The notes under the pieces: generated by a model
Told to the model about the DNA's origin: nothing
What the model saw: only the letters and a program-made list of their open reading frames with translations
Database searches by the model: none
Position numbers and translations under genes: made by a program
NCBI RefSeq assembly: GCF_022760175.1
Contig: NZ_CP094326.1
Coordinates: 3,956,804-4,020,803, forward strand
DNA: 64,000 nucleotides
From: Zhouia spongiae
Lineage (GTDB): Bacteria > Bacteroidota > Bacteroidia > Flavobacteriales > Flavobacteriaceae
Direction of reading: 5' to 3'
In this document: positions 1-64,000 of the stretch, one piece after another
How the letters are laid out: the number at the start of each line of letters is the position of its first letter
How positions within the stretch are numbered: position 1 is the stretch's first letter

Positions 1-771
1 CTTTAGCTTCGGTTGCTCTTTTAACTGATCCCAAACCGACTTTAACTCTCTAAAACCATTAAGGATCACATTGGTACGCACCCCTTCTTTCTTATATCCT
101 TTCGGCAAATGATAAAAAGTATACTGGCTGAAGAGTATCCACCAGATTCCTACCGATACAAAAGAATACTTCATGGCAAGCATTTCCGCACCTTCTCCGG
201 CATCAGAAGTTATTCCAAAAATCCCCGGAAACATCACCATAATAAGATTTATGATCAGGAGAATAACACTTCCTATATACCCCATAGAAAACCCCTTGGC
301 ACTGATCCTGTCCTGTTGTTCAGGGTAGGCAACATCTGGCAAGTATGAATTATTAATCGCAAAACTAACCCAAAATCCAACCAGGCCTAAGAAATAGCAC
401 AATAAGCCGATATAGATATTTTCGATCGTAAACCAATACAACCCAATACATGAAACGCCTCCCAAATAGCAGAAGAACTTCATAAACACCTTCTTATTTC
501 CTAAATAATCCGCAATCCCCGAAATAAGCGGCGTAATAATGGCAATGAAAACAAAAGCCAACGAAGTAACATAACTGATCAGGGGGGCTCTTGCTATTTC
601 ACCTCCTAGCACGCTTACTTTCTCTATACCCGCCACACGGAATAAGGCTCCGTAATAGATAGGAAATATTGCCGATGAAATAACCAGGCTATATACCGAA
701 TTAGCCCAATCGTAAAATGCCCATGCGTTTAATAATTTTTTACTTCCTTTCTGAAGTGCTGTTTTAGTCAT
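1..771 (-). CDS. MFS transporter, UMF1/Atg22-like (3' end outside window)
   Basis: The reverse strand is open from an ATG at 771 to the window edge, giving 257 residues of a polytopic membrane protein. It begins MTKTALQKGSKKLLNAWAFY, then DWANSVYSL, followed by alternating hydrophobic helices and short charged loops such as the SGIADYLGNKK turn. The N-terminal NAWAFYDWANS segment is typical of the MFS UMF1 branch (related to vacuole effluxer Atg22). Members are 12-TM carriers and bacterial substrates are mostly unknown; amino acid or peptide efflux is the usual guess. The C-terminal half lies outside the window, so neither substrate nor full length can be judged. Confidence 0.8.
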   Translation of the reverse strand, partial: MTKTALQKGSKKLLNAWAFYDWANSVYSLVISSAIFPIYYGALFRVAGIEKVSVLGGEIARAPLISYVTSLAFVFIAIITPLISGIADYLGNKKVFMKFFCYLGGVSCIGLYWFTIENIYIGLLCYFLGLVGFWVSFAINNSYLPDVAYPEQQDRISAKGFSMGYIGSVILLIINLIMVMFPGIFGITSDAGEGAEMLAMKYSFVSVGIWWILFSQYTFYHLPKGYKKEGVRTNVILNGFRELKSVWDQLKEQPKLK

Positions 772-825
772 AAACTAATAATTTAGACGGGCACATTGCC
801 TCTATCGCTACAATTTAAAATCCAA

Positions 826-855
826 TAAAAAAAGCTGCCCTTTTACAGAACAGCT
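826..855 (-). terminator. Rho-independent terminator after the M48 protease gene
   Basis: On the minus strand a 9-bp stem (AGCTGTTCT / AGGGCAGCT, two G-U pairs, 5-nt loop) is followed by a run of seven T. It starts 28 bases past the stop of the M48 gene. Confidence 0.65.
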
Positions 856-882
856 CCGAATATACTATTTTTATCTAAGTCA

Positions 883-1698
883 TTATTGAAAACTTGTTAC
901 TCCGAACTTTTTAGCTTCTGTTCTTGCTGCAGGAGCCCAACTGGTCAGGTTACTTATTCTGGTCTGGCTTGAAGGGTGGGTGCTTAATATTTCAGATGGA
1001 GCAGCACCTCCTGAATTTTCACTCATCCTGACCCATAATTTTGCAGCTTCATCCGGATTATATCCTGCAATAGCCATAAGCTGAATTCCTATTTTGTCAG
1101 CTTCTGTTTCATGGCTCCTGCTAAAAGGCAGCATCCCCCCTACCTGTGAACCAACACCATAAGCCTTCATCCACAATTCTTGAGTCGCGGTACTTTTACC
1201 TCCTGTCGCAATAGCTACTCCCGTTGCTCCGGCTTGCTGTAACACGCCGGCACTCATCCGTTGTTGACCGTGGTTTGCCAAGGCATGGGCCACTTCATGC
1301 CCCATTACCACAGCCAGACCGGCATCGCTTTGAGCTATTGGCAAAAGTCCTGTATAAACTACAATCTTACCTCCCGGCATACACCAGGCATTTACTTGTT
1401 TATCGTCTACCAGGTTATATTCCCATTTGTAATCTTTTAAATAACCTTCATAACCATTGGCATTCAACCATTTTTCAGCAGCTACGGCAATACGTTGTCC
1501 TACTTTTTTAACCCGCTGTGCATCCTTGGTTCCACTGATAACCTTGTTCTCTTTTAAAAATGTATCGTATTGCTGAAACGCAGAAGCAAACAATTCATCA
1601 TTAGAGACCAGGGCCATGGTTTTCTTTCCTGTAAAAGGATTGGTTGCGCAGGCAGCCATTAAAAAGGCAAATAACGCTGTTGAAATATATCTTTTCAT
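883..1698 (-). CDS. M48 family metallopeptidase, lipoprotein (LoiP/YggG-like)
   Basis: A 271-residue zinc metalloprotease. The N-terminus is an SPII signal with lipobox LMAAC (Cys17), so it is predicted to be anchored in the outer membrane and face the periplasm. The zinc motif HEVAH is at residues 134-138 and the third ligand is probably the Glu in SHETEADKIG near residue 196, the normal M48B arrangement. Length matches LoiP/YcaL-type proteases, which clear misfolded outer-membrane proteins. It is monocistronic, with its own promoter element at 1726-1733 and a terminator at 826-855. The exact substrate cannot be read from sequence. Confidence 0.9.
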   Translation of the reverse strand: MKRYISTALFAFLMAACATNPFTGKKTMALVSNDELFASAFQQYDTFLKENKVISGTKDAQRVKKVGQRIAVAAEKWLNANGYEGYLKDYKWEYNLVDDKQVNAWCMPGGKIVVYTGLLPIAQSDAGLAVVMGHEVAHALANHGQQRMSAGVLQQAGATGVAIATGGKSTATQELWMKAYGVGSQVGGMLPFSRSHETEADKIGIQLMAIAGYNPDEAAKLWVRMSENSGGAAPSEILSTHPSSQTRISNLTSWAPAARTEAKKFGVTSFQ

Positions 1699-1725
1699 TT
1701 GTTATGGTTGTTTTCGTTTGTAAGT

Positions 1726-1733
1726 CAAATTTA
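1726..1733 (-). promoter_or_regulatory. Bacteroidetes -7 promoter element for M48 gene
   Basis: TAAATTTG on the minus strand matches TAnnTTTG exactly and lies 28 bases upstream of the start codon. No convincing -33 TTG is visible, so support is the -7 element alone. Confidence 0.4.
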
Positions 1734-1862
1734 CAAAACTTTAATAATTGTAAGTTGTAAAAGTTAAAATTGACCGAATTTTTACTTAACGCTAATCATA
1801 TACGTTAAAAACTTGTTTGCTTCTTACGAAATTTAAATACCTTGCATTATTAAAGCCTTGTG

Positions 1863-2723
1863 ATGAGTAAAGATCAAAAAACATACCGAAATACAATTGA
1901 AATACCCAAACCTATTATATATACAGCTAAAACACTACAGCTTATTTCTCCGCATCTGGCAAGCAGGTTTGCCGGGAAACTCTTTATGACCCCTATAAAG
2001 CATAAAATGCCCAAGAGGGAATACCATATGGATAAAAACACAAAGCAACTGAATGTACCGATCCCTTCATTGAATAAAGAAATCGTGGTTTATAACTATG
2101 GTAAGTCAACCAAAAAGGCACTTTTGGTACATGGCTGGTCGGGTCGTGGGACACAATTGTTTAAAATTGCAGATGAGCTTCTTAAACTGGGATATATGAC
2201 CATCAGTTTTGATGCCCCGGCTCATGGAAAAGCCCCTGGTTCTAAAACCAATATGTCCGAATTTATTGATTCGGTGATGCACCTGAATGCTTTGTATGGT
2301 CCGTTTGAGGTAGGTATAGGTCATTCACTCGGTGGAATGACGCTATTAAACTCGATCAGTCAGGGATTATCCCTTCGAAAGCTTGTCATTATCGGCTGTG
2401 GTGATAAGATCATTGATATTGCTTTGGATTTTACCCGAAAACTGGGGCTAAAAGACAATGTAGGGCTAAAGATGAAGAACCGGTTTGATGAAATCCTGGG
2501 AAAAGACATCAACAAGCTTTCCGCCAGTACTGCCGCCATTGAAGTTCAAACGCCATCCTTGATTATACACGACAAAGATGATGCTGATGTTCCGCTGGGT
2601 TCAGCAGAAAATATTCACGAACATTTAAAAAATTCCAGACTGGTTATTACTGAAGGCCTGGGACACCGAAAAATACTGGGCGATAAAAATGTCATAACAG
2701 AGATCAGTCAATTCATCCGATAA
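1863..2723 (+). CDS. alpha/beta hydrolase
   Basis: A 286-residue cytoplasmic alpha/beta-hydrolase fold protein. The oxyanion HGWSGRG segment, the nucleophile elbow GHSLGG, an Asp-containing HDKDDADVP strand and the terminal GLGHRKILG His together give the full Ser-Asp-His set. It resembles serine esterases/acyl hydrolases of the BAAT/YqiA type; the substrate is unknown. ATG at 1863 is chosen; a GTG codon immediately before it (1860) is in frame and would add one residue. It is a single gene between the M48 promoter and the promoter of the next gene. Confidence 0.85.
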   Translation: MSKDQKTYRNTIEIPKPIIYTAKTLQLISPHLASRFAGKLFMTPIKHKMPKREYHMDKNTKQLNVPIPSLNKEIVVYNYGKSTKKALLVHGWSGRGTQLFKIADELLKLGYMTISFDAPAHGKAPGSKTNMSEFIDSVMHLNALYGPFEVGIGHSLGGMTLLNSISQGLSLRKLVIIGCGDKIIDIALDFTRKLGLKDNVGLKMKNRFDEILGKDINKLSASTAAIEVQTPSLIIHDKDDADVPLGSAENIHEHLKNSRLVITEGLGHRKILGDKNVITEISQFIR

Positions 2724-2764
2724 AAAATATCAATACAAAAATCTAATTTTCAGCTAATTATAAC

Positions 2765-2772
2765 TATATTTG
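2765..2772 (+). promoter_or_regulatory. Bacteroidetes -7 element for the 2849 gene
   Basis: TATATTTG matches TAnnTTTG exactly; a TTTTC run about 20 bases upstream may serve as the -33 box. The implied leader is about 70 nt. Confidence 0.45.
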
Positions 2773-2848
2773 CAACACCACTCCTTATTCTTTTCTCTTG
2801 ATTAATAGCAATATAACATTAGCAATTTAACCAGCTAAATATATTGTC

Positions 2849-3616
2849 ATGAGAAAATTATTGTTACTGATCGTAGTATTTCTAACCTGGACCATATCTG
2901 GGCAAAACGGAGAAGAATACGTTGTTTTTGAGAACGTTGTTATTACTCCTAATCCTTCAAAAATCAAAGATTTTCAGCAACACATGGCTGAACACAACAA
3001 AAAATATCACACCGATGATGTTTATGGTTGCCGGGTGTACGCCATTGTAACAGGACCCAATACGGGTAAGTTTGTTTGGTCGATGGGACCTATTCCCTGG
3101 TCTTCTATAGACAACAGACCGGCTCAGGGTGGCCATGATGAACATTGGAATACCATGGTGATGCCTACCCTTCTCCCGGAAGCGAATGCCAGTTATTGGC
3201 GTTCTCATCCGGAATTTTCCAATTTCCCAAGAGATTTTAAACTCGATAAATTAAGACTCACATATTACGATATAAAAAGAGGGATGGGGAATTTTGATAA
3301 AATAAAAGAAATCATCGGGCGGGTTGCTAAAATGAATAAAGAAAAATACCCCGATGATATCTATGGAGTTTACACCAACGAATTCGGAAGTACAAACGAA
3401 GGAAAAGATGTCGTATTTGTTGACTTTTTTGAAAGTTCAGCCAAATTGGGTGAACAAGACGAAAACTGGATCTCCAACTACAATGCCGTAAATGGTGCCG
3501 GAAGTTTTGACAGGGACATTAAAACATGGTTCGAACTCACCAACGGATCAGAAAGGGAGTTGTGGATATTAGTTCCGGAACTCAGTGGTAAAACCGCAGC
3601 TGTAAAAATAAACTAA
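2849..3616 (+). CDS. Secreted protein with two tandem dimeric alpha/beta-barrel-like repeats, function unknown
   Basis: A 255-residue protein with an SPI signal peptide (MRKLLLLIVVFLTWTISGQ, cleavage near residue 19). The mature part contains the same unit twice: KIKDFQQHM..HNKKYHTDDVYGCRVYAI at about residues 37-67 and KIKEIIGRV..NKEKYPDDIYGVYTNEF at about 150-180. In both, a helix ending in K-Y-x-x-D-D-[VI]-Y-G leads into a strand. This suggests an internal duplication of a ferredoxin-like/ABM-type module. No catalytic motif is recognised. It probably acts in the periplasm or outside the cell. It has its own promoter at 2765. Confidence 0.75.
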   Translation: MRKLLLLIVVFLTWTISGQNGEEYVVFENVVITPNPSKIKDFQQHMAEHNKKYHTDDVYGCRVYAIVTGPNTGKFVWSMGPIPWSSIDNRPAQGGHDEHWNTMVMPTLLPEANASYWRSHPEFSNFPRDFKLDKLRLTYYDIKRGMGNFDKIKEIIGRVAKMNKEKYPDDIYGVYTNEFGSTNEGKDVVFVDFFESSAKLGEQDENWISNYNAVNGAGSFDRDIKTWFELTNGSERELWILVPELSGKTAAVKIN

Positions 3617-3726
3617 AACTATATTTTAACACTTTTGAGACCGGAAAGCAGGCGCGCTTCCCATACCTGTTTCCCTATAAAGCTTTATGAAACGGAGAGA
3701 CATTACTCTCATTAAACTATATTACT

Positions 3727-4260
3727 ATGAAAACATTTGTTTATACTTTAGCTATTATATTTTTTGTATGTGTTTCATGTGAAGGCGATCAGGGACCTGT
3801 CGGGCCTGAGGGACCTCAAGGGCCTCCCGGAATCGACGGTGGTATTATTTTACCACAGGTTTTCGGAGTAGAGGTAGACTTTTTAGAAGAAAACGAATAT
3901 GCCTCACTGTTTGAATTCCCTGATGAAATTGAAATTTTCGAATCCGATCTGGTAGTTGTCTACCACTATGCCGGCCTTGACGCCAACAGCAATCAGGAGA
4001 TCTGGGAAGCCATGCCTCATTTCATTTATTTTAACACAGGCTTGATCTCATATAGTTACGACCATACCTCCTCGGATGTTAATTTCTATCTGAAAGGGAA
4101 TGTAGACCTGGCCGCATTGGACGAGGAGTTTCGTTTGGACCATCTGTTCAGGGTCGCTATTATTCCTGCTGATTTTTTCGCAGGCACAACCGGAATAAAT
4201 ACGGAAGAACTTATAAAAAGCTATAAAACCAGTGAAATAAAGACATACAAAATGAATTAG
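3727..4260 (+). CDS. Collagen-like lipoprotein, first of three tandem paralogues
   Basis: A 177-residue lipoprotein: lipobox CVSC (Cys19) followed directly by a short run of six G-x-y triplets (GDQ GPV GPE GPQ GPP GID). An about 140-residue domain follows that is shared with the next two genes, with conserved landmarks ESDLVVVY, QEIWE and a C-terminal FRVAIIPAD. A six-triplet collagen stretch is too short for a stable triple helix and more likely acts as a stalk next to the lipid anchor. Probably surface- or periplasm-exposed; no enzymatic residues seen. A strong terminator follows at 4299. Confidence 0.8.
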   Translation: MKTFVYTLAIIFFVCVSCEGDQGPVGPEGPQGPPGIDGGIILPQVFGVEVDFLEENEYASLFEFPDEIEIFESDLVVVYHYAGLDANSNQEIWEAMPHFIYFNTGLISYSYDHTSSDVNFYLKGNVDLAALDEEFRLDHLFRVAIIPADFFAGTTGINTEELIKSYKTSEIKTYKMN

Positions 4261-4298
4261 AACCATCAGAAAACAGAAAACACATAGCCAAACCATAC

Positions 4299-4327
4299 AA
4301 GCCCGGTCAAAAAAACCGGGCTTATTT
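4299..4327 (+). terminator. Rho-independent terminator
   Basis: Perfect 8-bp stem AAGCCCGG / CCGGGCTT with an A-rich 9-nt loop, 39 bases after the stop at 4260, followed by ATTTG. It separates the first two collagen-like paralogues. Confidence 0.75.
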
Positions 4328-4390
4328 GTGTACATTCATCAGTATGGCCTGATAATTGTATCAGACATCGCAAACAAAACTCTTTTAGTT

Positions 4391-4888
4391 ATGAAAAATA
4401 TTATTTATTTACTCACTATTGTATCATTCGCTTTTGTTTCATGTGATGGAGACCCGGGGCCTCCGGGACTTCCCGGAGAAGACGGAGGACTGATTGTTGC
4501 CGATGCTTTTGAAATTGAAATTGATTTTACAGAAGAAAATAATTATGAACATACTGAATCCTATGGGTTTGAAGTATTTCAATACGATGTCGTACTTACC
4601 TATATCCTCTGGGAAGATAACGGCCAAGAAATATGGAGGCTTATTCCACAGGATATTTATTTGAATGAAGGCGTTTTAACCTATAATTACGACTTTACTC
4701 AGGAAGATGTTCGCATTTTTATTGACGGAACAGTTGACTTTAGCCTGTTAGAAAGCAGATGGACCCAAAATCAAGTATTCAGAGTGGTTGTAGTACCTGC
4801 TGATAATGTTGATGCTTCTATTGATTTTTCCAATTACAATAACGTAATCCAATCTTTAAACATCAAGGATGTACGAAAATTAAAGTAA
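4391..4888 (+). CDS. Collagen-like lipoprotein, second tandem paralogue
   Basis: A 165-residue lipoprotein, lipobox FVSC, then G-x-y triplets (GDP GPP GLP GED) and the same C-terminal domain as the neighbour at 3727: QEIWRLIPQDIY, TYNYDFTQED and FRVVVVPAD. The start is placed at ATG 4391, because the signal peptide (MKNIIYLLTIVSFAFVSC) begins there; an upstream in-frame ATG at 4328 would put 21 unrelated residues before it and lies within the preceding terminator. The stop codon at 4886-4888 falls inside the left end of a dispersed repeat (see 4885). Function unknown. Confidence 0.8.
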   Translation: MKNIIYLLTIVSFAFVSCDGDPGPPGLPGEDGGLIVADAFEIEIDFTEENNYEHTESYGFEVFQYDVVLTYILWEDNGQEIWRLIPQDIYLNEGVLTYNYDFTQEDVRIFIDGTVDFSLLESRWTQNQVFRVVVVPADNVDASIDFSNYNNVIQSLNIKDVRKLK

Positions 4889-4979
4889 ACTACCTCGGTG
4901 CAAGCACACGAGGCATTGGTCGGAAACAAATTTTAATTTCGAGGCAAGCCTCGGGGTATTATACCCTTTGGCGGTGCCA
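4885..4979 (+). repeat. Dispersed intergenic repeat, copy A (left-end type)
   Basis: Starts with GTAAACTACCTCGG, identical to the left end of the copy at 13301, followed by CAAG...ACGAGG as in that copy. Further right it has a perfect hairpin CGAGGcaagCCTCG (about 4940-4953), which looks like an inverted second left end, and GGGTATtATACCC. The right-end palindrome found in the other copies is missing. The first bases supply the TAA stop of the gene ending at 4888. Confidence 0.6.
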
Positions 4980-5031
4980 ATAAATATTTGCCTTTTAAAA
5001 AAATATTTATTTAACGGTCTTTATAAGCGCT

Positions 5032-5067
5032 GAAAACTCCGATATAAAATCGGAGTTTTCTGTTTTT
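5032..5067 (+). terminator. Rho-independent terminator after second paralogue
   Basis: A 12-bp perfect stem GAAAACTCCGAT / ATCGGAGTTTTC with a 5-nt loop, followed by TGTTTTTG. It lies between the repeat and the broken third paralogue. Confidence 0.75.
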
Positions 5068-5101
5068 GTGCTTTTTTTAAATACCTCAAAAGCACTTTAC
5101 C

Positions 5102-5608
5102 ATGAAAAAATCATTTTATTTCATCACACTTTCTCTGTTTATGATTTCTTGTGATGGTGAGCAAGGTCCTCCCGGAGAAGATGGTCAGGACGGCAACCTG
5201 ATAAAACCTCAGGCTATCGAAGTAACTGTCGACCTCCTCGGCATTAATGGCTATTATCAGCTTCTGGAACACCCGGATAATGTATCGGTAGGGGAATCTG
5301 ACGTTATTCTCGCCTTTCAAAAAATTGAATACGGGGTCAATGGAGAATACATCTGGGAACCTTAACCAAGGATTCTGTACGGTGATTCATATGCCTAGAG
5401 CTATCTCATAGACTACGATCCGGTTACCATCTCATTTTTTATAGACGGATCCAATGACTGGAGGAGCCCTATGAACGATGAACTGAATACGGGTTTAACC
5501 TTCAGATACGTCATAGTCCCTACTGAACTACTACAAGGAATTAATACTTCCAATTACAATACAATATCGAAAACTTTAAACATTAAAGAAATTCGCAAGA
5601 TAAATTAA
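5102..5608 (+). pseudogene. Third collagen-like lipoprotein paralogue, interrupted by two in-frame stop codons
   Basis: From ATG 5102 the frame encodes a lipobox (FMISC), G-x-y triplets (GEQ GPP GED GQD) and the family domain up to EYIWEP. It then meets TAA at 5363-5365 (codon 88) and TAG at 5396-5398 (codon 99). Without any frameshift the same frame then continues with family sequence (YLIDYDPVTISFFIDG, FRYVIVPTELL, NTISKTLNIKEIRKIN) to TAA at 5606-5608. Aligned with the two intact paralogues, both stops fall at hydrophobic positions (Met/Ile and Leu/Ile), so each could be one T-to-A change from a Leu codon. The start, signal peptide and stop remain, suggesting recent inactivation. Confidence 0.8.
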
Positions 5609-5663
5609 CCCATACATCTGTTATGTTTCATATATTGTTGCGTCCAACTAAAAAAACAATACT

Positions 5664-6167
5664 ATGAGAGCGCTATTTTTTATCGTATCGATTGTATTTT
5701 TAGCAAGTTGCAACTCTACTGCTCAGGACAAAAAGAACAAGGTAGGGCATGAAACATCAACAGCTCTGAAAAAGAACGATCAGACCGTTCAAAAAACCGA
5801 AGCAGAATGGAAAGCCTTGCTTTCTGATGAAGAATATCGTGTACTGAGGCTAAAAGGAACAGAACGACCACATACCGGCAAATACAATCTTTATTTTGAA
5901 GAAGGCACCTATGCATGTAAAGGCTGTGGTACCCCCCTCTTTAAAAGCGGGATGAAATTTGAAAGCGATTGTGGCTGGCCTTCTTTTGATAAAGCAATCA
6001 AAGGAACCATTACCTATAAGAAAGATACTTCATTCGGAATGGTACGTACCGAAATACTTTGTTCCAAATGCGGAGGGCATTTAGGCCATGTGTTTGACGA
6101 TGGCCCTACAGCTACCGGTAAGCGTTACTGTGTGAATTCGGTTAGCATCGATTTTGACAAACAATAA
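5664..6167 (+). CDS. msrB: Peptide-methionine (R)-S-oxide reductase, lipoprotein form
   Basis: A 167-residue MsrB that reduces Met-R-sulfoxide in proteins. The zinc-binding pairs are CKGC (Cys85/88) and CSKC (Cys133/136); the catalytic Cys is in RYCVNS (Cys156), and GWPSF and GHVFDDGP are family signatures. The N-terminus has a lipobox FLASC (Cys16) and about 30 polar residues before the domain, so this copy is predicted to be exported and lipid-anchored, repairing envelope proteins. It is a single gene, terminated at 6175. Confidence 0.92.
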   Translation: MRALFFIVSIVFLASCNSTAQDKKNKVGHETSTALKKNDQTVQKTEAEWKALLSDEEYRVLRLKGTERPHTGKYNLYFEEGTYACKGCGTPLFKSGMKFESDCGWPSFDKAIKGTITYKKDTSFGMVRTEILCSKCGGHLGHVFDDGPTATGKRYCVNSVSIDFDKQ

Positions 6168-6174
6168 TAAAAAG

Positions 6175-6205
6175 CCTTCTCTTAACCGGGAAGGATTTAT
6201 TATTT
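6175..6205 (+). terminator. Rho-independent terminator after msrB
   Basis: Seven-bp stem CCTTCTC / GGGAAGG (one G-U pair), 6-nt loop, followed by ATTTATTATTTTT. It begins 8 bases past the msrB stop. Confidence 0.6.
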
Positions 6206-6213
6206 TTATATCT

Positions 6214-6771
6214 ATGGAAGCTCATTATATAGACAGTATTACGAAGCAGTTTAGGTACTACAAAAGCCTGGGCGACAAAAGCTTTGCTATTCTTAGCGAG
6301 AATGACATTCACCGGCGGCAGGGAGAAGAACAAAACAGCATCGCCATTATAGCCAAACACATGGCAGGTAATATGTTAAGCAGGTTTACAAACTTTTTGA
6401 CTGAAGACGGTGAAAAATCATGGCGTGACCGCGACAGTGAATTTGAAGACACCCTGCAAACAAAAGATGAAATGATCGCTTATTGGGAAAAGGGCTGGAA
6501 ATGTTTATTCAACACCCTTGAAAACCTCAACCCAGAAGACATAGCACAGATCGTTTATATCCGTAATGAAGGCCATACCGCACTCGAAGCTTTAAACAGG
6601 CAAATGGCACATTATGCGTACCATATCGGGCAAATAGTATGCCTGGCTAAAATGATAAAAGGAAATTCATGGATATCCCTGAGTATCCCAAAGGGAGATT
6701 CCGATAAATTCAACAAGGATAAATTCAATAAAGGAAAAAGCAGGCGTCATTTTACAGATGATTACAATTAA
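6214..6771 (+). CDS. DinB-like / DUF1572 family protein
   Basis: A 185-residue, mostly helical cytoplasmic protein. The AIIAKHMAGNMLSRFTNFL helix, the EGHTALEALNRQ helix and the HYAYHIGQIVCLAKMI helix give the three-histidine spacing of the DinB/DUF1572 four-helix bundle. These are presumed metal-dependent thiol-conjugating or stress-related enzymes, and most are uncharacterised. ATG 6214 is chosen; the upstream ATG at 6154 lies inside msrB and its frame runs through the msrB terminator. The C-terminal tail is rich in DKFNK repeats and basic residues. Confidence 0.8.
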   Translation: MEAHYIDSITKQFRYYKSLGDKSFAILSENDIHRRQGEEQNSIAIIAKHMAGNMLSRFTNFLTEDGEKSWRDRDSEFEDTLQTKDEMIAYWEKGWKCLFNTLENLNPEDIAQIVYIRNEGHTALEALNRQMAHYAYHIGQIVCLAKMIKGNSWISLSIPKGDSDKFNKDKFNKGKSRRHFTDDYN

Positions 6772-6810
6772 ACATAATCAACACCTGTCGGGCATGAAAC
6801 CTTGAATAGC

Positions 6811-7221
6811 TTAATTTTTTACAGCATCATTCATAATTTCACCAAGCACTTCTCTTGTAATAGGCTTAATAATAAAGTTATTCAAATTTTTATATGATTT
6901 AGCCTTAATTATATCAGTTGGATCGATAGATGAAGACACAATATAGATCAGCATCTTTTTTTCTGTATCAATTTTAATGAAATTATCAAGAAACTCCCAG
7001 CCATCCATAATGGGCATATTCAGATCCAATAAGATCACATCGGGAACAGTTTCTCCTGACAAAATAATCGGTTTTAAATTGTTAAGCGCTTCTTCACCAT
7101 TATTAAACACCAAAAAATTGGAGCAAAAATCGGCTATTTCCATGATTCTTTTAGCACCAAAAACAAAAACAGGATCATCATCAATGATACAGGTGAGATT
7201 GATTGATTGATTTGGTTTCAT
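6811..7221 (-). CDS. Single-domain response regulator (CheY-like)
   Basis: A 136-residue receiver domain with no output domain. The acidic pocket is DDD (residues 13-15), the phospho-acceptor Asp is in ILLDLNMP, the Ser in VSSS replaces the usual Thr/Ser, and the Lys is in FIIKPI. It lies 9 bases downstream of the large PAS kinase on the same strand, so it is very probably that kinase's partner in an operon. It must act by protein-protein contact or as a phosphorelay intermediate. Confidence 0.88.
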   Translation of the reverse strand: MKPNQSINLTCIIDDDPVFVFGAKRIMEIADFCSNFLVFNNGEEALNNLKPIILSGETVPDVILLDLNMPIMDGWEFLDNFIKIDTEKKMLIYIVSSSIDPTDIIKAKSYKNLNNFIIKPITREVLGEIMNDAVKN

Positions 7222-7230
7222 ATATACTAT

Positions 7231-10200
7231 TTAATTCTTGAAAAACAATTTAAAATTAGTTCCTACATTTACTTCACTTTCCACCTCTATCTTCCCCCCA
7301 AGAGCCTCCATTTGGTTTTTCGTTATAAACAACCCTATTCCCCTTGAATCATCATTATGATGAAAAGTCTTATACATTCCAAACAACTTGTCTCCATGGC
7401 GGTTCAAGTCGATTCCTAATCCGTTATCTTCAATATCGAGTATGATATATCCGTTTTGTCTGTATGAAGACAGCTTTACAAAACTCTCTCTCTCTTTCGA
7501 TCGGTACTTAATGCCATTTGTCATAAAATTCAGCAAGATGCTTTCTACATATGCCGGCAGCCCCTTAATAGATACGTCTTTCTGTACTTCATTGATCACT
7601 TCAACCTCTGCATCTGCTGCCAAACTTGACACGGTATTATATATTGCCGACACAGCATCACGAAGATTAATACTTTCTACTTCATAATCAACTTCCGTAT
7701 TTATCACCACCACCTCGTTCAGATGCTGAATGGTATCTTTTAAGTTTTTTGAAGCCAATTGCAACAACTCTATTGCCTTTTCTGTCTTAAATTCGGGATA
7801 TGTACTCATAAAAACATCTAACAGCATTTCAAAATTACCGGAATGCGACCTTAGATTATGAGAAACAATATGTGCAAAATTCCTTAACCTGTCATTCTGT
7901 TCTGTTGTTATGGATAATAACGACTTGATTTCTTTTTCAGCATTTTTAAGGTCGCTGATATCAGCTGCCACTCCCAAAAACCCTTCTATCTCTCCTTCCA
8001 AATCCCTTACTGGCGTAACTACCAGTTGTACGGGGAAAGTAGATCCGTCCTTTCTGACATATGTCCATTCATGGGATTTAAAGTTACCCTGTTTTGGTAA
8101 TTCAACAAATACATCAAAGCCTTTTATTTTTTTACCTAATTCTTTTGCCAGCTCCTTTTCCCTTTTCACTATCTCTTCCTGCAAATGAATAACTACCGGG
8201 GTTTGCTTTCCTATCATTTCATCGGCTGCATATTGTAAAAAAGTTTCTGCTCCTTTATTAAAATGCGTAATGAGTCCGTTTTTGTCCGTGCCGATTATCG
8301 ACACATAACTCGAGTTAAGGATGGCGTTGAGCTTTTCATTTGTTTCCTTTAACGAAGCTTCATATTTTTTAATCTCAGTTATATCCTGAAAAATCCCATA
8401 CAACCTTTTTGTCCTTCCGTTAAACATTTCAACCTGCCCTATCGACCGAACCCAAATATCATTCCCTGTATAGGTATTCATCTGTAATTCCAAATCAAAC
8501 GATTTCCCTGATTTCACAGCATCTTTTACTGCGCGTTTAATAGTTTCCCTACTATCTCCATCTTTATAAAAATCTATTGCGGTTTCCAATTCCGGTTTAA
8601 AGCTTTCAGGAACTTGGTGTATCTCCCGGGTAATCTTACTCCAGCTTAATTTTTGTTTATCAAAATCCACTTCCCATGTTCCGATACGGGCTATTTCGTT
8701 GGTTTTATTTAGTATGTTTTCAATTTTCAGCCTTTCCCTAACACTCTCTTTAAATTGTGTAATGTTTGCCGTATGCATTACAATGCCTCCTATTTCATTT
8801 TCATTTTTATACCATGGCCTTACATCCCATGAGAGCCATTGTATATTGCCATCTTCGCGTTCAAATGACGCTTCATCGCATATATTTACCGCCCCCTGCA
8901 TACACTCACTATGTATTTTCTTCCAGTCGTCACCTATTTCTGGAAATATCTCATAATGTGATTTACCCAATATCTCCATCCCTTCCAGGCCATAATCTTC
9001 TTTCCATTTTTTGGATGCAGCTATATATTCCATATCCCTGTTAAACATGGCTATGGCACTTGGAGCCTGCTCTACAAAGATTAAATTTTGCCTGAAACTA
9101 TTCTGCAGGGTCATTTCTGCTTGTTTTTCTTTTGTTATGTCCCAATTAGTCCCAAGCATCCTGACCGGTTTATCGTTCTTATCTGTATAGACCATCGCTT
9201 TGGCCTTAATAAACCTGATTTCACCTCCCGGTTTTATTATCCTAAATGACGTATCGAATTCCTGTTCTCCCAAAAGTGCCTTTTTAACATCTTCGGCTGC
9301 TCTTTCCTTGTCTTCAGGATGTAGTGCATTTTCCCACGTATCATATACATGTCCAAACCCTTCTTTTTCGAGGCCATGCAGTTTATACATCACATCATCC
9401 CATTCAAGGTAATTATTCACTATATCGTACTCCCAAACCCCTACCACCGCAGCTTTATTAGCCGTGCTGTACTTTTTTGTAATCTTCTTTAATTCTTCTT
9501 CGTACGATTTCCTTATCGTAATATCCTTTAAAGAAACCGATATAAAAGTCCCTTCCGGTAAATCTATTCTAGAAAAGGAAATCTCACTTGAAAATCCGGT
9601 TCCGTTCTTTTTAATAACAGTGACCTCCAAAGGTGTTTTTTGGAATTTCCCTTCCTCTAAACATTTTTTTAACCTCTTTTCAAACTTTTTTACACTCCTG
9701 TCCTCTATAATTATTTTTATATCCAGTCCGTTCAATTCTTCTTTTCCATACTCAAAAACTTCTTGAGCTCTCTCATTGAATAAATAAATCTTTGATGCTT
9801 TATCAACAATGATGATAGGATCAGGAGTAGAATTCAAAAACGTTTTGGTTATAGAAAGGTTGTGATTTATTTTCTGTCGCTGTTTTTCAATTTCATTAAG
9901 CTTTACTGCCACAAACCATATTAAAAACAAAGATATCACCAGAAATATAACTCCAAACAGGGTTGTTCCAAATTCCACTCCGATAATATGATACCGATCT
10001 GCTATAATCTTTGCATAACTTAAAACGATCACGATCACTCCCGTTTGCACAAAAAGTTTTCTGGCCATCATACTGCCAATACTGTGTTTGGCAAATACGC
10101 TTGTAATGCCCAGGTCTATCCGGATAAAAGAAGCTGCTGTAGATACGGCAATAAACAATATTGATGTGTGTACAGCCATCGAAGTTATAAATCCCAGCTT

Positions 10201-10743
10201 AGTTTCAATACCGACACCAAACAAATATGTCAAGAAGGATGTTACCGAAATTAAGGTCACCAAATGAAACAAATATTGACAAAACTGTGCCACTTTATTA
10301 TTCTTATTTTCCAAAAAAAGCAATCCAAATGCCATGAAAAAAAAGCACATGCTTGTACCCAAAGACATTCTTCCTGGCAAGGCATACTCCGAAAAATGGT
10401 CTTTTATAAATAATTGATCGATTCCGTAATTTACTCCAAAAAAATATTGTAAAAGTGTCATTACGGATAATATTAACAATGACCAATCCATTAATTTAAT
10501 GAGTCTTCCAGAAATCATGTTTTTCGGCTTGACACTCAAATACAACCTTAAAGCAAGCAGAAAAAAACCCAGTGCCGTATTAAATTTCATTGTCGGCAAT
10601 TCAGGTAGGAAAGAAGTAAGAATTTCGAACCTGAAACACCATCCGAAAAATACAACCACGCTTATACATAATGTTGTTATGGCTACAATCAGGGTATAAT
10701 TTTTAAACTTATCAGATGAAATTAATGTGCTTAGGTTTTCCAT
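7231..10743 (-). CDS. Multi-PAS membrane sensor histidine kinase
   Basis: A 1170-residue kinase. Residues 1-285 hold about eight hydrophobic helices (integral sensor module). A chain of about five PAS/PAC domains follows (roughly 290-930), recognisable from FLNSTPDPIIIVDK, GTNWDITKEK, ILNSSYVSIIGTDKNGLI and FLGVAADISD. The phospho-acceptor region is FAHIVSHNLRSH, the HNLR variant common in Bacteroidetes PAS kinases. The HATPase domain has an N-box (LLNFMTNGIKYRS), DNGLGID and SRGIGLFI. No receiver is fused; the separate receiver at 6811 probably takes the phosphate. The ligand cannot be predicted. It is divergent from the hybrid kinase at 10880. Confidence 0.9.
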   Translation of the reverse strand: MENLSTLISSDKFKNYTLIVAITTLCISVVVFFGWCFRFEILTSFLPELPTMKFNTALGFFLLALRLYLSVKPKNMISGRLIKLMDWSLLILSVMTLLQYFFGVNYGIDQLFIKDHFSEYALPGRMSLGTSMCFFFMAFGLLFLENKNNKVAQFCQYLFHLVTLISVTSFLTYLFGVGIETKLGFITSMAVHTSILFIAVSTAASFIRIDLGITSVFAKHSIGSMMARKLFVQTGVIVIVLSYAKIIADRYHIIGVEFGTTLFGVIFLVISLFLIWFVAVKLNEIEKQRQKINHNLSITKTFLNSTPDPIIIVDKASKIYLFNERAQEVFEYGKEELNGLDIKIIIEDRSVKKFEKRLKKCLEEGKFQKTPLEVTVIKKNGTGFSSEISFSRIDLPEGTFISVSLKDITIRKSYEEELKKITKKYSTANKAAVVGVWEYDIVNNYLEWDDVMYKLHGLEKEGFGHVYDTWENALHPEDKERAAEDVKKALLGEQEFDTSFRIIKPGGEIRFIKAKAMVYTDKNDKPVRMLGTNWDITKEKQAEMTLQNSFRQNLIFVEQAPSAIAMFNRDMEYIAASKKWKEDYGLEGMEILGKSHYEIFPEIGDDWKKIHSECMQGAVNICDEASFEREDGNIQWLSWDVRPWYKNENEIGGIVMHTANITQFKESVRERLKIENILNKTNEIARIGTWEVDFDKQKLSWSKITREIHQVPESFKPELETAIDFYKDGDSRETIKRAVKDAVKSGKSFDLELQMNTYTGNDIWVRSIGQVEMFNGRTKRLYGIFQDITEIKKYEASLKETNEKLNAILNSSYVSIIGTDKNGLITHFNKGAETFLQYAADEMIGKQTPVVIHLQEEIVKREKELAKELGKKIKGFDVFVELPKQGNFKSHEWTYVRKDGSTFPVQLVVTPVRDLEGEIEGFLGVAADISDLKNAEKEIKSLLSITTEQNDRLRNFAHIVSHNLRSHSGNFEMLLDVFMSTYPEFKTEKAIELLQLASKNLKDTIQHLNEVVVINTEVDYEVESINLRDAVSAIYNTVSSLAADAEVEVINEVQKDVSIKGLPAYVESILLNFMTNGIKYRSKERESFVKLSSYRQNGYIILDIEDNGLGIDLNRHGDKLFGMYKTFHHNDDSRGIGLFITKNQMEALGGKIEVESEVNVGTNFKLFFKN

Positions 10744-10879
10744 TAAAAATTTCTTAGTTTAAATTTTTGTAAAAATGCAAAAATTATCGATGTAAACCTA
10801 AATTTATCCATGAACTGACAGCTTCTCTTGCGTATATCTGTCAAATTGTATAATTTCAACAAAAATTACAGTCTCATAA

Positions 10880-12826
10880 ATGCCCAAACACAACTCTATA
10901 CTAAAACACGATTTTTTCAATTTACTGAAAACAGACAACTATTTGTTTTCCTTTTTGTTGGAAAAACAAGTTTCAGGTTTTTGTTATTGGAGGCTCAAAC
11001 CTGATGATGAAATATGGCTGAGTGATAATTTTTGGAAGATGACCGGTTATGATTCTCCGGCAGATGATATGAGTGAAAGAATTTTAAATACGAAAGACTT
11101 CCTGAGCATTAAATCATTCTTTAACAACAATACAGACAACAACACATCCTACGAAGGCACCTTTTCGCTTATCCACCGTGATGGACACAAAACTCTGAAT
11201 AAAATAATTGCCAGAGCAATTCAATGCGAGGCGAATGAAATAAACGGGATTGCAATAGCATTTATCCGAAAAATGGATAATGCAAATCTCAAAAGCTCTG
11301 AATCTGACTTCCTTGGAAATGTTAGTCACGAACTAAGAACTCCTCTTAATGGAGTCATAGGATTCACTGATCTTCTTTTAAAAAGTGAGTTAAGTCCGCA
11401 GCAAAGAAAATTTACCGATACTATATACCACTCGGCTGATAAACTAGAAGCTTTAATTAATGACATGCTGGAATATGCAGATTTAAGTGCAAATAAGATC
11501 AAGCTGGAACCTACACCTACAAAGCTATACGAACTATGTCATGAAATTACTGAGTTCATAGATCAATTTTATAACAATAAAAATAACAGGGTTTATTTCA
11601 ACCATACTATCGACCCGGACAACAAGGTTCTGGCTGATCCTCATAAACTAAGGCAGGTGCTATTAAACCTTCTTAACAACGCTGCCAAATTTACAAACAA
11701 TGGGAAGATTACACTGCAAGTCGACAAAATAGCCGACAACTCCAACACCTGTACATTTCAGTTTTCAATTAAGGATTCCGGAAGTGGTATAGCCAGAAAA
11801 AATCTTAAAAAGATAACAAAAGCTTTTGATCAGGAAGATTCGTCTCTTACAAGACCTCATGAAGGCATGGGCCTTGGATTAGCAATTACAGACTCTCTGT
11901 TAAAATTAATGAACAGCTCTTTGAGCATAGAAAGCACCCCCGGAAAAGGAAGTTCTTTCTCTTTTCAAATATCATTTAAAAAAGTTAAAAAGGCCGCAGA
12001 TAGCTCGTCAAAGATTATCGAAAAACAAGCAGATATTGTTTTTTCTACCAATAACAACAGTGAATTCCCGTATAAAATCTTAATTGCAGAAGATAACCCT
12101 ATCAATCAATTCCTGATTCAAACCATTATAGAAAAAATATTTCCACAGGCAAAACTGGTCATCTGTGAAAATGGAATAGAAGCCGTGAAAAATTTCAAAC
12201 AAGAAAGGTTTGATATTATAATACTCGATATTCAAATGCCCTTTATGAGTGGCTATGAAGCAGCAGTTGAGATCAGAAAGCTCGAAAAATCCAAAAGAAT
12301 CCCCATTATAGCTTTAACAGCAAGAACTTTAGAGAAAGAAAAAGAATTATGTTTCGAAAGCGGGATGGACGAATACCTAACCAAACCCGTTATTTACGAA
12401 ACCTTAAAAAAAGTTCTCTACAGTCATCTCAACAGGAATCACCAACAAGGGAAGCAGACGACAAAAAAAATATATGGTTTAACCTATTTAAACGAGTTGT
12501 CAGAAGGAGACAATTTTATAATAAAAGATTCCCTTGGAATGTTCATTTCATGGGTAGGGGAAAAAATCATGGAAGCACGCGAAGTGTTAAACGAAAAAAA
12601 ATTTGAGGACCTGAAAAACATAGCTCACAATATCAAACCTTCGTTTGAAATGATCGAGAATCTTACAGGAAGTGAACTATGCAATGATATTGTATATAAC
12701 GCCACAGAAGATATGTTCCCTGATTTATTTGCACAATTAAATCAGGAATACAACACCTTAAAAGAAACGATACTAACGGATTACCCTAATCTTATCGACT
12801 ATGAAAAAGAAAATACTAGTAATTGA
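10880..12826 (+). CDS. Hybrid histidine kinase: PAS-HisKA-HATPase-receiver-HPt
   Basis: A 648-residue soluble hybrid kinase. A PAS domain (about 25-130, WLSDNFWKMTGYD) is followed by HisKA with His150 (VSHELRTPLNG), HATPase (NLLNNAAKF, DSGSGIA, GMGLGLAI), a receiver with Asp450 (IILDIQMP) and Lys502, and a C-terminal HPt with His583 (IAHNIKPSFEM). No transmembrane segment is present. The layout is a complete ArcB-like internal phosphorelay whose final acceptor is probably the single receiver encoded by the overlapping downstream gene. It diverges from the multi-PAS kinase with 136 bp between starts. Confidence 0.9.
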   Translation: MPKHNSILKHDFFNLLKTDNYLFSFLLEKQVSGFCYWRLKPDDEIWLSDNFWKMTGYDSPADDMSERILNTKDFLSIKSFFNNNTDNNTSYEGTFSLIHRDGHKTLNKIIARAIQCEANEINGIAIAFIRKMDNANLKSSESDFLGNVSHELRTPLNGVIGFTDLLLKSELSPQQRKFTDTIYHSADKLEALINDMLEYADLSANKIKLEPTPTKLYELCHEITEFIDQFYNNKNNRVYFNHTIDPDNKVLADPHKLRQVLLNLLNNAAKFTNNGKITLQVDKIADNSNTCTFQFSIKDSGSGIARKNLKKITKAFDQEDSSLTRPHEGMGLGLAITDSLLKLMNSSLSIESTPGKGSSFSFQISFKKVKKAADSSSKIIEKQADIVFSTNNNSEFPYKILIAEDNPINQFLIQTIIEKIFPQAKLVICENGIEAVKNFKQERFDIIILDIQMPFMSGYEAAVEIRKLEKSKRIPIIALTARTLEKEKELCFESGMDEYLTKPVIYETLKKVLYSHLNRNHQQGKQTTKKIYGLTYLNELSEGDNFIIKDSLGMFISWVGEKIMEAREVLNEKKFEDLKNIAHNIKPSFEMIENLTGSELCNDIVYNATEDMFPDLFAQLNQEYNTLKETILTDYPNLIDYEKENTSN

Positions 12827-13178
12827 AGACAACCCTATGATTGTAAGAACTGTTGAGTTCAAGCTTTCGAAAGACGGATACGAGGTAACAGTTGCTGAAG
12901 ACGGAAAAAAAGCTCTTTCGCTTATTAAAAATACGACATTCGATCTGATCTTAACAGACTTAATGCTACCGTTTATATCAGGAAAAGAACTTATTGAATA
13001 CGCAAAAAAAAACCTTCCTGACACCCCGATCATTGTTCTTTCCACCTCAACACAGGAAGACATTATCACCAACGCTTTTAACATAGGTGTAGATGATTTC
13101 ATCACCAAACCTTTCAGTCCGCAAGAGCTAAGTCTAAGGGTAAAAAGAACTGTAAACAGCTATGGGAATATTTCTTAA
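12801..13178 (+). CDS. Single-domain response regulator
   Basis: A 125-residue receiver: EDN acidic cluster, phospho-acceptor in LILTDLMLP, Thr/Ser in LSTST, Lys in FITKPF. The ATG lies 26 bases inside the end of the hybrid kinase gene in another frame, so the two are translationally coupled. It most likely receives phosphate from the HPt domain of that kinase. After the receiver only about 10 basic residues remain, so there is no DNA-binding output. A stem-loop at 13212 ends the operon. Confidence 0.88.
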   Translation: MKKKILVIEDNPMIVRTVEFKLSKDGYEVTVAEDGKKALSLIKNTTFDLILTDLMLPFISGKELIEYAKKNLPDTPIIVLSTSTQEDIITNAFNIGVDDFITKPFSPQELSLRVKRTVNSYGNIS

Positions 13179-13211
13179 CGGTATAAGAATCGTGAGAGCC
13201 TGGACAACTAC

Positions 13212-13240
13212 ATTAAAAATCAACCATTGTTGATTTTAAT
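13212..13240 (+). terminator. Stem-loop, probable terminator of the hybrid kinase operon
   Basis: Stem AAATCAAC / GTTGATTT with a 4-nt loop, extended by flanking A/T pairing, followed by TAATATC, 34 bases after the stop. The stem is AT-rich and the U-tract is short, so it is weaker than others here. Confidence 0.5.
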
Positions 13241-13299
13241 ATCAATCGTATAAAAACGACTTTCAAAAAAATTACCACTATAAAATTTCCGGGTTAAAA

Positions 13300-13567
13300 A
13301 GTAAACTACCTCGGGGCAAGCCTACGAGGCCTTAAAAGGAAAACCTAAAAAACATTTCAACGCAGGACAACTACGGAAAATCCAATCCGGACAGAAACAA
13401 GAAAGCAAGACACCGTAAACAGTCTTAAAGCTACCTTACAAGATTCTATAAATAAACGATAATGAATCTCTAATTAAGACTTCGTGTGTTTACAACTCGA
13501 TTAACAAGTAAACCACCTCGAAGATTTCGACAGCTGTACGGAATAAATCTCAATTATCGAGTAAATC
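13300..13567 (+). repeat. Dispersed intergenic repeat, copy B (complete, degenerate right end)
   Basis: Left end AGTAAACTACCTCGGGGCAAG and CCTACGAGG at 13300-13329; then a 19-base block (13332-13350) identical to 40355-40373 in copy D; then ATTTCAACGCAGG, as in D. A second left-end-like segment AAGTAAACCACCTCGA lies near 13506. The right end AATCTCAATTATCGAGTAAA (about 13545-13564) is a mutated form of the CTCGATnATCGAG palindrome. It fills most of the 465-base gap before lpdA; no gene is seen there. Confidence 0.6.
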
Positions 13568-13643
13568 CAAAAAAATTTAGCCTTTAGAAACATAATGCGT
13601 AAATTCGTAGCCGTTTATTAAAGACTAATAAAATATCTTCGAT

Positions 13644-15032
13644 ATGAGTAAATATGACGTAATCGTTTTAGGAAGTGGCCCGGGTGGATATGTAACTGCC
13701 ATCAGAGCGTCACAACTAGGTTTTAAAACCGCTGTAGTAGAAAAAGAAAACCTTGGAGGTGTATGTTTGAACTGGGGATGTATTCCGACGAAAGCTTTGT
13801 TAAAATCGGCTCAGGTTTTTGAATATTTAAAGCATGCCGACGATTATGGATTGAAAGTAAATGACGTTGACAAAGATTTTGGGGCTGTAATAAAAAGAAG
13901 TCGTGGTGTTGCTGAGGGAATGAGCAAAGGTGTTCAGTTCCTGATGAAAAAAAACAAGATCGATGTCATTGAAGGTTTTGGAAAACTTAAACCTGGTAAA
14001 AAGATAGATGTTACCAACGATGGCAAGACTACAGAATATAGTGCCGATCACATCATCATTGCTACAGGTGCACGTTCACGTGAATTACCAAGCCTTCCTC
14101 AGGATGGCAAAAAAGTAATAGGTTACAGGGAAGCTATGACCCTGCCTGAGCAACCCAAGAAAATGATCGTAGTCGGTAGTGGTGCTATCGGGGTTGAATT
14201 TGCATACTTCTACCACTCTATGGGAACCGAAGTAACCGTTGTTGAGTTTATGCCGAATGTAGTTCCTGTCGAAGATGAAGACATCTCTAAACAATTAGAG
14301 CGTAACTTTAAGAAATCCGGAATAAAAGTGATGACTTCTTCAGAGGTTACGAAAGTCGACACAGCAGGAAAAGGAGTTAAAGCTACCGTTAAGACCAAAA
14401 AGGGAGAGGAAATACTAGAAGCTGATATCATCCTTTCAGCAGTGGGTATTAAAAGTAATATCGAAAACATCGGATTGGAAAATGTAGGTATTGCCACTGA
14501 CAGAGATAAAATTTTGGTAAACGATTATTACCAGACTAACATTCCGGGATACTATGCTATCGGAGATGTTGTACCTGGTCAGGCATTAGCTCACGTAGCA
14601 AGCGCCGAAGGAATTCTTTGCGTTGAAAAGATTAAAGGAATGCATGTGGAGGCATTAGATTACGGAAACATCCCCGGATGTACCTATTGTACTCCAGAAG
14701 TTGCTTCTGTCGGTCTTACCGAAAAACAAGCCAAAGAAAAAGGATACGATATTAAAGTCGGTAAATTCCCTTTCTCAGCAAGTGGGAAGGCAAAAGCAGC
14801 TGGTACTCCTGACGGATTTGTAAAAGTAATTTTTGATGCCAAGTACGGTGAATGGTTAGGTTGTCATATGATCGGTGCCGGAGTTACCGACATGATTGCC
14901 GAGGCAGTTGTTGCCCGAAAATTAGAAACTACAGGTCATGAAGTGTTAAAAGCAGTACATCCACACCCGACAATGAGTGAAGCGGTTATGGAGGCTGTGG
15001 CTGATGCTTATGATGAAGTAATTCATTTGTAA
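13644..15032 (+). CDS. lpdA: Dihydrolipoyl dehydrogenase (E3)
   Basis: A 462-residue flavoprotein disulfide reductase that reoxidises dihydrolipoyl groups of 2-oxoacid dehydrogenase and glycine cleavage complexes. The FAD site is LGSGPGGY, the redox disulfide is Cys41/Cys46 (GGVCLNWGCIPTK), the NAD site is VVGSGAIGVEFAY, and the active-site base pair is in the C-terminal HPHPTMSEAVMEA. Length is standard. A near-consensus -7 element TAAATTCG (one mismatch) is at 13600-13607, just after repeat B. A strong terminator follows at 15071. No other dehydrogenase-complex gene is adjacent. Confidence 0.95.
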   Translation: MSKYDVIVLGSGPGGYVTAIRASQLGFKTAVVEKENLGGVCLNWGCIPTKALLKSAQVFEYLKHADDYGLKVNDVDKDFGAVIKRSRGVAEGMSKGVQFLMKKNKIDVIEGFGKLKPGKKIDVTNDGKTTEYSADHIIIATGARSRELPSLPQDGKKVIGYREAMTLPEQPKKMIVVGSGAIGVEFAYFYHSMGTEVTVVEFMPNVVPVEDEDISKQLERNFKKSGIKVMTSSEVTKVDTAGKGVKATVKTKKGEEILEADIILSAVGIKSNIENIGLENVGIATDRDKILVNDYYQTNIPGYYAIGDVVPGQALAHVASAEGILCVEKIKGMHVEALDYGNIPGCTYCTPEVASVGLTEKQAKEKGYDIKVGKFPFSASGKAKAAGTPDGFVKVIFDAKYGEWLGCHMIGAGVTDMIAEAVVARKLETTGHEVLKAVHPHPTMSEAVMEAVADAYDEVIHL

Positions 15033-15070
15033 TAAAATAAAACAATACCGAGATATTGGTATTAAAAATA

Positions 15071-15105
15071 AAAAAGCGGATGCTATGGCATCCGCTTTTT
15101 TATTT
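15071..15105. terminator. Bidirectional terminator between lpdA and aroQ
   Basis: Perfect 13-bp stem AAAAAGCGGATGC / GCATCCGCTTTTT with loop TATG, with T-runs on both strands. It sits between the convergent ends of lpdA and aroQ. Confidence 0.9.
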
Positions 15106-15120
15106 TTTCTCAAGTATATG

Positions 15121-15537
15121 TTAATGCACAAAACTATTAAGTGCCAACTCATACCCCTGCATTCCGAAACCAAGAATTACCCCTTTTGCATTGGGTGATA
15201 TATACGATATGTGTCTAAAATCTTCTCTTGAAAAGGTATTGGAAATATGAACTTCGATAACCGGCGTTTGTATTCCTTTAATCGCATCCCCTATAGCTAC
15301 GGAAGTATGTGTATATGCGCCTGCATTAAGTATTATGCCATCATAGTCAAAACCTACTTCATGGAGTTTATTGATCAGTTCGCCTTCTACATTACTTTGG
15401 TAATAATCTATCTGGTGTTTTCCATATTTATTTTTTAATCCCAAAAGATAATCTTCAAATGTTTCCGAACCATAAATTTCCGGTTCGCGTTTTCCAAGGA
15501 GATTCAGATTTGGTCCGTTAATGATAATAAGCTTCAT
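15121..15537 (-). CDS. aroQ: Type II 3-dehydroquinate dehydratase
   Basis: A 138-residue enzyme of the shikimate pathway (3-dehydroquinate to 3-dehydroshikimate). Signatures: INGPNLNLLGKREPEIYG with the catalytic Tyr, NAGAYTHTSVAIGDA, EVHISN with the catalytic His, and the closing GFGMQGY. Start at 15537, since the family begins right before IIINGPNLNLLG; an upstream frame would add 19 residues overlapping the terminator of the next gene. Its location near xerD is typical for Bacteroidetes. Confidence 0.95.
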   Translation of the reverse strand: MKLIIINGPNLNLLGKREPEIYGSETFEDYLLGLKNKYGKHQIDYYQSNVEGELINKLHEVGFDYDGIILNAGAYTHTSVAIGDAIKGIQTPVIEVHISNTFSREDFRHISYISPNAKGVILGFGMQGYELALNSFVH

Positions 15538-15576
15538 ATTATTTCTTTTGGTAAAAATATGAAAATTCAGATACAA

Positions 15577-15604
15577 AAAAACGGAAGCTAACACTTCCGT
15601 TTTT
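15577..15604 (-). terminator. Terminator of the barrel gene at 15627
   Basis: Perfect 11-bp stem AAAAACGGAAG / CTTCCGTTTTT with a 6-nt loop, 23 bases past the minus-strand stop. The same stem core recurs in the terminator at 16395. Confidence 0.85.
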
Positions 15605-15626
15605 ATAAAATTTCGATGAACTATCC

Positions 15627-16241
15627 TTAAAACATAAATCCTGCGGATAACTGAAAAACACCATTTTTAACATCGCCATAGTCAACTATTTCTGTAAGTC
15701 CCATATTATATCTTCCATTGAAGAAAACCCCATTATCCAGCTTATAGCCCAATCCGAAGTTTAATCCGAAATCAAGTTTTTTATAATCATCTTTTACATC
15801 AAACTCTAAAGAGTTATCGGGAAACTCTATCTCATCTTTAGCAAAAACCAAAAAACCCAACTGTGGTCCTGCTTCTAAACTCAATCCTTTTATTATATAG
15901 TACTTCGCCATTACGGGCAAATTAATGTAATTCAATCTGGAGGTAAGATTTCCCTTTGTACCGTCTGGAGCTATATCCTGCATTCCATCAAATGTAAAAT
16001 CCATCTTATAGCCTTGAGATGAAAACATTAATTCGGGTTGTAGCGAAAACTTTTCGGAAAACTTAATTTCCGCGATCCCCCCTACATGAAAAGAAGTTCT
16101 CATTTCATCTGAATCTGAGGTATTATCTCCGTTCAGGTCTGCAAAGTTAACTCCCGCTTTGGCTCCAAATTGAACTTCTTGTGCCTGCGAAGTAAACACA
16201 AACCCTAAAGCAGCAAATGTTAAACATAAAATTTTTTTCAT
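15627..16241 (-). CDS. Outer-membrane beta-barrel protein (porin/PorT-like family)
   Basis: A 204-residue protein with an SPI signal (ends SQAQ), then alternating amphipathic strands: FGAKAGVNFADLNG, HVGGIAEIKFSEKFSLQPELMF, YINLPVMAKYYI, LDFGLNFGLGYKL. It ends in SAGFMF with a terminal Phe, the barrel signature recognised by the BAM complex. It matches the small 8-strand outer-membrane beta-barrel family abundant in Flavobacteriia. No specific ligand can be given. Promoter element at 16276 and terminator at 15577 make it a single transcription unit. Confidence 0.85.
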   Translation of the reverse strand: MKKILCLTFAALGFVFTSQAQEVQFGAKAGVNFADLNGDNTSDSDEMRTSFHVGGIAEIKFSEKFSLQPELMFSSQGYKMDFTFDGMQDIAPDGTKGNLTSRLNYINLPVMAKYYIIKGLSLEAGPQLGFLVFAKDEIEFPDNSLEFDVKDDYKKLDFGLNFGLGYKLDNGVFFNGRYNMGLTEIVDYGDVKNGVFQLSAGFMF

Positions 16242-16275
16242 AGTAATAGTCGTTATTATTTATAATTAAACAAAT

Positions 16276-16283
16276 CAAACATA
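16276..16283 (-). promoter_or_regulatory. Bacteroidetes -7 element for the 15627-16241 gene
   Basis: TATGTTTG on the minus strand, exact match to TAnnTTTG, 35 bases upstream of the start codon. A TTTT run lies about 17 bases further upstream. Confidence 0.4.
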
Positions 16284-16394
16284 CATATTACAAGTAGGTA
16301 AAATCTTAATTATTTGCTAATTTAATTAAGTTTAGTAAGATTTTAACAACACAGGTGCTCGTCATTTTTTTATAGTAATGAGATAAACGCATAA

Positions 16395-16422
16395 AAAAAC
16401 GGAAGCAAAAGCTTCCGTTTTT
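16395..16422 (-). terminator. Terminator of the barrel gene at 16446
   Basis: Perfect 12-bp stem AAAAACGGAAGC / GCTTCCGTTTTT with a 4-nt loop and flanking A/T runs, 24 bases past the minus-strand stop. Confidence 0.88.
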
Positions 16423-16445
16423 AAAATATATTTTCTTAATCCTGA

Positions 16446-16964
16446 TTAAAAGAAAAGAGAAAATCCGATGTTTAATGAAAATGCATCAGCACCTTCAGCA
16501 TCGTCATTTAAATCCAGGTCATAACGCACACCCGGCTCGATAGCAATATTATCAGCTAAAAACCATGCATATCCTCCCTGAAGGCCAACAAATATAGGAT
16601 TAGAATCATTCCCAGTCGAACCATTTAAATCTAACTGTACAGGAATCATGCTGTTGATATAATACTTGGCACCAATCTTATAGGAAAATTCACCGTCTAT
16701 GTTTTCGCCTAGATCTCCGTATCCTAACCCTGCTTTAATCGCCAAATCATCCTGGATAAAATAGCCACCTTCTGCACCGATATTCCAAGCAGTATTACCA
16801 TCATTAGAAGAGAAGTAAAATCCAGTATTAGCTGCATGTCCCATACCAAAATTAGTATTAGCTTCAACTAAAATAGATCCTTTAGCAGTAGCTGAACCAT
16901 CCTGAGCATTCGCATTGAAAGCAAAACCTAAAGCAGCAACTGCTACAAATAATAATTTTTTCAT
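16446..16964 (-). CDS. Small outer-membrane beta-barrel protein
   Basis: A 172-residue protein with an SPI signal (MKKLLFVAVAALGFAFNANA). The rest consists of strand pairs such as WNIGAEGGYFIQDDLAIKAGLGYG, FVGLQGGYAWFLADNIAIEPGVRYDL and the terminal FSLNIGFSLFF, so it is predicted to form an 8-strand barrel of the OmpA/OmpW-like type. Alternating short acidic loops suggest extracellular turns. Function not recognisable. It has its own promoter element at 16998 and a terminator resembling that of its neighbour. Confidence 0.83.
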   Translation of the reverse strand: MKKLLFVAVAALGFAFNANAQDGSATAKGSILVEANTNFGMGHAANTGFYFSSNDGNTAWNIGAEGGYFIQDDLAIKAGLGYGDLGENIDGEFSYKIGAKYYINSMIPVQLDLNGSTGNDSNPIFVGLQGGYAWFLADNIAIEPGVRYDLDLNDDAEGADAFSLNIGFSLFF

Positions 16965-16997
16965 CTTTTTGATTTTTGTATTTAATGTTTAACGGCG

Positions 16998-17005
16998 CAA
17001 ATTTA
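16998..17005 (-). promoter_or_regulatory. Bacteroidetes -7 element for the 16446-16964 gene
   Basis: TAAATTTG on the minus strand, exact TAnnTTTG match, 33 bases upstream of the start codon. Confidence 0.42.
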
Positions 17006-17143
17006 CATACAAAACCAATAACTAAATACTATTTTCAACACAATATTGTAAGCTATTTCTTTAATATATTGAATGTCAATATCATATATGAAACAGATAT
17101 AATGTATTTGTAAATTGTCTAAATAATCATCTATCTTTAACCT

Positions 17144-18043
17144 ATGAAATGGCAACATGCATTAAAGGACTATAAGCATTATCTGAAGATTGAACGGGGC
17201 TTATCAGACAACTCTATTGATAATTATGTCATGGATGTACAAAGGCTTGTTAGCTTCTTAAACAAGAATAGCATCCTGACAGACCCGATTGCCATTTCCT
17301 CGGAAACTATTCAGGAGTTTATATATCAGACTGCTAAAGAAGTAAATCCCAGATCTCAGGCACGCATGATCTCAGGACTTAAGAGTTTTTTTAATTACCT
17401 GATCTTTGAAGACTATCGTCAGGATCATCCTCTGGAACTGATCGAAACTCCAAAAATCGGAAGAAAACTCCCCGACACATTATCTTTGGAAGAGATCGAC
17501 CTCCTGATAAATACCATTGACCTTTCTAAAAGTGAAGGTACCCGTAATAAAGCTATGCTTGAAACATTATATAGCTGCGGGTTACGTGTTTCCGAATTAA
17601 CGAACTTAAAATTATCAGACCTCTTTTTCGATGAAGGTTTTATAAAGGTAACCGGTAAGGGACACAAACAACGCTTTGTTCCGGTTTCCGGTTCTTGCAT
17701 AAAATATATCAACCTGTACATTACAGAAATACGCATTCGTCAAGCTATTGTTAAGGGACATGAAGACTTCCTTTTTCTTAACCGAAGAGGAAAACAACTA
17801 ACAAGAGCCATGATATTTACCATTATAAAAAGGTTAGTCGTAGATTCCGGTTTAAAAAAGAATATCAGCCCACATACCTTTCGGCATTCGTTCGCTACCC
17901 ATTTACTGCAAAACGGAGCCGACTTGAGGGCTATACAGCAAATGCTCGGACATGAAAGCATTACAACCACGGAAATATACATGCATTTAGATAAAAGCGA
18001 CCTCAGCAGGATCCTACATCAATACCACCCCAGAAATCATTAA
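17144..18043 (+). CDS. xerD: Site-specific tyrosine recombinase XerD/XerC type
   Basis: A 299-residue tyrosine recombinase that resolves chromosome dimers at dif. An N-terminal SAM-like core-binding domain (1-95) precedes the catalytic domain with the full catalytic set: Arg148 (CGLRVSEL), Lys172 (GKGHKQR), His244/Arg247 (HTFRHSF), His270 (LGHESI) and nucleophile Tyr279 (TEIYMH). Length and location beside aroQ fit the housekeeping XerD of Bacteroidetes rather than a mobile-element integrase, and no attachment sites or element genes are near. The lysoplasmalogenase gene follows after 36 bp. Confidence 0.92.
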   Translation: MKWQHALKDYKHYLKIERGLSDNSIDNYVMDVQRLVSFLNKNSILTDPIAISSETIQEFIYQTAKEVNPRSQARMISGLKSFFNYLIFEDYRQDHPLELIETPKIGRKLPDTLSLEEIDLLINTIDLSKSEGTRNKAMLETLYSCGLRVSELTNLKLSDLFFDEGFIKVTGKGHKQRFVPVSGSCIKYINLYITEIRIRQAIVKGHEDFLFLNRRGKQLTRAMIFTIIKRLVVDSGLKKNISPHTFRHSFATHLLQNGADLRAIQQMLGHESITTTEIYMHLDKSDLSRILHQYHPRNH

Positions 18044-18079
18044 CTTTAAATCGACGGATTAATCAAACCTACAACAGTT

Positions 18080-18778
18080 ATGAAAAAGGAACTTGTATTT
18101 AGTCTTCTATACTTTTTAATACTAATTATAGAACTCATAGCCGGAAGCAATGCAGAATACCATCATATCAGGTATGTTACCAAACCCCTGCTTACCATTT
18201 CATTGGGAATATTTGTATTTCCGGACAGAAAGCACTATCCACACTTGCTGAACTTTATCTTGCTGGCCTTATTCTTTTCATTCCTGGGGGATATCTTTCT
18301 GCTATTTGACGACTCTTACTTTATTGCCGGTCTCCTGGCCTTTTTTATAGCGCATATTATGTATATCAGTGCGTTTTTCAAGACGAAATTCTTTTCCCCC
18401 AAAAGGTTTGCCGTCATAACAACAGCCCTGCTTATTTATGCCATTCCCATATTGTATCTCATTATTCCTGAAGCGGGGTCCCTGCTCCCTTACATTATTT
18501 TATACGTGATCATTCTGATGATAATGGTCAAAACGGTATATTTAAGAAAAGGATATGTTAACCGTTTAAGTTATCAGCTGGCACTGATCGGGGCGCTCTT
18601 ATTTTTAATTTCAGATTCATTACTGGCGTTAGATAAATTTGTAACAGAAATACCCAATATCACCATTTTGGTTATGTCTACATACGGAGTAGCACAATTT
18701 TTAATTGTAAACGGAGCCTTAATCGAAAAAACAAATAAACGTAATTTATACAATTACTTTATAAATCAGGCTACCTGA
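18080..18778 (+). CDS. Lysoplasmalogenase / YhhN-TMEM86 family membrane protein
   Basis: A 232-residue protein with about eight hydrophobic helices. Signature features are the FSFLGDIFLLF segment with the conserved Asp, FFIAHIMYISAFF with a conserved His, and LISDSLLALDKF. In TMEM86/YhhN enzymes these acidic residues and the His line the active site that hydrolyses the vinyl-ether bond of lysoplasmalogen. Whether this organism contains plasmalogens is not shown. Its last 13 bases overlap the end of the convergent NDH-2 gene. Confidence 0.85.
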   Translation: MKKELVFSLLYFLILIIELIAGSNAEYHHIRYVTKPLLTISLGIFVFPDRKHYPHLLNFILLALFFSFLGDIFLLFDDSYFIAGLLAFFIAHIMYISAFFKTKFFSPKRFAVITTALLIYAIPILYLIIPEAGSLLPYIILYVIILMIMVKTVYLRKGYVNRLSYQLALIGALLFLISDSLLALDKFVTEIPNITILVMSTYGVAQFLIVNGALIEKTNKRNLYNYFINQAT

Positions 18779-20070
18779 GTTTCCTCATCCTTTGTTTTCG
18801 GGTTTTTGTATGGTCGTATAATTAATCGGGCTTCCCTGTCGAAACGGATATAATTATAGGCCCAATTGATAAACACCACCATCCTGTTCCTGAAACCTAT
18901 CAGAAAAAACAGGTGAATAAACATCCATACAAACCAGGCGAAAACCCCCTGAAATTTAAAATTAGGGAGGTCCACAACCGCTTTATTCCTTCCAATAGTA
19001 GCCATAGATCCCTTATCGTAATAGCTAAAAGGTTTCATCGGTTTGTTATTCAGTAAACGTTCAAAGTTAATTCCAAGATGCTTCCCTTGTTGAATGGCAG
19101 GTTGAGCCATCATTGGATGACCGTACGGATATTTCTCAGTACTCATGGCAGCTATATCGCCTACTGCAAAAATATCTTTAAAGCCTTCCACCTGGTTAAA
19201 CTCATTTACCTTTACCCTGTTGCCCCTGGCAATGAGATCTTCAGCATTAAGTCCGTTTACCGTAGCTCCCATAACTCCGGCACTCCAAATTAATGTTGCC
19301 GTTTGAAAAGTAAGGTCTGAATTGGTAGTAACCGTTTCGCCGTCGTACCCTGTAACAAGGACGTCTTTCCAGATATGGACCCCTAAATTCTCCAGAAATT
19401 GCTCCGCTTTTTTTGATGCTACCGGACTCATTTCCTGCAACACCCTATCAGAGGCCTGGATTAAATTTATCTGAACCCTTCTGGTATCGAGGTCGGGATA
19501 ATCCTTATGCAGGATTCCTTTTTTAATTTCTGCCAATGCCCCTGCCAGTTCCACTCCGGTCGGACCGGCACCTACAATTACAAAGTTCATCAGCGCATCT
19601 TGCTCATCAAGGCTGTCCGTCAGTAAAGCCTGCTCAAAATTCTCTAATATCAGACTTCTCAGGTTCAACGATTGCGGAATGGTTTTCATGGCCATCCCGT
19701 TTTCCTTAATAGACTGGTTTCCGTAATAATTAGTCCTGGAACCGGTAGCCAGTACCAAGTAATCATAAAAAATCTCTCCTATATCCGTTCTTACAATTTT
19801 CTTTTCGGGAACTACCTCTTCTACATTAGCCAGTCTAAAGTAAAAATTCGGATAATGAGATAGTATTTTGCGAATCGGATATGCAATGGAGTCCGGCTCT
19901 AATGCCCCTGTTGACACCTGATATAATAAAGGCTGAAAAGTATGATAGTTATGTCTGTCCAGCATAACCACCTGAACTTCCTGTTTTGAAAGTTTCTTTG
20001 CCAGAGATATGCCGGCAAAACCTCCTCCGATGATAACGATTCGGGGAGTGCTGGTTTTTGGAATATTCAT
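18766..20070 (-). CDS. ndh: Type II NADH dehydrogenase (NDH-2)
   Basis: A 434-residue peripheral membrane flavoprotein that passes electrons from NADH to quinone without pumping protons. The FAD motif IIGGGFAGISLAKKL is at the N-terminus, followed by HNYHTFQPLLYQV, typical of NDH-2. The NADH motif is VGAGPTGVELAGAL and the second FAD motif is DIFAVGDIA. The C-terminus has a hydrophobic stretch (GVFAWFVWMFIHLFFLIGF) that probably anchors it. It overlaps the lysoplasmalogenase gene tail-to-tail by 13 bases. Confidence 0.9.
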   Translation of the reverse strand: MNIPKTSTPRIVIIGGGFAGISLAKKLSKQEVQVVMLDRHNYHTFQPLLYQVSTGALEPDSIAYPIRKILSHYPNFYFRLANVEEVVPEKKIVRTDIGEIFYDYLVLATGSRTNYYGNQSIKENGMAMKTIPQSLNLRSLILENFEQALLTDSLDEQDALMNFVIVGAGPTGVELAGALAEIKKGILHKDYPDLDTRRVQINLIQASDRVLQEMSPVASKKAEQFLENLGVHIWKDVLVTGYDGETVTTNSDLTFQTATLIWSAGVMGATVNGLNAEDLIARGNRVKVNEFNQVEGFKDIFAVGDIAAMSTEKYPYGHPMMAQPAIQQGKHLGINFERLLNNKPMKPFSYYDKGSMATIGRNKAVVDLPNFKFQGVFAWFVWMFIHLFFLIGFRNRMVVFINWAYNYIRFDREARLIIRPYKNPKTKDEETQVA

Positions 20071-20315
20071 AAGTGTTAATTGTGGTATAAAAATACTAAA
20101 GAATCGGCTATTTCTTGCCCTCTTTTCCGCTAATTTACCCTCTTCTTCTTAATAAAACACAAGTAACTCATGTACAGCAAATTAGAAACACCCATACCTG
20201 AGTTGATGTTACCGGCTTTGAAGATAAAGCCAATAAAAGTCAATTTTAGGGTCAATTAATTGTAACAATCATTTAAATTAGGCTACTAACTTCATAAAAT
20301 CACTAAATCTAACCT

Positions 20316-20810
20316 GTGACAAAAGAACTGGAACATAGCTTTGTAAACCTTCTAGAAAAGCATCAGAATATTGTTCATAAGGTTTGTAGAATATATACAA
20401 ACGACGGAGCGTCTCACAGTGACCTGTTCCAGGAGATTACAATTCAGCTATGGAAGGCCTATCCGAAATTCCGCGGTGATGCCAAATTCACCACCTGGAT
20501 GTATCGGGTTGCCTTAAACACGGCGATTACACTATACAGAAAGTCTAAAAGATCGATCGACACACAAGACTTTGAGGGTGTTTCTTATAAAATAAAATAC
20601 GAACACTACGACGATACCGAAGAACAACAATTAAAATTAATGTATAAAGCTATCAAGCAATTAAACGATATCGATAAAGCCTTGGTGTTTTTATATCTGG
20701 AAGATAAAAATTATGCTGAAATATCAGAAACTTTGGGGATAAGTGAGATCAATGCAAGAGTGAAGATGAACAGGATTAAAACAAAATTAAAAACTATTTT
20801 GAACCCATGA
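20316..20810 (+). CDS. ECF-type RNA polymerase sigma factor
   Basis: A 164-residue sigma-70 family factor with only regions 2 and 4. Region 2 contains HSDLFQEITIQLWKAYPKFRGDAKFTTWMYRVALNTA; region 4 contains YAEISETLGISEINARVKMNRIKTKLK, a typical HTH. Translation starts at GTG 20316; no in-frame ATG covers region 2.1. The next gene overlaps by 4 bases (ATGA) and encodes a membrane protein, the usual place for a cognate regulator. The target regulon is not visible here. Confidence 0.9.
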   Translation: MTKELEHSFVNLLEKHQNIVHKVCRIYTNDGASHSDLFQEITIQLWKAYPKFRGDAKFTTWMYRVALNTAITLYRKSKRSIDTQDFEGVSYKIKYEHYDDTEEQQLKLMYKAIKQLNDIDKALVFLYLEDKNYAEISETLGISEINARVKMNRIKTKLKTILNP

Positions 20811-21424
20811 TGGACGAACTGGATTTGTTAAAAAAAGACTGGAAAAGCAGGGAAAAAGACCTTCCCAGGCTTTCGCACGATGAAATATATAAAATGATAT
20901 GGAAGAAATCTTCTTCTAATATTAAATGGATATTTATCATAAGTGCCCTTGAATTTTTGTTAGGGCTCCTTATAACCATATTCTATCATCCGGCCAGCGA
21001 AGAATTTAAACTCCCTGGTATTGTAGATATCCTGACAAAGGCATCCATGCTTGTAGCTATATATTTTATGGTAAAATTTTATCTAAACTATAAAAAAGTA
21101 TCTGCCGCCTCTACGGTAAAAGGCCTTTTACATACCATTATGAAAGCCAGAAAAACGGTAAAAACATATATTATCACCATGATGTCTTTTGGAGGCATCG
21201 CTGCTGTTATTGCCGCTATCTATACTTATATCAACCAAAGAGGAGGCTGGGAAGAATTCAATGAAACCGCTCACACCAGCGATTACCTGTTAATTCTCCT
21301 TGTTTCGGTTGTAGCTACCGTAATTATACTCGGGATCTTTTTACTGATCTATTTCCTGTTGTACGGAATCCTCATGAGACGCTTAAAAAAGAATTACAGC
21401 GAAATTAAAAAGATAGAAGTCTAA
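20807..21424 (+). CDS. Membrane protein, probable regulator of the upstream ECF sigma factor
   Basis: A 205-residue protein with a cytoplasmic N-terminus of about 40 residues (LDLLKKDWKSREKDLPRLS) and four hydrophobic helices (about 43-62, 75-97, 115-138, 157-190). The short charged N-terminus before the first helix resembles an anti-sigma interaction tail, and the 4-base overlap with the sigma gene implies coupled translation. No zinc-binding ZAS motif is present. The role is inferred from context only. Confidence 0.75.
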   Translation: MMDELDLLKKDWKSREKDLPRLSHDEIYKMIWKKSSSNIKWIFIISALEFLLGLLITIFYHPASEEFKLPGIVDILTKASMLVAIYFMVKFYLNYKKVSAASTVKGLLHTIMKARKTVKTYIITMMSFGGIAAVIAAIYTYINQRGGWEEFNETAHTSDYLLILLVSVVATVIILGIFLLIYFLLYGILMRRLKKNYSEIKKIEV

Positions 21425-21445
21425 CGAGTTCTATCATAGGCAGCA

Positions 21446-21653
21446 GAAATCTACCTTGAAGCATGTTCGCGAGGCGCTCCCCTGTATAACCACAGGGGAA
21501 CATGTTAAACGGAAGAACCCTAAAGACCATTTGGACGTAAGTACCGTGAAATTCTTTCAGGAATATTCCAAAAGGTCAAGTCCTGTGAAATTCCTTTAGG
21601 AACATTTCACAAGCGCAAGCGTCGGAGCATTTAAATCTCGATGATCGAGTAAA
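21446..21653 (+). repeat. Dispersed intergenic repeat, copy C (complete)
   Basis: The left end is a diverged CTACCTTGAAGCATG..CGCGAGG. The interior holds two tandem units of 39-nt period starting at 21546 and 21585, each GTGAAATTC.TT.AGGAA.ATT.CA.AAG..CAAG and each able to fold as a hairpin. The right end at 21616-21653 (ending CTCGATGATCGAGTAAA) is identical over 38 bases to the reverse complement of 53932-53969. It sits between two convergent genes. The rest of the gap (21654-21889) holds no gene that I can see. Confidence 0.7.
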
Positions 21654-21889
21654 AAGCTTGTCTTTTTATCTATAGAACGCTCATTTTTGATGAGTCAGTA
21701 ATATACAAAACAAGAGCTGTTTTAATTGAATTCAGAAGGATTTACTTCTTGGGTTATAAAGGTAAGCCAAGAAAATTTTGTACATAGTGATATCCCTTTT
21801 CAAAACCTGGTTTTAATCCAATTTTTCTCTATAGGTTACATACGCACATAAATACAACTTCAGATATGATTTTAAAAAAATCAAACAAA

Positions 21890-22693
21890 TTAATATCTGA
21901 ATTGACGTGTTTTATTCAATTCTTCATAGGCAATCAACTCCTCTTCAGGAATGACCTTCAAGAATGACGGATGTTGCTCAATGGCATATTCTATTTTTTC
22001 TACAATATCATCAACGGATTCATTTTCATAGTCGATATGAAGCGGTTCCTTGATGACCATAGATTGAAGGATTCCTTTCTTTTTTACCCTTAAACCTTTT
22101 TTATCAAAAGAACGTCTGAAACCATCTATTACTATAGGTACCACTATCGGTTTGTATTGTTTTATAATATGAGCAGTCCCTTTTCTTATCGGTTTCCATG
22201 GTTTGGTAGTTCCCTGCGGAAAAGTAATAACCCAGCCATCGTCGAGTGCTACTCCGATATTTTCAGTATCCTGAAAATTCACATCTCTCTTAATATTCTT
22301 TCCTTTTTCTCTCCATGTACGCTCTACCGTGATAGCCCCCGCATAAGCCAAAATTTTTGGTAACAGTCCGGACCGCATGGTCTCTTTGGCCGCTACATAA
22401 TAAATATTAAGTTTTGGGTTCCACAAATACCCGACATTTTTAATGGAATCATTACGGTTGGAAAGACTCGCGTTGAAAACATGGAACATGGCCACTACAT
22501 CGGCAAAATACGTTTGATGGTTTGAAACAAACAATACTCCGGTTTCAGGCAGGCTCCTTAAAATATCCGAACCTTCAATCTGCAGTTCGTTAAAGCCCCG
22601 ATATCGCTGGTGCGTTAATGTACCTGCAATTCTGATCAACCACTTTTTTAAGAACAATATATGTCCGAAAGGATTCTTTTTAAACATCCCCAT
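21890..22693 (-). CDS. 1-acylglycerol-3-phosphate acyltransferase-like (PlsC family)
   Basis: A 267-residue membrane-associated acyltransferase. Motif I NHQTYFAD (NHx4D) is near residue 58 and motif III is TFPQGTT, with Gln in place of the usual Glu of FPEGT. It would transfer acyl groups to lysophospholipid or a related alcohol. Substrate specificity is uncertain, since the family includes ornithine-lipid and other lipid acyltransferases. It lies 43 bases downstream of the NUDIX gene on the same strand and may be cotranscribed with it. Confidence 0.82.
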   Translation of the reverse strand: MGMFKKNPFGHILFLKKWLIRIAGTLTHQRYRGFNELQIEGSDILRSLPETGVLFVSNHQTYFADVVAMFHVFNASLSNRNDSIKNVGYLWNPKLNIYYVAAKETMRSGLLPKILAYAGAITVERTWREKGKNIKRDVNFQDTENIGVALDDGWVITFPQGTTKPWKPIRKGTAHIIKQYKPIVVPIVIDGFRRSFDKKGLRVKKKGILQSMVIKEPLHIDYENESVDDIVEKIEYAIEQHPSFLKVIPEEELIAYEELNKTRQFRY

Positions 22694-22736
22694 TACATCA
22701 TCTTTAAAACTCTTGGCAAAGCTACTAAACTTATAT

Positions 22737-23378
22737 TTAATAAACTTTTTTAATGAGTTCCTTTACTTCACTCAGCATCATGGCTGTAGCTCCCCATACC
22801 GTATAGTTTTTTAATTTAAAAGCAGGAACATCAATGCTTTTAGCATAAGATGTGGTTAAGTTTTCTGTAAAAACCGTTTCATCTCCCAATAGTTCGGTTA
22901 ACGGTACCTCTAAAATCTGTTCGACTTCCTGCTCATCCGGAATTAGGACAGGGGGTTCATGCATGATCCCCATAAACGGAGTTACCAGAAAATTACTGGG
23001 CGGGATGTAAACATCCGACAGCTCTTTAAATATCTTCACTTTATCAGGGGTTACCCCTACTTCCTCCTCCGTCTCGCGCAAAGCAGTTGCTTCCAGGTTC
23101 TCGTCCGAAAGTTCCACCTTCCCGCCGGGAAAGCCTACCTGGTTTGAGTGGACACCATTATATACTTTTCTCAAAATCAGCAAAAAACAGGTAGCGCCTC
23201 CAATACCCGGATAAAAAAGTGATAATACCGCAGCTCTTTTAGGGTTTTGATCCTCATACCTCATGGCCTCCAGCTCTTTCTTCCGAAGGAGGGGCGCCAT
23301 TTTATAATGAGATACTTCGCCAGGAAGTTTCAGATTTACTATTTTTGGAACCAACCGATTAAAATGTTCAAATTTCAT
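22737..23378 (-). CDS. NUDIX hydrolase, CoA pyrophosphatase-like
   Basis: A 213-residue NUDIX protein. The upstream FLLILRKVYNGVHSNQVGF segment precedes FPGGK, and the NUDIX box reads GGKVELSDENLEATALRETEEEVG, matching the CoA-diphosphatase subfamily (UPF0035) rather than the strict Gx5Ex7REUxEExGU form. Predicted to cleave CoA to 3',5'-ADP and phosphopantetheine. ATG 23378 (MKFEHFNRLVPKI) is chosen by family length; an upstream frame would reach into the cyclophilin signal sequence. With this start, its ATG overlaps the ATG of the divergent cyclophilin gene. Confidence 0.88.
   Translation of the reverse strand: MKFEHFNRLVPKIVNLKLPGEVSHYKMAPLLRKKELEAMRYEDQNPKRAAVLSLFYPGIGGATCFLLILRKVYNGVHSNQVGFPGGKVELSDENLEATALRETEEEVGVTPDKVKIFKELSDVYIPPSNFLVTPFMGIMHEPPVLIPDEQEVEQILEVPLTELLGDETVFTENLTTSYAKSIDVPAFKLKNYTVWGATAMMLSEVKELIKKVY
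23340..23347 (+). promoter_or_regulatory. Bacteroidetes -7 element for the cyclophilin gene, inside the NUDIX gene
   Basis: TATTTTTG matches TAnnTTTG and ends 29 bases before the ATG at 23377. It lies within the 5' coding region of the opposite-strand NUDIX gene. A one-mismatch element (TAATATTG on the minus strand, 23402-23409) could serve the NUDIX gene from inside the cyclophilin gene. Confidence 0.4.
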
Positions 23379-24087
23379 GATGCTAAGAAATCGCCTTGTT
23401 ACAATATTACTACTAATTATCATAAGTGCCTGCGGTGGAAATAAAGAAAAAAAAGATCAGCCTAAAACCGGGAGTAAGGAAGTTAAAACAGATTCAGCAA
23501 CTATCATAAAAGAAGATAAAGATGCTGAGAATGAAAAATTTTTACTTACCGACGACAATGCCATAGAATTTTTCTTTGAATACGCAAAAAAGCACAAAGA
23601 ACACAAGGTCAAAGTTACCACTAAATATGGTAGTTTTATCATAGATTTGTTTGAAGAAACCCCATATCACCGGGCTAATTTTATCTACCTCACCAAGAAA
23701 GGATATTTTAACGGCACTTACTTTCACCGGGTGGTAAAAAATTTTATTATTCAGGGAGGAAATTCTGATGAGTGGAAAATTGCCAACCGAAGAAAAGAAA
23801 TAGGAAGATATTTACTGCCTCCCGATACCAAAAAAGGTTTTAAACACCACAGAGGAACTGTTTCTATGCCTAGTAGCGATGTTGACAACCCTCATAAACT
23901 GGCTTCACCATACGAGTTTTTTATTGTCTGTAGTAATCCCGGAGCTTACCATCTGGATGGTGATTTTACTGCATTCGGAAGGGTGATTGAAGGAATGGAA
24001 GTAGTAGATAAAATAAATGCACTACCTACCGATGTTGGCGAGTGGCCATTGGAGAATGCTTCCATGACCATTGAGATCATTGAATAA
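23377..24087 (+). CDS. Peptidyl-prolyl cis-trans isomerase, cyclophilin type, lipoprotein
   Basis: A 236-residue envelope cyclophilin that speeds proline isomerisation during folding of exported proteins. The N-terminus is an SPII signal with lipobox IISAC, followed by a Lys/Asp/Glu-rich linker of about 55 residues. The cyclophilin domain shows TKYGSFIIDLFEE, YFHRVVKNFIIQGGN and FTAFGRVIEGMEVVDKI. Start is ATG 23377 or the next codon, ATG 23380; the signal peptide excludes a later start. It begins within the start codon of the divergent NUDIX gene. Confidence 0.9.
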   Translation: MMLRNRLVTILLLIIISACGGNKEKKDQPKTGSKEVKTDSATIIKEDKDAENEKFLLTDDNAIEFFFEYAKKHKEHKVKVTTKYGSFIIDLFEETPYHRANFIYLTKKGYFNGTYFHRVVKNFIIQGGNSDEWKIANRRKEIGRYLLPPDTKKGFKHHRGTVSMPSSDVDNPHKLASPYEFFIVCSNPGAYHLDGDFTAFGRVIEGMEVVDKINALPTDVGEWPLENASMTIEIIE

Positions 24088-24113
24088 AAGGCCGCTCTAT
24101 AAAAAACTATTAC

Positions 24114-24731
24114 CTATCTCTTATCCTTATTTTCTATAGCGGGCAATGCTAATTTGTACCTTACCGCCAACAGGCGAATAACGATGACAATGACTATTGG
24201 AGCTGCAAAAATAATATCTGATTTAATCGGGAGCTCGTTGAAAAGAAAATAGCTTACTCCTCCGGCTATACAAGCTGTAGCATAGATTTCCCGACCCTCA
24301 AAAATAACAGGTATTTCGTTGCACAGTATGTCGCGGACGACACCGCCAAAACAGGCCGTAATGGTGCCTAGAACCACACACATAAACGGATGTAACCCGG
24401 CTTCTATACCTTTCTCCACTCCCACTACAGTGTACAGGCCGATACCTATGGTATCAAAAAGGAACAGGGATGTACGTAAATAACGGAGTTGCTTCCTGAA
24501 TAAAATGGCAAAAATGACAGCTCCCACAATAACATACATATAGGTATAATTAATAAGCCAGAATACAGGCGTTTTACCTATAATCACATCCCGGATAGTT
24601 CCCCCGCCGGTAGCCGTTACAAAAGCAATAATAAAAACCCCGAATGGATCCAGTTTTTTGCTCATAGCAGCATATACGCCTGAAATGGCAAAAGCAATGG
24701 TTCCTAAAATGTCAATGATGTAGTAAAACAT
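24114..24731 (-). CDS. TRIC-like / UPF0126 membrane protein
   Basis: A 205-residue protein with seven hydrophobic helices built as an internal duplication: ATGGGTIRDVIIG in the first half and ACFGGVVRDILCN in the second, the paired GGxxRD loops of bacterial trimeric intracellular cation (TRIC) channels. Such proteins conduct monovalent cations. The start shares bases with the stop of the upstream RDD gene (TAATG), so the two are translationally coupled. Confidence 0.88.
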   Translation of the reverse strand: MFYYIIDILGTIAFAISGVYAAMSKKLDPFGVFIIAFVTATGGGTIRDVIIGKTPVFWLINYTYMYVIVGAVIFAILFRKQLRYLRTSLFLFDTIGIGLYTVVGVEKGIEAGLHPFMCVVLGTITACFGGVVRDILCNEIPVIFEGREIYATACIAGGVSYFLFNELPIKSDIIFAAPIVIVIVIRLLAVRYKLALPAIENKDKR

Positions 24732-25474
24732 TACATAGATTGTGTATAGTAATTATAATCTTTTAAAACCGTATTAATAAACATCTGCGTATCATTCTCC
24801 TCTGCTTTTACCCCTATAACCTCTTCTACTTTCCTTTTCAATTTCAACAGGGTGGTATGGTCCAGGGAACGTTTGGCGGTTTGCAGTGTTTCTTTAATAA
24901 TCCGCACATCATTATCTGACAGTTTTATAACGGAAGGATATGTCGGGACATAATCTTCCGATAAGTTTTCAAGGATGGTATGGTTGATCGTCACTTTGTC
25001 CTTTAGGCTTATAACCGCTGTTCCGGCCGTTATATCACCGAGACGCTGGTTTCTGTTATTTACAACCACGGTGATCAGTGCTATGATCCCTCCCATCATA
25101 TTGATGTCGATAATCCTGAAAAACCATCGCATGATATGATCGGCAAAAGAGGCCTGGTAACCGTCTATTTTAACGACTCTTATTTTCAAGAGTTTTTTCC
25201 CAAAAGTTTGTCCTTCTAGTATTGATTCCAGCACCAAGGTATAAAAGATTACAGGCAAATAAAAAATAATTATAAAAGCGGCTCTTGACCAATTATCCCA
25301 ACCAAACATAAAGCGTTCTATATTAAACAGGTTGAATAATAGCTGAAAAACAACTACTGAATATGCTATTTTAATAATCAGGTCTACACCATATGCAAGT
25401 ATCCGCTCTCCTACGGAGGCCGCAGTAAAGTTTATGTTTACATTTTGGGTAGTATTAATTTGTAGTTCTGTCAT
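24731..25474 (-). CDS. RDD family membrane protein
   Basis: A 247-residue protein. The RDD domain starts with ASVGERILAYGVDLIIKIAYS (the Arg-Asp landmark) and continues through FGKKLLKIRVVKIDG and HIMRWFFRIIDI, about residues 18-155, with three helices. The C-terminal 90 residues are soluble and helical. RDD proteins are found beside SpoIIM/MoxR/DUF58 operons in Bacteroidetes; a transporter role is proposed for some. The start codon lies only 23 bases from the divergent SpoIIM start, so the two genes share a control region that must reach into coding sequence. Confidence 0.85.
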   Translation of the reverse strand: MTELQINTTQNVNINFTAASVGERILAYGVDLIIKIAYSVVVFQLLFNLFNIERFMFGWDNWSRAAFIIIFYLPVIFYTLVLESILEGQTFGKKLLKIRVVKIDGYQASFADHIMRWFFRIIDINMMGGIIALITVVVNNRNQRLGDITAGTAVISLKDKVTINHTILENLSEDYVPTYPSVIKLSDNDVRIIKETLQTAKRSLDHTTLLKLKRKVEEVIGVKAEENDTQMFINTVLKDYNYYTQSM

Positions 25475-25497
25475 TTTATTTTTTACCTTAGCTCACC

Positions 25498-26475
25498 ATG
25501 AGAGAAGTTGCGTTTATTAAGCAAAATAAAGAAAAATGGCTAGATTTTGAAAAAGCCATTTTTAAAAATCAATTAAATAATCCGGATGAGCTGGCTTCCT
25601 TGTATGTGCATATAGTTAACGACCTGTCGTACGCGCAGACCTATTACCCTAAAAGTAAGATCACTGCCTATTTAAATCAACTGGCTGCCAAGGCTTTTCA
25701 AAAAATATATAAAACCAAAAGAGAAGATACGAACAGGTTTGTTCATTTCTGGAAAACGGAAGTCCCTCTAATCGTATATCAATACAGGAGGTATATACTT
25801 TATTCATTCCTTATTTTCCTTACATTCGTTGCTGTCGGGGCCGTTTCTGCGGCTCATGATGATACCTTTGTAAGGTTAATCTTGGGCGATCACTATGTAA
25901 ATATGACCCAGGAGAATATTAAAAACGGTGATCCGGTTGCTGTTTATAAAAGTGGAAGCAACTGGGGGAGTTTCATCGGTATTACCCTGAACAATCTCTA
26001 TGTTGGGATTAAAGCTTTTCTATATGGGGTTTTTGGTGGGTTAGGAACAGGATTGATCTTATGTTTTAATGGCATAATGATTGGCGCGTTCCAATATATG
26101 TTCCAGGCAGAAGGTGTTTTATGGGAAAGTGTCAGGGGTATCTGGATCCACGGAGCTATGGAAATATTTGCCATTATGATCGAAGGAGCCGCCGGTCTTA
26201 TTTTGGGGGCAAGCATTTTATTCCCAAAAACTTTCAGCAGGTTCAATTCTTTTAAAAGAGGGATGAAAGACGGAGTGAAAATTTTAATCAGTACCTTTCC
26301 GTTTACGGTTGCGGCCGGTTTTCTGGAGGGTTATGTAACCCGCTATTCAAATGTAATGACCAATTGGCTCTCTGTAGGAATCATACTCTTAACCTTGTCT
26401 ATCATATCATTTTATTATTTAATTTACCCTGCTATAGTAACACGAAAATTAAAAAAAGTACATGGAGTTATATAA
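25498..26475 (+). CDS. Stage II sporulation protein M-like (SpoIIM/DUF95) membrane protein
   Basis: A 325-residue protein, soluble for about 100 residues (starting REVAFIKQNKEKWLDFEKAI) and then with five to six helices containing GLGTGLILCFNGIMIGAF and WIHGAMEIFAIMIEGAAGLILG, the conserved core of the SpoIIM/DUF95 family. The organism type does not sporulate; the domain is found across bacteria and archaea next to MoxR/DUF58 genes. First gene of a seven-kb operon with overlapping reading frames. Confidence 0.88.
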   Translation: MREVAFIKQNKEKWLDFEKAIFKNQLNNPDELASLYVHIVNDLSYAQTYYPKSKITAYLNQLAAKAFQKIYKTKREDTNRFVHFWKTEVPLIVYQYRRYILYSFLIFLTFVAVGAVSAAHDDTFVRLILGDHYVNMTQENIKNGDPVAVYKSGSNWGSFIGITLNNLYVGIKAFLYGVFGGLGTGLILCFNGIMIGAFQYMFQAEGVLWESVRGIWIHGAMEIFAIMIEGAAGLILGASILFPKTFSRFNSFKRGMKDGVKILISTFPFTVAAGFLEGYVTRYSNVMTNWLSVGIILLTLSIISFYYLIYPAIVTRKLKKVHGVI

Positions 26476-27388
26476 ATCAAGAACTTTTGGAGATTTCTTT
26501 TCAGATTCATTCGCATTTTTCAAACAAAACGGAAAACATTTTTTTAAGAACTACTTTATAATCAACGGAGTTTTTATACTGGCTTTTATTGCTGTATTGT
26601 TTATGGGATTCTACTTTTTTGGTGACTTTCTGGGGCTATCCGGAGTACAGGCTTCCGGTGTAGACTTTGATCATTTCGCCAATGAAAATGCAGGAGTGTT
26701 TATTTTGTTATTTAGCCTTATGGTTATAATCATAACCCTAATGTCGGTTATAAATTATACATTCACACCTTTCTATTTAAAACTGTACGAAGCCAAAGGC
26801 AAAGATTTCTCTACCAAAGACATTATTGATACTTACAAACAGAATCTGGGCAAAGTTATCATTTTCGTTTTGGTATGTATACTGTTAATGATTCCTACTG
26901 TAATAGCAGCAGCCATCCCCTATCTGATCCTAATGTTCACTTTTGTCGGTATTTACTGGATGGTGGGGATCATCATGTTTATATACAACGGTGCTTTCCT
27001 CGAATATATAAACAGTAAGAAAGGGGTTTTTGAAAGTTTTGGATACAGTATTACCCTTATTTTCGGAAAAAAATTCTGGCATGCTTCAGGTGCTATCTGG
27101 CTATACTATTTAATGGTTAGTTTCATTATTGCAATACCTATAGTGATTCTATATTTCTTCTTTATAATATCGATAATCACGGAGAAAAACTTTGATGAGA
27201 ATCCGGTAGCCAATCCTATGTTCTTAATCGCTTTAATCGTTGTATACGCCCTGATTCTGCTCATGGCTGTCATTGCCAATAATTTTATTCAACTGAATCA
27301 AGGAATTGTTTATTACAGCCTTAAGGAAGAAAAAGAAAATATCAACACTAAAAGTATCATCGACGAAATAGGTACTTCGACAGAATAA
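26462..27388 (+). CDS. Polytopic membrane protein of the MoxR/DUF58 operon
   Basis: A 308-residue protein with about six long hydrophobic helices and a short charged N-terminus (MELYKSRTFGDFFSDSFAFF) that resembles the glycerophosphoryl/DUF975-like membrane families. Its start overlaps the SpoIIM gene by 14 bases and its stop is 3 bases from the next gene. No catalytic motif is seen. It probably forms a membrane complex with its operon partners. Confidence 0.72.
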   Translation: MELYKSRTFGDFFSDSFAFFKQNGKHFFKNYFIINGVFILAFIAVLFMGFYFFGDFLGLSGVQASGVDFDHFANENAGVFILLFSLMVIIITLMSVINYTFTPFYLKLYEAKGKDFSTKDIIDTYKQNLGKVIIFVLVCILLMIPTVIAAAIPYLILMFTFVGIYWMVGIIMFIYNGAFLEYINSKKGVFESFGYSITLIFGKKFWHASGAIWLYYLMVSFIIAIPIVILYFFFIISIITEKNFDENPVANPMFLIALIVVYALILLMAVIANNFIQLNQGIVYYSLKEEKENINTKSIIDEIGTSTE

Positions 27389-27391
27389 CTT

Positions 27392-28138
27392 ATGAAGAAC
27401 ACGGTATTTTTTCTTTTATTTTTCGCACATTCTCTCCTTTGCTGTTGTTTGTACGCTCAGTCAGGTCTGCCTGCACAAAAGGATTCCCTGCAACTAGACA
27501 GGGAACCTGTAAAAAGCAGAAGTTTTGGCTCTGATTTTAAAGAAAAGTATAGTGGTGATGCCTACAATTACCAGGAGTCTGTAGCCGGAAAAGGCTGGTT
27601 TACCCGGTTTAAAGAATGGCTGGCAGAGAGGTTAAGCAATCTCTTTGATTTTGACACTCCTGCCGACGCCCAAAGTGTTGCCGATACCATTTTTAAGGTT
27701 TTCTATGTACTTATTATTATTGCGGTTATTTTTATTATTGTAAAGCTGATCATGAACCGGGAAGGGCGATGGGTATTTGGAAAATCGGGCAATAAGAATA
27801 TCCTGAAAGTAGAAGATATCGAAAACCATATCCATATTACAGATTTCAATTCACTGATCTTAAATGCTGTCAACAATACCGATTACAGGCTTGCGGTTCG
27901 TTATTATTACCTGTGGCTACTAAAAGAACTCACGAACAAGGACCTCATTGCTTACGATGCAGAGAAAACGAACAGCGATTATTTAAATGAAATTAATAAT
28001 CAGGAGTTAAAAGATAATTTCAGCTATGCCTCTTATTTATACAACTATATCTGGTATGGTGAATTTAAGGTCGGTAAAGATGATTTCGATAAAGTATCGG
28101 GCAACTTTGTTCAACTTATAAATTCGATAAGAAAATGA
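27392..28138 (+). CDS. DUF4129 domain-containing membrane protein
   Basis: A 248-residue protein: signal peptide (ends LYAQ), a periplasmic segment, one transmembrane helix (FYVLIIIAVIFIIVKLIM, about 112-130) and a cytoplasmic helical C-terminus. The C-terminus contains the DUF4129 core YRLAVRYYYLWLLKEL..NKDLI and a terminal FASYLYNYIWYGEF-like segment. In many genomes DUF4129 accompanies MoxR-DUF58 modules and transglutaminase-like proteins. It overlaps the DUF4350 gene by 4 bases (ATGA). Confidence 0.82.
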   Translation: MKNTVFFLLFFAHSLLCCCLYAQSGLPAQKDSLQLDREPVKSRSFGSDFKEKYSGDAYNYQESVAGKGWFTRFKEWLAERLSNLFDFDTPADAQSVADTIFKVFYVLIIIAVIFIIVKLIMNREGRWVFGKSGNKNILKVEDIENHIHITDFNSLILNAVNNTDYRLAVRYYYLWLLKELTNKDLIAYDAEKTNSDYLNEINNQELKDNFSYASYLYNYIWYGEFKVGKDDFDKVSGNFVQLINSIRK

Positions 28139-29388
28139 ACAAGACCATAAAAATATACATCGGCGTTTTTATCCTTTTGGTTACGGGCATATTTCTACTC
28201 GAAATCAACAAACCTACACCTATCGACTGGTCGCCGACCTTTAATGAAAAACATACCAAGCCCTATGGCCTAAAAGTGCTTCACGAAGAATTACCTTTGT
28301 TATTTAACGGCCGGGATCTTATCGATATTAATGTTACTCCCTTTGAATATTTTGATGAAGAATTCAACTTTTCCGATTCTACATATTACATCCAAGGCAA
28401 TTATTTATACATCCACGACGGGAATCTGATAGATGAAGTATCTGCCGAAAAAATACTTGATTTTGCTGCTCACGGAAACAATGTTTTTATATCCTCAACC
28501 ATGTTCCCCGAAGTCATTGAAGACTCCTTAAATTTTAAAATAAAATACACCTATACCTTTAATAAAAAAGGAAAATTATATCTTTCAAACCCTCTGTTTG
28601 TCAACGACACTATTACCCTTGATAAGAATGTAGAGAATATATATTTTAACGAATTAGACTCTTTACATACTACCGTTTTAGGGTACCAGTCTTTTAAAAA
28701 GAATACTGATCTCTTGTCTGCCGGCGAACAACCAGATACAGAAGAACACATTAATTATGTTAAAATAAAATATCGGGAAGGGGCTTTTTTCCTACATACC
28801 CAACCCTATGTTTTTACCAACTACCACTTATTAAAGGATCGTGATTACACATATGCTGAAAAAGTCTTTTCCTACCTGCCGGATAACACCATTTTATTTG
28901 ATTCTGTAAATAAAGCGGGGAAAGATCTGGGCAGCTCACCATTTAGGTTTATACTCTCCAAACCGGCATTGAGATGGGCGTGGTATATTTTATTGCTGTT
29001 GCTGGTTACCTTTTTAATCTTTAATGCCAAACGAAAACAACGGATTATTAAAATCATAAAACCATTACCCAATACTACTGTTGATTTTACCAAGACCATA
29101 GCGAACCTATACTTCGAAACACAAGATCATTCAAACCTTATTGACAAAAAGGTTACTTACTTCCTTGAAAAAATAAGGTCTGACTATTATCTGGATACAC
29201 AAAACCTCGATGATAGCTTTGCCAGAAACTTAGCTTTAAAGGCCGGGAAAAACAAAGAAGATGTTGTCAAACTGGTTAAGTATATCAGGTATTTAACAAC
29301 CCGCACATCGCATAGCGAATCCCAGTTACTGGAATTAAACAAACAGATTGAAGAATTTTACAATACAAAGAATTATGGAACATCATGA
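28135..29388 (+). CDS. DUF4350 domain-containing protein
   Basis: A 417-residue protein with an N-terminal signal anchor (IYIGVFILLVTGIFLLEI). The periplasmic domain contains TKPYGLKVLHEEL, GNYLYIHDGNLIDEVSAEKILDFAAHGNNVFISS (the GATase-like DUF4350 fold) and a second helix near 283-300 (WAWYILLLLLVTFLIF). A cytoplasmic tail of about 110 residues follows. The fold resembles class I glutamine amidotransferases but no catalytic Cys-His pair is evident, so a sensing or binding role is more likely. Confidence 0.8.
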   Translation: MNKTIKIYIGVFILLVTGIFLLEINKPTPIDWSPTFNEKHTKPYGLKVLHEELPLLFNGRDLIDINVTPFEYFDEEFNFSDSTYYIQGNYLYIHDGNLIDEVSAEKILDFAAHGNNVFISSTMFPEVIEDSLNFKIKYTYTFNKKGKLYLSNPLFVNDTITLDKNVENIYFNELDSLHTTVLGYQSFKKNTDLLSAGEQPDTEEHINYVKIKYREGAFFLHTQPYVFTNYHLLKDRDYTYAEKVFSYLPDNTILFDSVNKAGKDLGSSPFRFILSKPALRWAWYILLLLLVTFLIFNAKRKQRIIKIIKPLPNTTVDFTKTIANLYFETQDHSNLIDKKVTYFLEKIRSDYYLDTQNLDDSFARNLALKAGKNKEDVVKLVKYIRYLTTRTSHSESQLLELNKQIEEFYNTKNYGTS

Positions 29389-30385
29389 AGAAAATAAATC
29401 AATAGAAAACTCAAATGTGCAATTCGAAAACCGGATAGACCTTTCCGAGTTACAAAATGCCGTGCAACAAATTAAAAGTGAACTCTCAAAAGTCATTGTA
29501 GGACAAAGAGGAATGATCGACATGCTCATTACAGCACTTTTAGCCAACGGCCATGTACTGATAGAAGGGGTTCCCGGAGTTGCCAAAACAATTACTGCCA
29601 AGCTTTTATCCAAAGCATTAACGGTAGATTTTAGCAGGATACAATTTACACCCGATCTTATGCCTTCTGATATACTGGGGACTTCCATATTCGATTTAAA
29701 AAAATCTGAATTTGAATTTAAAAGGGGTCCTATTTTTGCCAACATGGTTTTAATTGACGAAATTAACAGGGCACCGGCAAAAACCCAGGCAGCCTTGTTT
29801 GAAGTTATGGAAGAGCGGCAAATAACCATCGACGGGAACAGGTTTACCATGGAGCCGCCTTTTATGGTACTGGCAACTCAAAACCCGGTAGAGCAAGAGG
29901 GTACCTACCGTCTGCCGGAAGCACAACTCGATCGTTTTATCTTCAAAATTGATATTGATTATCCTTCTGTGGAAGAAGAAGTCGAAATTATCAGCAGAGA
30001 GCATGAACTCAAGGAAGCCAAAAAAACAGATAAAATAAGTTCTTTCTTAACAAGAGAACAAATTGCCAGGTACCAAAAGACTGTTAATGATATTATCGTA
30101 GAACCCCATTTGCTTAAATATATCGCTGAACTTATTGTAAATACGCGTAACAATCAGTTTTTATACCTGGGGGCATCTCCAAGGGCTTCGATTGCTATCC
30201 TGAAAGCTTCAAAGGCATACGCCGCTATGAACGGAAGAGATTTTGTTACCCCGGAAGATATCAAACAAGTAGCTGTTCCGGTTTTACAACATCGGATTAT
30301 TGTTACTCCCGAAAGGGAAATGGAAGGCGTTACAGCCAAACAAATTGTACAGCAAATCATTCAGACAGTAGAAATACCGCGCTAA
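29375..30385 (+). CDS. moxR: MoxR family AAA+ ATPase
   Basis: A 336-residue AAA+ chaperone-like ATPase. Walker A is GVPGVAKT, Walker B is VLIDEINRAPAKTQAALFEVMEE, sensor 1 is LATQNPVEQEGTYRLPEAQLDRF, and a C-terminal winged lid contains ASPRASIAILKA. MoxR ATPases mature or assemble partner proteins together with DUF58/VWA proteins. Start taken at ATG 29375 (MEHHEENKS), which overlaps the DUF4350 gene by 14 bases; an earlier in-frame ATG at 29348 would overlap by 41. DUF58 follows after 5 bases. Confidence 0.92.
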   Translation: MEHHEENKSIENSNVQFENRIDLSELQNAVQQIKSELSKVIVGQRGMIDMLITALLANGHVLIEGVPGVAKTITAKLLSKALTVDFSRIQFTPDLMPSDILGTSIFDLKKSEFEFKRGPIFANMVLIDEINRAPAKTQAALFEVMEERQITIDGNRFTMEPPFMVLATQNPVEQEGTYRLPEAQLDRFIFKIDIDYPSVEEEVEIISREHELKEAKKTDKISSFLTREQIARYQKTVNDIIVEPHLLKYIAELIVNTRNNQFLYLGASPRASIAILKASKAYAAMNGRDFVTPEDIKQVAVPVLQHRIIVTPEREMEGVTAKQIVQQIIQTVEIPR

Positions 30386-30390
30386 CAAGT

Positions 30391-31722
30391 ATGAAGTTCT
30401 CAAGGTCTTTTTACATACAAAACCGGTTTTATTACTTCTGCCTGTCAGTAGTTATCCTATTTGTGCTTAGTTTTATTTTCCCCAACTTATTGTTTATAGC
30501 AAAACTGGCCTTCATTATCGTCCTCACATTTTTTGTACTGGATGTCGTTATTATTTTTAGCTCGGGAAGAGGCATAGGAGCTATCAGGCAACTACCGGAG
30601 AAACTATCCAATGGCGATGAGAATCCTATTCTGATTGACATTGAAAACCGATATTCATTTCCGGTATTTGCGAACATCATTGATGAGATCCCAGAACAAT
30701 TTCAGGTGAGGGATTTTAATATTCCAAAAAAACTCGAACCCCTAAAGGTTTCTTCTTTTAAATACCATTTGCGCCCTACTGAAAGAGGAGCGTACCATTT
30801 TGGCAAACTAAACGTTTATGTAACCTCATATATAGGATTAGTTTCTAAACGTTATATCTTTTCAGATAATGAAATGATCCCTACATACCCGGCTTTTCTT
30901 CAGTTAAAGAAGTATGAGCTCATGGCCTTTACTAACAATTTGCACCAATACGGCATTAAAAAGATACGGCGAATCGGTCATACCATGGAGTTTGAACAAA
31001 TAAAGGAGTATGTTCAGGGCGATGATATCCGGACGATCAACTGGAAAGCGACCGCTAAAAAAAACCAATTAATGGTCAACCAGTTTCAGGATGAAAAATC
31101 GCAACCGGTATATTCGGTCATTGATAAAGGAAGGGTGATGAAAATGCCTTTTAATGAATTAAGTCTGCTTGATTATGCCATCAACGCTACATTGGTTATC
31201 AGTAATGTAATTTTAAAAAAACAGGATAAAGCCGGAATGTTCACTTTCTCCAAAAAGGTAGAAAATATAGTTGTTGCAGAACGAAGAAACAGCCAGATGA
31301 ATTTAATTCTGGAAACGCTATACAACGTAAACACCAATTTTTTTGAGTCTGACTATAGTAAACTATATGCCAGTATAAAACGTAATATAACCCATCGAAG
31401 TTTAATCCTGCTTTATACCAATTTTGAGACCCTCGATGGTTTACACAGACAGTTACCCTATTTAAAAGGAATAGCCAAGAACCATTTATTAGTCGTTATA
31501 TTTTTCAAAAACACAGAGTTAAATCAATTGATCAGCAACAAAGCGGAAACTGTCCGGCAGGTATACGACAAGGTCATAGCCGAAAAATTCGCCTTTGAAA
31601 AAAAGTTAATTGTCAACGAGCTTAAAAAATACGGTATTCACTCTATATTAACTTCGCCTGAAAATTTAACAATCGATACGATTAATAAGTATCTTGAGAT
31701 AAAAGCCAGAGGTTTGTTATAG
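30391..31722 (+). CDS. DUF58 domain-containing protein
   Basis: A 443-residue protein with two N-terminal helices (about 14-52) and a cytoplasmic region with the DUF58 signature: EFEQIKEYVQGDDIRTINWKATAK, then a VWA-like fold beginning QPVYSVIDKGRVMKM, in which the MIDAS-type DxSxS is not intact. DUF58 proteins are partners of MoxR ATPases. Last gene of the operon that starts at 25498. Confidence 0.9.
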   Translation: MKFSRSFYIQNRFYYFCLSVVILFVLSFIFPNLLFIAKLAFIIVLTFFVLDVVIIFSSGRGIGAIRQLPEKLSNGDENPILIDIENRYSFPVFANIIDEIPEQFQVRDFNIPKKLEPLKVSSFKYHLRPTERGAYHFGKLNVYVTSYIGLVSKRYIFSDNEMIPTYPAFLQLKKYELMAFTNNLHQYGIKKIRRIGHTMEFEQIKEYVQGDDIRTINWKATAKKNQLMVNQFQDEKSQPVYSVIDKGRVMKMPFNELSLLDYAINATLVISNVILKKQDKAGMFTFSKKVENIVVAERRNSQMNLILETLYNVNTNFFESDYSKLYASIKRNITHRSLILLYTNFETLDGLHRQLPYLKGIAKNHLLVVIFFKNTELNQLISNKAETVRQVYDKVIAEKFAFEKKLIVNELKKYGIHSILTSPENLTIDTINKYLEIKARGLL

Positions 31723-31845
31723 AGTATCAGACGACTTTCCAAACCGATAAACTTAATCACAAGCACATAAACACCGAAGGATGAGGCCGCTTTTCGTTTT
31801 TAAAATATTCCTTCTAATTTTAAGCCCTCATAAACAATACACGCA

Positions 31846-32244
31846 ATGAACACATCAGAAAAATTTTTATTTAATAAGGATCATGATGCTATACAGGTAA
31901 AAAATGTAAATGCAAGTACTGAATTTTATAAAAAAGTGTTTGGTTTAAAAGAAATATACAGCGCCGGTTTAGGTGAAAAATTCAGGTGGTTACAACTAAA
32001 CGATAAGGTACAGCTACATCTTATTGAAAGTAATATCGGTTTCACCCCTCACAAAGGAGTCCATATGGCTTTGAATGTCAATAACCTGAAAGGGTTTATG
32101 AAGTTCTTGAAATCAGAAAAAATACACTTTGAAAACTGGCCGGGAGAAAACGGAACTACCAATACCAGACCCGATGGTATTCAACAAATATACATTGAAG
32201 ACCCTGACGGTTACTGGATAGAGGTGAACGATAACAGACTATAA
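31846..32244 (+). CDS. VOC family (glyoxalase/bleomycin-resistance-like) protein
   Basis: A 132-residue vicinal-oxygen-chelate fold protein: DHDAIQVKNVNASTEFYKKV gives the first beta-alpha unit, and the C-terminal QQIYIEDPDGYWIEVND carries the usual metal-ligand Glu. Its first His is at HDAIQV and another is at HLIES. Substrate unknown; related proteins include lyases and dioxygenases. A perfect palindromic terminator begins at its stop codon. Confidence 0.85.
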   Translation: MNTSEKFLFNKDHDAIQVKNVNASTEFYKKVFGLKEIYSAGLGEKFRWLQLNDKVQLHLIESNIGFTPHKGVHMALNVNNLKGFMKFLKSEKIHFENWPGENGTTNTRPDGIQQIYIEDPDGYWIEVNDNRL

Positions 32245-32269
32245 AAAAAGCGCCAATTGGCGCTTTTTT
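32244..32269. terminator. Bidirectional terminator between VOC gene and dps
   Basis: A 26-base perfect palindrome, AAAAAAGCGCC AATT GGCGCTTTTTT, with T-runs on both strands, between convergent genes. Confidence 0.9.
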
Positions 32270-32292
32270 ATTAAAATCAAACAATGAATCAT

Positions 32293-32772
32293 TTATATTT
32301 TCTCTCCTAACCAGGCTTTCATCATCCAAACGGTTTTTTCCTGCTCTGTGATAAAATCACTCATCATCGAATTGGTCCCTTCATCGTCTGCATCACCGGA
32401 CTTATCTAAAATAACACGTTCTATTTTTAATAATTCCGTCAGGGATTCAACGACTAGTTTTACTGACTTTTCATCCTCATGGATATTCTTACCCACAGGC
32501 ACTTTTGCAGCATTTACATAATCTTCAAATGTATGTAACGGAGTTCCTCCCAAAGTAAGTACCCTTTCAGCTATTTCATCAACCTTAAGCTGAGCATCGT
32601 TATATAGTTCTTCAAACTTTACGTGAAGGTCAAAAAAGCGTTTTCCTCTGATATTCCAGTGAATCCCTCTCAGATTCTGATAATATACCTGAAAATTTGC
32701 TAACAGATTATTTAAATCTATCACCAATTCATCTGTTTTTTTTGTGTCTAACCCTAAACTGTTTAAGCTCAT
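32293..32772 (-). CDS. dps: Dps family DNA-binding ferritin-like protein
   Basis: A 159-residue Dps: oxidises Fe(II) with H2O2, stores iron and protects DNA. Intersubunit ferroxidase ligands are visible in GIHWNIRGKRFFDLHVKFEEL (His38, His50, Glu54), followed by the DEIAERV helix and LGGTPLHTFEDYV. It is transcribed away from oxyR, and the 115-bp intergenic region contains an OxyR-like operator at 32825-32861 next to a near-consensus -7 element (TAATTTTA, 32808-32815, minus strand). This supports direct OxyR control. Confidence 0.94.
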   Translation of the reverse strand: MSLNSLGLDTKKTDELVIDLNNLLANFQVYYQNLRGIHWNIRGKRFFDLHVKFEELYNDAQLKVDEIAERVLTLGGTPLHTFEDYVNAAKVPVGKNIHEDEKSVKLVVESLTELLKIERVILDKSGDADDEGTNSMMSDFITEQEKTVWMMKAWLGEKI

Positions 32773-32824
32773 AAATAGTTTGCTTTATTGTTATTAATTT
32801 TCTAACATAAAATTACGAATATTA

Positions 32825-32861
32825 ATAGCTGATATCTATAAGTTTTATTGATAGTTTTTAT
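32825..32861. promoter_or_regulatory. OxyR operator between dps and oxyR
   Basis: First half ATAG-CTGATAT-CTAT (32825-32839) fits ATAGnTnnnAnCTAT at every specified base. After a 7-base spacer the second half ATTG-ATAGTTT-TTAT (32847-32861) keeps 7 of 10 specified bases in the right register. This is the four-half-site spacing known for E. coli OxyR. It lies 9 bases upstream of the candidate dps -7 element, covering its -33 zone, and abuts a candidate oxyR -7 element (TAATTTTA) on the plus strand. Confidence 0.65.
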
Positions 32862-32887
32862 AATTTTATCACTTAAAACTATATAAA

Positions 32888-33838
32888 ATGACTATTACTC
32901 AACTACAATATGTTCTAGCTGTAGCTGAACATCACAATTTCACACTGGCTGCTGAAAAAAGTTTTGTTACCCAACCTACGTTAAGTATGCAAATACAAAA
33001 ATTGGAAGATGAATTGGGCGTACAAGTATTCGATCGTAGTAAAAAGCCTATCCAGCTTACCGAAGTAGGAAAAAAAATTGTGGAACAGGCCAGGAACATT
33101 GTAAACGAATCCTATAGAATAAAAGACATTGTTGATCAACAAAAGGGTTTTGTCGGAGGAGAGTTTAAATTAGGGATCATACCTACTGTTACACCTACCC
33201 TGCTACCTATGTTTTTAAAGAACTTTATAAACAAGTATCCGAAAATCAATTTAAAAATTGAAGAACAGACCACAGAGACTATTATTCAAAACTTAAACGA
33301 AGGCCATATAGATGCTGCTGTTGCTGCTACCCCATTAGACAACGACAATATAAAAGAACGCGTTTTATACTATGAGCCTTTTGTCGCTTATTTGCCCATA
33401 GGACATCCTCTTAATAAAAAGGACAAAATAAGTATTGATGATGTTGATACTGACGAATTATTGCTTCTGGAAGACGGGCATTGTTTCAGGAACAGTGTCA
33501 TTAATCTATGCAAGAACAAGAGTAAATTAAAAGATGATAAGTTCTTTTTAGAGACCGGAAGTTTTGAGACGATGATAAAACTCACAGATGAAGGTTTGGG
33601 GATGACATTATTACCTTATCTGCACACGTTGGATATAAAGGGAAAACAAAGAGAACAACTACGTTACTTCGACGAACCAAGTCCTGCCAGGGAAGTAAGC
33701 CTGATATATCATAAAAGTGAATTAAAACAGCATATTATCGAAGCCTTAAGAGATGTTATTGCTTCAGTAGTACGTGGAGCTATTGCTTTTCACAATGTAC
33801 AAATTATCAGTCCTGTGACTGATAAAAAAGCAAGTTAA
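32888..33838 (+). CDS. oxyR: OxyR, LysR-type peroxide-sensing regulator
   Basis: A 316-residue LysR-type regulator. The N-terminal wHTH (TLAAEKSFVTQPTLSMQIQKLE) is followed by a substrate-binding-like domain. The peroxide-sensing cysteines are in GHCFRNSVINLC, at residues 199 and 208, the same positions and spacing as the E. coli OxyR disulfide pair. This distinguishes it from other LysR members. It is divergent from dps with an OxyR-like operator between them, implying autoregulation and dps activation. A palindromic terminator follows immediately. Confidence 0.93.
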   Translation: MTITQLQYVLAVAEHHNFTLAAEKSFVTQPTLSMQIQKLEDELGVQVFDRSKKPIQLTEVGKKIVEQARNIVNESYRIKDIVDQQKGFVGGEFKLGIIPTVTPTLLPMFLKNFINKYPKINLKIEEQTTETIIQNLNEGHIDAAVAATPLDNDNIKERVLYYEPFVAYLPIGHPLNKKDKISIDDVDTDELLLLEDGHCFRNSVINLCKNKSKLKDDKFFLETGSFETMIKLTDEGLGMTLLPYLHTLDIKGKQREQLRYFDEPSPAREVSLIYHKSELKQHIIEALRDVIASVVRGAIAFHNVQIISPVTDKKAS

Positions 33839-33839
33839 A

Positions 33840-33870
33840 AATAAAGAGCCCTTTAAAAGGGCTCTTTATT
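33840..33870. terminator. Bidirectional terminator after oxyR
   Basis: Stem AATAAAGAGCCCTT / AAGGGCTCTTTATT with a 3-nt loop, immediately after the oxyR stop. It overlaps the first base of the convergent small gene's stop codon. Confidence 0.85.
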
Positions 33871-34067
33871 TATGATTTTAAATAGATTAAACATTGCGAT
33901 AATTCCGGTTTTTCATGTATGAATTGTTGAAGCCATAAACGTAATTCATCCAATTCATAGGGCAACAGCCTGGAAGCTGCTTTTTCTAATTCTTTACAGA
34001 ACAAAACCGTATCGAAACTTACTTTTTGTAACACCATTTTGGTGTACTCATACATTGCTCTTGGCAT
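33870..34067 (-). CDS. Small conserved flavobacterial protein, function unknown
   Basis: A 65-residue cytoplasmic protein, MPRAMYEYTKMVLQKVSFD, then LFCKELEKAASRLLPYELDELRLWLQQF. It is two or three amphipathic helices with an acidic/basic balance and no signal or membrane segment. I recall near-identical short proteins in other Flavobacteriaceae, which supports it as a real gene. Its stop lies against the oxyR terminator, which it can share. No function can be assigned. Confidence 0.7.
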   Translation of the reverse strand: MPRAMYEYTKMVLQKVSFDTVLFCKELEKAASRLLPYELDELRLWLQQFIHEKPELSQCLIYLKS

Positions 34068-34170
34068 AATATGAACGTTATATTTAGGTAAAAATGGTTT
34101 ATTTAATTAACGACTCTAATATACGAATTATTGCTCATCGTATTTTAAAAAATACGTTAAATAAATATTT

Positions 34171-34971
34171 CTAAAACCTATTGTCGCCATCTAAAAGATC
34201 GCCTATACCACCAAGGATGCTCCCTTCTCCTTTGTCTTTACCTCCAGCTCTTGGAGCAGCTGCCAGAACCCTTCCTGCCAACCTGCTGAATGGTAATGAT
34301 TGGATGTAGACAACCCCGGGTCCCCTAAGGCTGGCAAAGAACAATCCCTCACCACCAAAAACTGTATTCCTGATCCCCCCGACAAACTCAATATCGTAAT
34401 CGACATCTTTAGTAAATCCAACTATACAACCGGTATCTACTTTTAAAACTTCACCGGCGGCCAATTCTTTTCTTGATAAGGTACCTCCGGCATGAACAAA
34501 AGCCATACCATCTCCCTCCAGTTTTTGCATGATAAAGCCCTCTCCCCCAAACAATCCTCTTCCTAGCCGTTTTGAAAATTCTATTCCCACCGATACTCCT
34601 TTAGCGGCACACAGAAAAGCATCTTTTTGACAAACAAACTTCCCCTGATATTCCGTTAAGTCTATCGGAACAATCTTACCAGGATATGGAGAAGCAAAGC
34701 TTACTTTTTTCTTTCCTGCATCCATGTTTAAAAAAGCTGTCATAAAAAGGCTTTCCCCCGTAAGCAGTCTTTTTCCGGCAGAAAATAGTTTTCCCAATAC
34801 ACCGCTGGTCTGATTAGATCCGTCTCCAAATATAGTATCCATTTTAATACCGCTATCCATCATCATAAAACTACCTGCCTCGGCTACTACAGCTTCCTGA
34901 GGGTCAAGTTCTATTTCAACATATTGCATTTCTTCTCCATAAATGTGATAATCTATTTCGTGTGATGTCAT
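34171..34971 (-). CDS. AIM24 / TIGR00266 family protein
   Basis: A 266-residue, glycine-rich beta protein: EIDYHIYGEEMQYVEIELDP, EAGSFMMMDSGIKMDT, GGEGFIMQKLEGDGMAFVHAGG and FGGEGLFFASLRGPGVVYIQSLPF are the repeating landmarks of the TIGR00266/AIM24 beta-helix family. In yeast AIM24 affects the mitochondrial inner membrane; bacterial roles are unknown. The Gly-rich C-terminus (PRAGGKDKGEGSILGGIG) is probably disordered. The DUF4442 gene lies upstream on the same strand, 69 bases away. Confidence 0.88.
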   Translation of the reverse strand: MTSHEIDYHIYGEEMQYVEIELDPQEAVVAEAGSFMMMDSGIKMDTIFGDGSNQTSGVLGKLFSAGKRLLTGESLFMTAFLNMDAGKKKVSFASPYPGKIVPIDLTEYQGKFVCQKDAFLCAAKGVSVGIEFSKRLGRGLFGGEGFIMQKLEGDGMAFVHAGGTLSRKELAAGEVLKVDTGCIVGFTKDVDYDIEFVGGIRNTVFGGEGLFFASLRGPGVVYIQSLPFSRLAGRVLAAAPRAGGKDKGEGSILGGIGDLLDGDNRF

Positions 34972-35040
34972 TTTTAAAATTTTTAAGTTCTGTAATTATA
35001 GGTTTATAATTATTACAAAATGTTACAGTCAGGATGAATT

Positions 35041-35490
35041 TTATCCTTTCACCTTCAAAGTCCATTCAAAATTAAATGTTGAAACAACGTCTCCTTTTTC
35101 ATCAACTCCTACCGATTTCATCCAGATCGTCTGACCTTTGCCCGTTGCTATTGCCTGCTGAATAGCACTGCCGACCAAATGTCCGTCCTTGCATACAAAA
35201 TTTACTTTCCCTACTGCTTTTTTAGAAAAATTTGCGTTCATATTTAAAACCAGCATCGATACGGAACGTCCGCTTTCTTTTATTTGCTTCATTACCAAAA
35301 CCCCTGTTGTCATTTCAGCAGCCATTCCCTGAACAGCCCAAAACATCGATTTAAAAGGATTCTGATTTATCCAGCCATGCTTTACCTTGACAAGGCATTG
35401 CGAATTATCTATTTCTTTTACCCTTACTCCACATAACCATGCTGAAGGTAATTTTAATAATGTAAAGGTATTGAGTTTTTGTGGTGTCAT
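35041..35490 (-). CDS. DUF4442 hotdog-fold thioesterase-like protein
   Basis: A 149-residue protein with the hotdog-fold plan: a long central helix (NPFKSMFWAVQGMAAEMTTGVLVM) packed on strands SVSMLVLNMNANFSKKAVGKVNFVCKDG. DUF4442 proteins are related to PaaI/YigI acyl-CoA thioesterases; an acyl-thioester substrate is plausible but the catalytic Asp/Glu is not evident. It is followed on the same strand by the AIM24-like gene. Confidence 0.8.
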   Translation of the reverse strand: MTPQKLNTFTLLKLPSAWLCGVRVKEIDNSQCLVKVKHGWINQNPFKSMFWAVQGMAAEMTTGVLVMKQIKESGRSVSMLVLNMNANFSKKAVGKVNFVCKDGHLVGSAIQQAIATGKGQTIWMKSVGVDEKGDVVSTFNFEWTLKVKG

Positions 35491-35611
35491 ATATAAATAG
35501 CGTTTTACACCTCTAAAATATTGAAATAAATTGAACTAAACACCTTTCTTGTTTTCTTAATTTTTTGTTAAATTTCAGTACTTTGTTTTGCATAATACCT
35601 TCTTTTAGATA

Positions 35612-35619
35612 TATATTTG
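35612..35619 (+). promoter_or_regulatory. Bacteroidetes promoter for the DUF4870-PadR-PspC operon
   Basis: TATATTTG at -7 matches TAnnTTTG; TTTTG at 35586-35590, 21 bases upstream, matches the -33 box. Implied leader is about 50 nt. Confidence 0.55.
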
Positions 35620-35674
35620 CATAAGAAATTAATAGGTAAACAATAAAACACTGAATTCAATCAATCAAAAAACA

Positions 35675-36145
35675 ATGGAATCATCAATCACTAAACATCA
35701 AAAAACCTTGTCGGCTATTATACATCTTTCGACATTTTCGAAGTATTTTATACCTTTTGGAAACTTTATTTTGCCTTTGGTATTATGGACTTCGAATAAG
35801 AACGATTCAGATTATATCGATTATAATGGCAAACAAGCCCTGAATTTTCAGATTAGTATTTTGCTATATAGTCTCGCTCTTGGAGCTATTTCACTAATTG
35901 TAGCGTTATTTTCCGCCTGGGATTTTGTGCACTTTGTAGACATACTCGATCATAACACACATCAAGTTAATTTCGATATGGGAAACATTTTCCATTTTGG
36001 CAGCAGCCTGTTTTTTTTGGGTGTCGCAGGGAGCCTGTTATTAGGCCTGTTGGTACTTGACATATTCTGTACCATTATTGCCACTATAAAAGCTAAAGAT
36101 GGAATAGCTTATAAATACCCGTTTACTATTAATTTTTTAAAATAA
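35675..36145 (+). CDS. DUF4870 domain-containing membrane protein
   Basis: A 156-residue protein with three hydrophobic segments. The core FSKYFIPFGNFILPLVLWTSNKNDSDYIDYNGKQALNFQISILLY matches the Tic20-like DUF4870 family. In Bacteroidetes it commonly begins a cluster with a PadR regulator, a PspC protein and a DUF2807 protein, as here, hinting at envelope-stress homeostasis. A 14-base element (ATCAATCAAAAAAC) ends one base before its ATG and recurs before two other genes in this cluster. Confidence 0.85.
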   Translation: MESSITKHQKTLSAIIHLSTFSKYFIPFGNFILPLVLWTSNKNDSDYIDYNGKQALNFQISILLYSLALGAISLIVALFSAWDFVHFVDILDHNTHQVNFDMGNIFHFGSSLFFLGVAGSLLLGLLVLDIFCTIIATIKAKDGIAYKYPFTINFLK

Positions 36146-36231
36146 TTCATCATCAATCAAATCAAACCCTGAGCTGAATCGCAGGGCATCAATCAAAAAA
36201 CGAACAGTTTAACTTAAAGCATTATGAAACC

Positions 36232-36576
36232 ATGAATATAGAAAACACAAAGGCACAAATGCGAAAAGGAGTACTGGAGTATTGCATCTTAAGCATTCTA
36301 AAAGGTGAAGACAAATACGCCTCAGAAATTCTGAGTACTCTAAAAGACGCTAGGATGCTTGTGGTAGAAGGTACTATATATCCACTGCTAACAAGATTAA
36401 AAAATGCCGGATTACTCAGCTATCGCTGGGAAGAGTCTACATCAGGTCCACCAAGAAAATATTATTCCCTGACCGAAAACGGTAAGATATTTTTAAAGGA
36501 ATTAAACAATACGTGGAACGAATTACAAAACGCTGTAAATTTAGTAACTAGCCATAAAACGAACGACAATGAATAA
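36232..36576 (+). CDS. PadR family transcriptional regulator
   Basis: A 114-residue PadR-type winged helix: AQMRKGVLEYCILSILKGEDKYASEILSTL, then VVEGTIYPLLTRLKNAGLLSY and SGPPRKYYSLTENGK, the PadR signature. It likely represses its own operon and senses a small ligand or phenolic stress. The downstream PspC gene overlaps by 8 bases, so the two are coupled. The repeated leader motif is at 36188-36201, 30 bases before the start. Confidence 0.92.
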   Translation: MNIENTKAQMRKGVLEYCILSILKGEDKYASEILSTLKDARMLVVEGTIYPLLTRLKNAGLLSYRWEESTSGPPRKYYSLTENGKIFLKELNNTWNELQNAVNLVTSHKTNDNE

Positions 36577-38308
36577 GACAATAAACATAAATCTTGCAAA
36601 CACGTTTTTTCATATAGACGAAGACGCTTATGCAAAACTTCAACGCTATCTGGAAGCCATTAAAAGGTCTTTTACCGATTCAGAAGGGCGAGATGAGATC
36701 GTATCTGACATTGAAGCCCGTATTGCCGAATTGTTTACAGAACGACAGCAACACGACCGTCAGGTTATTTCTTCTAAGGAAGTAGACGAGGTTATAGCTA
36801 TTATGGGGCAACCTGAAGATTACCTGGTTGACGAAGAAATATTCGACGATGCTCCTAAAGGAAAACAAAGAACAAGAACCAGTTATAAAGAACAGAAAAA
36901 GCTATATAGAGATACTGATCATAAATACATAAGTGGTGTATCTTCAGGGTTAGGACATTATTTGGGCATTGATGCCATCTGGATCCGTTTGTTATGGATT
37001 ATCCTGACTTTTGCTTCCGGCTTCACTTTCATCTTTGTATACATTCTGTTCTGGGTATTGGTTCCTGAAGCTAAAACCACGGCAGAAAAACTGTCTATGA
37101 CAGGCGAAGAGGTTAATATCAGTAACATTGAAAAAAAAATCAAAGAGGGTTTCGACACAGTTACCGATAAAGTGAAAAATGCCGATTATGAAAAAATGGG
37201 CAGCAAAGTAAAAAGCAGTACTGAAACTTTTTTTGAGGCTATAGGGAATGTCTTCATGTTCATATTCAAGATATTCGCCAAGTTAATCGGGATTTTATTA
37301 CTCATTATATCGGCATCAACCCTGATAGGACTGTTTATCGGCCTGTTTACTGCCGGAACCATTGATATGTTCGGCATGGGACAACCATGGATGGAATTTG
37401 TACAGGCATCCGTAGAAGCCCCTATCTGGCTTATATCTGTAATGACATTCTTTGCCGTTGGCATACCTTTCTTTTTCTTGTTCTATCTGGGACTGAAAAT
37501 ATTGGTTAGTAATGTGAAGTCTATAGGAAATATCGCAAAGTTCACCTTGTTGGGGTTATGGATAATTTCGATTATCGGTCTGACAATTTTTGGACTAAAA
37601 ACCGCTTCTGTACATACCGTTACGGGTAGTGACACCACAACAGAAACCTTATTTACAGAGCCAACAGATACATTAATCATAGAAATGGCCAGCTCTGAAA
37701 ATTTAGACAACAGATATTACAAAAACTCTGATTTCGACATTATCAGGGATGGAGAAAACAGAAAGATCTATTCCGAAGACGTTCATTTTCAAGTAAAATC
37801 AACCAAAGACTCTGTACCAAGCATAAAAGTGGTGAAAGAATCACACGGTATGAACTATGACGATGCCAATACCAATGCAGACCTTATTGAATATAGTTAT
37901 GCAATGGTTGGCAACACCTTGCGGTTAAACAACTTTTTAACCACAGATTACGAAAATAAATTCAGAGATCAGGAGGTGAATATTATCATCTACTTACCGG
38001 AAGGAAGAACGATCTTTTTCGACAAGTCGACAAAAAGAGGCATCAGTCGCATGTATAATAATGACCAGGGATTCCATAGTGGTTATTCGATAGCTGAGCA
38101 CTATTGGAAGATGAAAGACGACACCCTTGAATGTCTCGATTGTGAAAATGACGACGAAAATAAAGATCAGGAGGAAAAAGAAAAAGACAGTAGCAGTAAT
38201 AAAATTCAAATAGATGCCAAAGGCATCGACATAAACGTAAAAGACAATAACGGAGACTCATTTAAAATGAAAGTCGATGAGTCCGGAGTTGAAATAAAAT
38301 CGAATTAA
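36569..38308 (+). CDS. PspC domain-containing membrane protein
   Basis: A 579-residue protein. The N-terminal 90 residues are cytoplasmic and helical (EIVSDIEARIAELFTERQ). The PspC domain is at about 110-170 (ISGVSSGLGHYLGIDAIWIRLLWIILTF). Three further hydrophobic helices lie between about 225 and 345. The large remainder is predicted periplasmic, with an acidic stretch (CENDDENKDQEEKEKDSSSN). PspC proteins take part in phage-shock-type envelope-stress responses; this long form is Bacteroidetes-specific. Control is probably by the overlapping PadR gene. Confidence 0.87.
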   Translation: MNKTININLANTFFHIDEDAYAKLQRYLEAIKRSFTDSEGRDEIVSDIEARIAELFTERQQHDRQVISSKEVDEVIAIMGQPEDYLVDEEIFDDAPKGKQRTRTSYKEQKKLYRDTDHKYISGVSSGLGHYLGIDAIWIRLLWIILTFASGFTFIFVYILFWVLVPEAKTTAEKLSMTGEEVNISNIEKKIKEGFDTVTDKVKNADYEKMGSKVKSSTETFFEAIGNVFMFIFKIFAKLIGILLLIISASTLIGLFIGLFTAGTIDMFGMGQPWMEFVQASVEAPIWLISVMTFFAVGIPFFFLFYLGLKILVSNVKSIGNIAKFTLLGLWIISIIGLTIFGLKTASVHTVTGSDTTTETLFTEPTDTLIIEMASSENLDNRYYKNSDFDIIRDGENRKIYSEDVHFQVKSTKDSVPSIKVVKESHGMNYDDANTNADLIEYSYAMVGNTLRLNNFLTTDYENKFRDQEVNIIIYLPEGRTIFFDKSTKRGISRMYNNDQGFHSGYSIAEHYWKMKDDTLECLDCENDDENKDQEEKEKDSSSNKIQIDAKGIDINVKDNNGDSFKMKVDESGVEIKSN

Positions 38309-38342
38309 GCAAATCATTCATCAATCAAAAAACTATCTGATC

Positions 38343-39071
38343 ATGGGAACATTAATTAAAGTATTACTAGCAGCCATTCTCTCATTACTGCTTTCTTCAT
38401 GCCAGTTCGACATTAATTTAGGATCCGGCAAAAAAGGAAATGGCAATGTCGTGAGCGAAAACAGAACCTCAACAGAATCATTCACTATTATCGATGCTTC
38501 AGAAGGCGTTGATGTGGTGGTAATTCAGGGAAAAAGCACATCTGTCAGTGTTGAAGCAGACGAAAACATTATAGACCTTATACAAACAGAGATCCGTAAT
38601 AATGAATTAAAAATTCATACATCTGAACAAATAGGATGGGCCAAGTCCAAGAAAGTATTTGTAACTCTTCCTGTAATTACCGCATTGGAAAGTTCTAGCG
38701 GGGCCGATATCGAAACGGACGGCGAACTGAATGTAGAATCAATTAAATTGGATGCCAGCAGCGGGTCTGACATCCATGTAACGCTCAAAGCAAACAAGAT
38801 TGAGGCGAATACAAGTAGCGGCGCAGATATAAAAATTTATGGCTCTACCGACGATTTATATGCCCGGGCAAGTAGTGGCAGTGACATCAAAGCAAATAAT
38901 TTAAGCGCTCTGAACGCTTATGCCAAAGCCAGCAGCGGTGCAGATATCAGTGTGAACTGTACTGAATTACTCGATGCGAAATCGAGTTCAGGGGGCGACG
39001 TAAAATACTCAGGAAATCCGAAGGTTGTAGACAAAAAGGGATCATTCGCTGGGGATGTCCATAAAAATTAA
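38343..39071 (+). CDS. DUF2807 (putative auto-transporter adhesin, head GIN) lipoprotein
   Basis: A 242-residue lipoprotein with lipobox LLSSC followed by a parallel beta-helix with regular repeats: LESSSGADIETDG, LDASSGSDIHVTL, ANTSSGADIKIYG, ARASSGSDIKANN and AKASSGADISVN. The recurring SSG[AS]DI turn marks each coil of the helix, as in DUF2807 proteins. It is exposed in the periplasm or on the surface. It ends the DUF4870-PadR-PspC cluster and carries the shared 14-base leader motif at 38320-38333. Confidence 0.88.
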   Translation: MGTLIKVLLAAILSLLLSSCQFDINLGSGKKGNGNVVSENRTSTESFTIIDASEGVDVVVIQGKSTSVSVEADENIIDLIQTEIRNNELKIHTSEQIGWAKSKKVFVTLPVITALESSSGADIETDGELNVESIKLDASSGSDIHVTLKANKIEANTSSGADIKIYGSTDDLYARASSGSDIKANNLSALNAYAKASSGADISVNCTELLDAKSSSGGDVKYSGNPKVVDKKGSFAGDVHKN

Positions 39072-39102
39072 CTAAATATATAACCAACCAGATCATTTAA
39101 CG

Positions 39103-39135
39103 AAGGACTGAAAATATACTTTTTTAGTCCTTTTT
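39103..39135 (+). terminator. Terminator after the DUF2807 gene
   Basis: Stem AAGGACT / AGTCCTT with a 16-nt loop and a T5 tail, 31 bases after the stop of the DUF2807 gene. Confidence 0.6.
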
Positions 39136-39154
39136 AATTTTAACAAACAGAAAT

Positions 39155-39646
39155 ATGAAAAGTTTAATCTGCATCGTATTTGGCATTTCCCTTATACACG
39201 GCCATGCACAATTACACAAATCTTCTGCACTGTATAAAACCATTATGAGCAAAGACAGCTTGTTATTTAACGTTGGGTTTAATACTTGTGACATTAAGCC
39301 TTTTGAAATAATCATCAGTGACGATTTTGAATTTTTTCATGACAAATCGGGGATCACCACTTCTAAAACAGATTTTATTTCCGGTATTAAAAACGGCTTA
39401 TGTAAATCTGGGCAATATCAATCGAGAAGGAAACTGGATATAAATACCGTAGAGATGTATCCGCTCTATAATGGAAATGATCTGTATGGCATTATACAAA
39501 AAGGAATCCATGAATTTTATGAAAAACAGAAAGATCATGAGGAGACTTACGCCAGTACCGCTAAATTTACCCACGTATGGATTAAAGAAAAAAATGAGTG
39601 GAAGTTAAGACGGGTACTTAGCTATAACCATCTTTCTAATGAATAA
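39155..39646 (+). CDS. Secreted NTF2-like (DUF4440-type) protein
   Basis: A 163-residue protein with an SPI signal (MKSLICIVFGISLIHGHA). The mature part has the order helix KSSALYKTIMSKDSLLFNVGFN, strand FEIIISDDFEFFHDKSG, later strands KFTHVWIKEKNEWKLRRVLSYNH, matching the cone-shaped NTF2/SnoaL-like DUF4440 fold, often found in exported bacterial proteins without a known ligand. It starts 20 bases after the terminator of the previous operon, so it has a separate promoter that I could not identify. Confidence 0.78.
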   Translation: MKSLICIVFGISLIHGHAQLHKSSALYKTIMSKDSLLFNVGFNTCDIKPFEIIISDDFEFFHDKSGITTSKTDFISGIKNGLCKSGQYQSRRKLDINTVEMYPLYNGNDLYGIIQKGIHEFYEKQKDHEETYASTAKFTHVWIKEKNEWKLRRVLSYNHLSNE

Positions 39647-39710
39647 AAACATTTTATGGGAATGATTTCTGGGTTGCTTTCCGGTTCTACTGTTCATACC
39701 GATCGCTTTT

Positions 39711-40298
39711 TTAAACGCTCTTCAATAACAATTTAAATCCTATTTCAATCGTATCATCGACCTCAATCAGTCCAAATACCTTTTTAGGAGGTTTCAGCTT
39801 AAAATCACTTATATTCAGTTTAAGTGTTCCGGACACATTGAATGTGTTATCTTCCAAAGCTATTATGGTAACAGGTACTTTATAGGGTTTGGTAATTCCT
39901 GCTATTTGAATTTCTGCTAACACATCTGCAGATATACCTTCTTTTTGCAATACCCTATCGAGTTCTAATAAAATAGATGGATACTTCTCAGACTTGACCA
40001 ACACTTTAAAATCGCGGTTTATCGGTCTGCTTCCACAGTCGAAGCAGTTGTTGTCCAGTTCTAAAACTGTTTGATGAAAAACTAACGCTTTTTCGGTTCT
40101 TTCGTAAGTAACGATTATGGGTTGCTCTATTTTATCAACCTTATAACCGCATTTAAATTTATTGATATTGGTAGAACCCGAGATAGTCAGTTCGCTTTCT
40201 TTGTGTATCCTTATAAGCACCTCTTTTTCAGCCACTGCATTAAAATTGGTGAAAGCGAGCCCAAAATAAATTACCGGAAATAAGAACAGACTTTTCAT
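39711..40298 (-). CDS. YceI-like periplasmic protein
   Basis: A 195-residue exported protein (signal ends FNAVA). The beta-rich body carries YceI landmarks: SGSTNINKFKCGY near the start, NRDFKVLVKSEKYPSILLEL in the middle, and AEIQIAGITKPYKVPVTI plus LNISDFKLKPPKKVFGLIEVDDTIEIGFKLLL at the end. YceI proteins form lipocalin-like barrels that bind polyprenyl or other lipids. Two cysteines (NNCFDCG) may form a disulfide or a ligand site. It is one of two YceI genes flanking a porin. Confidence 0.83.
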   Translation of the reverse strand: MKSLFLFPVIYFGLAFTNFNAVAEKEVLIRIHKESELTISGSTNINKFKCGYKVDKIEQPIIVTYERTEKALVFHQTVLELDNNCFDCGSRPINRDFKVLVKSEKYPSILLELDRVLQKEGISADVLAEIQIAGITKPYKVPVTIIALEDNTFNVSGTLKLNISDFKLKPPKKVFGLIEVDDTIEIGFKLLLKSV

Positions 40299-40326
40299 AA
40301 TATCAATTTAATTGTTCCAGGGGTCA

Positions 40327-40473
40327 TACTCCCTCGGAGCAAACTCGTGAGGTATTAAAAGGAAAACCTAAAATGTATTTCGACGCAGGCCCAGTGAAAT
40401 TCCTTCAGAAACATTTCATAAAGGCAAGCTCCCGATTTCTATACAGGATAAACTAAACTCTCGATTATCGAGT
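40327..40473 (+). repeat. Dispersed intergenic repeat, copy D
   Basis: Left end ACTCCCTCGGAGCAAACTCGTGAGG; a 19-base block at 40355-40373 identical to copy B; one hairpin unit AGTGAAATTCCTTCAGAAAC (about 40393-40412) of the type in copy C; right-end palindrome CTCGATTATCGAG at 40460-40472 followed by TAAA. It lies between two minus-strand genes (YceI and porin), next to the porin terminator. Confidence 0.65.
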
Positions 40474-40511
40474 AAAAACTCCGCAATTCTCTTCTAAATC
40501 ACGGAGTTTTT
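40474..40511 (-). terminator. Terminator of the porin gene
   Basis: Perfect 10-bp stem AAAAACTCCG / CGGAGTTTTT, 18-nt loop, 39 bases past the minus-strand stop. It directly abuts the right end of repeat copy D. Confidence 0.75.
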
Positions 40512-40549
40512 ATATTCAATATTCAGTAGATATCCGGTATTTATTGTTT

Positions 40550-41821
40550 CTAGAAGCTGATAGCTGCTTCTAAAACAAATCCATTAAACTTACCATCTTC
40601 TAAAAGGTCTCCTGTCGGATAGTCTTTATAATTCTGAGTGACATATTCAGCCTTCATTAATATATTCTTGGTCATAAACCAACCTCCCCCAACATTAAAT
40701 CTGTTGACAGATACATCATTTCCACCTGCCAATTCAGCATTTACGGTGTTATAACGTGTACCGATATAGAAGTTTTCATCATTCCCAAATCTATAAAGAA
40801 GTTCTCCAGCATATTGTTGTGTGCTTCTTCTGTCAATTTCATCCAGAGCTCTGCCTGAGGTTAATTCTACAGTACCAAAGAACTCCAGTCCTCCATACTT
40901 TAAGAATGGGTTAATCATAACAGCTGTAATCTTGTTTTTAAAACCAGGATCAAAACGGCTTGCTCTGAAATTATCGCTACTGGCATCTTCTGCCTGCATT
41001 ACGTCATAGTACCTTGCCCCTGCTCTGTCTGCTGTATAAAGGTAAACACTTGGCGCGTATCCGGTATTATAAAGAGATCCCGTTAACCTGAACCTAAGAT
41101 CGTCATTAATTTGTTTATCATACCCAAGTTTAGCCAGGAAAGCAGCTCCTCCGGTTGTACCGTCAGATTCTTTTACATTTTGATTTAATTTACCGTTAGA
41201 GAAACCTAACATAGCAAACCAAGGTCCGTCGAAGTAATATGCTTCTGCCCCTACCTCTGTAGTAAATGAATCCATAATCAGGTTACCAACAAATGGGTTG
41301 TACAAAGACATGGAGTTATCTGATCTTCTAAAGTGAGCGTCACCATAGTTGTTCTCCATATGACCGATCTTGATTCTCACATGTTCCATCAAATCGCCGG
41401 CAAATCCTTCTTTGATAAAGTTTAACTTATCGATCTGGAAATATCCTCCCTTTACATACGGTTCATGGTGGTGCCTGGAAGACAAATAGGTTCTTAAGTG
41501 CATTCTTACACCGTCGTAAAGTGCTACATCCAAATCTAAATTAGCAGTTGCCAGATTAAAGTTACTACCAATTCCCTTTAGCGGGGTAACTCCTGAATTT
41601 TCATTATCCAAAGCCTGGAATTGTAGGGTAGAAGAGCCTCCGATCCTTACTTTTAATCCATCGTAGTTCGATGTGCTGTTATCTTTAACCGCTTCAAAAT
41701 CATTAATTCCTCTTTGATCGGGCTGTCTGAAATTATCGAGATCCCGATTATTCTGGGCATACATATTAACCCCTGTTAATATAAGCACAGCAATGACTAA
41801 ATTCTTAATAATTGATTTCAT
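40550..41821 (-). CDS. Outer-membrane porin-like beta-barrel protein
   Basis: A 423-residue protein with signal peptide (ends VNMYAQ), a polar N-terminal segment of about 35 residues and then alternating long strands with turns: LKVRIGGSSTLQFQALDN, GVRMHLRTYLSSRHHHEPYVKGGYFQIDKL, FRLTGSLYNTGYAPSVY, FNVGGGWFMTKNILMKAEYVTQNY, and a terminal LEAAISF with C-terminal Phe. Predicted 16- to 18-strand porin. A His-rich turn (SRHHHEP) might bind metal. It sits between two YceI-like genes on one strand and is probably cotranscribed with the upstream one. Confidence 0.8.
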   Translation of the reverse strand: MKSIIKNLVIAVLILTGVNMYAQNNRDLDNFRQPDQRGINDFEAVKDNSTSNYDGLKVRIGGSSTLQFQALDNENSGVTPLKGIGSNFNLATANLDLDVALYDGVRMHLRTYLSSRHHHEPYVKGGYFQIDKLNFIKEGFAGDLMEHVRIKIGHMENNYGDAHFRRSDNSMSLYNPFVGNLIMDSFTTEVGAEAYYFDGPWFAMLGFSNGKLNQNVKESDGTTGGAAFLAKLGYDKQINDDLRFRLTGSLYNTGYAPSVYLYTADRAGARYYDVMQAEDASSDNFRASRFDPGFKNKITAVMINPFLKYGGLEFFGTVELTSGRALDEIDRRSTQQYAGELLYRFGNDENFYIGTRYNTVNAELAGGNDVSVNRFNVGGGWFMTKNILMKAEYVTQNYKDYPTGDLLEDGKFNGFVLEAAISF

Positions 41822-41848
41822 AGATGTTTAATTTTTTAATTTTATTAT

Positions 41849-42430
41849 TTATTTGGTAAGGGTTGTTGCTATTTTTATGGTTACTTCATCTCCTGTCGTT
41901 ATTGTTCCGAACAATGCCTTAGGAGGCTCTATATTATAATCTGTCATCTTTATTTTTTTAGAACCGTTAAGCTTTACTGTATTTGCTTTAATTTGCATTT
42001 GTACCGGCAATACAATGCGTTTGGTAACACCTGCTATGGTCAGATCCCCTTCCATGTTCACCTCATATTCGTCATTTCCTCTGGTTTTGGTGTCTTTTAC
42101 TTTTACCAAACTGAACTTTATTTGTTTATACTTTTTAGTATTTAAAGCCTTGTAAGTGTTTTTGTCCATTCCAGACTTTCCACTTTTTAAACTTTCAGCC
42201 TCTACACTAAAACTTAGTTTATCTATTTCAGCCTTGTCTGCATCAGTAAAGCTTATTGATCCCGATTGATTTTCCGCCTTAATTTCCCAATCGTGCAGAT
42301 TTGAGGTTCCCTCAACGATCAATGTCGACGAACCGTTAGCTACTTTATACTCTTGTGCTATTCCAAATTGAACTCCTATAATCAAACTGAAAAGGGTTAA
42401 TAACATGGGCATGTTTTTATTATACTTCAT
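41849..42430 (-). CDS. YceI family protein
   Basis: A 193-residue exported protein. ATG 42430 gives a normal signal peptide (MKYNKNMPMLLTLFSLIIG); an upstream ATG at 42451 would add seven residues. YceI landmarks are strong: STLIVEGTSNLHDWEIKA, DKLSFSVEAESLKSGKSGMD, GDLTIAGVTKRIVLPVQMQ and KMTDYNIEPPKALFGTITTGDEVTIKI. Predicted lipid-binding lipocalin-like barrel in the periplasm. It lies 27 bases upstream of the porin gene and likely shares its operon. Confidence 0.9.
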   Translation of the reverse strand: MKYNKNMPMLLTLFSLIIGVQFGIAQEYKVANGSSTLIVEGTSNLHDWEIKAENQSGSISFTDADKAEIDKLSFSVEAESLKSGKSGMDKNTYKALNTKKYKQIKFSLVKVKDTKTRGNDEYEVNMEGDLTIAGVTKRIVLPVQMQIKANTVKLNGSKKIKMTDYNIEPPKALFGTITTGDEVTIKIATTLTK

Positions 42431-42696
42431 AGCTCTTGTGGTTTTATGCATTAATTACACTACAAAGGTTTTTATAAAGCAGGAAGGAAAAGATGATATT
42501 TATCATAACCTGCGTATAGCTGATAAATATCAATTTTAGCAGGTTTTAACAAAATCTGATTTGGAAAATTCATTTTATAACGAATACAAATCATGGCACT
42601 ATTCAAGCTTATTTCTTCGAACCTGTAATTCAACCAGTTACCAAAAACAATTCTTATATTTAGCTGTCTTTCTATTTATGTTTAACAAAAGATATT

Positions 42697-43707
42697 ATGG
42701 ATATTCAACTAAAAAAATACGTTTTAGAACTAAAACACACATTCAGTATTTCCAGAGAATCTTACGATTTTCAGGATAGTCTGATCGTTTGCTTAAGCCT
42801 GGATGGTAAAACCGGATATGGGGAAGCGACATCCAATCCTTATTATCAAATTACGACTGAGAAGATGATCTCTGAAATTAACGACATCGCAGATGAGCTT
42901 AAAAATTATACTTTTACTTCTCCTGAGGATCTATATTCATGGCTCACTTTAAAAAACATCTCCAACTTTTCTAAGTGTGCCATCGATCTGGCTGCCCATG
43001 ATCTGTACGGTAAGTTACTAAACCAACCTTTATATAAAATCTGGAATACCGACATAGGTCATTATCCGGTTACCAGCTATACCATCGGGATAGCTTCTGT
43101 AGAAAAAATGATAGAAAAGCTGGAAGCATTTCCATGGCCGATCTATAAAATTAAATTGGGAACTGACCGGGATATCGAAATTATCAGGAGGCTAAGAGCA
43201 CATTCAAATGCTATTTTCAGGGTCGATGCCAATTGCGCCTGGGCCCCCGGTGAAACTGTTAAAAATTCATTTATTTTAAAAGAACTGGGCGTAGAATTCA
43301 TAGAGCAACCGCTGAAAGCCGATAATTGGGAGGGCTATAAGACTGTTTATAAAGAAAGTGCCTTGCCTGTAATAGCCGATGAAAGCTGTATTATTGCGTC
43401 GGATGTCGAAAAATGCCTTGGTTATTTTAACGGTATCAATATCAAGCTTACCAAATGCGGAGGACTCACCCCGGCATTACAAATGATCAAAACAGCCAAA
43501 AAATCAGGTTTAAAGACAATGGTCGGATGTATGACCGAATCAACAGTCGGCATTTCTGCCATAGCACAATTACTTCCCCAACTTGATTATGTAGATATGG
43601 ATGGCGCCATGTTGCTTAAAAAAGACATTGCTCAAGGGGTCAGAATCGAAGCTAAAGGAAAAGTGATTTTTCCGGAATTGGGAGGTAGCGGTATAACTCT
43701 AAATTAA
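42697..43707 (+). CDS. Dipeptide epimerase (L-Ala-D/L-Glu epimerase type, enolase superfamily)
   Basis: A 336-residue enolase-superfamily enzyme. The catalytic Lys motif IYKIKLG (KxK), metal ligands in RVDANCAW, EFIEQPL and IADES, and the second base NIKLTKCGG are all present, as in muconate-lactonizing/dipeptide-epimerase members. It probably epimerises L-Ala-D-Glu released from peptidoglycan so the peptide can be degraded. It abuts the next gene with no gap. A near-consensus -7 element (TATATTTA) is at 42655-42662. Confidence 0.88.
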   Translation: MDIQLKKYVLELKHTFSISRESYDFQDSLIVCLSLDGKTGYGEATSNPYYQITTEKMISEINDIADELKNYTFTSPEDLYSWLTLKNISNFSKCAIDLAAHDLYGKLLNQPLYKIWNTDIGHYPVTSYTIGIASVEKMIEKLEAFPWPIYKIKLGTDRDIEIIRRLRAHSNAIFRVDANCAWAPGETVKNSFILKELGVEFIEQPLKADNWEGYKTVYKESALPVIADESCIIASDVEKCLGYFNGINIKLTKCGGLTPALQMIKTAKKSGLKTMVGCMTESTVGISAIAQLLPQLDYVDMDGAMLLKKDIAQGVRIEAKGKVIFPELGGSGITLN

Positions 43708-44751
43708 ATGATCACATTAAATAAATTTCCAGGAAGAGCTTTTACAAGCCGGAAAGCCGAATACTTGTATTTTGGCGGTACTGCTTATCTAGGATTACAA
43801 ACCTATAAGCCTTTTCAAAAATTACTGATCAGGAACCTTAAAAAATATGGTTCTAACTACAGTTCTTCAAGAATATCAAATGTACAGCTGGATGTGTATG
43901 CAAAAGCTGAAAGTTATTTATCCAAACAAACAGGCTGCGAATCATCTGTCTGTCTAACATCCGGATTTATTGCCTCACAACTAACCTCTTTGGCTTTTAA
44001 TGGTCCCGGCTATAAGAAGTTCTATGCCCCCGACACCCATGCTTCGCTACATACCGCTACCATCGACAACGAATTTACTTATGAAGCCCTTCACAACAAT
44101 ATAAAAGCACACCTCCGTAAAAACAACAAACAAATTCCGGTATTGTTTATGGATACTGTTAACTTCAACGGTTTTCATTACCCGAATTTTAACTGGCTGG
44201 GCCAATTGCCTTTAAACGACATTATCATAGTAGCTGATGATTCTCATGGTTTTGGTGTCGTTGGAAACGGAGGCTCCGGATGTTATGAAAATCTGGTCTC
44301 TTTTGAAGCAAAAGAATTAATAGTTTGCGGTTCTTTAGGGAAAGGTTTTGGCATTCAGGCCGGCACCATCCTGGGCAAAAAGGATATCATCAAAAAAATT
44401 AAAAACACTTCATTCTATGGAAGTGCCGGTCCTCCGGCTCCATTGTATATGTCAACACTCATTGAGGCCGAGAACATTTACCGGAAACGGCTGTTAAAAT
44501 TAAGACGGAATATCAATTTGTTTTTTGATCTGGTTCATCACAAGCAAAGGTTCAATTATATGTCCGGGCATCCGGTATTCAGCTATTCAGACCCCCGTTT
44601 GACCAAACATCTGGAAAAAAATAAAATTATTGGCACCAGTTTTCATTATCCAAATAGTAACGGCTCTCTGATCAGCAAGATCGTTCTTAGCGCTCATCAT
44701 AAAAAAAAGGATATCGAATTGTTAGCCAAACACATCAATACACTTTCATAA
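43708..44751 (+). CDS. PLP-dependent aminotransferase class I/II, AONS-like
   Basis: A 347-residue fold-type I PLP enzyme. Features: YLGLQTYKPFQK and NYSSSRISNVQLDVYAKAE (alpha-oxoamine synthase-like N-terminus), the DDSHGFGVVGNGG segment with the cofactor Asp, and SLGKGFGIQAG with the Schiff-base Lys. It is shorter than true 8-amino-7-oxononanoate synthase. The ATG follows the stop of the dipeptide epimerase directly, so the pair is cotranscribed. A role in using murein-derived amino acids is likely from context but not shown by the sequence. Confidence 0.85.
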   Translation: MITLNKFPGRAFTSRKAEYLYFGGTAYLGLQTYKPFQKLLIRNLKKYGSNYSSSRISNVQLDVYAKAESYLSKQTGCESSVCLTSGFIASQLTSLAFNGPGYKKFYAPDTHASLHTATIDNEFTYEALHNNIKAHLRKNNKQIPVLFMDTVNFNGFHYPNFNWLGQLPLNDIIIVADDSHGFGVVGNGGSGCYENLVSFEAKELIVCGSLGKGFGIQAGTILGKKDIIKKIKNTSFYGSAGPPAPLYMSTLIEAENIYRKRLLKLRRNINLFFDLVHHKQRFNYMSGHPVFSYSDPRLTKHLEKNKIIGTSFHYPNSNGSLISKIVLSAHHKKKDIELLAKHINTLS

Positions 44752-44875
44752 TTACCGAATGTACTGACTCCTGCTCCTTCATATGAAAACACAGGAGATT
44801 TTTATTTCTACCAAGCCATACCGCAAGATTGTTCCTCTGGAATCCAAATTCCTTTGCTCTCTTTGCTATTCCTAT

Positions 44876-44916
44876 CAAAATAAAAGCCATCTTAATGATT
44901 ATCATCAAGATGGCTT
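44876..44916 (-). terminator. Terminator of trxB
   Basis: On the minus strand a perfect 10-bp stem AAGCCATCTT / AAGATGGCTT with a 13-nt loop, followed by TTTATTTTG, 28 bases past the trxB stop. Confidence 0.75.
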
Positions 44917-44944
44917 CCGTAATATTTACAAAAAGGAAACTCTG

Positions 44945-45913
44945 CTATCCTTCTACTTCTTCATAAGACTCTTTGGCTGCCAGGTACCTTTCGGCATCTA
45001 AAGCTGCCATACAACCTGTACCTGCTGCGGTTACAGCCTGTCTGTATACGTGGTCAGCCGCATCACCGGAAACGAAAACCCCTTCTACATTGGTTTTAGC
45101 CGTACCAGGAACATTTACGATATACCCTGTTTTGTCTAATTCTATATAGTCTTTGAATATATCTGTATTTGGCTTATGCCCGATAGCTACAAAGAAACCT
45201 GTAGCCGGCAAGTCACGGGTTTCGCCAGTAACATTGTTTTTAACCCTCACACCTGTTACTACCTGACCATCACCCAGTACTTCTTCGGTTTCAGTATTAA
45301 ACAATATATCTATATTTTCCGTATTACGAACTCTTGCTTCCATTATTTTTGAAGCCCTGAATTCGTCTCTTCTTACGAGCATGGTTACCTTCTTACATAG
45401 TTTAGACAAGTAGTGAGCTTCTTCACAAGCTGAATCTCCTGCTCCTACAATAACAACCTCCTGGTTTCTATAGAAAAAGCCGTCACATACGGCACAAGCA
45501 GACACCCCTCCTCCTAATTGAAGGTATTTTTGTTCAGAAGGTAATCCCAGGTATTTTGCCGATGCTCCTGTAGAAATTATAACAGTATCACAATGAATCT
45601 CTTTGGTTTCATTTACCCATACTTTGTGTATCGGCCCTGAAAAGTCAACCCTGGTAATCCAACCATCCCTGACGTCTGTCTCGAAACGCTCGGCTTGCTT
45701 TCTTAACTCAACCATCATTTCCGGTCCGGTTATACCTTCAGGATACCCCGGGAAATTTTCAACCTCATTGGTCGTTGTTAACTGACCTCCCGGTTGAGAA
45801 CCTTGATATAAAACTGGTGACATATTAGCTCTGGCTGCATAAATAGCGGCAGTATAGCCCGCAGGGCCGGAACCTATGATAAGACATTTAACTCTTTCTA
45901 TTGAATCAGACAT
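44945..45913 (-). CDS. trxB: Thioredoxin-disulfide reductase
   Basis: A 322-residue NADPH-dependent flavoenzyme that keeps thioredoxin reduced. FAD motif IIGSGPAGYTAAIYAARA, redox CxxC in SACAVCDGFFY (Cys140/Cys143), NADPH motif VVIVGAGDSACEEAHYL, and the C-terminal GVFVSGDAADHVYRQAVTAAGTG are all standard. Monocistronic, with an exact -7 element at 45939-45946 and a terminator at 44876. Confidence 0.95.
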   Translation of the reverse strand: MSDSIERVKCLIIGSGPAGYTAAIYAARANMSPVLYQGSQPGGQLTTTNEVENFPGYPEGITGPEMMVELRKQAERFETDVRDGWITRVDFSGPIHKVWVNETKEIHCDTVIISTGASAKYLGLPSEQKYLQLGGGVSACAVCDGFFYRNQEVVIVGAGDSACEEAHYLSKLCKKVTMLVRRDEFRASKIMEARVRNTENIDILFNTETEEVLGDGQVVTGVRVKNNVTGETRDLPATGFFVAIGHKPNTDIFKDYIELDKTGYIVNVPGTAKTNVEGVFVSGDAADHVYRQAVTAAGTGCMAALDAERYLAAKESYEEVEG

Positions 45914-45938
45914 AATTTAAATAGTTTGTTATCACGGG

Positions 45939-45946
45939 CAAAAGTA
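45939..45946 (-). promoter_or_regulatory. Bacteroidetes -7 element for trxB
   Basis: TACTTTTG on the minus strand matches TAnnTTTG, 26 bases upstream of the trxB start codon. Confidence 0.45.
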
Positions 45947-46114
45947 ACTTTTTGGTTGGTATACAGATGTTAAAAGTTATTAAAAGTTGTTATCCTACCA
46001 TCGAAAACAACAATCAAATTAATAATTGAAAGGGAGAAAATATATAGATTAAACAAAAAATCCGTAAATTTAAGAGAACAACTTTCTGCAAATCAACAAT
46101 AACAATACATCACT

Positions 46115-46564
46115 ATGAAAAAATTTATAATCCCCTTTATGGCTTTAAGTGCCCTGATCCTGATAAGTGCTAAAGGTCACAAACAACAGCCGGATAGCCT
46201 CACACTGGAAGGTGCCTGGGAATTAGTCAGTTTCTATAATTATGGCACAGATAACCAAATTACAGATACAATACCAACTGCGGATGGTTACAGGCAAATA
46301 AAAATGTACCAGGCGGGAAAAGTAATGTGGACCCGTTATGTTCCTAAAGATTCCGTAGAGTGGTTCGGATACGGATCATATACAAACACTCCTGACCAGC
46401 TGATTGAAACTCTGGAGTATGGTTCAAATTCAATGATGAGGATTATTGATACCCTCAGGGTTTTTAAATTTGAACTTTTGCTTGGCGAAGAGCATTTCAC
46501 CCAGATAACTGTAGACGATGAAGGCCAGCGCGTATTTTCAGAAAACTATAAGCGATTACACTAA
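46115..46564 (+). CDS. Exported lipocalin-like protein, function unknown
   Basis: A 149-residue protein with a signal peptide (MKKFIIPFMALSALILISAKG). The body starts LTLEGAWELVSFYNYG and continues with alternating strands (YRQIKMYQAGKVMWTRYVP, WFGYGSYTNTPDQLIETLEYG, FKFELLLGEEHFTQI), the pattern of small lipocalin-like domains in Bacteroidetes exported proteins. No ligand can be predicted. A one-mismatch -7 element (TAAATTTA) is at 46075-46082. Confidence 0.75.
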   Translation: MKKFIIPFMALSALILISAKGHKQQPDSLTLEGAWELVSFYNYGTDNQITDTIPTADGYRQIKMYQAGKVMWTRYVPKDSVEWFGYGSYTNTPDQLIETLEYGSNSMMRIIDTLRVFKFELLLGEEHFTQITVDDEGQRVFSENYKRLH

Positions 46565-46572
46565 ATGAACCA

Positions 46573-46602
46573 AAAAAACCGGGATAAGCTTTTACTTATC
46601 CC
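46573..46602 (-). terminator. Terminator between convergent genes, mainly minus strand
   Basis: Stem GGGATAAG / CTTATCCC with a 6-nt loop. On the minus strand it is followed by GGTTTTTTTGG, 12 bases past the stop of the Gfo/Idh/MocA gene. Confidence 0.7.
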
Positions 46603-46614
46603 AAAAGAATTCTT

Positions 46615-47952
46615 TTATATCACTTTTGTTTTCCCCGGAGTAGGAATTTCGTAAGAACCATTAGCCAGAGGTTTTACCGGCGGTTCTGATTTCCAGTTCA
46701 GGTTTTCCGGAATTAACGCTAGATCTGACTTTATAGCTTCATCCCACGTAATTACTTTTCCAGAATAGGTTGCCATTCGTCCAATAATAGCAGTCATCGT
46801 GCTTTTAGCGCCGTGTTCGGCATCAGCGATGACTCCTCCTTTCCTGATCGATTCAAATAACCTGTTATGCTCCTGCTGGTAAGGGTTCGGGTCATTAAAC
46901 CCAACATATTTATAAACTTCCTTTCCATCGAGGCCTTTGATGTAAGTAGCTCCTGCATCGTTAGTTTCAATGAATCCTTTAGTCCCCTGAAACACCTCAC
47001 CCACTTTGTACATGGTACCAGGTTGATGACGACATTGACTTGAAACGACGGCTCCGTTTGCATATTTAAACTCAACAAAATGATGGTCAAAGATTTCTCC
47101 GTGATCTTTCCCTGTTCTCACTTGTCGTCCTCCCATACCCTGAGCAGATACCGGATAATCGCCAACAAACCAATTTGCGATATCAATATTATGGATATGT
47201 TGTTCCAGGATATGATCACCGCACAACCAATTGAAATAATACCAATTCCTCATCTGGTATTCCAATTCCGATTGTTCCGGCTGTCGCTTTCTGACCCATA
47301 CGCCTCCACCATTCCAATACACCTGACCCGATACAATTTGTCCAACAGCACCCTGGTCTATCTTGTTTGCCATGTCGATATAGTTGTTTTGGTACCTGCG
47401 TTGGAGCCCTACCACGACATTCAGCTTTTTCTCTTTAGCCAACCTGGCCATTTCTAATACTTTCCGGACCCCCGGAACATCTGTTGCCACCGGTTTTTCC
47501 ATAAAGACGTGTTTTCCGGTTTTTATTGCATACTCAAAATGCTGAGGCCTAAACCCCGGTGGGGTCGTTAAAATAACCACATCGGCCAAGTCCATAGCTT
47601 TCCGGGCTGCATCAAACCCGACAAACTGATTTTTGTCTTTTACTTTGACCTTTTTTGTTCCTTCAAACTCTTTTAATAAATTTTTCAAACTCGATTGCAG
47701 CCTATCTTCAAAAGCATCGGCCATAGCTACCAACTCTACATTCTCATCTGCTTTCAGAGCCTGAGCTGCAGCCCCGGTGCCTCTTCCTCCGCAACCAATA
47801 AGGGCCAGCTTTAGCTTCTTATCATTGAGTACATTCACCATTCCCTGCATTTGTGAAATGGGCAACATCATCCCTCCTACAAGAAGTGAAGTACTTTTAC
47901 AAAAATTCCTTCTGGATTGTGCTTTTTTAGCTGATTCATTAAAATCGTTCAT
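46615..47952 (-). CDS. Gfo/Idh/MocA family oxidoreductase, Tat-exported
   Basis: A 445-residue NAD(P)-dependent sugar oxidoreductase family member. The N-terminus carries a twin-arginine signal (QSRRNFCKSTSLLVGGMML), so the folded enzyme with cofactor is exported. The Rossmann motif is ALIGCGGRGTGAA, the catalytic EKP motif is HVFMEKPVATD, and HILEQHIHNIDIANWF provides the active-site His. Start at ATG 47952; an upstream start would put 15 charged residues before the signal. It lies 20 bases after the SUMF1-like gene. The substrate, probably a sugar or cyclitol, is unknown. Confidence 0.9.
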   Translation of the reverse strand: MNDFNESAKKAQSRRNFCKSTSLLVGGMMLPISQMQGMVNVLNDKKLKLALIGCGGRGTGAAAQALKADENVELVAMADAFEDRLQSSLKNLLKEFEGTKKVKVKDKNQFVGFDAARKAMDLADVVILTTPPGFRPQHFEYAIKTGKHVFMEKPVATDVPGVRKVLEMARLAKEKKLNVVVGLQRRYQNNYIDMANKIDQGAVGQIVSGQVYWNGGGVWVRKRQPEQSELEYQMRNWYYFNWLCGDHILEQHIHNIDIANWFVGDYPVSAQGMGGRQVRTGKDHGEIFDHHFVEFKYANGAVVSSQCRHQPGTMYKVGEVFQGTKGFIETNDAGATYIKGLDGKEVYKYVGFNDPNPYQQEHNRLFESIRKGGVIADAEHGAKSTMTAIIGRMATYSGKVITWDEAIKSDLALIPENLNWKSEPPVKPLANGSYEIPTPGKTKVI

Positions 47953-47972
47953 AATTTTATTTTTTGATCTAT

Positions 47973-48956
47973 TTATTCTATCTCTTTTGGTCCCCAATAC
48001 TTTTCGTATTCACTTTGATCAGGAGGCGTTAGTACTCTCACAATCCTAAACCCTACAAAAGGGGCATCCGTATGCCACCATTTGCTTTTTGGAAATTGAG
48101 GATCCCTTCTTTTCCAATCCGGGGTGGAAGGTAACCGCATTGCACTGCGAAGTTGTTTTCTGTCATCTATCCAGGATCCTCCGCGTACAACTGTCGGATA
48201 TTCGCTTTCGGGAAAGACAACGGGGTTTTCACGATTCTTCTTCTTCCTTTTTTTATAAGCATCTTCCTGATAGCCGTCCAAAACCAATTCTGCTACATTG
48301 CCATGCATATCATACAGCCCCCACGCATTCGGTTTCTTTTCGCCGACCTTATGGTAAGTGCCATTACTATTTTCCTTATACCAGGCATGGTCTCCTATGC
48401 TTTCTGCTGTTTCAAAAGAATATTCTGTTTCCGATCCTGCCCGGCATGCATATTCCCATTCAGCTTCTGTAGGCAACCTGTAAAAATGTCCTGTCTTGGC
48501 TGAGAGCCATTCACAAAATTTAGACGCAGCCAGATGCGTCACGTTTACAATAGGCAGTCCAGAACCTGTACCCATACCTAAACTCATATCAACATAAGGG
48601 ATGGTTGCCCCGGAAATAGCATCTGCCTCAAGTGTCACTTCATTTCCTTTGGATTTGTTTTCTTCTCCGTCAATTTCCCTGTTTAAATAGAGATAAAACA
48701 GCTCCCAGGTTATTTCATATTTGGACATCCAGAACGGAGATATTTTCACCTCGCCGGCAGGAAACTCATCTGAATTGGCATTATTATCCGAATCTTTACT
48801 CCCCATGGCAAAGTTTCCTTCAGGTATAGAAATCATTTCTATCGTTAAATCAGATCCTGCTATGCTCTGAGTATAATTTTCGCTTTTTTGTCCTATGGAT
48901 AAATTAGCTAGTAAAAAAGTTATTAATATTAAAGATGAGTTTTTAGATATTTTCAT
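47973..48956 (-). CDS. SUMF1/FGE-fold exported protein without formylglycine-forming cysteines
   Basis: A 327-residue exported protein (signal ends LSIG). The sulfatase-modifying-factor fold is clear: MISIPEGNFAMGSKD, FWMSKYEITWELF, LPTEAEWEYACRAGSE, YDMHGNVAELVLDG, VVRGGSWIDDRKQLRSAMR and FVGFRIVR. The two copper-binding cysteines of true formylglycine-generating enzymes, expected just after RGGS, are absent (RGGSWIDDRKQ), so FGE activity is unlikely. It is cotranscribed with the Tat-exported oxidoreductase. Role unknown. Confidence 0.85.
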   Translation of the reverse strand: MKISKNSSLILITFLLANLSIGQKSENYTQSIAGSDLTIEMISIPEGNFAMGSKDSDNNANSDEFPAGEVKISPFWMSKYEITWELFYLYLNREIDGEENKSKGNEVTLEADAISGATIPYVDMSLGMGTGSGLPIVNVTHLAASKFCEWLSAKTGHFYRLPTEAEWEYACRAGSETEYSFETAESIGDHAWYKENSNGTYHKVGEKKPNAWGLYDMHGNVAELVLDGYQEDAYKKRKKKNRENPVVFPESEYPTVVRGGSWIDDRKQLRSAMRLPSTPDWKRRDPQFPKSKWWHTDAPFVGFRIVRVLTPPDQSEYEKYWGPKEIE

Positions 48957-49064
48957 TTAGAATTCTTTATTTTAAAACCTGTTCTAAAATGCATCTTTTT
49001 TATTAAAAAAGCAACAAATCAAAAGAATATAACATATTATAGAAATAAAAGAAAAGAAAATCTA

Positions 49065-50447
49065 TTATGATTCTAGATTTACTGTTAATACCTCATAAAG
49101 GCGAGGGATGTAAACATTGAAATTGTATTTTTCCTGAATTTCCTTTTTAAACTGTTCTATTACCTGTGCTTCTCCGTGGACCAGGTAAATGGTTTCCGGA
49201 TTTTTTTTAAGACCTGATAACCAGCCTGATAACTCCTCCCGGTCGGCATGAGCTGATAATGATGATATGTACTCTATACGTGCATTTACAGCATAGTTCC
49301 TTCCAAAAAACCTGAGTTCTTTTTTACGATCCAGCAAATCCCGCCCCCTTGTTCCTTCTGCCTGGTATCCTACCAGTAAAACTGTAGTACCTTCTTTACC
49401 TATCAGTTGTTGCAAATACGTTAATACGCGTCCTCCGGTAACCATTCCGCTTCCTGCGATAACTATTTTAGGCCGGTTGCTGTCTATGATTTCCCAGGTC
49501 TCCCTGTAAGATGAGACTATCCGTACATGATTAATCATTGCCTTAAATTCGTCAACATCTATTTTGTGCCATGTACCGTATGTAAGAAATACATCCAAGA
49601 CACGATCTCCCATAGGGCTGTCGATAATAATCGGAATATCGGGTATTTTGTTTTTTTTATAAAGTCTCCATAATATTATTAGTAGCGTTTGAGCCCGTTC
49701 GACAGCAAAACTGGGGATGATTAAATTTCCTCTTCGGTAAATCGTATCATTAATAATTTTCACCAATTGATCTTCTACATTTTCTTGAGGATGTGAACGA
49801 TCACCATAGGTAGATTCTAAAAAAAGATAGTCTGCCTTTTCAGGTTTATCAGGTTCATAAAGTAAAACATCTTGTTTTCTGCCTATATCACCAGAGAAAA
49901 CAAAACTTTTTCCGCAGATATCTATTTCTATAAAAGTGGCCCCAAGAATATGACCATTATATCTGAATCGGGCAGATATCTTTCGCGACAAAGCAATCCA
50001 TTCATCTTTACACTGCACATCAAAAAGACTAAGCGTGGCAGTTACATCTTCGAGGGTATACAATGGCAGCGCAGGATTATGTTTCGAATACCCCTCTTCA
50101 TTGGCCTTTTTGGCTTCCTCCTCCTGAATTTTAGCACTGTCTTCAAGAATTATTTTGGTAATGGCCAATGTTGGGGCTGTTCCTAAAATACGTCCTTTAA
50201 AACCCTGAGCCACCAATCTGGGCAAGTAACCTACATGATCTAGATGCCCATGCGTTATTAGTACATAATCTATCTGAGATGCTTCATATGGAAGGTGCTT
50301 CCAGTTCTCTTCTCTTAGGAGTTTTTCTCCCTGAAAAAAGCCACAGTCTACCATAAAAACGCAATCATCAGCCTCTAAAAGATATTTAGAACCTGTTACT
50401 GTTCCGGCGGCTCCGAGAAAATGGATTTTAACCTCTTTATTGCCCAT
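49065..50447 (-). CDS. MBL-fold beta-CASP RNase with C-terminal RMMBL domain
   Basis: A 460-residue metallo-beta-lactamase of the beta-CASP group, related to CPSF73/archaeal FttA nucleases. Zinc motif THGHLDHVG lies near residue 65; further ligands are in NGHILGATFIEI and FSGDIG. The beta-CASP insert has FAVERAQTLLIILWRL, and motifs A-C continue through SGMVTGGRVL, YISSLSAHADREEL and YLVHGE. It should cleave RNA 5' to 3' or endonucleolytically. ATG 50447 shares a base with the stop of the upstream nuclease gene (TGATG); a TTG one codon earlier is also in frame. Confidence 0.9.
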   Translation of the reverse strand: MGNKEVKIHFLGAAGTVTGSKYLLEADDCVFMVDCGFFQGEKLLREENWKHLPYEASQIDYVLITHGHLDHVGYLPRLVAQGFKGRILGTAPTLAITKIILEDSAKIQEEEAKKANEEGYSKHNPALPLYTLEDVTATLSLFDVQCKDEWIALSRKISARFRYNGHILGATFIEIDICGKSFVFSGDIGRKQDVLLYEPDKPEKADYLFLESTYGDRSHPQENVEDQLVKIINDTIYRRGNLIIPSFAVERAQTLLIILWRLYKKNKIPDIPIIIDSPMGDRVLDVFLTYGTWHKIDVDEFKAMINHVRIVSSYRETWEIIDSNRPKIVIAGSGMVTGGRVLTYLQQLIGKEGTTVLLVGYQAEGTRGRDLLDRKKELRFFGRNYAVNARIEYISSLSAHADREELSGWLSGLKKNPETIYLVHGEAQVIEQFKKEIQEKYNFNVYIPRLYEVLTVNLES

Positions 50448-51283
50448 CAATTACACAGTTGTTTCATATCCGAAATAATACGATCTTTCCTTTCATCTGA
50501 TACGCCCATATGGTCTAACATAAACTCCTGTGTTATCAGATCGCGACACAAAACTATTCCATGTTCTAAAAGGAAATCTTTTTCTCTTCTGGATAAAAGC
50601 GTAGAACACGTAACCGGGTGCAGCCCCAGTCGATTGATCCTTTCCTTCAAACTATTGGCTGCCGGATAATCCCAGCTCATCAGGTACAAGCCTGCACATT
50701 CTCCGTACTGAATAGCATCTTTTGTAAAGCGGGTATTTGTTACTACCCATCCTTCTTTTAATCTTTTAGTATTATTTGAATTCCATTTGCGTTGTATGTC
50801 TTTGTATCTGGAATTTATGTATAATGGAATCTTAACATCACATTTATTTGATGGATCGGAATGAAATTTACACTCTACCATATATACTGAGTTATTTTTG
50901 TATGCTAAAACATCGACTTCATGATCTACACAGGCGCCCTCTACAATAGCCCCAATGGTACATTCGTACCCTGAATATTTAAGAATGTTCCCTATAAATT
51001 TTTCGAAAGGAAATCCGGTAGGGCCAAGTTCATATATAGCCTTTTTTAATTTATACTTCGAGGCATATACCGACCTGTTCTTTTTCAACATGGCATAAGC
51101 CCGGTTATAAATTTCCTCAGTGGTAATACCCGCATATAACTCATCACTCACAGTATCAACAATTGTAGAAATTAATTCATGTTCAGCCCCAGTATGTCTT
51201 AAAGAAGCCCTTAGTTTATCAAAAGAAAAACCCACTTCTTCTCCCGAACGTTTCAGTACTTTGAAGCTCTTTTCTTTTTCCAT
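50447..51283 (-). CDS. ATP-cone plus Mrr-like PD-(D/E)XK nuclease protein
   Basis: A 278-residue two-domain protein. Residues 1-90 form an ATP-cone (VLKRSGEEVGFSFDKLRASL, YAMLKKNRSVYASKYKLKKAI), a nucleotide-sensing module known from ribonucleotide reductase and NrdR. Residues 92-205 are an Mrr-like restriction-endonuclease fold: FEKFIGNILKYSGYE, then Asp124 in HEVDVLAY and Glu137-x-Lys139 in VECKFH. About 65 helical residues follow, with four Cys spread across the C-terminal half. No methylase or specificity gene is near. It lies between the eRF1-like gene (19-bp gap) and the beta-CASP gene (1-bp overlap). Confidence 0.85.
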   Translation of the reverse strand: MEKEKSFKVLKRSGEEVGFSFDKLRASLRHTGAEHELISTIVDTVSDELYAGITTEEIYNRAYAMLKKNRSVYASKYKLKKAIYELGPTGFPFEKFIGNILKYSGYECTIGAIVEGACVDHEVDVLAYKNNSVYMVECKFHSDPSNKCDVKIPLYINSRYKDIQRKWNSNNTKRLKEGWVVTNTRFTKDAIQYGECAGLYLMSWDYPAANSLKERINRLGLHPVTCSTLLSRREKDFLLEHGIVLCRDLITQEFMLDHMGVSDERKDRIISDMKQLCN

Positions 51284-51302
51284 GCTAAAAAATTGTATGG
51301 TT

Positions 51303-51710
51303 TTATGGCTTGTAATAATCTGTTATCAGAGCCATAAGCTGATTTTCGGTCATGCTGTCTGCTTTTTCAACTCCTCTTATTTTTGAAGCTAGCGATTTGT
51401 AGTGTAGCTCTATATATTTAGCTAATTTTAAATTTGTATCGGCTGGCCCAAACAGCGCTACCGCATCTGCATTTTGCAACTTACGCACTATCTCATCGAA
51501 GTATCTTTTTAGCTGGTGTTTTTCTCGTTCGGTATATTTACTGTCCTGAACTACATCTTGAGGCCCCCATTTGGTTTTTGATCGGGAACCACCTCCGGGA
51601 TGGTAATTTTCTACGTCTGAGTTAACGACTTCTACACTTTTATCTGCTCCGTTAATGGATACAACATACGCTTTCATTTTATCAATCCAAATTCCAATAT
51701 TCGTTGCCAT
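51303..51710 (-). CDS. eRF1 domain-3-like (baeRF / translational machinery) protein
   Basis: A 135-residue protein. NIGIWIDKMKAYVVSI at the N-terminus and YFDEIVRKLQNADAVALFGPADTNLKLAKYI in the second half match the L7Ae-like third domain of archaeal/eukaryotic release factor 1, as in bacterial proteins named translational machinery protein or host attachment protein. The middle (YHPGGGSRSKTKWGPQDVV) is a basic Gly-rich loop. ATG 51710 is preferred over an in-frame TTG at 51725. It begins the operon with its own exact -7 element at 51756. Role is inferred: binding to RNA or ribosome. Confidence 0.72.
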   Translation of the reverse strand: MATNIGIWIDKMKAYVVSINGADKSVEVVNSDVENYHPGGGSRSKTKWGPQDVVQDSKYTEREKHQLKRYFDEIVRKLQNADAVALFGPADTNLKLAKYIELHYKSLASKIRGVEKADSMTENQLMALITDYYKP

Positions 51711-51755
51711 AACTCCAATTTTCAAATGTTACTATTAAATTTAAAGGGCTGTCAT

Positions 51756-51763
51756 CAAATTTA
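51756..51763 (-). promoter_or_regulatory. Bacteroidetes -7 element for the eRF1-like/nuclease operon
   Basis: TAAATTTG on the minus strand, exact TAnnTTTG match, 45 bases upstream of ATG 51710. It separates this operon from the mocA-like gene upstream. Confidence 0.5.
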
Positions 51764-51830
51764 GGATATTTCAGGCAGGCACAAAATGACATTCGTCAAC
51801 CATAAACAACTTATTATCAATACCATAAAA

Positions 51831-52436
51831 TTACAATTTGGAATTAAGACTTAAAAATTTATGATAGTCTTCAGGGGTATCTATATCGTCTAAGCATTCA
51901 GAATCTCCCGGAGTCTCAACATTCATTTTATGGGTTTTATTGAGAATACTACGCGCTCCTTTATCTCCTTCCAACTGCATCAATAACTTAAAGTAAGCCG
52001 AAGGAAAAAGCGCAGGCACACCATACCTATATTGATATTTGGAAGCAATAATTTTATCCGGCTTTTGTTTAAATAATCTGATCATATTATTTAAGTATAC
52101 TTCATCTACTTTGGGTTGATCGCTCAGCATAATAAGTATCCCGTCAAGTTGTTCTTTTGTTGAACACATATGTTTTACTCCAGCTGCTATGCTCGATCCA
52201 AGTCCCTTCTCCCAATCAGCATTGTAGATAACCTCTGCACCGGATCGCTTTATATCTTTCTGAATTTCCTCTGCTTTTGCTCCTAAAACACAATATATTT
52301 TACCAGCCTTCGATTTTGCAGCATTACCCACTATTACCGATATCATTTTTTGATTACCAACAGCTAATAATTGTTTAGGTGCTCCCATTCTTGAGGAACT
52401 ACCTGCTGCTAATATGAGGATGGCTATATTATTCAA
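51831..52436 (-). CDS. MobA/MocA-like nucleotidyltransferase
   Basis: A 201-residue NTP-transferase: LILAAGSSSRMGAPKQLL at the N-terminus, then the DQPKVDE metal-binding segment and KYQYRYGVPALF. This is the MocA/CoxC-type family that attaches CMP (or GMP) to molybdopterin for xanthine-dehydrogenase-class enzymes. No ATG is available: the likely start is TTG 52436 (MNNIAILILAAG), overlapping the xdhC stop by 8 bases, with another TTG at 52448 as alternative. Cotranscribed with the XdhC-like gene. Confidence 0.82.
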   Translation of the reverse strand: MNNIAILILAAGSSSRMGAPKQLLAVGNQKMISVIVGNAAKSKAGKIYCVLGAKAEEIQKDIKRSGAEVIYNADWEKGLGSSIAAGVKHMCSTKEQLDGILIMLSDQPKVDEVYLNNMIRLFKQKPDKIIASKYQYRYGVPALFPSAYFKLLMQLEGDKGARSILNKTHKMNVETPGDSECLDDIDTPEDYHKFLSLNSKL

Positions 52437-53451
52437 TCCTGGATACAAAATTGTTATTCAAGTTTCTTAAAGAGGAAGGAGATTTATCTCTGGTTATGCA
52501 TAAGATCTCCGAAAGGATTGACAAAGCAATCTCTTCCGGTGTCTCTGAGCCTATATTCAATCCGGCAGGACTGTATACTTTCTCAAAAAAAGTAAGCGAT
52601 ACGTCAGGAACATAGTTTAATATTTCATCCTGTAAACGCTCCCACCTCCTTGAGGATCCCAGAAGTCCCAAATAGCAAAACTGTAAGTTATGAAGCTTTA
52701 TCAGATACTGAAGGTCCAGTGCATAATTATGATTCATCAATACGATTGCTGTCTGCAGGTCTGAATCAGACAGGTCCGCTGTATCCGGATTTTCAGCCAA
52801 TACTCTGGTCGCCCCCGGAAAATCAGATAACGACTTAGGGTCTTTCATAGACGACACTACTGTAACTTCCCATCCAATCAGTGAAGCCATCGAACAAAGC
52901 TTGACAGCATCATGCTCTGCCCCGATGATCAATAATTTAAACCTGGGATGATAATGTTGGGTGAATAATTGATTCTCTTCGTTTATTATCTTGTTTTCAG
53001 AAAACTTGTATATGTTGTTAATATCCAAAGACAGAACGGAGCCAAGACCGCCAACGGCCTCATCTTCTTTTTTAAAATAAGAATCCAGCCGAAAATGCTT
53101 TCTCGCTTCAATATGTTCCAAAAACGCATTATACAGGTCGTCAGGCACATCAAATGGTTCGATAAGGATGTATAATATCCCTTCGCAGCCCAGGCGATAT
53201 CTTCCGTCGTAAGTAATTATCTTAGCCTCCCCGGTTTCAAACACAGATGCTGATCTTCTGCAAATTTCATTTTCAACACATCCCCCGCTAACCGCTCCGG
53301 TAGTGCTGCCATTTTCGTCGATCAGCATCCTTACGCCGGGTTTTCTGTATGACGAGCCATCCAGGTACACTATTGAAGCCAGTACACATTTACTTTTTTG
53401 TTTCTTTTTACTTCTCGCTACTTTAATAAGTCGAATGAATTCGTGTGTCAT
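52429..53451 (-). CDS. XdhC/CoxI family protein
   Basis: A 340-residue two-domain protein. The N-terminal XdhC_CoxI domain has CVLASIVYLDGSSYRKPGVRML and GAVSGGCVENEI; the C-terminal Rossmann domain has LLIIGAEHDAVKLCSMASLIGW and YLGLLGSSRRWERL. XdhC binds molybdenum cofactor and helps sulfurate it for xanthine dehydrogenase family enzymes. Start at ATG 53451, preferred to a frame extension of five residues. A one-mismatch -7 element (TATCTTTA) is at 53480-53487. No molybdo-hydroxylase gene is in this window. Confidence 0.88.
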   Translation of the reverse strand: MTHEFIRLIKVARSKKKQKSKCVLASIVYLDGSSYRKPGVRMLIDENGSTTGAVSGGCVENEICRRSASVFETGEAKIITYDGRYRLGCEGILYILIEPFDVPDDLYNAFLEHIEARKHFRLDSYFKKEDEAVGGLGSVLSLDINNIYKFSENKIINEENQLFTQHYHPRFKLLIIGAEHDAVKLCSMASLIGWEVTVVSSMKDPKSLSDFPGATRVLAENPDTADLSDSDLQTAIVLMNHNYALDLQYLIKLHNLQFCYLGLLGSSRRWERLQDEILNYVPDVSLTFFEKVYSPAGLNIGSETPEEIALSILSEILCITRDKSPSSLRNLNNNFVSRIE

Positions 53452-53931
53452 TTTTATAAAAAACATAAATTGTCAATACTAAAGATAGGAATATTAAATT
53501 ACTTGATCCCGGAGTAACTTTTACAGTATTTGTCCTGGCATTCTAAAAGTTGAGAGAAACTGAATAACACTCCCTGTTTTTTGAGAAAACAGCTTATCCT
53601 GACAGTCATCCTGACCGTACAAGAAATCAAAACCCGGCAAAGGACCGATATTTTGCAGGTTCAAAACGAATATCCGGAAAACAAGGGGCACTCAGCATAA
53701 CAGGGTATAGAAGTATCTGTAAGGAAGTAGCTGATTTTGAACAGACTTTCTGGGGTTTACTAAGGATGGTATTCGCCCTTTACTGATATTTTCAGGTCTA
53801 TACTCTGCTGTTATTAACAGCATGCAAAGGTATTATCAAAACTCTTTTCATTTATACCGAAAATCAGAACTTCCAGAACTCTGTTCCGGGAATAATTTCA
53901 TACCTGACCACGATTGACTATAAGTGTAAGA
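53452..53931. other. Gene-free region upstream of the XdhC gene
   Basis: About 480 bases without a supportable gene. Short open stretches exist on both strands but none has a start, composition and family match together. A possible xdhC promoter is at its left edge. The rest may be decayed sequence. Confidence 0.5.
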
Positions 53932-54142
53932 TTTACTCGATCATCGAGATTTAAATGCTCCGACGCTTGCCCTTGTGAAAAATTTCATTGGACTTGCCCT
54001 TGTGAAATCCTCCTGAGCGGAATCTCATAGGGCTTTCGGCGAAATGTTTTGCCATGCGCCAGCTCATTCCATCGCTAAAAAGGGCTACCAGACCTTTTCT
54101 TTACACTTGGCCCTCTCGTGGGTTTGCCCCGAGGTAGTTTAC
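53932..54142 (-). repeat. Dispersed intergenic repeat, copy E (complete, inverted)
   Basis: Read on the minus strand it starts GTAAACTACCTCGGGGCAAAC (left end, 54142 downwards) and ends with CTCGATGATCGAGTAAA (53932). Its last 38 bases are identical to 21616-21653 of copy C. The interior contains TTTCACAAGGGCAAG twice in tandem, as in the unit of copy C, plus about 80 bases not shared with the others. It lies between the XdhC gene and the H1-like gene. Confidence 0.72.
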
Positions 54143-54345
54143 CCGGAGAATAAAAAATACGGGCGCTTATGTTTACCCAAACTTACCCGGCGCCCGTATA
54201 GAAGTGAACATTAAATCTATTCAGGCCGAATATAGCGCTTCAAACGCAATAAGCACAGATCATAATCGATGAAATGCACATATATTAGATAAAATATTAA
54301 AAGGCGTATTTTACACTTATATCCTTAAAAGGGAAGGATATGATA

Positions 54346-54382
54346 TTGAAAAGAAAAAGGCCGGATTATAACCCCGGCCTTT
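54346..54382 (-). terminator. Terminator of the H1-like gene
   Basis: Perfect 9-bp stem AAAGGCCGG / CCGGCCTTT, 9-nt loop, followed on the minus strand by TTCTTTTCA, beginning 4 bases past the H1-like stop. Confidence 0.8.
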
Positions 54383-54385
54383 ATA

Positions 54386-54562
54386 TTATTTTTTTGACTC
54401 TTCGACAGAAACTTTTCTAAACTCTTTAAAAAGTTTACTCAATTCTAAAGCTGATTTTCGTGCTCTTGTTCCTGCAGCTTTGTTTCCTTTTTCAACTTGT
54501 AATGTTGCTTCGCTTTTGAAAGTTTCAATTTCTGATTCAATTCTTTCTAATAAATCTTTCAT
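54386..54562 (-). CDS. Histone H1-like (Hc1-type) small basic protein
   Basis: A 58-residue protein: MKDLLERIESEIETFKSEAT, LQVEKGNKAAGTRARKSAL, then ELSKLFKEFRKVSVEESKK. The acidic first helix followed by GNKAAGTRARK and a basic tail is the pattern of the short chlamydial Hc1-type proteins widespread in Bacteroidetes, thought to bind DNA and help organise the nucleoid. It is highly lysine/arginine-rich after residue 20. Single gene with a good terminator at 54346. Too short for routine ORF cut-offs, but composition and pattern make it a confident call. Confidence 0.85.
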   Translation of the reverse strand: MKDLLERIESEIETFKSEATLQVEKGNKAAGTRARKSALELSKLFKEFRKVSVEESKK

Positions 54563-54755
54563 GAAATTACGTGTTTTAAATTATAGTGCTAAAATAAATT
54601 TATTTGGCATTTATAAGGCTTGATTTTAAAAGAAAAATTCAACAAGTACACAGAATGCGAGCTAACTTATTTAATATCAATCCATATGATTTTTCTTTAA
54701 AAAGCACAATTTGCAGTTCTTCATAATCAAATTAGATAAATTTCAGCAAATTATG

Positions 54756-54896
54756 CTAACCATACAACTCAACCCAATAATATAAAGTCTTTCTGTCAAG
54801 GTTAAACTCTTTGGCAATTGCCTGCAAGCTCTTCCCGTTTTTATTTTCTTTGACTATTGTTAATATTTCTTCTTTGGTGTATGTTTTCTTTTTCAT
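54756..54896 (-). CDS. Short helix-turn-helix protein, possibly a transposase OrfA remnant
   Basis: A 46-residue frame, MKKKTYTKEEILTIVKENKN, then GKSLQAIAKEFNLDRKTLYY and WVELYG. Residues 22-41 form a clear helix-turn-helix (SLQAIAKEFNLDRKTLYYW) of the Psq/IS3-OrfA homeodomain-like type. Such an N-terminus normally leads into a longer protein; here it stops six residues after the HTH and no transposase continues downstream. It is either a micro-regulator or a degraded insertion-sequence fragment. Confidence 0.45.
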   Translation of the reverse strand: MKKKTYTKEEILTIVKENKNGKSLQAIAKEFNLDRKTLYYWVELYG

Positions 54897-55076
54897 TTGT
54901 TTTGCTTGGCTGTAAAATATTTTCATTTTTAGCAGAAAAACAACCGGGGCCTATAGTGAATATGAAGAGAAAGTATGCTCAACAAAAAATATGATTTATA
55001 GAACTTTTTAAAACAGAACCCCGGTTTCATGGTAATCAAACAACTGGAATAACTAACCTAAAACTAACCCTTGTAT

Positions 55077-55442
55077 TTAAAGATTACCAATAACTTTATT
55101 TTTTAATACATGATATTTTTCAACTGTTTCCTGATATTTATTTCTTTTTGCCTTATGTTCGTCTTTGTAATATGTATCACAATCCATATCCTGACATTCT
55201 ATCTGTCCTTCCAGAGAGAGCCTGTAATTATATAGCGTACTTATCTCTGTTCCGTTCTCTTGTATATAAACATCGAACGACGGTTCCAGATCATGCTCAA
55301 TGAGGTATTGGCCGGCAATATCTCTTAGGGTTGTTAGTTCTTTCGCTATATGTTCTAAATGTTCAATCCATGATGAAACTTCAATAAAGTCCTTTTTAAG
55401 GATTTGCATTTCTACTGAATCGTGTTCATAAAAGGTGCTCAT
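55077..55442 (-). CDS. Helical protein of unknown function, paired with the Rnk/GreA-like gene
   Basis: A 121-residue cytoplasmic protein with no signal. It is mostly long helices (VEMQILKKDFIEVSSWIEHLEHIAKEL, then a C-terminal coiled-coil-like EHKAKRNKYQETVEKYHVLKNKV), broken by a short beta segment (SFDVYIQENGTEIS) and a CQDMDC pair. I do not recognise a family. It starts 4 bases after the Rnk/GreA-like gene, so the two are made together. Confidence 0.7.
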   Translation of the reverse strand: MSTFYEHDSVEMQILKKDFIEVSSWIEHLEHIAKELTTLRDIAGQYLIEHDLEPSFDVYIQENGTEISTLYNYRLSLEGQIECQDMDCDTYYKDEHKAKRNKYQETVEKYHVLKNKVIGNL

Positions 55443-55446
55443 TGCA

Positions 55447-55866
55447 TTATAATATTATATTGGCATCAATAAAACCTGACGGCTGCTTAACTTCTGTAAT
55501 TTTAATTTGCTTGGGGCCTCCTGGAAGTTCCCACTCAATAATATCTCCTTTGGCATATCCCATTACAGCTGCTCCCATAGGGGTTAGAATTGAAACCTTA
55601 TCAGCTTTAAAATCACCGTCTGAAGGCATCACTAAAGTAAATTGCTTTTGCCAGTTTTCACCCGATTCAATGGTGATTAAAGAGTTCAGGCGTATGACGT
55701 CATTAGGCATAAATTCCTCGCTGTACACTAAAGCTGTTGTCAGTTCGCTTTTAAGCCTGTATATTGATTTACTCCTGGAGTCTTCATTAAAATAGCCGAC
55801 TGTATTTAAAAGTCGCTTTAAAATGACGAACTCTTTTTTTTCTATTACAATTCCCTCATATTTCAT
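55447..55866 (-). CDS. GreA/GreB C-terminal-domain protein (Rnk-like)
   Basis: A 139-residue protein with the FKBP-like GreA/GreB C-terminal domain: VIRLNSLITIE, FTLVMPSDGDFKADKVSILTPMGAAVMGYAKGDIIEWELPGG and IKITEV. The N-terminus is a short helical segment (KEFVILKRLLNTVG) rather than the 75-residue GreA coiled coil with acidic tip, so it resembles Rnk, which binds RNA polymerase but cannot cleave the transcript. It lies 24 bases downstream of gdhA on the same strand and probably shares its transcript. Confidence 0.85.
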   Translation of the reverse strand: MKYEGIVIEKKEFVILKRLLNTVGYFNEDSRSKSIYRLKSELTTALVYSEEFMPNDVIRLNSLITIESGENWQKQFTLVMPSDGDFKADKVSILTPMGAAVMGYAKGDIIEWELPGGPKQIKITEVKQPSGFIDANIIL

Positions 55867-55890
55867 ATTTCAGGTGTTTTTTTATTAACA

Positions 55891-57165
55891 TCAAGGAAAA
55901 ATCCCTCGTTGAATATATGCTCTTTCTATACGCTCTATGGCGATACCAAATGCAGCATTACGCATGCTTATATTGTGCTCGCTGGAGGTATTCCATACAT
56001 TTTCAAAAACAGTTCTTAATTTCTTTTCTAATTTTTCAAGTACTTCATCCAGTAACCACAATTCGCCGTTTCTATTTTGAAGCCACTCAAAGTAACTCGC
56101 TATAACACCTCCTGAGTTACACAAAACATCCGGAATAATCTGCACCCCTTTATTGAGAAGGATTTGTTCTCCTTCAAAATTCGTTGGGCCGTTTGCTCCT
56201 TCTGCAATTAAGTATGCTTTTATTTTAGTTGCATTTTCTTCTGTAATCTGATTTCCTAAAGCAGCAGGGATACAGATATCCGCATTAATTTCAAAAAACT
56301 GATCTTTTAAAATTTCAGATGCTTCAGGATAGTTTTTTATACTTCCCTGATTATTTTTAGCATAGTTCAATAACTCTTCTACACTAATTCCCTCATCGTT
56401 TATTACCGTAGCATACGCATCTTGTACTCCAACCAGACGGGCTCCTTCTGCTTCCAGAAAGTACGAAGCCCAGTAACCTACATTTCCGAAACCTTGTACT
56501 ATAAACTTCTTTCCTGACAGATCTACTTTATTTTTTTCTGCCCAAAATTTTATATTGAGAAATACCCCATAACCGGTAGCTCTGTCTCTTCCTTCCAATC
56601 CACCTGACCCCACAGGTTTTCCGGTTACAACATGCTGGTTCTTTGACCTTTCGGAAGGAGCCTTGGTCGACATATAGGTATCGGCAATCCAGGCCATGGT
56701 CTGTTGGTTCGTATTTACATCCGGTGCAGGAATATCGTGTTCCGGACCAATATTTTCACCCAAAGCATACGTAAATCTTCTTGTAATTCTTTCTAATTCT
56801 GCCTGGGAATATTTTGAAGGATCTATCTGAATTCCACCTTTAGCGCCTCCATAAGGCAGCCCTGCAAGCGATGTTTTCCAGGTCATCCACATTGCCAGGG
56901 CTTTTGCAGCATCGATATCAACCGTCGGGTGATAACGTAAACCTCCTTTATATGGGCCCAGAGCATTATTATGCTGAACACGATATCCTGTAAATATTTC
57001 TACTTCCCCATTATCCATTTTAACCGGGAAGCGTATGATCAATTCATTATTAGAAATGCTTAATATTTTTCGAATGTTTGGGTTTAAATCTATCTGGTCT
57101 GCGGCAGTATTGAATTGTTGAATTACATTTTCAAACATACCTTTCTTTTTCTCTTTTGTAACCAT
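55891..57165 (-). CDS. gdhA: Glutamate dehydrogenase (Glu/Leu/Phe/Val dehydrogenase family)
   Basis: A 424-residue enzyme interconverting glutamate and 2-oxoglutarate plus ammonium. Substrate and catalytic lysines lie in GPYKGGLRYHPTVD and LPYGGAKGGIQIDPS; the dinucleotide motif is VQGFGNVGYWASYFL; later landmarks are PAALGNQITEENA and LCNSGGVIASYFEWLQN. The length fits the hexameric NAD-type form. A sigma-54 promoter sequence lies at 57353-57367 and the gene for an NtrC-like activator lies just upstream, so nitrogen or stress control is likely. Confidence 0.94.
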   Translation of the reverse strand: MVTKEKKKGMFENVIQQFNTAADQIDLNPNIRKILSISNNELIIRFPVKMDNGEVEIFTGYRVQHNNALGPYKGGLRYHPTVDIDAAKALAMWMTWKTSLAGLPYGGAKGGIQIDPSKYSQAELERITRRFTYALGENIGPEHDIPAPDVNTNQQTMAWIADTYMSTKAPSERSKNQHVVTGKPVGSGGLEGRDRATGYGVFLNIKFWAEKNKVDLSGKKFIVQGFGNVGYWASYFLEAEGARLVGVQDAYATVINDEGISVEELLNYAKNNQGSIKNYPEASEILKDQFFEINADICIPAALGNQITEENATKIKAYLIAEGANGPTNFEGEQILLNKGVQIIPDVLCNSGGVIASYFEWLQNRNGELWLLDEVLEKLEKKLRTVFENVWNTSSEHNISMRNAAFGIAIERIERAYIQRGIFP

Positions 57166-57232
57166 TACTGAAATTTTTGTTCTGTTGTGTGTGTTATGTT
57201 TGTTTTAATTTATTTCTTCTGTACTAAACTCA

Positions 57233-57301
57233 CTGCACGACCATATCATATCCGCTCCATTATGGAATACACAATGTGATAAATTGATACAAGTCGTGCA
57301 G
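57233..57301. repeat. Inverted repeat in the gdhA leader
   Basis: Arms CTGCACGAC (57233-57241) and GTCGTGCAG (57293-57301), 9 of 9 bases, separated by 51 bases. It lies between the sigma-54 promoter and the gdhA start. The arms could be binding sites for a dimeric regulator or pair in the leader RNA. Confidence 0.55.
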
Positions 57302-57352
57302 ATATTTACCTTTTTTTTCATGGCTTGTTCCTAATAAGTTTACCATACTAAG

Positions 57353-57367
57353 GCAATCCATGTGCCA
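57353..57367 (-). promoter_or_regulatory. Sigma-54 (-24/-12) promoter for gdhA operon
   Basis: On the minus strand TGGCACA-TGGA-TTGC fits the sigma-54 consensus TGGCACG-N4-TTGC at 10 of 11 specified bases with exact spacing. The implied start is near 57341, giving a leader of about 175 nt before gdhA. A sigma-54-dependent activator is encoded immediately upstream on the same strand, and no TAnnTTTG promoter is visible in the gap. Confidence 0.65.
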
Positions 57368-57450
57368 TAGAATTCAAGCGTCTAAGAAAAAATATTTAAA
57401 AAACTGAATAACAACACATTACATCGACCTATAAAATATATCCGTAGAAT

Positions 57451-57496
57451 AATACCGGGGAAAATATCCCCGGACGGGGAGATATTCACCGGTATT
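57451..57496 (-). terminator. Nested hairpin after the NtrC-like gene
   Basis: Outer stem AATACCGG / CCGGTATT and an alternative inner stem CCGGGG / CCCCGG, directly after the minus-strand stop at 57498. The U-tract is weak (ATTATTCT), so termination efficiency is uncertain. Confidence 0.5.
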
Positions 57497-57497
57497 A

Positions 57498-58820
57498 TTA
57501 TTGAATTTTTTGCCTTAAGGTCTTTCGGTCAATTTGAAGAATCTCGGCTGCTTTTGTCTTATTGTTACCTACGGCAGCCAATACTTTCAGGATATAGGCC
57601 TTTTCCATCTCTTTGAGCGGTTTCAGGGCATTATCTGTAAAGTCTATTTTGTATTTAATATTATCGGGAAGGTCTTTAACTTCAATCGTCTTATCGCACA
57701 TAATAATGGCGCGTTGTACAACGTTTTCCAGCTCCCGGATATTGCCGGGCCAATCATACCGTTCGAGGATAACCAAAGCTTCTTTTGTTACCGGAGTAAT
57801 CCGGTCCTTATACTCCGGTCCGTACTTTTTAATGAACTTATCCACCAGCAACGGAATATCGGCTTTACGATCGCGCAGAGGAGGTACGTTTATCTGTACA
57901 ACCGTCAGTCGGTAGTATAGGTCTTCCCGAAACTGTTTCTTTGCAATAAGTTCTTTTAAGTCGCTATTGGTGGCTGCAATGATTCTCAGATCTACCTTTT
58001 CTACCTTCTGTGAACCTATCCTTGTTATCTCTTTTTCCTGTAATGCACGCAACAACCTCGATTGCACTGCCAGAGAAGCATTCCCTATTTCATCCAGAAA
58101 AATCGTTCCGTGATTCGCTGCCTGAAAAAATCCTTGCCTGTTCTCGTTTGCTCCTGTAAAAGCTCCTTTTACATAACCAAACAGCTCTGATTCTAAAAGA
58201 TTCTCTGGTATAGCCCCGCAATTCACAGCTATAAATGGCGATCTTGAGAATTTACCGGTATAGTGAATGGCTCTTGCCACCAACTCCTTACCGGTACCAC
58301 TCTCTCCGTTCACAAAAATCGTGGCTTTATTATCCTTCACCCTGCTGATAATTTCGATCACCTCTTGTATCTCCGGCGAATTACCAATTAATTCACCATA
58401 GGCTGTATGACTGGTCTGTTGATTCGCAGTGCTTTTTTTGGACTTCTTACTTCCTTTAAACGATTTTAAAACGGCCTGTCTCAGCTCTTCATGCGTAAAA
58501 GGTTTTACCAAATAATCTATGGCTCCGGACTTAATGACATCCAGCGCATCACTTACAGACGGGTATCCGGAAACAACCAAAATCGGAATTAACGGGTAGT
58601 GTTCAGAAACATACTTAACCAGTTCGTGGCCGTCAATTCCCGGCATTTTAAGATCGGTTATTAACAAATCGATATCGGTTTCTCTTAAAATAGCTACGGC
58701 TTCCTTTACAGAAATAGCCTTGTAAGTATGATAATGGAGTGACTGTAAATGTCTTTGTAACATTTCCAGGATATTTATATCATCGTCAACTACAAGTATA
58801 TTTTCTTTTTGTAAACTCAT
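57498..58820 (-). CDS. Sigma-54-dependent response regulator (NtrC family)
   Basis: A 440-residue activator: receiver domain with Asp56 (LLITDLKMP), AAA+ domain with Walker A GESGTGKE (about 172-179), the sigma-54 contact loop GAFTGA at 219-224, Walker B FLDEIG, and a C-terminal Fis-type HTH (NNKTKAAEILQIDRKTLRQKI). All parts needed for sigma-54 activation are intact. It overlaps its kinase gene by 4 bases. The nearest downstream target is the gdhA operon, which has a -24/-12 promoter. Confidence 0.93.
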   Translation of the reverse strand: MSLQKENILVVDDDINILEMLQRHLQSLHYHTYKAISVKEAVAILRETDIDLLITDLKMPGIDGHELVKYVSEHYPLIPILVVSGYPSVSDALDVIKSGAIDYLVKPFTHEELRQAVLKSFKGSKKSKKSTANQQTSHTAYGELIGNSPEIQEVIEIISRVKDNKATIFVNGESGTGKELVARAIHYTGKFSRSPFIAVNCGAIPENLLESELFGYVKGAFTGANENRQGFFQAANHGTIFLDEIGNASLAVQSRLLRALQEKEITRIGSQKVEKVDLRIIAATNSDLKELIAKKQFREDLYYRLTVVQINVPPLRDRKADIPLLVDKFIKKYGPEYKDRITPVTKEALVILERYDWPGNIRELENVVQRAIIMCDKTIEVKDLPDNIKYKIDFTDNALKPLKEMEKAYILKVLAAVGNNKTKAAEILQIDRKTLRQKIQ

Positions 58821-59911
58821 GGATTCAGTTTTGGGAAATCTACAATAAATACAGTGCCTTTTGGCTGATTGGGCTGGTGTTTGATAATTCCTTTATGACT
58901 TTTTATAATGCCATGAACAACGCTAAGTCCCAGTCCGGAACCTTCACCGACAGGCTTGGTGGTATAAAACGGATCGAAAATCTTATCTGCTTCTTCATTT
59001 ATTCCCGATCCTTCATCACTGATCCTAAGCTGGACCTTCTCTGCCTGATTGTCTAAGATAATCTCTATCAATCCGTCCTTTGGTGAAAAATATATAGCAT
59101 TCAATACCAGGTTAAAAACCACCTGGGTAAGCTGGATCGTATCGACTTTCAGGTCTATTTTCTCGTTATTGGCATGAAACTTATAATTAATGTGGTTCTT
59201 TACAAAAACCGGTTTCAATAGCTCTATGGCCTCCTTTACTACCGGTACTATATTAACTTGTTTCATCTCCTGGGGCATCTCACATGCAAAAAACATGAGC
59301 TTTTTTACGACTTCTCTTGAAAAGATGGTACTGTTGATGATCTTGTCCAGGTCTGAAATCACCTCTGGTTGACTGCCCAGCCTTGATCTCAGCAATTCTG
59401 AATACCCCAGAATATTGGCCAGCGGCGTATTGAGTTCGTGGGCTATTCCCGCTGTTATCTCTCCCAGAATCGTCAATCGGTCGTTACGCTCTATTTGTCG
59501 TTGAATACGTTGCTCATTTTCTTTAATCTGCTTTCTCTCCAGTACATTTCCGATCTCGATCCCTATATTTTGAAGCAACTGTTCTTCCTCTGCCAGAAAA
59601 TCATCGACACTGTGCCGGTCAGGGGGATAAAAAACAGTTATAGAACCTTCTTCCCGATTAAATACCTTAATGGGTTTCTTTTGAAATACGGAAGAAGGTT
59701 GAAACCCTTCGGTATTTATACAAAATTGTGCTGTTTTTATTTCTACACTTGCTTCTTTCGGATATCTCCATGCTTTTTTAACACAAAAACTTATCGATTT
59801 AAGGGAAGATTCAATGTCGCTGTAGTTTGCATTGGCAACAATAGAGGTTACCTCGTATAAACAGGTTAATTCTTTAATACGCTCTTTTAGTTTTTCCTCG
59901 ATAGAAGTCAT
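58817..59911 (-). CDS. Cytoplasmic sensor histidine kinase partner of the NtrC-like regulator
   Basis: A 364-residue kinase without transmembrane helices. Residues 1-130 look like a GAF-type sensor (ELTCLYEVTSIVANANYSD, EEEQLLQNIGIEIGNVLERK). HisKA carries His158 (GIAHELNTPLANILGYSE); the HATPase has VFNLVLNAIYFSP, DEGSGI and GEGSGLGLSVVHGI. The GAF-like N-terminus with ELTCLYE is common in Bacteroidetes NtrB-like kinases; the signal is intracellular and unknown. An exact -7 element lies 21 bases upstream of its start. Confidence 0.9.
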   Translation of the reverse strand: MTSIEEKLKERIKELTCLYEVTSIVANANYSDIESSLKSISFCVKKAWRYPKEASVEIKTAQFCINTEGFQPSSVFQKKPIKVFNREEGSITVFYPPDRHSVDDFLAEEEQLLQNIGIEIGNVLERKQIKENEQRIQRQIERNDRLTILGEITAGIAHELNTPLANILGYSELLRSRLGSQPEVISDLDKIINSTIFSREVVKKLMFFACEMPQEMKQVNIVPVVKEAIELLKPVFVKNHINYKFHANNEKIDLKVDTIQLTQVVFNLVLNAIYFSPKDGLIEIILDNQAEKVQLRISDEGSGINEEADKIFDPFYTTKPVGEGSGLGLSVVHGIIKSHKGIIKHQPNQPKGTVFIVDFPKLNP

Positions 59912-59932
59912 TTCTGTTACAATATCTTCTTA

Positions 59933-59940
59933 CAAATATA
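59933..59940 (-). promoter_or_regulatory. Bacteroidetes promoter for the NtrC-type two-component operon
   Basis: TATATTTG on the minus strand matches TAnnTTTG; TTG at 59963-59965 lies 22 bases further upstream as a -33 box. Implied leader is only about 15 nt. Confidence 0.5.
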
Positions 59941-60018
59941 CATGTTATTTAACCTGGAATATCAACAGCTGTTATCAAAAGTGCTGTCATTGCTTTTCTT
60001 TCCTTTCCATCTTTTTCC

Positions 60019-63000
60019 TTAAAACCCGAAACCCAATGTAAAGGCTACCCGTATACCATCTGACGAATCAAAAACCCCCAGGTTTGCAGAGATCATTTCT
60101 GTGGCATTAACAAACAATCCTCCTCCGTACGAATGCTGCCATTTTTTAGATTCATCTCCGGTAAACCATACCCTTCCATAGTCAAACGCTCCATATAAAC
60201 CCAAGCGTATAGGTATAAAACCGGTTTTGACCCTGTTAAAACTATAACGTAAGTCCGTATTCTGGTAAACGGCACTTTTCCCTGTAAAACGTTGATTTCT
60301 ATAACCTCTTAGACCGTCTGTCCCTCCTATTGACGCTGCTTGATAAAATTCAAAATCATCTCCAAAATTGAAATGTCCTTTAAAACGGGTTCCCAGCACC
60401 AGTTTTCCGCTATAATCAATTTTATGTACCAGTCCTACATCTGATATTAAATACCCAAAGGAACGATCTCCGGCGTCGAGGTTCTTCTTGTAACCTGCCT
60501 CCAGCAAGAAGTTGATCCCATTGGTCGGGTACGCCCTGTTATCGTAATTTATAAAACTGAACCGGGTATGAAGTCCTGCAAACTGCACTTCATCGAACAC
60601 ATAATCAGGTAAAACATTATTTTCTGACACGTACCTGTTATCTGTGTCGTGAACTTCGATAGATTCATAACTTCCTCCAAAAGACAGAACAGCTCCCCGA
60701 CCTGAATTCCATATCAATTCCGGCTTTAAACGCAGGGTTCTGGTCTTAACCCTGTTGTAATCTAATCCCAGGTCGTCGTCAGGATTTTCGGTTTCATTAC
60801 CGTAACCAAAAAAATTCAGGCTAAAATTAGGGCTGTTAAACCGGACCTCCATACCCAGGTTCAATCCTCCTATTATATGGGCAAATTCACCTGAATAATT
60901 TAACTCGTAACCGTTGGTTGCGAAATAGTAAGCGGCTTTAAGCTGGTGCCGGGAAGTAAAAGGGTTTCTTTCAAAACCATACGTTGTATATGTATCTGTA
61001 AACCCTATCTTAAGTCCATCATCAGGATTGGCCCCTAACAGGGGTGCTACCTGGTTGGTATTTGCTTTTAACTTTTTATAATCATAAACATTAACCTCGT
61101 AATCGTCGGTAAGATTTATTTTTGCCTTAGTAGCTCCTCCTAGGTTATTCTTTTTTGATTTATAATCATAGATTATAATATTTCTACCATTTTCCACCTT
61201 GTAATCATCATTATTCTGTCCGCCAATCAACCTTATCTTTATGTGCCTGCTTTTACCTGTTACGACAAAGGTATCATCATCATCCAGCCCATAGATCCAC
61301 AATTCCCTGGTTTCTCCGGGCTTATACACATTATGATGAAATCTATCTTTAACCGTATCGTCTTTTTTTCTATAGACATTAACCTCAACAGTTCCGTCCG
61401 GCTTTGCATCTACCTGAATATGATCGTCTTTATTTGTTGCCGTAACAACTCCATATTTACTCGTTAACTTATAATAGCGATCGGCTATTTTCTGTAAATT
61501 GGCCCGGCGTTGTTTTAATATATACTTGATCTCGGAAACAGTTTCATCCTGAACTTCATCAGGCATCTGAGCCATCGCCCGGTCAATTACCTCATCCGTA
61601 ACCCGCTCCTGTATATGTTTTACTTCCGCATCCCAGTCTTTTTTATTAAGAACGGTCAAAAATGCCATGTCAAGTGGGTATGGTTCTACATTAATTCCTT
61701 TTACATCTTTAAGATCAGGCGAATATTTACGTAACAAACCGGCCGCAGGAATTAAATTTACAGCAGTTCCCAACATAAACCCGTCAGACATTCTTGAAAA
61801 AGCCTGATCCCTGTCTCGTGGTAATGGCCTATATACTTTTTTCCCGTTTTCCTTAAATTCCATCCATCGCCATTGGTCGTGATGCCTGTCCCAATCTCCT
61901 ATCAACATATCAAACAAACGAGCCCTGATATAGTTTTCCTGATCTATTATTACATCTTCATCGGAATGGATTTCTTCAATTACATCCATCGTACTGATAA
62001 TATCTCCTGTAAAGTTATTCCCTGCCAGTTCCTTATGTCCTTTCGAAGCATGTTCTTCCAGTAAATACAATTCATCTCCAAATTCTGAATTGAATTGTTG
62101 CAACGCAGATTGTTTTGGAATATAAAATAACGATGGATTTAAATGGTATACACCCGCAGCATCTGATAATGTAGCAATCGTTAAAGGGGCATAAGGGTGA
62201 GAGCCTGTGAAAACATGCTCTATTAACCGTTGGGTGCCTGTGTTTTCATATTGACCTTTCAAATAGTTGTCGGTAAAAACAGCTGCCTGTATATATTGTG
62301 TGGCACTTTTTCGTACCGCCCTCATGACATATTGTTTTCCCTCCGGATTGATTAATCTAAGTGACCTGGACTGTGTTCCTCCTCCTTTTCTAACCGGTTT
62401 AAGCCCACCAAACAACGTATCGAGATTTACTGTTTTAGCTTTTACAGGAGTGCTGAAATACTTAGTAAAGCGCTCTCCCCAAAAAAACTTAAAAAGTTCA
62501 GACCTTGAAATCTTTTCCTCCTTATAAACGGAAGCAAGTACAGAATCAGCAAACCGATTTTTATACTCAAAATGAGATTTGGTTTTTGGTAAAACTAAAT
62601 CTTTGCTGAACACTACTTTACTTGTAGCCCCGTCTATAAACTGTAAATCAACTTTTCCGCTTTCATATATTTTCAATATCCCATAACCATTTGCAGGATA
62701 TCCAAAATCACCATTACTTCTATGTCGAACGGCCGTACTTTTTGATCCCGAACCACTTATTACCTGTTTTAAATTATCTGCTTCTATGTATTGCAAGCTA
62801 TGTTCATGTCCTGAAATAAAAATGACATTTTCATTATGCTGGGCAGCAGTAATCAGTTTTTTACGTAAATCGTTATAAAACCAGTTGGATATATCGGCAT
62901 TAACGACTCCTGTGGTTGTTCGCAAAATATTTTTTAAAGTTCCTATTACAGGCAGAGGCTTAAAATGTTCTTTTAATGAATAACTCCCACCGTGCGGTCC

Positions 63001-63666
63001 GTTAGTAAACATCGGGTGATGAATAGCTACCAATGTAGTTTTTCCTCTTGCTTTCTTTATTTCACTCGTAAATTCATCCAGAAAATGATCTTTTGTTTTT
63101 ATTTCGCAATCATCATTAATGGTAGGATGATTGTTCCAGTTTGTGATATACCAATGTGAATCAACCAAAAGAAGTACAGTATTGTCGTCTATATTAACCT
63201 TTTCTATGGGGCAACCATTCTCTGGTAAAAATGAATCCTTTCCTAATTGTTGTTCAACGAACTCTTCCTGTCTTTTGAGGCCCTTAACCCCATTATACCA
63301 GTCGTGATTACCCGGAATAAAATATGAATCACCTTTAAACTTCCGAGCTACTTCAATTTGTAATTGCAATGCCAGTTCTGCATTCTTTCTTCCGGGATCA
63401 TTCTCATCAGGAAGTCCGCTAGGATAAATATTGTCGCCCAGGAATAAGAGCACATCACTTTTATTTGCCCCGCCCAGTCTCCCTTCCAGTACCTTTAATG
63501 CCTTTGGAGCCATACCGCCTTCAGGATAGCCCGCATCTCCGATAAGATAAAAAGTACGAACAACCTTATCTGTTGTTTTGTTTTCAACATCAATTTCAGG
63601 TATTGTTTGAAATGTAGCACAGGAAATAAAAATAAAGAATATAGCAATCCCAAATAAGCGTCTCAT
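60019..63666 (-). CDS. Metallophosphoesterase / kinase-like / Omp85-barrel fusion lipoprotein
   Basis: A 1215-residue outer-membrane lipoprotein (lipobox IFISC, Cys16). Residues 38-350 are a calcineurin-type phosphoesterase: GDAG, FLGDNIYP, GNHDWY, HHP and GHEHS. Residues about 430-640 resemble atypical kinases: VMRAVRK (ATP-Lys position), LLEEHA, GDWDRHHDQW (590-599, catalytic-loop-like) and PRDRDQAF (616-623, metal-Asp-like). Residues about 890-1215 form a beta-barrel with the Omp85 loop-6 motif GGTDGLRGY and a terminal Phe. The phosphoesterase-barrel pairing is known in Bacteroidetes; the kinase-like reading is my inference. ATG 63666 gives the lipobox. Confidence 0.82.
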   Translation of the reverse strand: MRRLFGIAIFFIFISCATFQTIPEIDVENKTTDKVVRTFYLIGDAGYPEGGMAPKALKVLEGRLGGANKSDVLLFLGDNIYPSGLPDENDPGRKNAELALQLQIEVARKFKGDSYFIPGNHDWYNGVKGLKRQEEFVEQQLGKDSFLPENGCPIEKVNIDDNTVLLLVDSHWYITNWNNHPTINDDCEIKTKDHFLDEFTSEIKKARGKTTLVAIHHPMFTNGPHGGSYSLKEHFKPLPVIGTLKNILRTTTGVVNADISNWFYNDLRKKLITAAQHNENVIFISGHEHSLQYIEADNLKQVISGSGSKSTAVRHRSNGDFGYPANGYGILKIYESGKVDLQFIDGATSKVVFSKDLVLPKTKSHFEYKNRFADSVLASVYKEEKISRSELFKFFWGERFTKYFSTPVKAKTVNLDTLFGGLKPVRKGGGTQSRSLRLINPEGKQYVMRAVRKSATQYIQAAVFTDNYLKGQYENTGTQRLIEHVFTGSHPYAPLTIATLSDAAGVYHLNPSLFYIPKQSALQQFNSEFGDELYLLEEHASKGHKELAGNNFTGDIISTMDVIEEIHSDEDVIIDQENYIRARLFDMLIGDWDRHHDQWRWMEFKENGKKVYRPLPRDRDQAFSRMSDGFMLGTAVNLIPAAGLLRKYSPDLKDVKGINVEPYPLDMAFLTVLNKKDWDAEVKHIQERVTDEVIDRAMAQMPDEVQDETVSEIKYILKQRRANLQKIADRYYKLTSKYGVVTATNKDDHIQVDAKPDGTVEVNVYRKKDDTVKDRFHHNVYKPGETRELWIYGLDDDDTFVVTGKSRHIKIRLIGGQNNDDYKVENGRNIIIYDYKSKKNNLGGATKAKINLTDDYEVNVYDYKKLKANTNQVAPLLGANPDDGLKIGFTDTYTTYGFERNPFTSRHQLKAAYYFATNGYELNYSGEFAHIIGGLNLGMEVRFNSPNFSLNFFGYGNETENPDDDLGLDYNRVKTRTLRLKPELIWNSGRGAVLSFGGSYESIEVHDTDNRYVSENNVLPDYVFDEVQFAGLHTRFSFINYDNRAYPTNGINFLLEAGYKKNLDAGDRSFGYLISDVGLVHKIDYSGKLVLGTRFKGHFNFGDDFEFYQAASIGGTDGLRGYRNQRFTGKSAVYQNTDLRYSFNRVKTGFIPIRLGLYGAFDYGRVWFTGDESKKWQHSYGGGLFVNATEMISANLGVFDSSDGIRVAFTLGFGF

Positions 63667-63674
63667 ACTCAATT

Positions 63675-63851
63675 GATTTAGTTAACCATATAGAAAACAA
63701 CCATAATCATTGCGAAGATACATCAAAATTACCTGAGTCAGAACTGTCCGGAAATGTTGATACAGGGTTGAAAGTGTATTATATCAATTTTCCCCGGAAG
63801 GGAGAACCTGTTTCCTCCAATGTCAGTATCAACTATATTACAGAGGTATAA
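63675..63851 (+). other. Open frame with no start, possible C-terminal gene remnant
   Basis: The plus strand stays open for at least 58 codons, ending GLKVYYINFPRKGEPV, then SSNVSINYITEV and TAA at 63849-63851. There is no plausible start codon, and it overlaps the leader and promoter of the opposite gene. It reads like the tail of a protein but could be chance. Confidence 0.25.
63724..63731 (-). promoter_or_regulatory. Bacteroidetes -7 element for the 60019-63666 gene
   Basis: TAATTTTG on the minus strand matches TAnnTTTG, 57 bases upstream of the start codon. Confidence 0.42.
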
Positions 63852-63899
63852 AAAGGTAATGTGATGATGTCATGACCAACCGGAAACCTGTTAATAAAT

Positions 63900-63924
63900 A
63901 AGGTCCGGCATGATGCCGGACCTT
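63900..63924. terminator. Strong hairpin near window end
   Basis: Perfect 11-bp stem AAGGTCCGGCA / TGCCGGACCTT with loop TGA. There is no T-run on the plus strand and only TATTTATT on the minus strand, so it may be a terminator for a minus-strand transcript or a leader hairpin for a gene starting beyond it. Confidence 0.45.
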
Positions 63925-63951
63925 AAACCAAATAAACCAAACTACATAGTT

Positions 63952-63996
63952 ATGAAACCATGTACTCTTAAATATTTTTATGCATTACTACTGTAA
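63952..63996 (+). other. Possible start of a leader or broken gene at window end
   Basis: ATG at 63952 follows an A/C-rich leader (AAACCAAATAAACCAAAC) and opens MKPCTLKYFYALLL before TAA at 63994-63996. A basic start followed by a hydrophobic stretch resembles a signal peptide cut short. It may be a short leader, a frameshifted gene, or nothing. Confidence 0.25.
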
Positions 63997-64000
63997 CACT

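Follow-up and report, generated by a model that had tools for sequence, protein, structure and literature searches.

The stretch of the Zhouia spongiae genome analysed here (the window, 64,000 nucleotides in length) contains a repeat in five copies. What kind of element is this, and by what means has it been dispersed? When only the sequence was considered it had been taken for something mobile, non-coding and structured (MITE- or REP-like), or else for a transcribed structured RNA. We have therefore examined the anatomy of the copies, their number and orientation in the whole genome, and their relationship to transposons of the Flavobacteriaceae.

Copies in the window and in the genome

All five repeats are present in the window, with a similarity far above chance. 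They are named A to E, and their features are collected in Table 1. The limits are close to those first proposed for copies A (4885-4984, against 4885-4979), B (13301-13565, against 13300-13567) and D (about 40322-40476, against 40327-40473), and those of C (21446-21653, with a decayed left end) and E (53932-54142, minus strand) are unchanged. The identity of 38 bases between 21616-21653 and 53932-53969 is real, and belongs to a 49-nt match at 98%. The sequence shared by positions 13332-13350 is likewise real, and sits within a 62-nt, 79% match to the copy at 40328. The left hairpin and the GTGAAATTCC...ATTTCAC units are also confirmed; copies C and E have two units each, and in E one is shortened.

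Two statements of the sequence-only reading hold in part. The right end CTCGATnATCGAGTAAA exists, but it is not common to all five copies, as copy A has no CTCGATnATCGAG end. Copy A is of a different subtype of 100 nt that terminates ...GGTGCCAATAAA, and is one of eight identical copies in the genome. All copies had been called intergenic. This is correct for four of them, which lie between ORFs of at least 80 aa, but copy A overlaps the end of a gene, the TAA stop of ORF 4328-4888 falling inside its GTAAA motif. Copy B is rearranged internally, with a second left-end-like sequence GTAAACCACCTCG at 13508-13520.

Terminator-like hairpins of a neighboring gene are found close to three of the five copies (window 4984-5080, 40476-40515 and 54142-54215), and landing beside hairpins may be a preference of the element. 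Elsewhere in the window there are three alike A-tract hairpins (15070-15106, 15575-15611 and 16393-16429; e.g. AAAAAAACGGAAGC...GCTTCCGTTTTT) that are probably intrinsic terminators of the neighboring genes.

Table 1. The five copies and their parts, numbered by position in the window
Feature	Position	Strand	Basis or remark
Copy A, short subtype S, complete, 100 nt	4885..4984	+ (top strand of the sequence-only reading; putative active strand is the complement)	identical to 7 others in the genome
hp1 of copy A, CCTCGGTG-CAAG-CAC-A-CGAGG, CAAG loop, bulged A (bulged T on putative active strand)	4893..4913	+	fold; compensatory changes among 81 sequences
hp2 of copy A, CGAGG-CAAG-CCTCG	4940..4953	+	fold; hairpins of similar kind at the opposite end of IS200 elements
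Right motif ATAAA of copy A (TTTAT on putative active strand), putative cleavage/target side	4980..4984	+	end motifs, guide pairing
Copy B, composite/diverged, 265 nt, hp1 at 13309-13329, right motif GTAAA	13301..13565	+	sequence reading
Copy C, decayed left end, two tandem U units	21446..21653	+	sequence reading
U unit 1 of copy C, 39 nt, ends CAAG, TAAG before	21542..21580	+	sequence reading
U unit 2 of copy C, 39 nt, CAAG at either side	21581..21619	+	sequence reading
hp3 (CTCGATGATCGAG) and right motif GTAAA of copy C	21637..21653	+	right-end pattern
Copy D, M-like subtype, one U unit, hp1 at 40332-40352, right motif GTAAA adjoining a terminator-like hairpin	40322..40476	+	copy absent at the Z. 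amylolytica site
Copy E, subtype L (long), with hp1 at 54115-54134 and two U units, of which one is shortened	53932..54142	-	copy absent at the Z. amylolytica site

The genome-wide search that had been proposed as a check finds many further copies. With up to three mismatches the left-end pattern gives 65 matches in the whole genome, and the reversed-pattern control gives none. The right-end pattern gives 116 matches (control 1), and that of the internal unit 106 (control 0). Clusters were built from 281 places, including 100 of the 116 right ends, 100 of the 106 units and 16 of the 50 BLAST places. They correspond to at least 139 loci in the 4.04-Mb single-contig genome, a lower bound because not all end, unit and BLAST places entered the grouping; the window, which occupies positions 3956804-4020803 of it, contains just five of these. 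All 139 clusters were extracted and 87 could be delimited at both sides. The other 52 look truncated, diverged, recombined or beyond the end patterns; they are outside the end statistics and inside the count of orientation, where the strand of a cluster is that of the majority of its matches. At 244.8-248.2 kb of the genome two loci 2.3 kb apart (L193 and L194) have near-identical left flanks and the same truncated element in each, probably a tandem duplication that included the element.

The elements are mostly 70-265 nt in size. The delimited copies are 62-265 nt, apart from one row (L244, 355 nt) that was over-extended by the delimiting pattern, and the 87 copies total 13,904 nt with a mean of about 160 nt. 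They are too short to encode a transposase, and there is no tnpA within the element. There are no terminal inverted repeats; by eye the ends share only a tetranucleotide motif and hairpins with CAAG loops. The usual order in a complete copy, read on the top strand, is GTAA-ACTA-hp1 ... hp2 ... end hairpin(s)-NTAAA, with an exact GTAAA start in 68 of the 87 copies and a GTAAA or ATAAA end in 69. Three forms exist, S of 100 nt, M of about 139 nt, and L mostly of 180-240 nt. In subtypes M and L, hp2 is followed by CTCGATnATCGAG and then GTAAA. In subtype S the hairpins GGTATTATACC and TTGGCGGTGCCAA come after it, and the copy ends in AATAAA. There are 17 copies of S, two of them extended to 139 nt by a U unit; eight are identical, and the S copies look recent.

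Comparison with a sister species is consistent with insertion. For one gene located between copies A and B the closest relative, 76% identical, is in Z. amylolytica CGMCC 1.6114, among records that may exclude the genome of the window itself. The left end gives no match in Z. amylolytica with up to two mismatches. The genes flanking all five window copies align with that genome, and the copies are absent there in five of five cases. At the 4885 site the alignment stops at 4888 and restarts at 5033, and the Z. amylolytica counterpart is 46 nt; at the 21446, 40327 and 53932 sites the gaps there are 54, 78 and 77 nt respectively. At the 13301 site Z. amylolytica carries one GTAAATCC where the copy ends GTAAATCC, but upstream of it that genome has about 2.6 kb of other sequence, and the left flank is unalignable. 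Divergence of the intergenic DNA prevents the insertions from being placed to the base. At this resolution the tetranucleotide motif is present at both ends of the element, and no target duplication is seen beyond it.

End hairpins, guide sequences and IS200 relatives

The consensus of hp1 is CCTCGGNG-CAAG-CNC-A-CGAG(G), with a CAAG loop and a single bulged A, and hp2 is typically CGACG-CAAG-CGTCG or CGAGG-CAAG-CCTCG. We aligned 81 distinct hp1 sequences, from MITEs of several genomes and some IS elements, after removal of three rows with a CAAG-recombined 3' arm and omission of the second match of L367 from the 82 left. In these, 87.2% of the pair cells are paired against a shuffled mean of 78.6, and there are 60 double-change cells against 17.7 in shuffles, a value reached in 0 of 500. 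The number of pairs that carry double changes is 6, which is not clearly above the shuffles (4.3; 72 of 500 reach 6). In the consensus fold of subtype L the covariation term is only -0.09 kcal/mol, with 4 of 43 pairs. The single-strand DNA fold of the elements is better than that of shuffles (z about -2.8 to -2.9), which fits DNA and RNA readings alike.

In IS608 the cleavage sites TTAC and TCAA pair with guides AAAG and GAAT located 5' of the hairpins (available part of PMC5934647). We have read the corresponding positions of the repeat on the complement of the top strand. On that strand the CATT after hp1 of copy A is a guide AATG, and the TATT that follows hp2 and GGG is a guide AATA. A total of 89 ends were scored, comprising 35 of IS elements, 48 of MITEs in other genomes, and 6 consensus or example ends of Z. 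spongiae. The motif and foot positions were picked by hand from the sequence (the right motif by its TAA), the motifs of two of the 19 IS loci and of the locus L377 were entered by hand, and the ends are not phylogenetically independent. The last base of the cleavage site is complementary to the last base of the guide in 78 of the 89 ends (20,000 shuffles: mean 33.2, maximum 50). Position 2 of the cleavage site is complementary to position 1 of the guide in the same number, 78 of 89 (shuffle mean 55.0, maximum 67). The main cleavage/guide pairs are TTAC/AATG (26), TCAT/GATA (15), TTAA/AATT (13) and TTAT/AATA (11). The 11 ends that fail at position 4 are 1 of the 35 IS ends and 10 of the 54 MITE ends, so that 44 of the latter match. 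For the MITE ends alone the 2-1 match occurs in 46 of 54, no better than shuffles (mean 46.3), and the support at this position therefore comes from the IS elements.

A guide complementary to the cleavage site is thus found at both ends of the element. The exception is the hp1 side of subtype L, the largest subfamily, where the foot is AGGG in place of CATT and the guide is gone. Within Z. spongiae, copies with the hp2-foot guide AATA end in TTAT in 16 cases and TTAC in 3, and those with AATG end in TTAC in 31 and TTAT in 1 (P = 2e-9 for the contrast); 30 of the 87 copies have no readable hp2 foot and 6 more fall outside this two-by-two table. As S and L/M are two lineages, the test amounts to approximately one contrast. 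The top strand was also considered as the active strand, and was rejected. There the tetranucleotide 5' of hp1, mostly ACTA, does not change with the end motif (ATGA or GTAA), whereas the complement yields the pairing code and the expected bias to the lagging template.

Of 199 Flavobacteriaceae genomes 13 carry the left end, Z. spongiae being one of them. Among 30 left-end loci inspected, 24 come from other MITE-bearing genomes, and these consist simply of hp1, hp2 and end hairpins, with no U unit seen in them. In one genome (G007) the left-end matches read form one end of IS200-type transposons, with hp1 3' of tnpA and an hp2-like hairpin (CCCGACGCAAGCATCGGGGAATTC) 5' of it. The IS200 tnpA elements of G007, G144 and G088 share this arrangement, an hp1 end opposite an end with an hp2-like hairpin. 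NCBIfam assigns the three TnpA proteins of this clade that were tested to the IS200/IS605 family transposases, with 128-129 bits against a cut-off of 55. A profile of four clade TnpAs is found in 26 of 397 Flavobacteriaceae genomes at E<=1e-20. In 28 tnpA loci read manually there is an hp1-type end in 19 and an hp2-type end in 16, and both in only 14; the remaining loci are fragments, decayed or more distant. One decayed tnpA copy with two stops (L377, in genome G372) carries the end motifs of subtype S, GTAAA and GGGGCATT flanking tnpA at one end and CCTCGGGGTATT ... AATAAA at the opposite end. By these comparisons the ends of the miniature elements are related to those of IS200/IS605 transposons.

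Many IS200 tnpA fragments were also observed at contig ends of another genome (G117, and locus L380), one of them with the end CCTCGGGGCAAGCCCCGAGGCATT; they are probably from a high-copy IS of the same clade. Copy A has no match in phages or plasmids, and neither a left-end nor a right-end pattern was matched exactly in viral contigs.

Orientation with replication and the nested U unit

IS200/IS605 elements preferentially leave and enter the template of the lagging strand, so that their orientation follows replication (available part of PMC5371812). In Z. spongiae the flanks, taken in 16 bins, have a positive GC skew between 1.26 and 3.03 Mb and a negative one in the rest of the genome. All three 16S genes (plus strand at 1.82 and 2.39 Mb, minus strand at 3.61 Mb) agree with forks that run from the first limit (1.26 Mb) to the second (3.03 Mb). 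Over six pairs of limits the putative active strand lies on the lagging template in 94-99 of the 139 loci (P = 4e-5 to 6e-7). With limits at the edges of the skew bins (1.26 Mb) the count is 94 (P = 4e-5). It is 98 (P = 1.5e-6) with limits of 1.4 and 3.03 Mb, the former of which was chosen after the table of orientations had been seen; the limits of the replichores are coarse. When 200 kb around the latter limits are excluded, 76 of 108 loci agree. All 17 copies of subtype S, the young copies, have the putative active strand on the lagging template (P = 1.5e-5), as do 81 of the 122 other loci (P = 4e-4).

The direction of genes does not seem to explain this bias, because the arrangements of the neighbors are mixed and the ORFs hardly biased. 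Among 118 loci with a predicted gene on each side, 42 are co-oriented with their neighbors, 30 lie between convergent genes, in 28 both genes are opposed, and 18 lie between divergent genes. The sampled ORFs number 19 plus and 26 minus in one arm, and 59 and 61 in the other.

The internal unit, U, is a palindrome of 39 nt, about YCC NNTGAAATTCC ... GGANNATTTCAC AAGGR CAAG, located in the CAAG loop of hp2. There are 121 units in 96 of the 139 clusters, although a few fuzzy matches may be due to chance. No locus has more than two. Two units are present in 25 clusters, spaced by exactly 39 nt in 17 of them. CAAG precedes the unit exactly in 83 of the 121, and follows it exactly in at least 66. 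U is carried by two of the 17 S copies. Such copies are distinguished from an S copy that lacks it by a single unit of 39 nt within the hp2 CAAG loop and one other base change (L199 against L196, and likewise L199 against L267). In at least two clusters (L277 and L287, at about 2.972 and 3.132 Mb) U runs opposite to the element, so that long, nearly perfect palindromes arise. In six delimited copies of 93-132 nt (L216, L219, L226, L232, L285 and L312), and also in L283, the 5' half of hp1 is joined to U at CAAG/TAAG, which points to exchange at these tetranucleotides. U is seen only inside these elements or their remnants. Among 397 Flavobacteriaceae genomes searched it is confined to that of Z. 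spongiae, with 88 matches there and single matches with two mismatches in 5 of the 396 others.

At three loci (L197 at about 356.6 kb, and L193 and L194 at about 245 and 247 kb) other GC-rich inserts (CCCGCCTGTCCG..., TCCGCCTGAATGGAC...) adjoin U at the same CAAG of the hp2 loop.

The CAAG loop of hp2 would have gained U, at times in tandem, either by template switching at CAAG hairpins or by a second insertion event; both are possible. A tentative suggestion, which we think rather unlikely to be right, is that U is a second-order parasite, i.e. a palindromic micro-element that enters the CAAG loops of single-stranded IS200-type miniature elements and leaves CAAG on both sides. If that were true, U would be a bacterial counterpart of SMR-A inside the PATE palindromes of Haloquadratum. 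SMR-A repeats of about 110 nt insert within those palindromes by a mechanism that the authors call 'enigmatic' (available part of PMC3119063).

Origin of the repeat and comparison with known systems

The repeat is most probably, with a probability of roughly 0.86, a transposase-less derivative of the IS200/IS605 family (a PATE, or single-strand MITE) that is moved as single-stranded DNA. We base this on comparison of sequences, i.e. on the IS200-type ends, the guide pairing like that of IS608, the orientation tied to replication, the absence of the copies in Z. amylolytica, and the compensatory changes in hp1. A Y1 (HUH) TnpA acting in trans would bind hp1 and hp2 on the template of the lagging strand. 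The guides would present the cleavage sites, and the element would leave as a single-stranded circle. Insertion 3' of TTAC (TTAT for subtype S) in another single-stranded lagging template would then lead to over a hundred copies. An autonomous IS200/IS605 element was considered and rejected, since the delimited copies have no tnpA inside.

Which enzyme would do this in Z. spongiae? The Y1 transposase profile PF01797 gives no match in the genome at E<=0.001, and that of the clade TnpAs gives none at the strict limit of E<=1e-20. The same PF01797 search detects two RAYTs of Z. amylolytica. Among 12 other genomes with left ends, five are also without a PF01797 match. It is possible that the enzyme has been lost, lies outside the assembly on another replicon, or is divergent and missed by the profiles.

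Alternatively, the same element might be moved by an unrecognized transposase unlike PF01797, in Z. spongiae and in those five genomes (G152, G080, G179, G100 and G073). The six copy-bearing genomes free of a PF01797 match would agree with this, as would the recent activity to which the eight identical S copies and the 17/17 orientation point. But loss of the enzyme or its location on a plasmid explains the same facts. A different enzyme is also unnecessary, because the guide code and the ends match Y1-type IS200 elements. We consider this explanation distinctly improbable.

Dispersal as REP or REPIN-type repeats by a RAYT encoded once in the genome is most unlikely. Bulged hairpins, high copy number and intergenic position are all features that such repeats would have, and RAYTs are known within the family, in Z. 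amylolytica among others. Yet PF01797 is absent from Z. spongiae in a search that detects the RAYTs of its relative, and the ends of the repeat match IS200 tnpA elements. Twelve Y1-type loci, RAYT-like or of weak score, have no match to hp1 or hp3, and several have other palindromes adjoining. A RAYT with matching ends had been suggested as something to look for; none flanked by the repeat (GTAAACTACCTCGG ends) was found in the Z. spongiae genome or at the RAYT loci read. The two RAYT genes of Z. amylolytica (L121 and L122, on contigs C9 and C8) are flanked by several copies of the palindrome CCACACGAAAGGATTCGTGCGGTAGCGAGG, a REP family unlike this repeat. The original description as a mobile, non-coding, structured element is correct in kind, but a link to REP sequences and RAYTs is not supported.

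The other suggestion made at the outset was a transcribed structured RNA, which in its conserved form would be a riboregulator or attenuator copied many times. The compensatory changes in hp1, the stable folds and the proximity of the copies to genes would all accord with that. The wobble-type cells of hp1 might also seem to do so, as C.A (a wobble on the complementary strand) exceeds G.T by 66 to 29. However, the excess is due to the outermost pair, since many L copies have C.A there and this is the usual state of that subtype; the other pairs give 35 against 29, so that the cells are about equal for the two strands. This weakens the RNA explanation because a transcribed strand should favor one kind of wobble throughout. 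Furthermore, no Rfam family matches the window at the gathering score, and at a relaxed E-value five loci give only sub-threshold matches, none of them to HEARO. The neighboring genes occur in all four arrangements, the orientation is tied to the replication fork, and the five window copies are missing in the sister species. We regard an RNA of this kind as highly improbable, and this part of the sequence-only reading is not sustained.

Chance likeness of ordinary low-complexity or terminator-like intergenic DNA might be imagined for A+T-rich sequence with three copies near terminator-like hairpins, but is refuted by the pattern counts against controls (65, 116 and 106 matches against 0, 1 and 0) and by the eight identical 100-nt copies, and its probability is negligible.

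As a transposase-less IS200/IS605 derivative, the repeat would document single-strand transposition in Bacteroidota as it has occurred naturally across a genome. The base-pairing rule derived from IS608 is followed by four guide/cleavage pairings, and the orientation of the young copies with the fork is complete (17/17). Together the parents and miniature elements form a library of naturally retargeted IS200 ends. They raise the question of what moves such elements in hosts that have no recognized Y1 gene, and whether the hairpin loop of a mobile element can itself serve as a target for insertion. The kind of element is already known, and we regard the sequence evidence for the proposed mechanism as strong. 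A literature search that included sequence strings, with a coverage from which most subscription papers fall outside, found no paper on this repeat.

Classical DDE-transposon MITEs are non-autonomous, short, present in high copy number, and have terminal inverted repeats. The repeat is similar in its shortness, non-autonomy and copy number, but terminal inverted repeats are absent from its end sequences, and we have rejected a MITE of DDE type for that reason. With the REPINs and GTAG REPs associated with RAYTs, as described in the available part of PMC3733652, it has in common that they are high-copy intergenic hairpins linked to Y1-type transposases. It differs in being two-ended with guide and cleavage motifs, in having no RAYT found in the genome, and in ending with GTAA/TTAC rather than a GTAG tag at one end.

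The likeness to IS200/IS605 elements (IS608, and the Flavobacteriaceae IS200 clade, e.g. the loci L362, L365 and L377) comprises the subterminal hairpins, the pairing of guides with cleavage sites, and the kinds of hp1 and hp2. The TTAC target is also like that of IS608 (PMC5934647), and the orientation with replication like that of the family (PMC5371812), as far as the available parts of these papers describe them. Unlike these transposons the repeat has no tnpA, has extra end hairpins (hp3, or GGTATTATACC and TTGGCGGTGCCAA in subtype S), and contains nested units.

The PATEs of Haloquadratum walsbyi, as presented in the available part of PMC3119063, resemble the repeat in several respects. 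They too are too short for a transposase, have no terminal inverted repeats and exist in many copies. They have near-terminal palindromes common to IS605-type transposons, core-deleted forms, and small palindromic repeats (SMR-A) nested in the near-terminal palindromes. To judge from the same text, SMR-A has inverted terminal repeats and no target duplication, whereas U is 39 nt long, usually has CAAG on both sides, and may be tandem. The present host belongs to the Flavobacteriaceae and not to the haloarchaea, and here the pairing of guides with cleavage sites and an orientation linked to replication are both observed.
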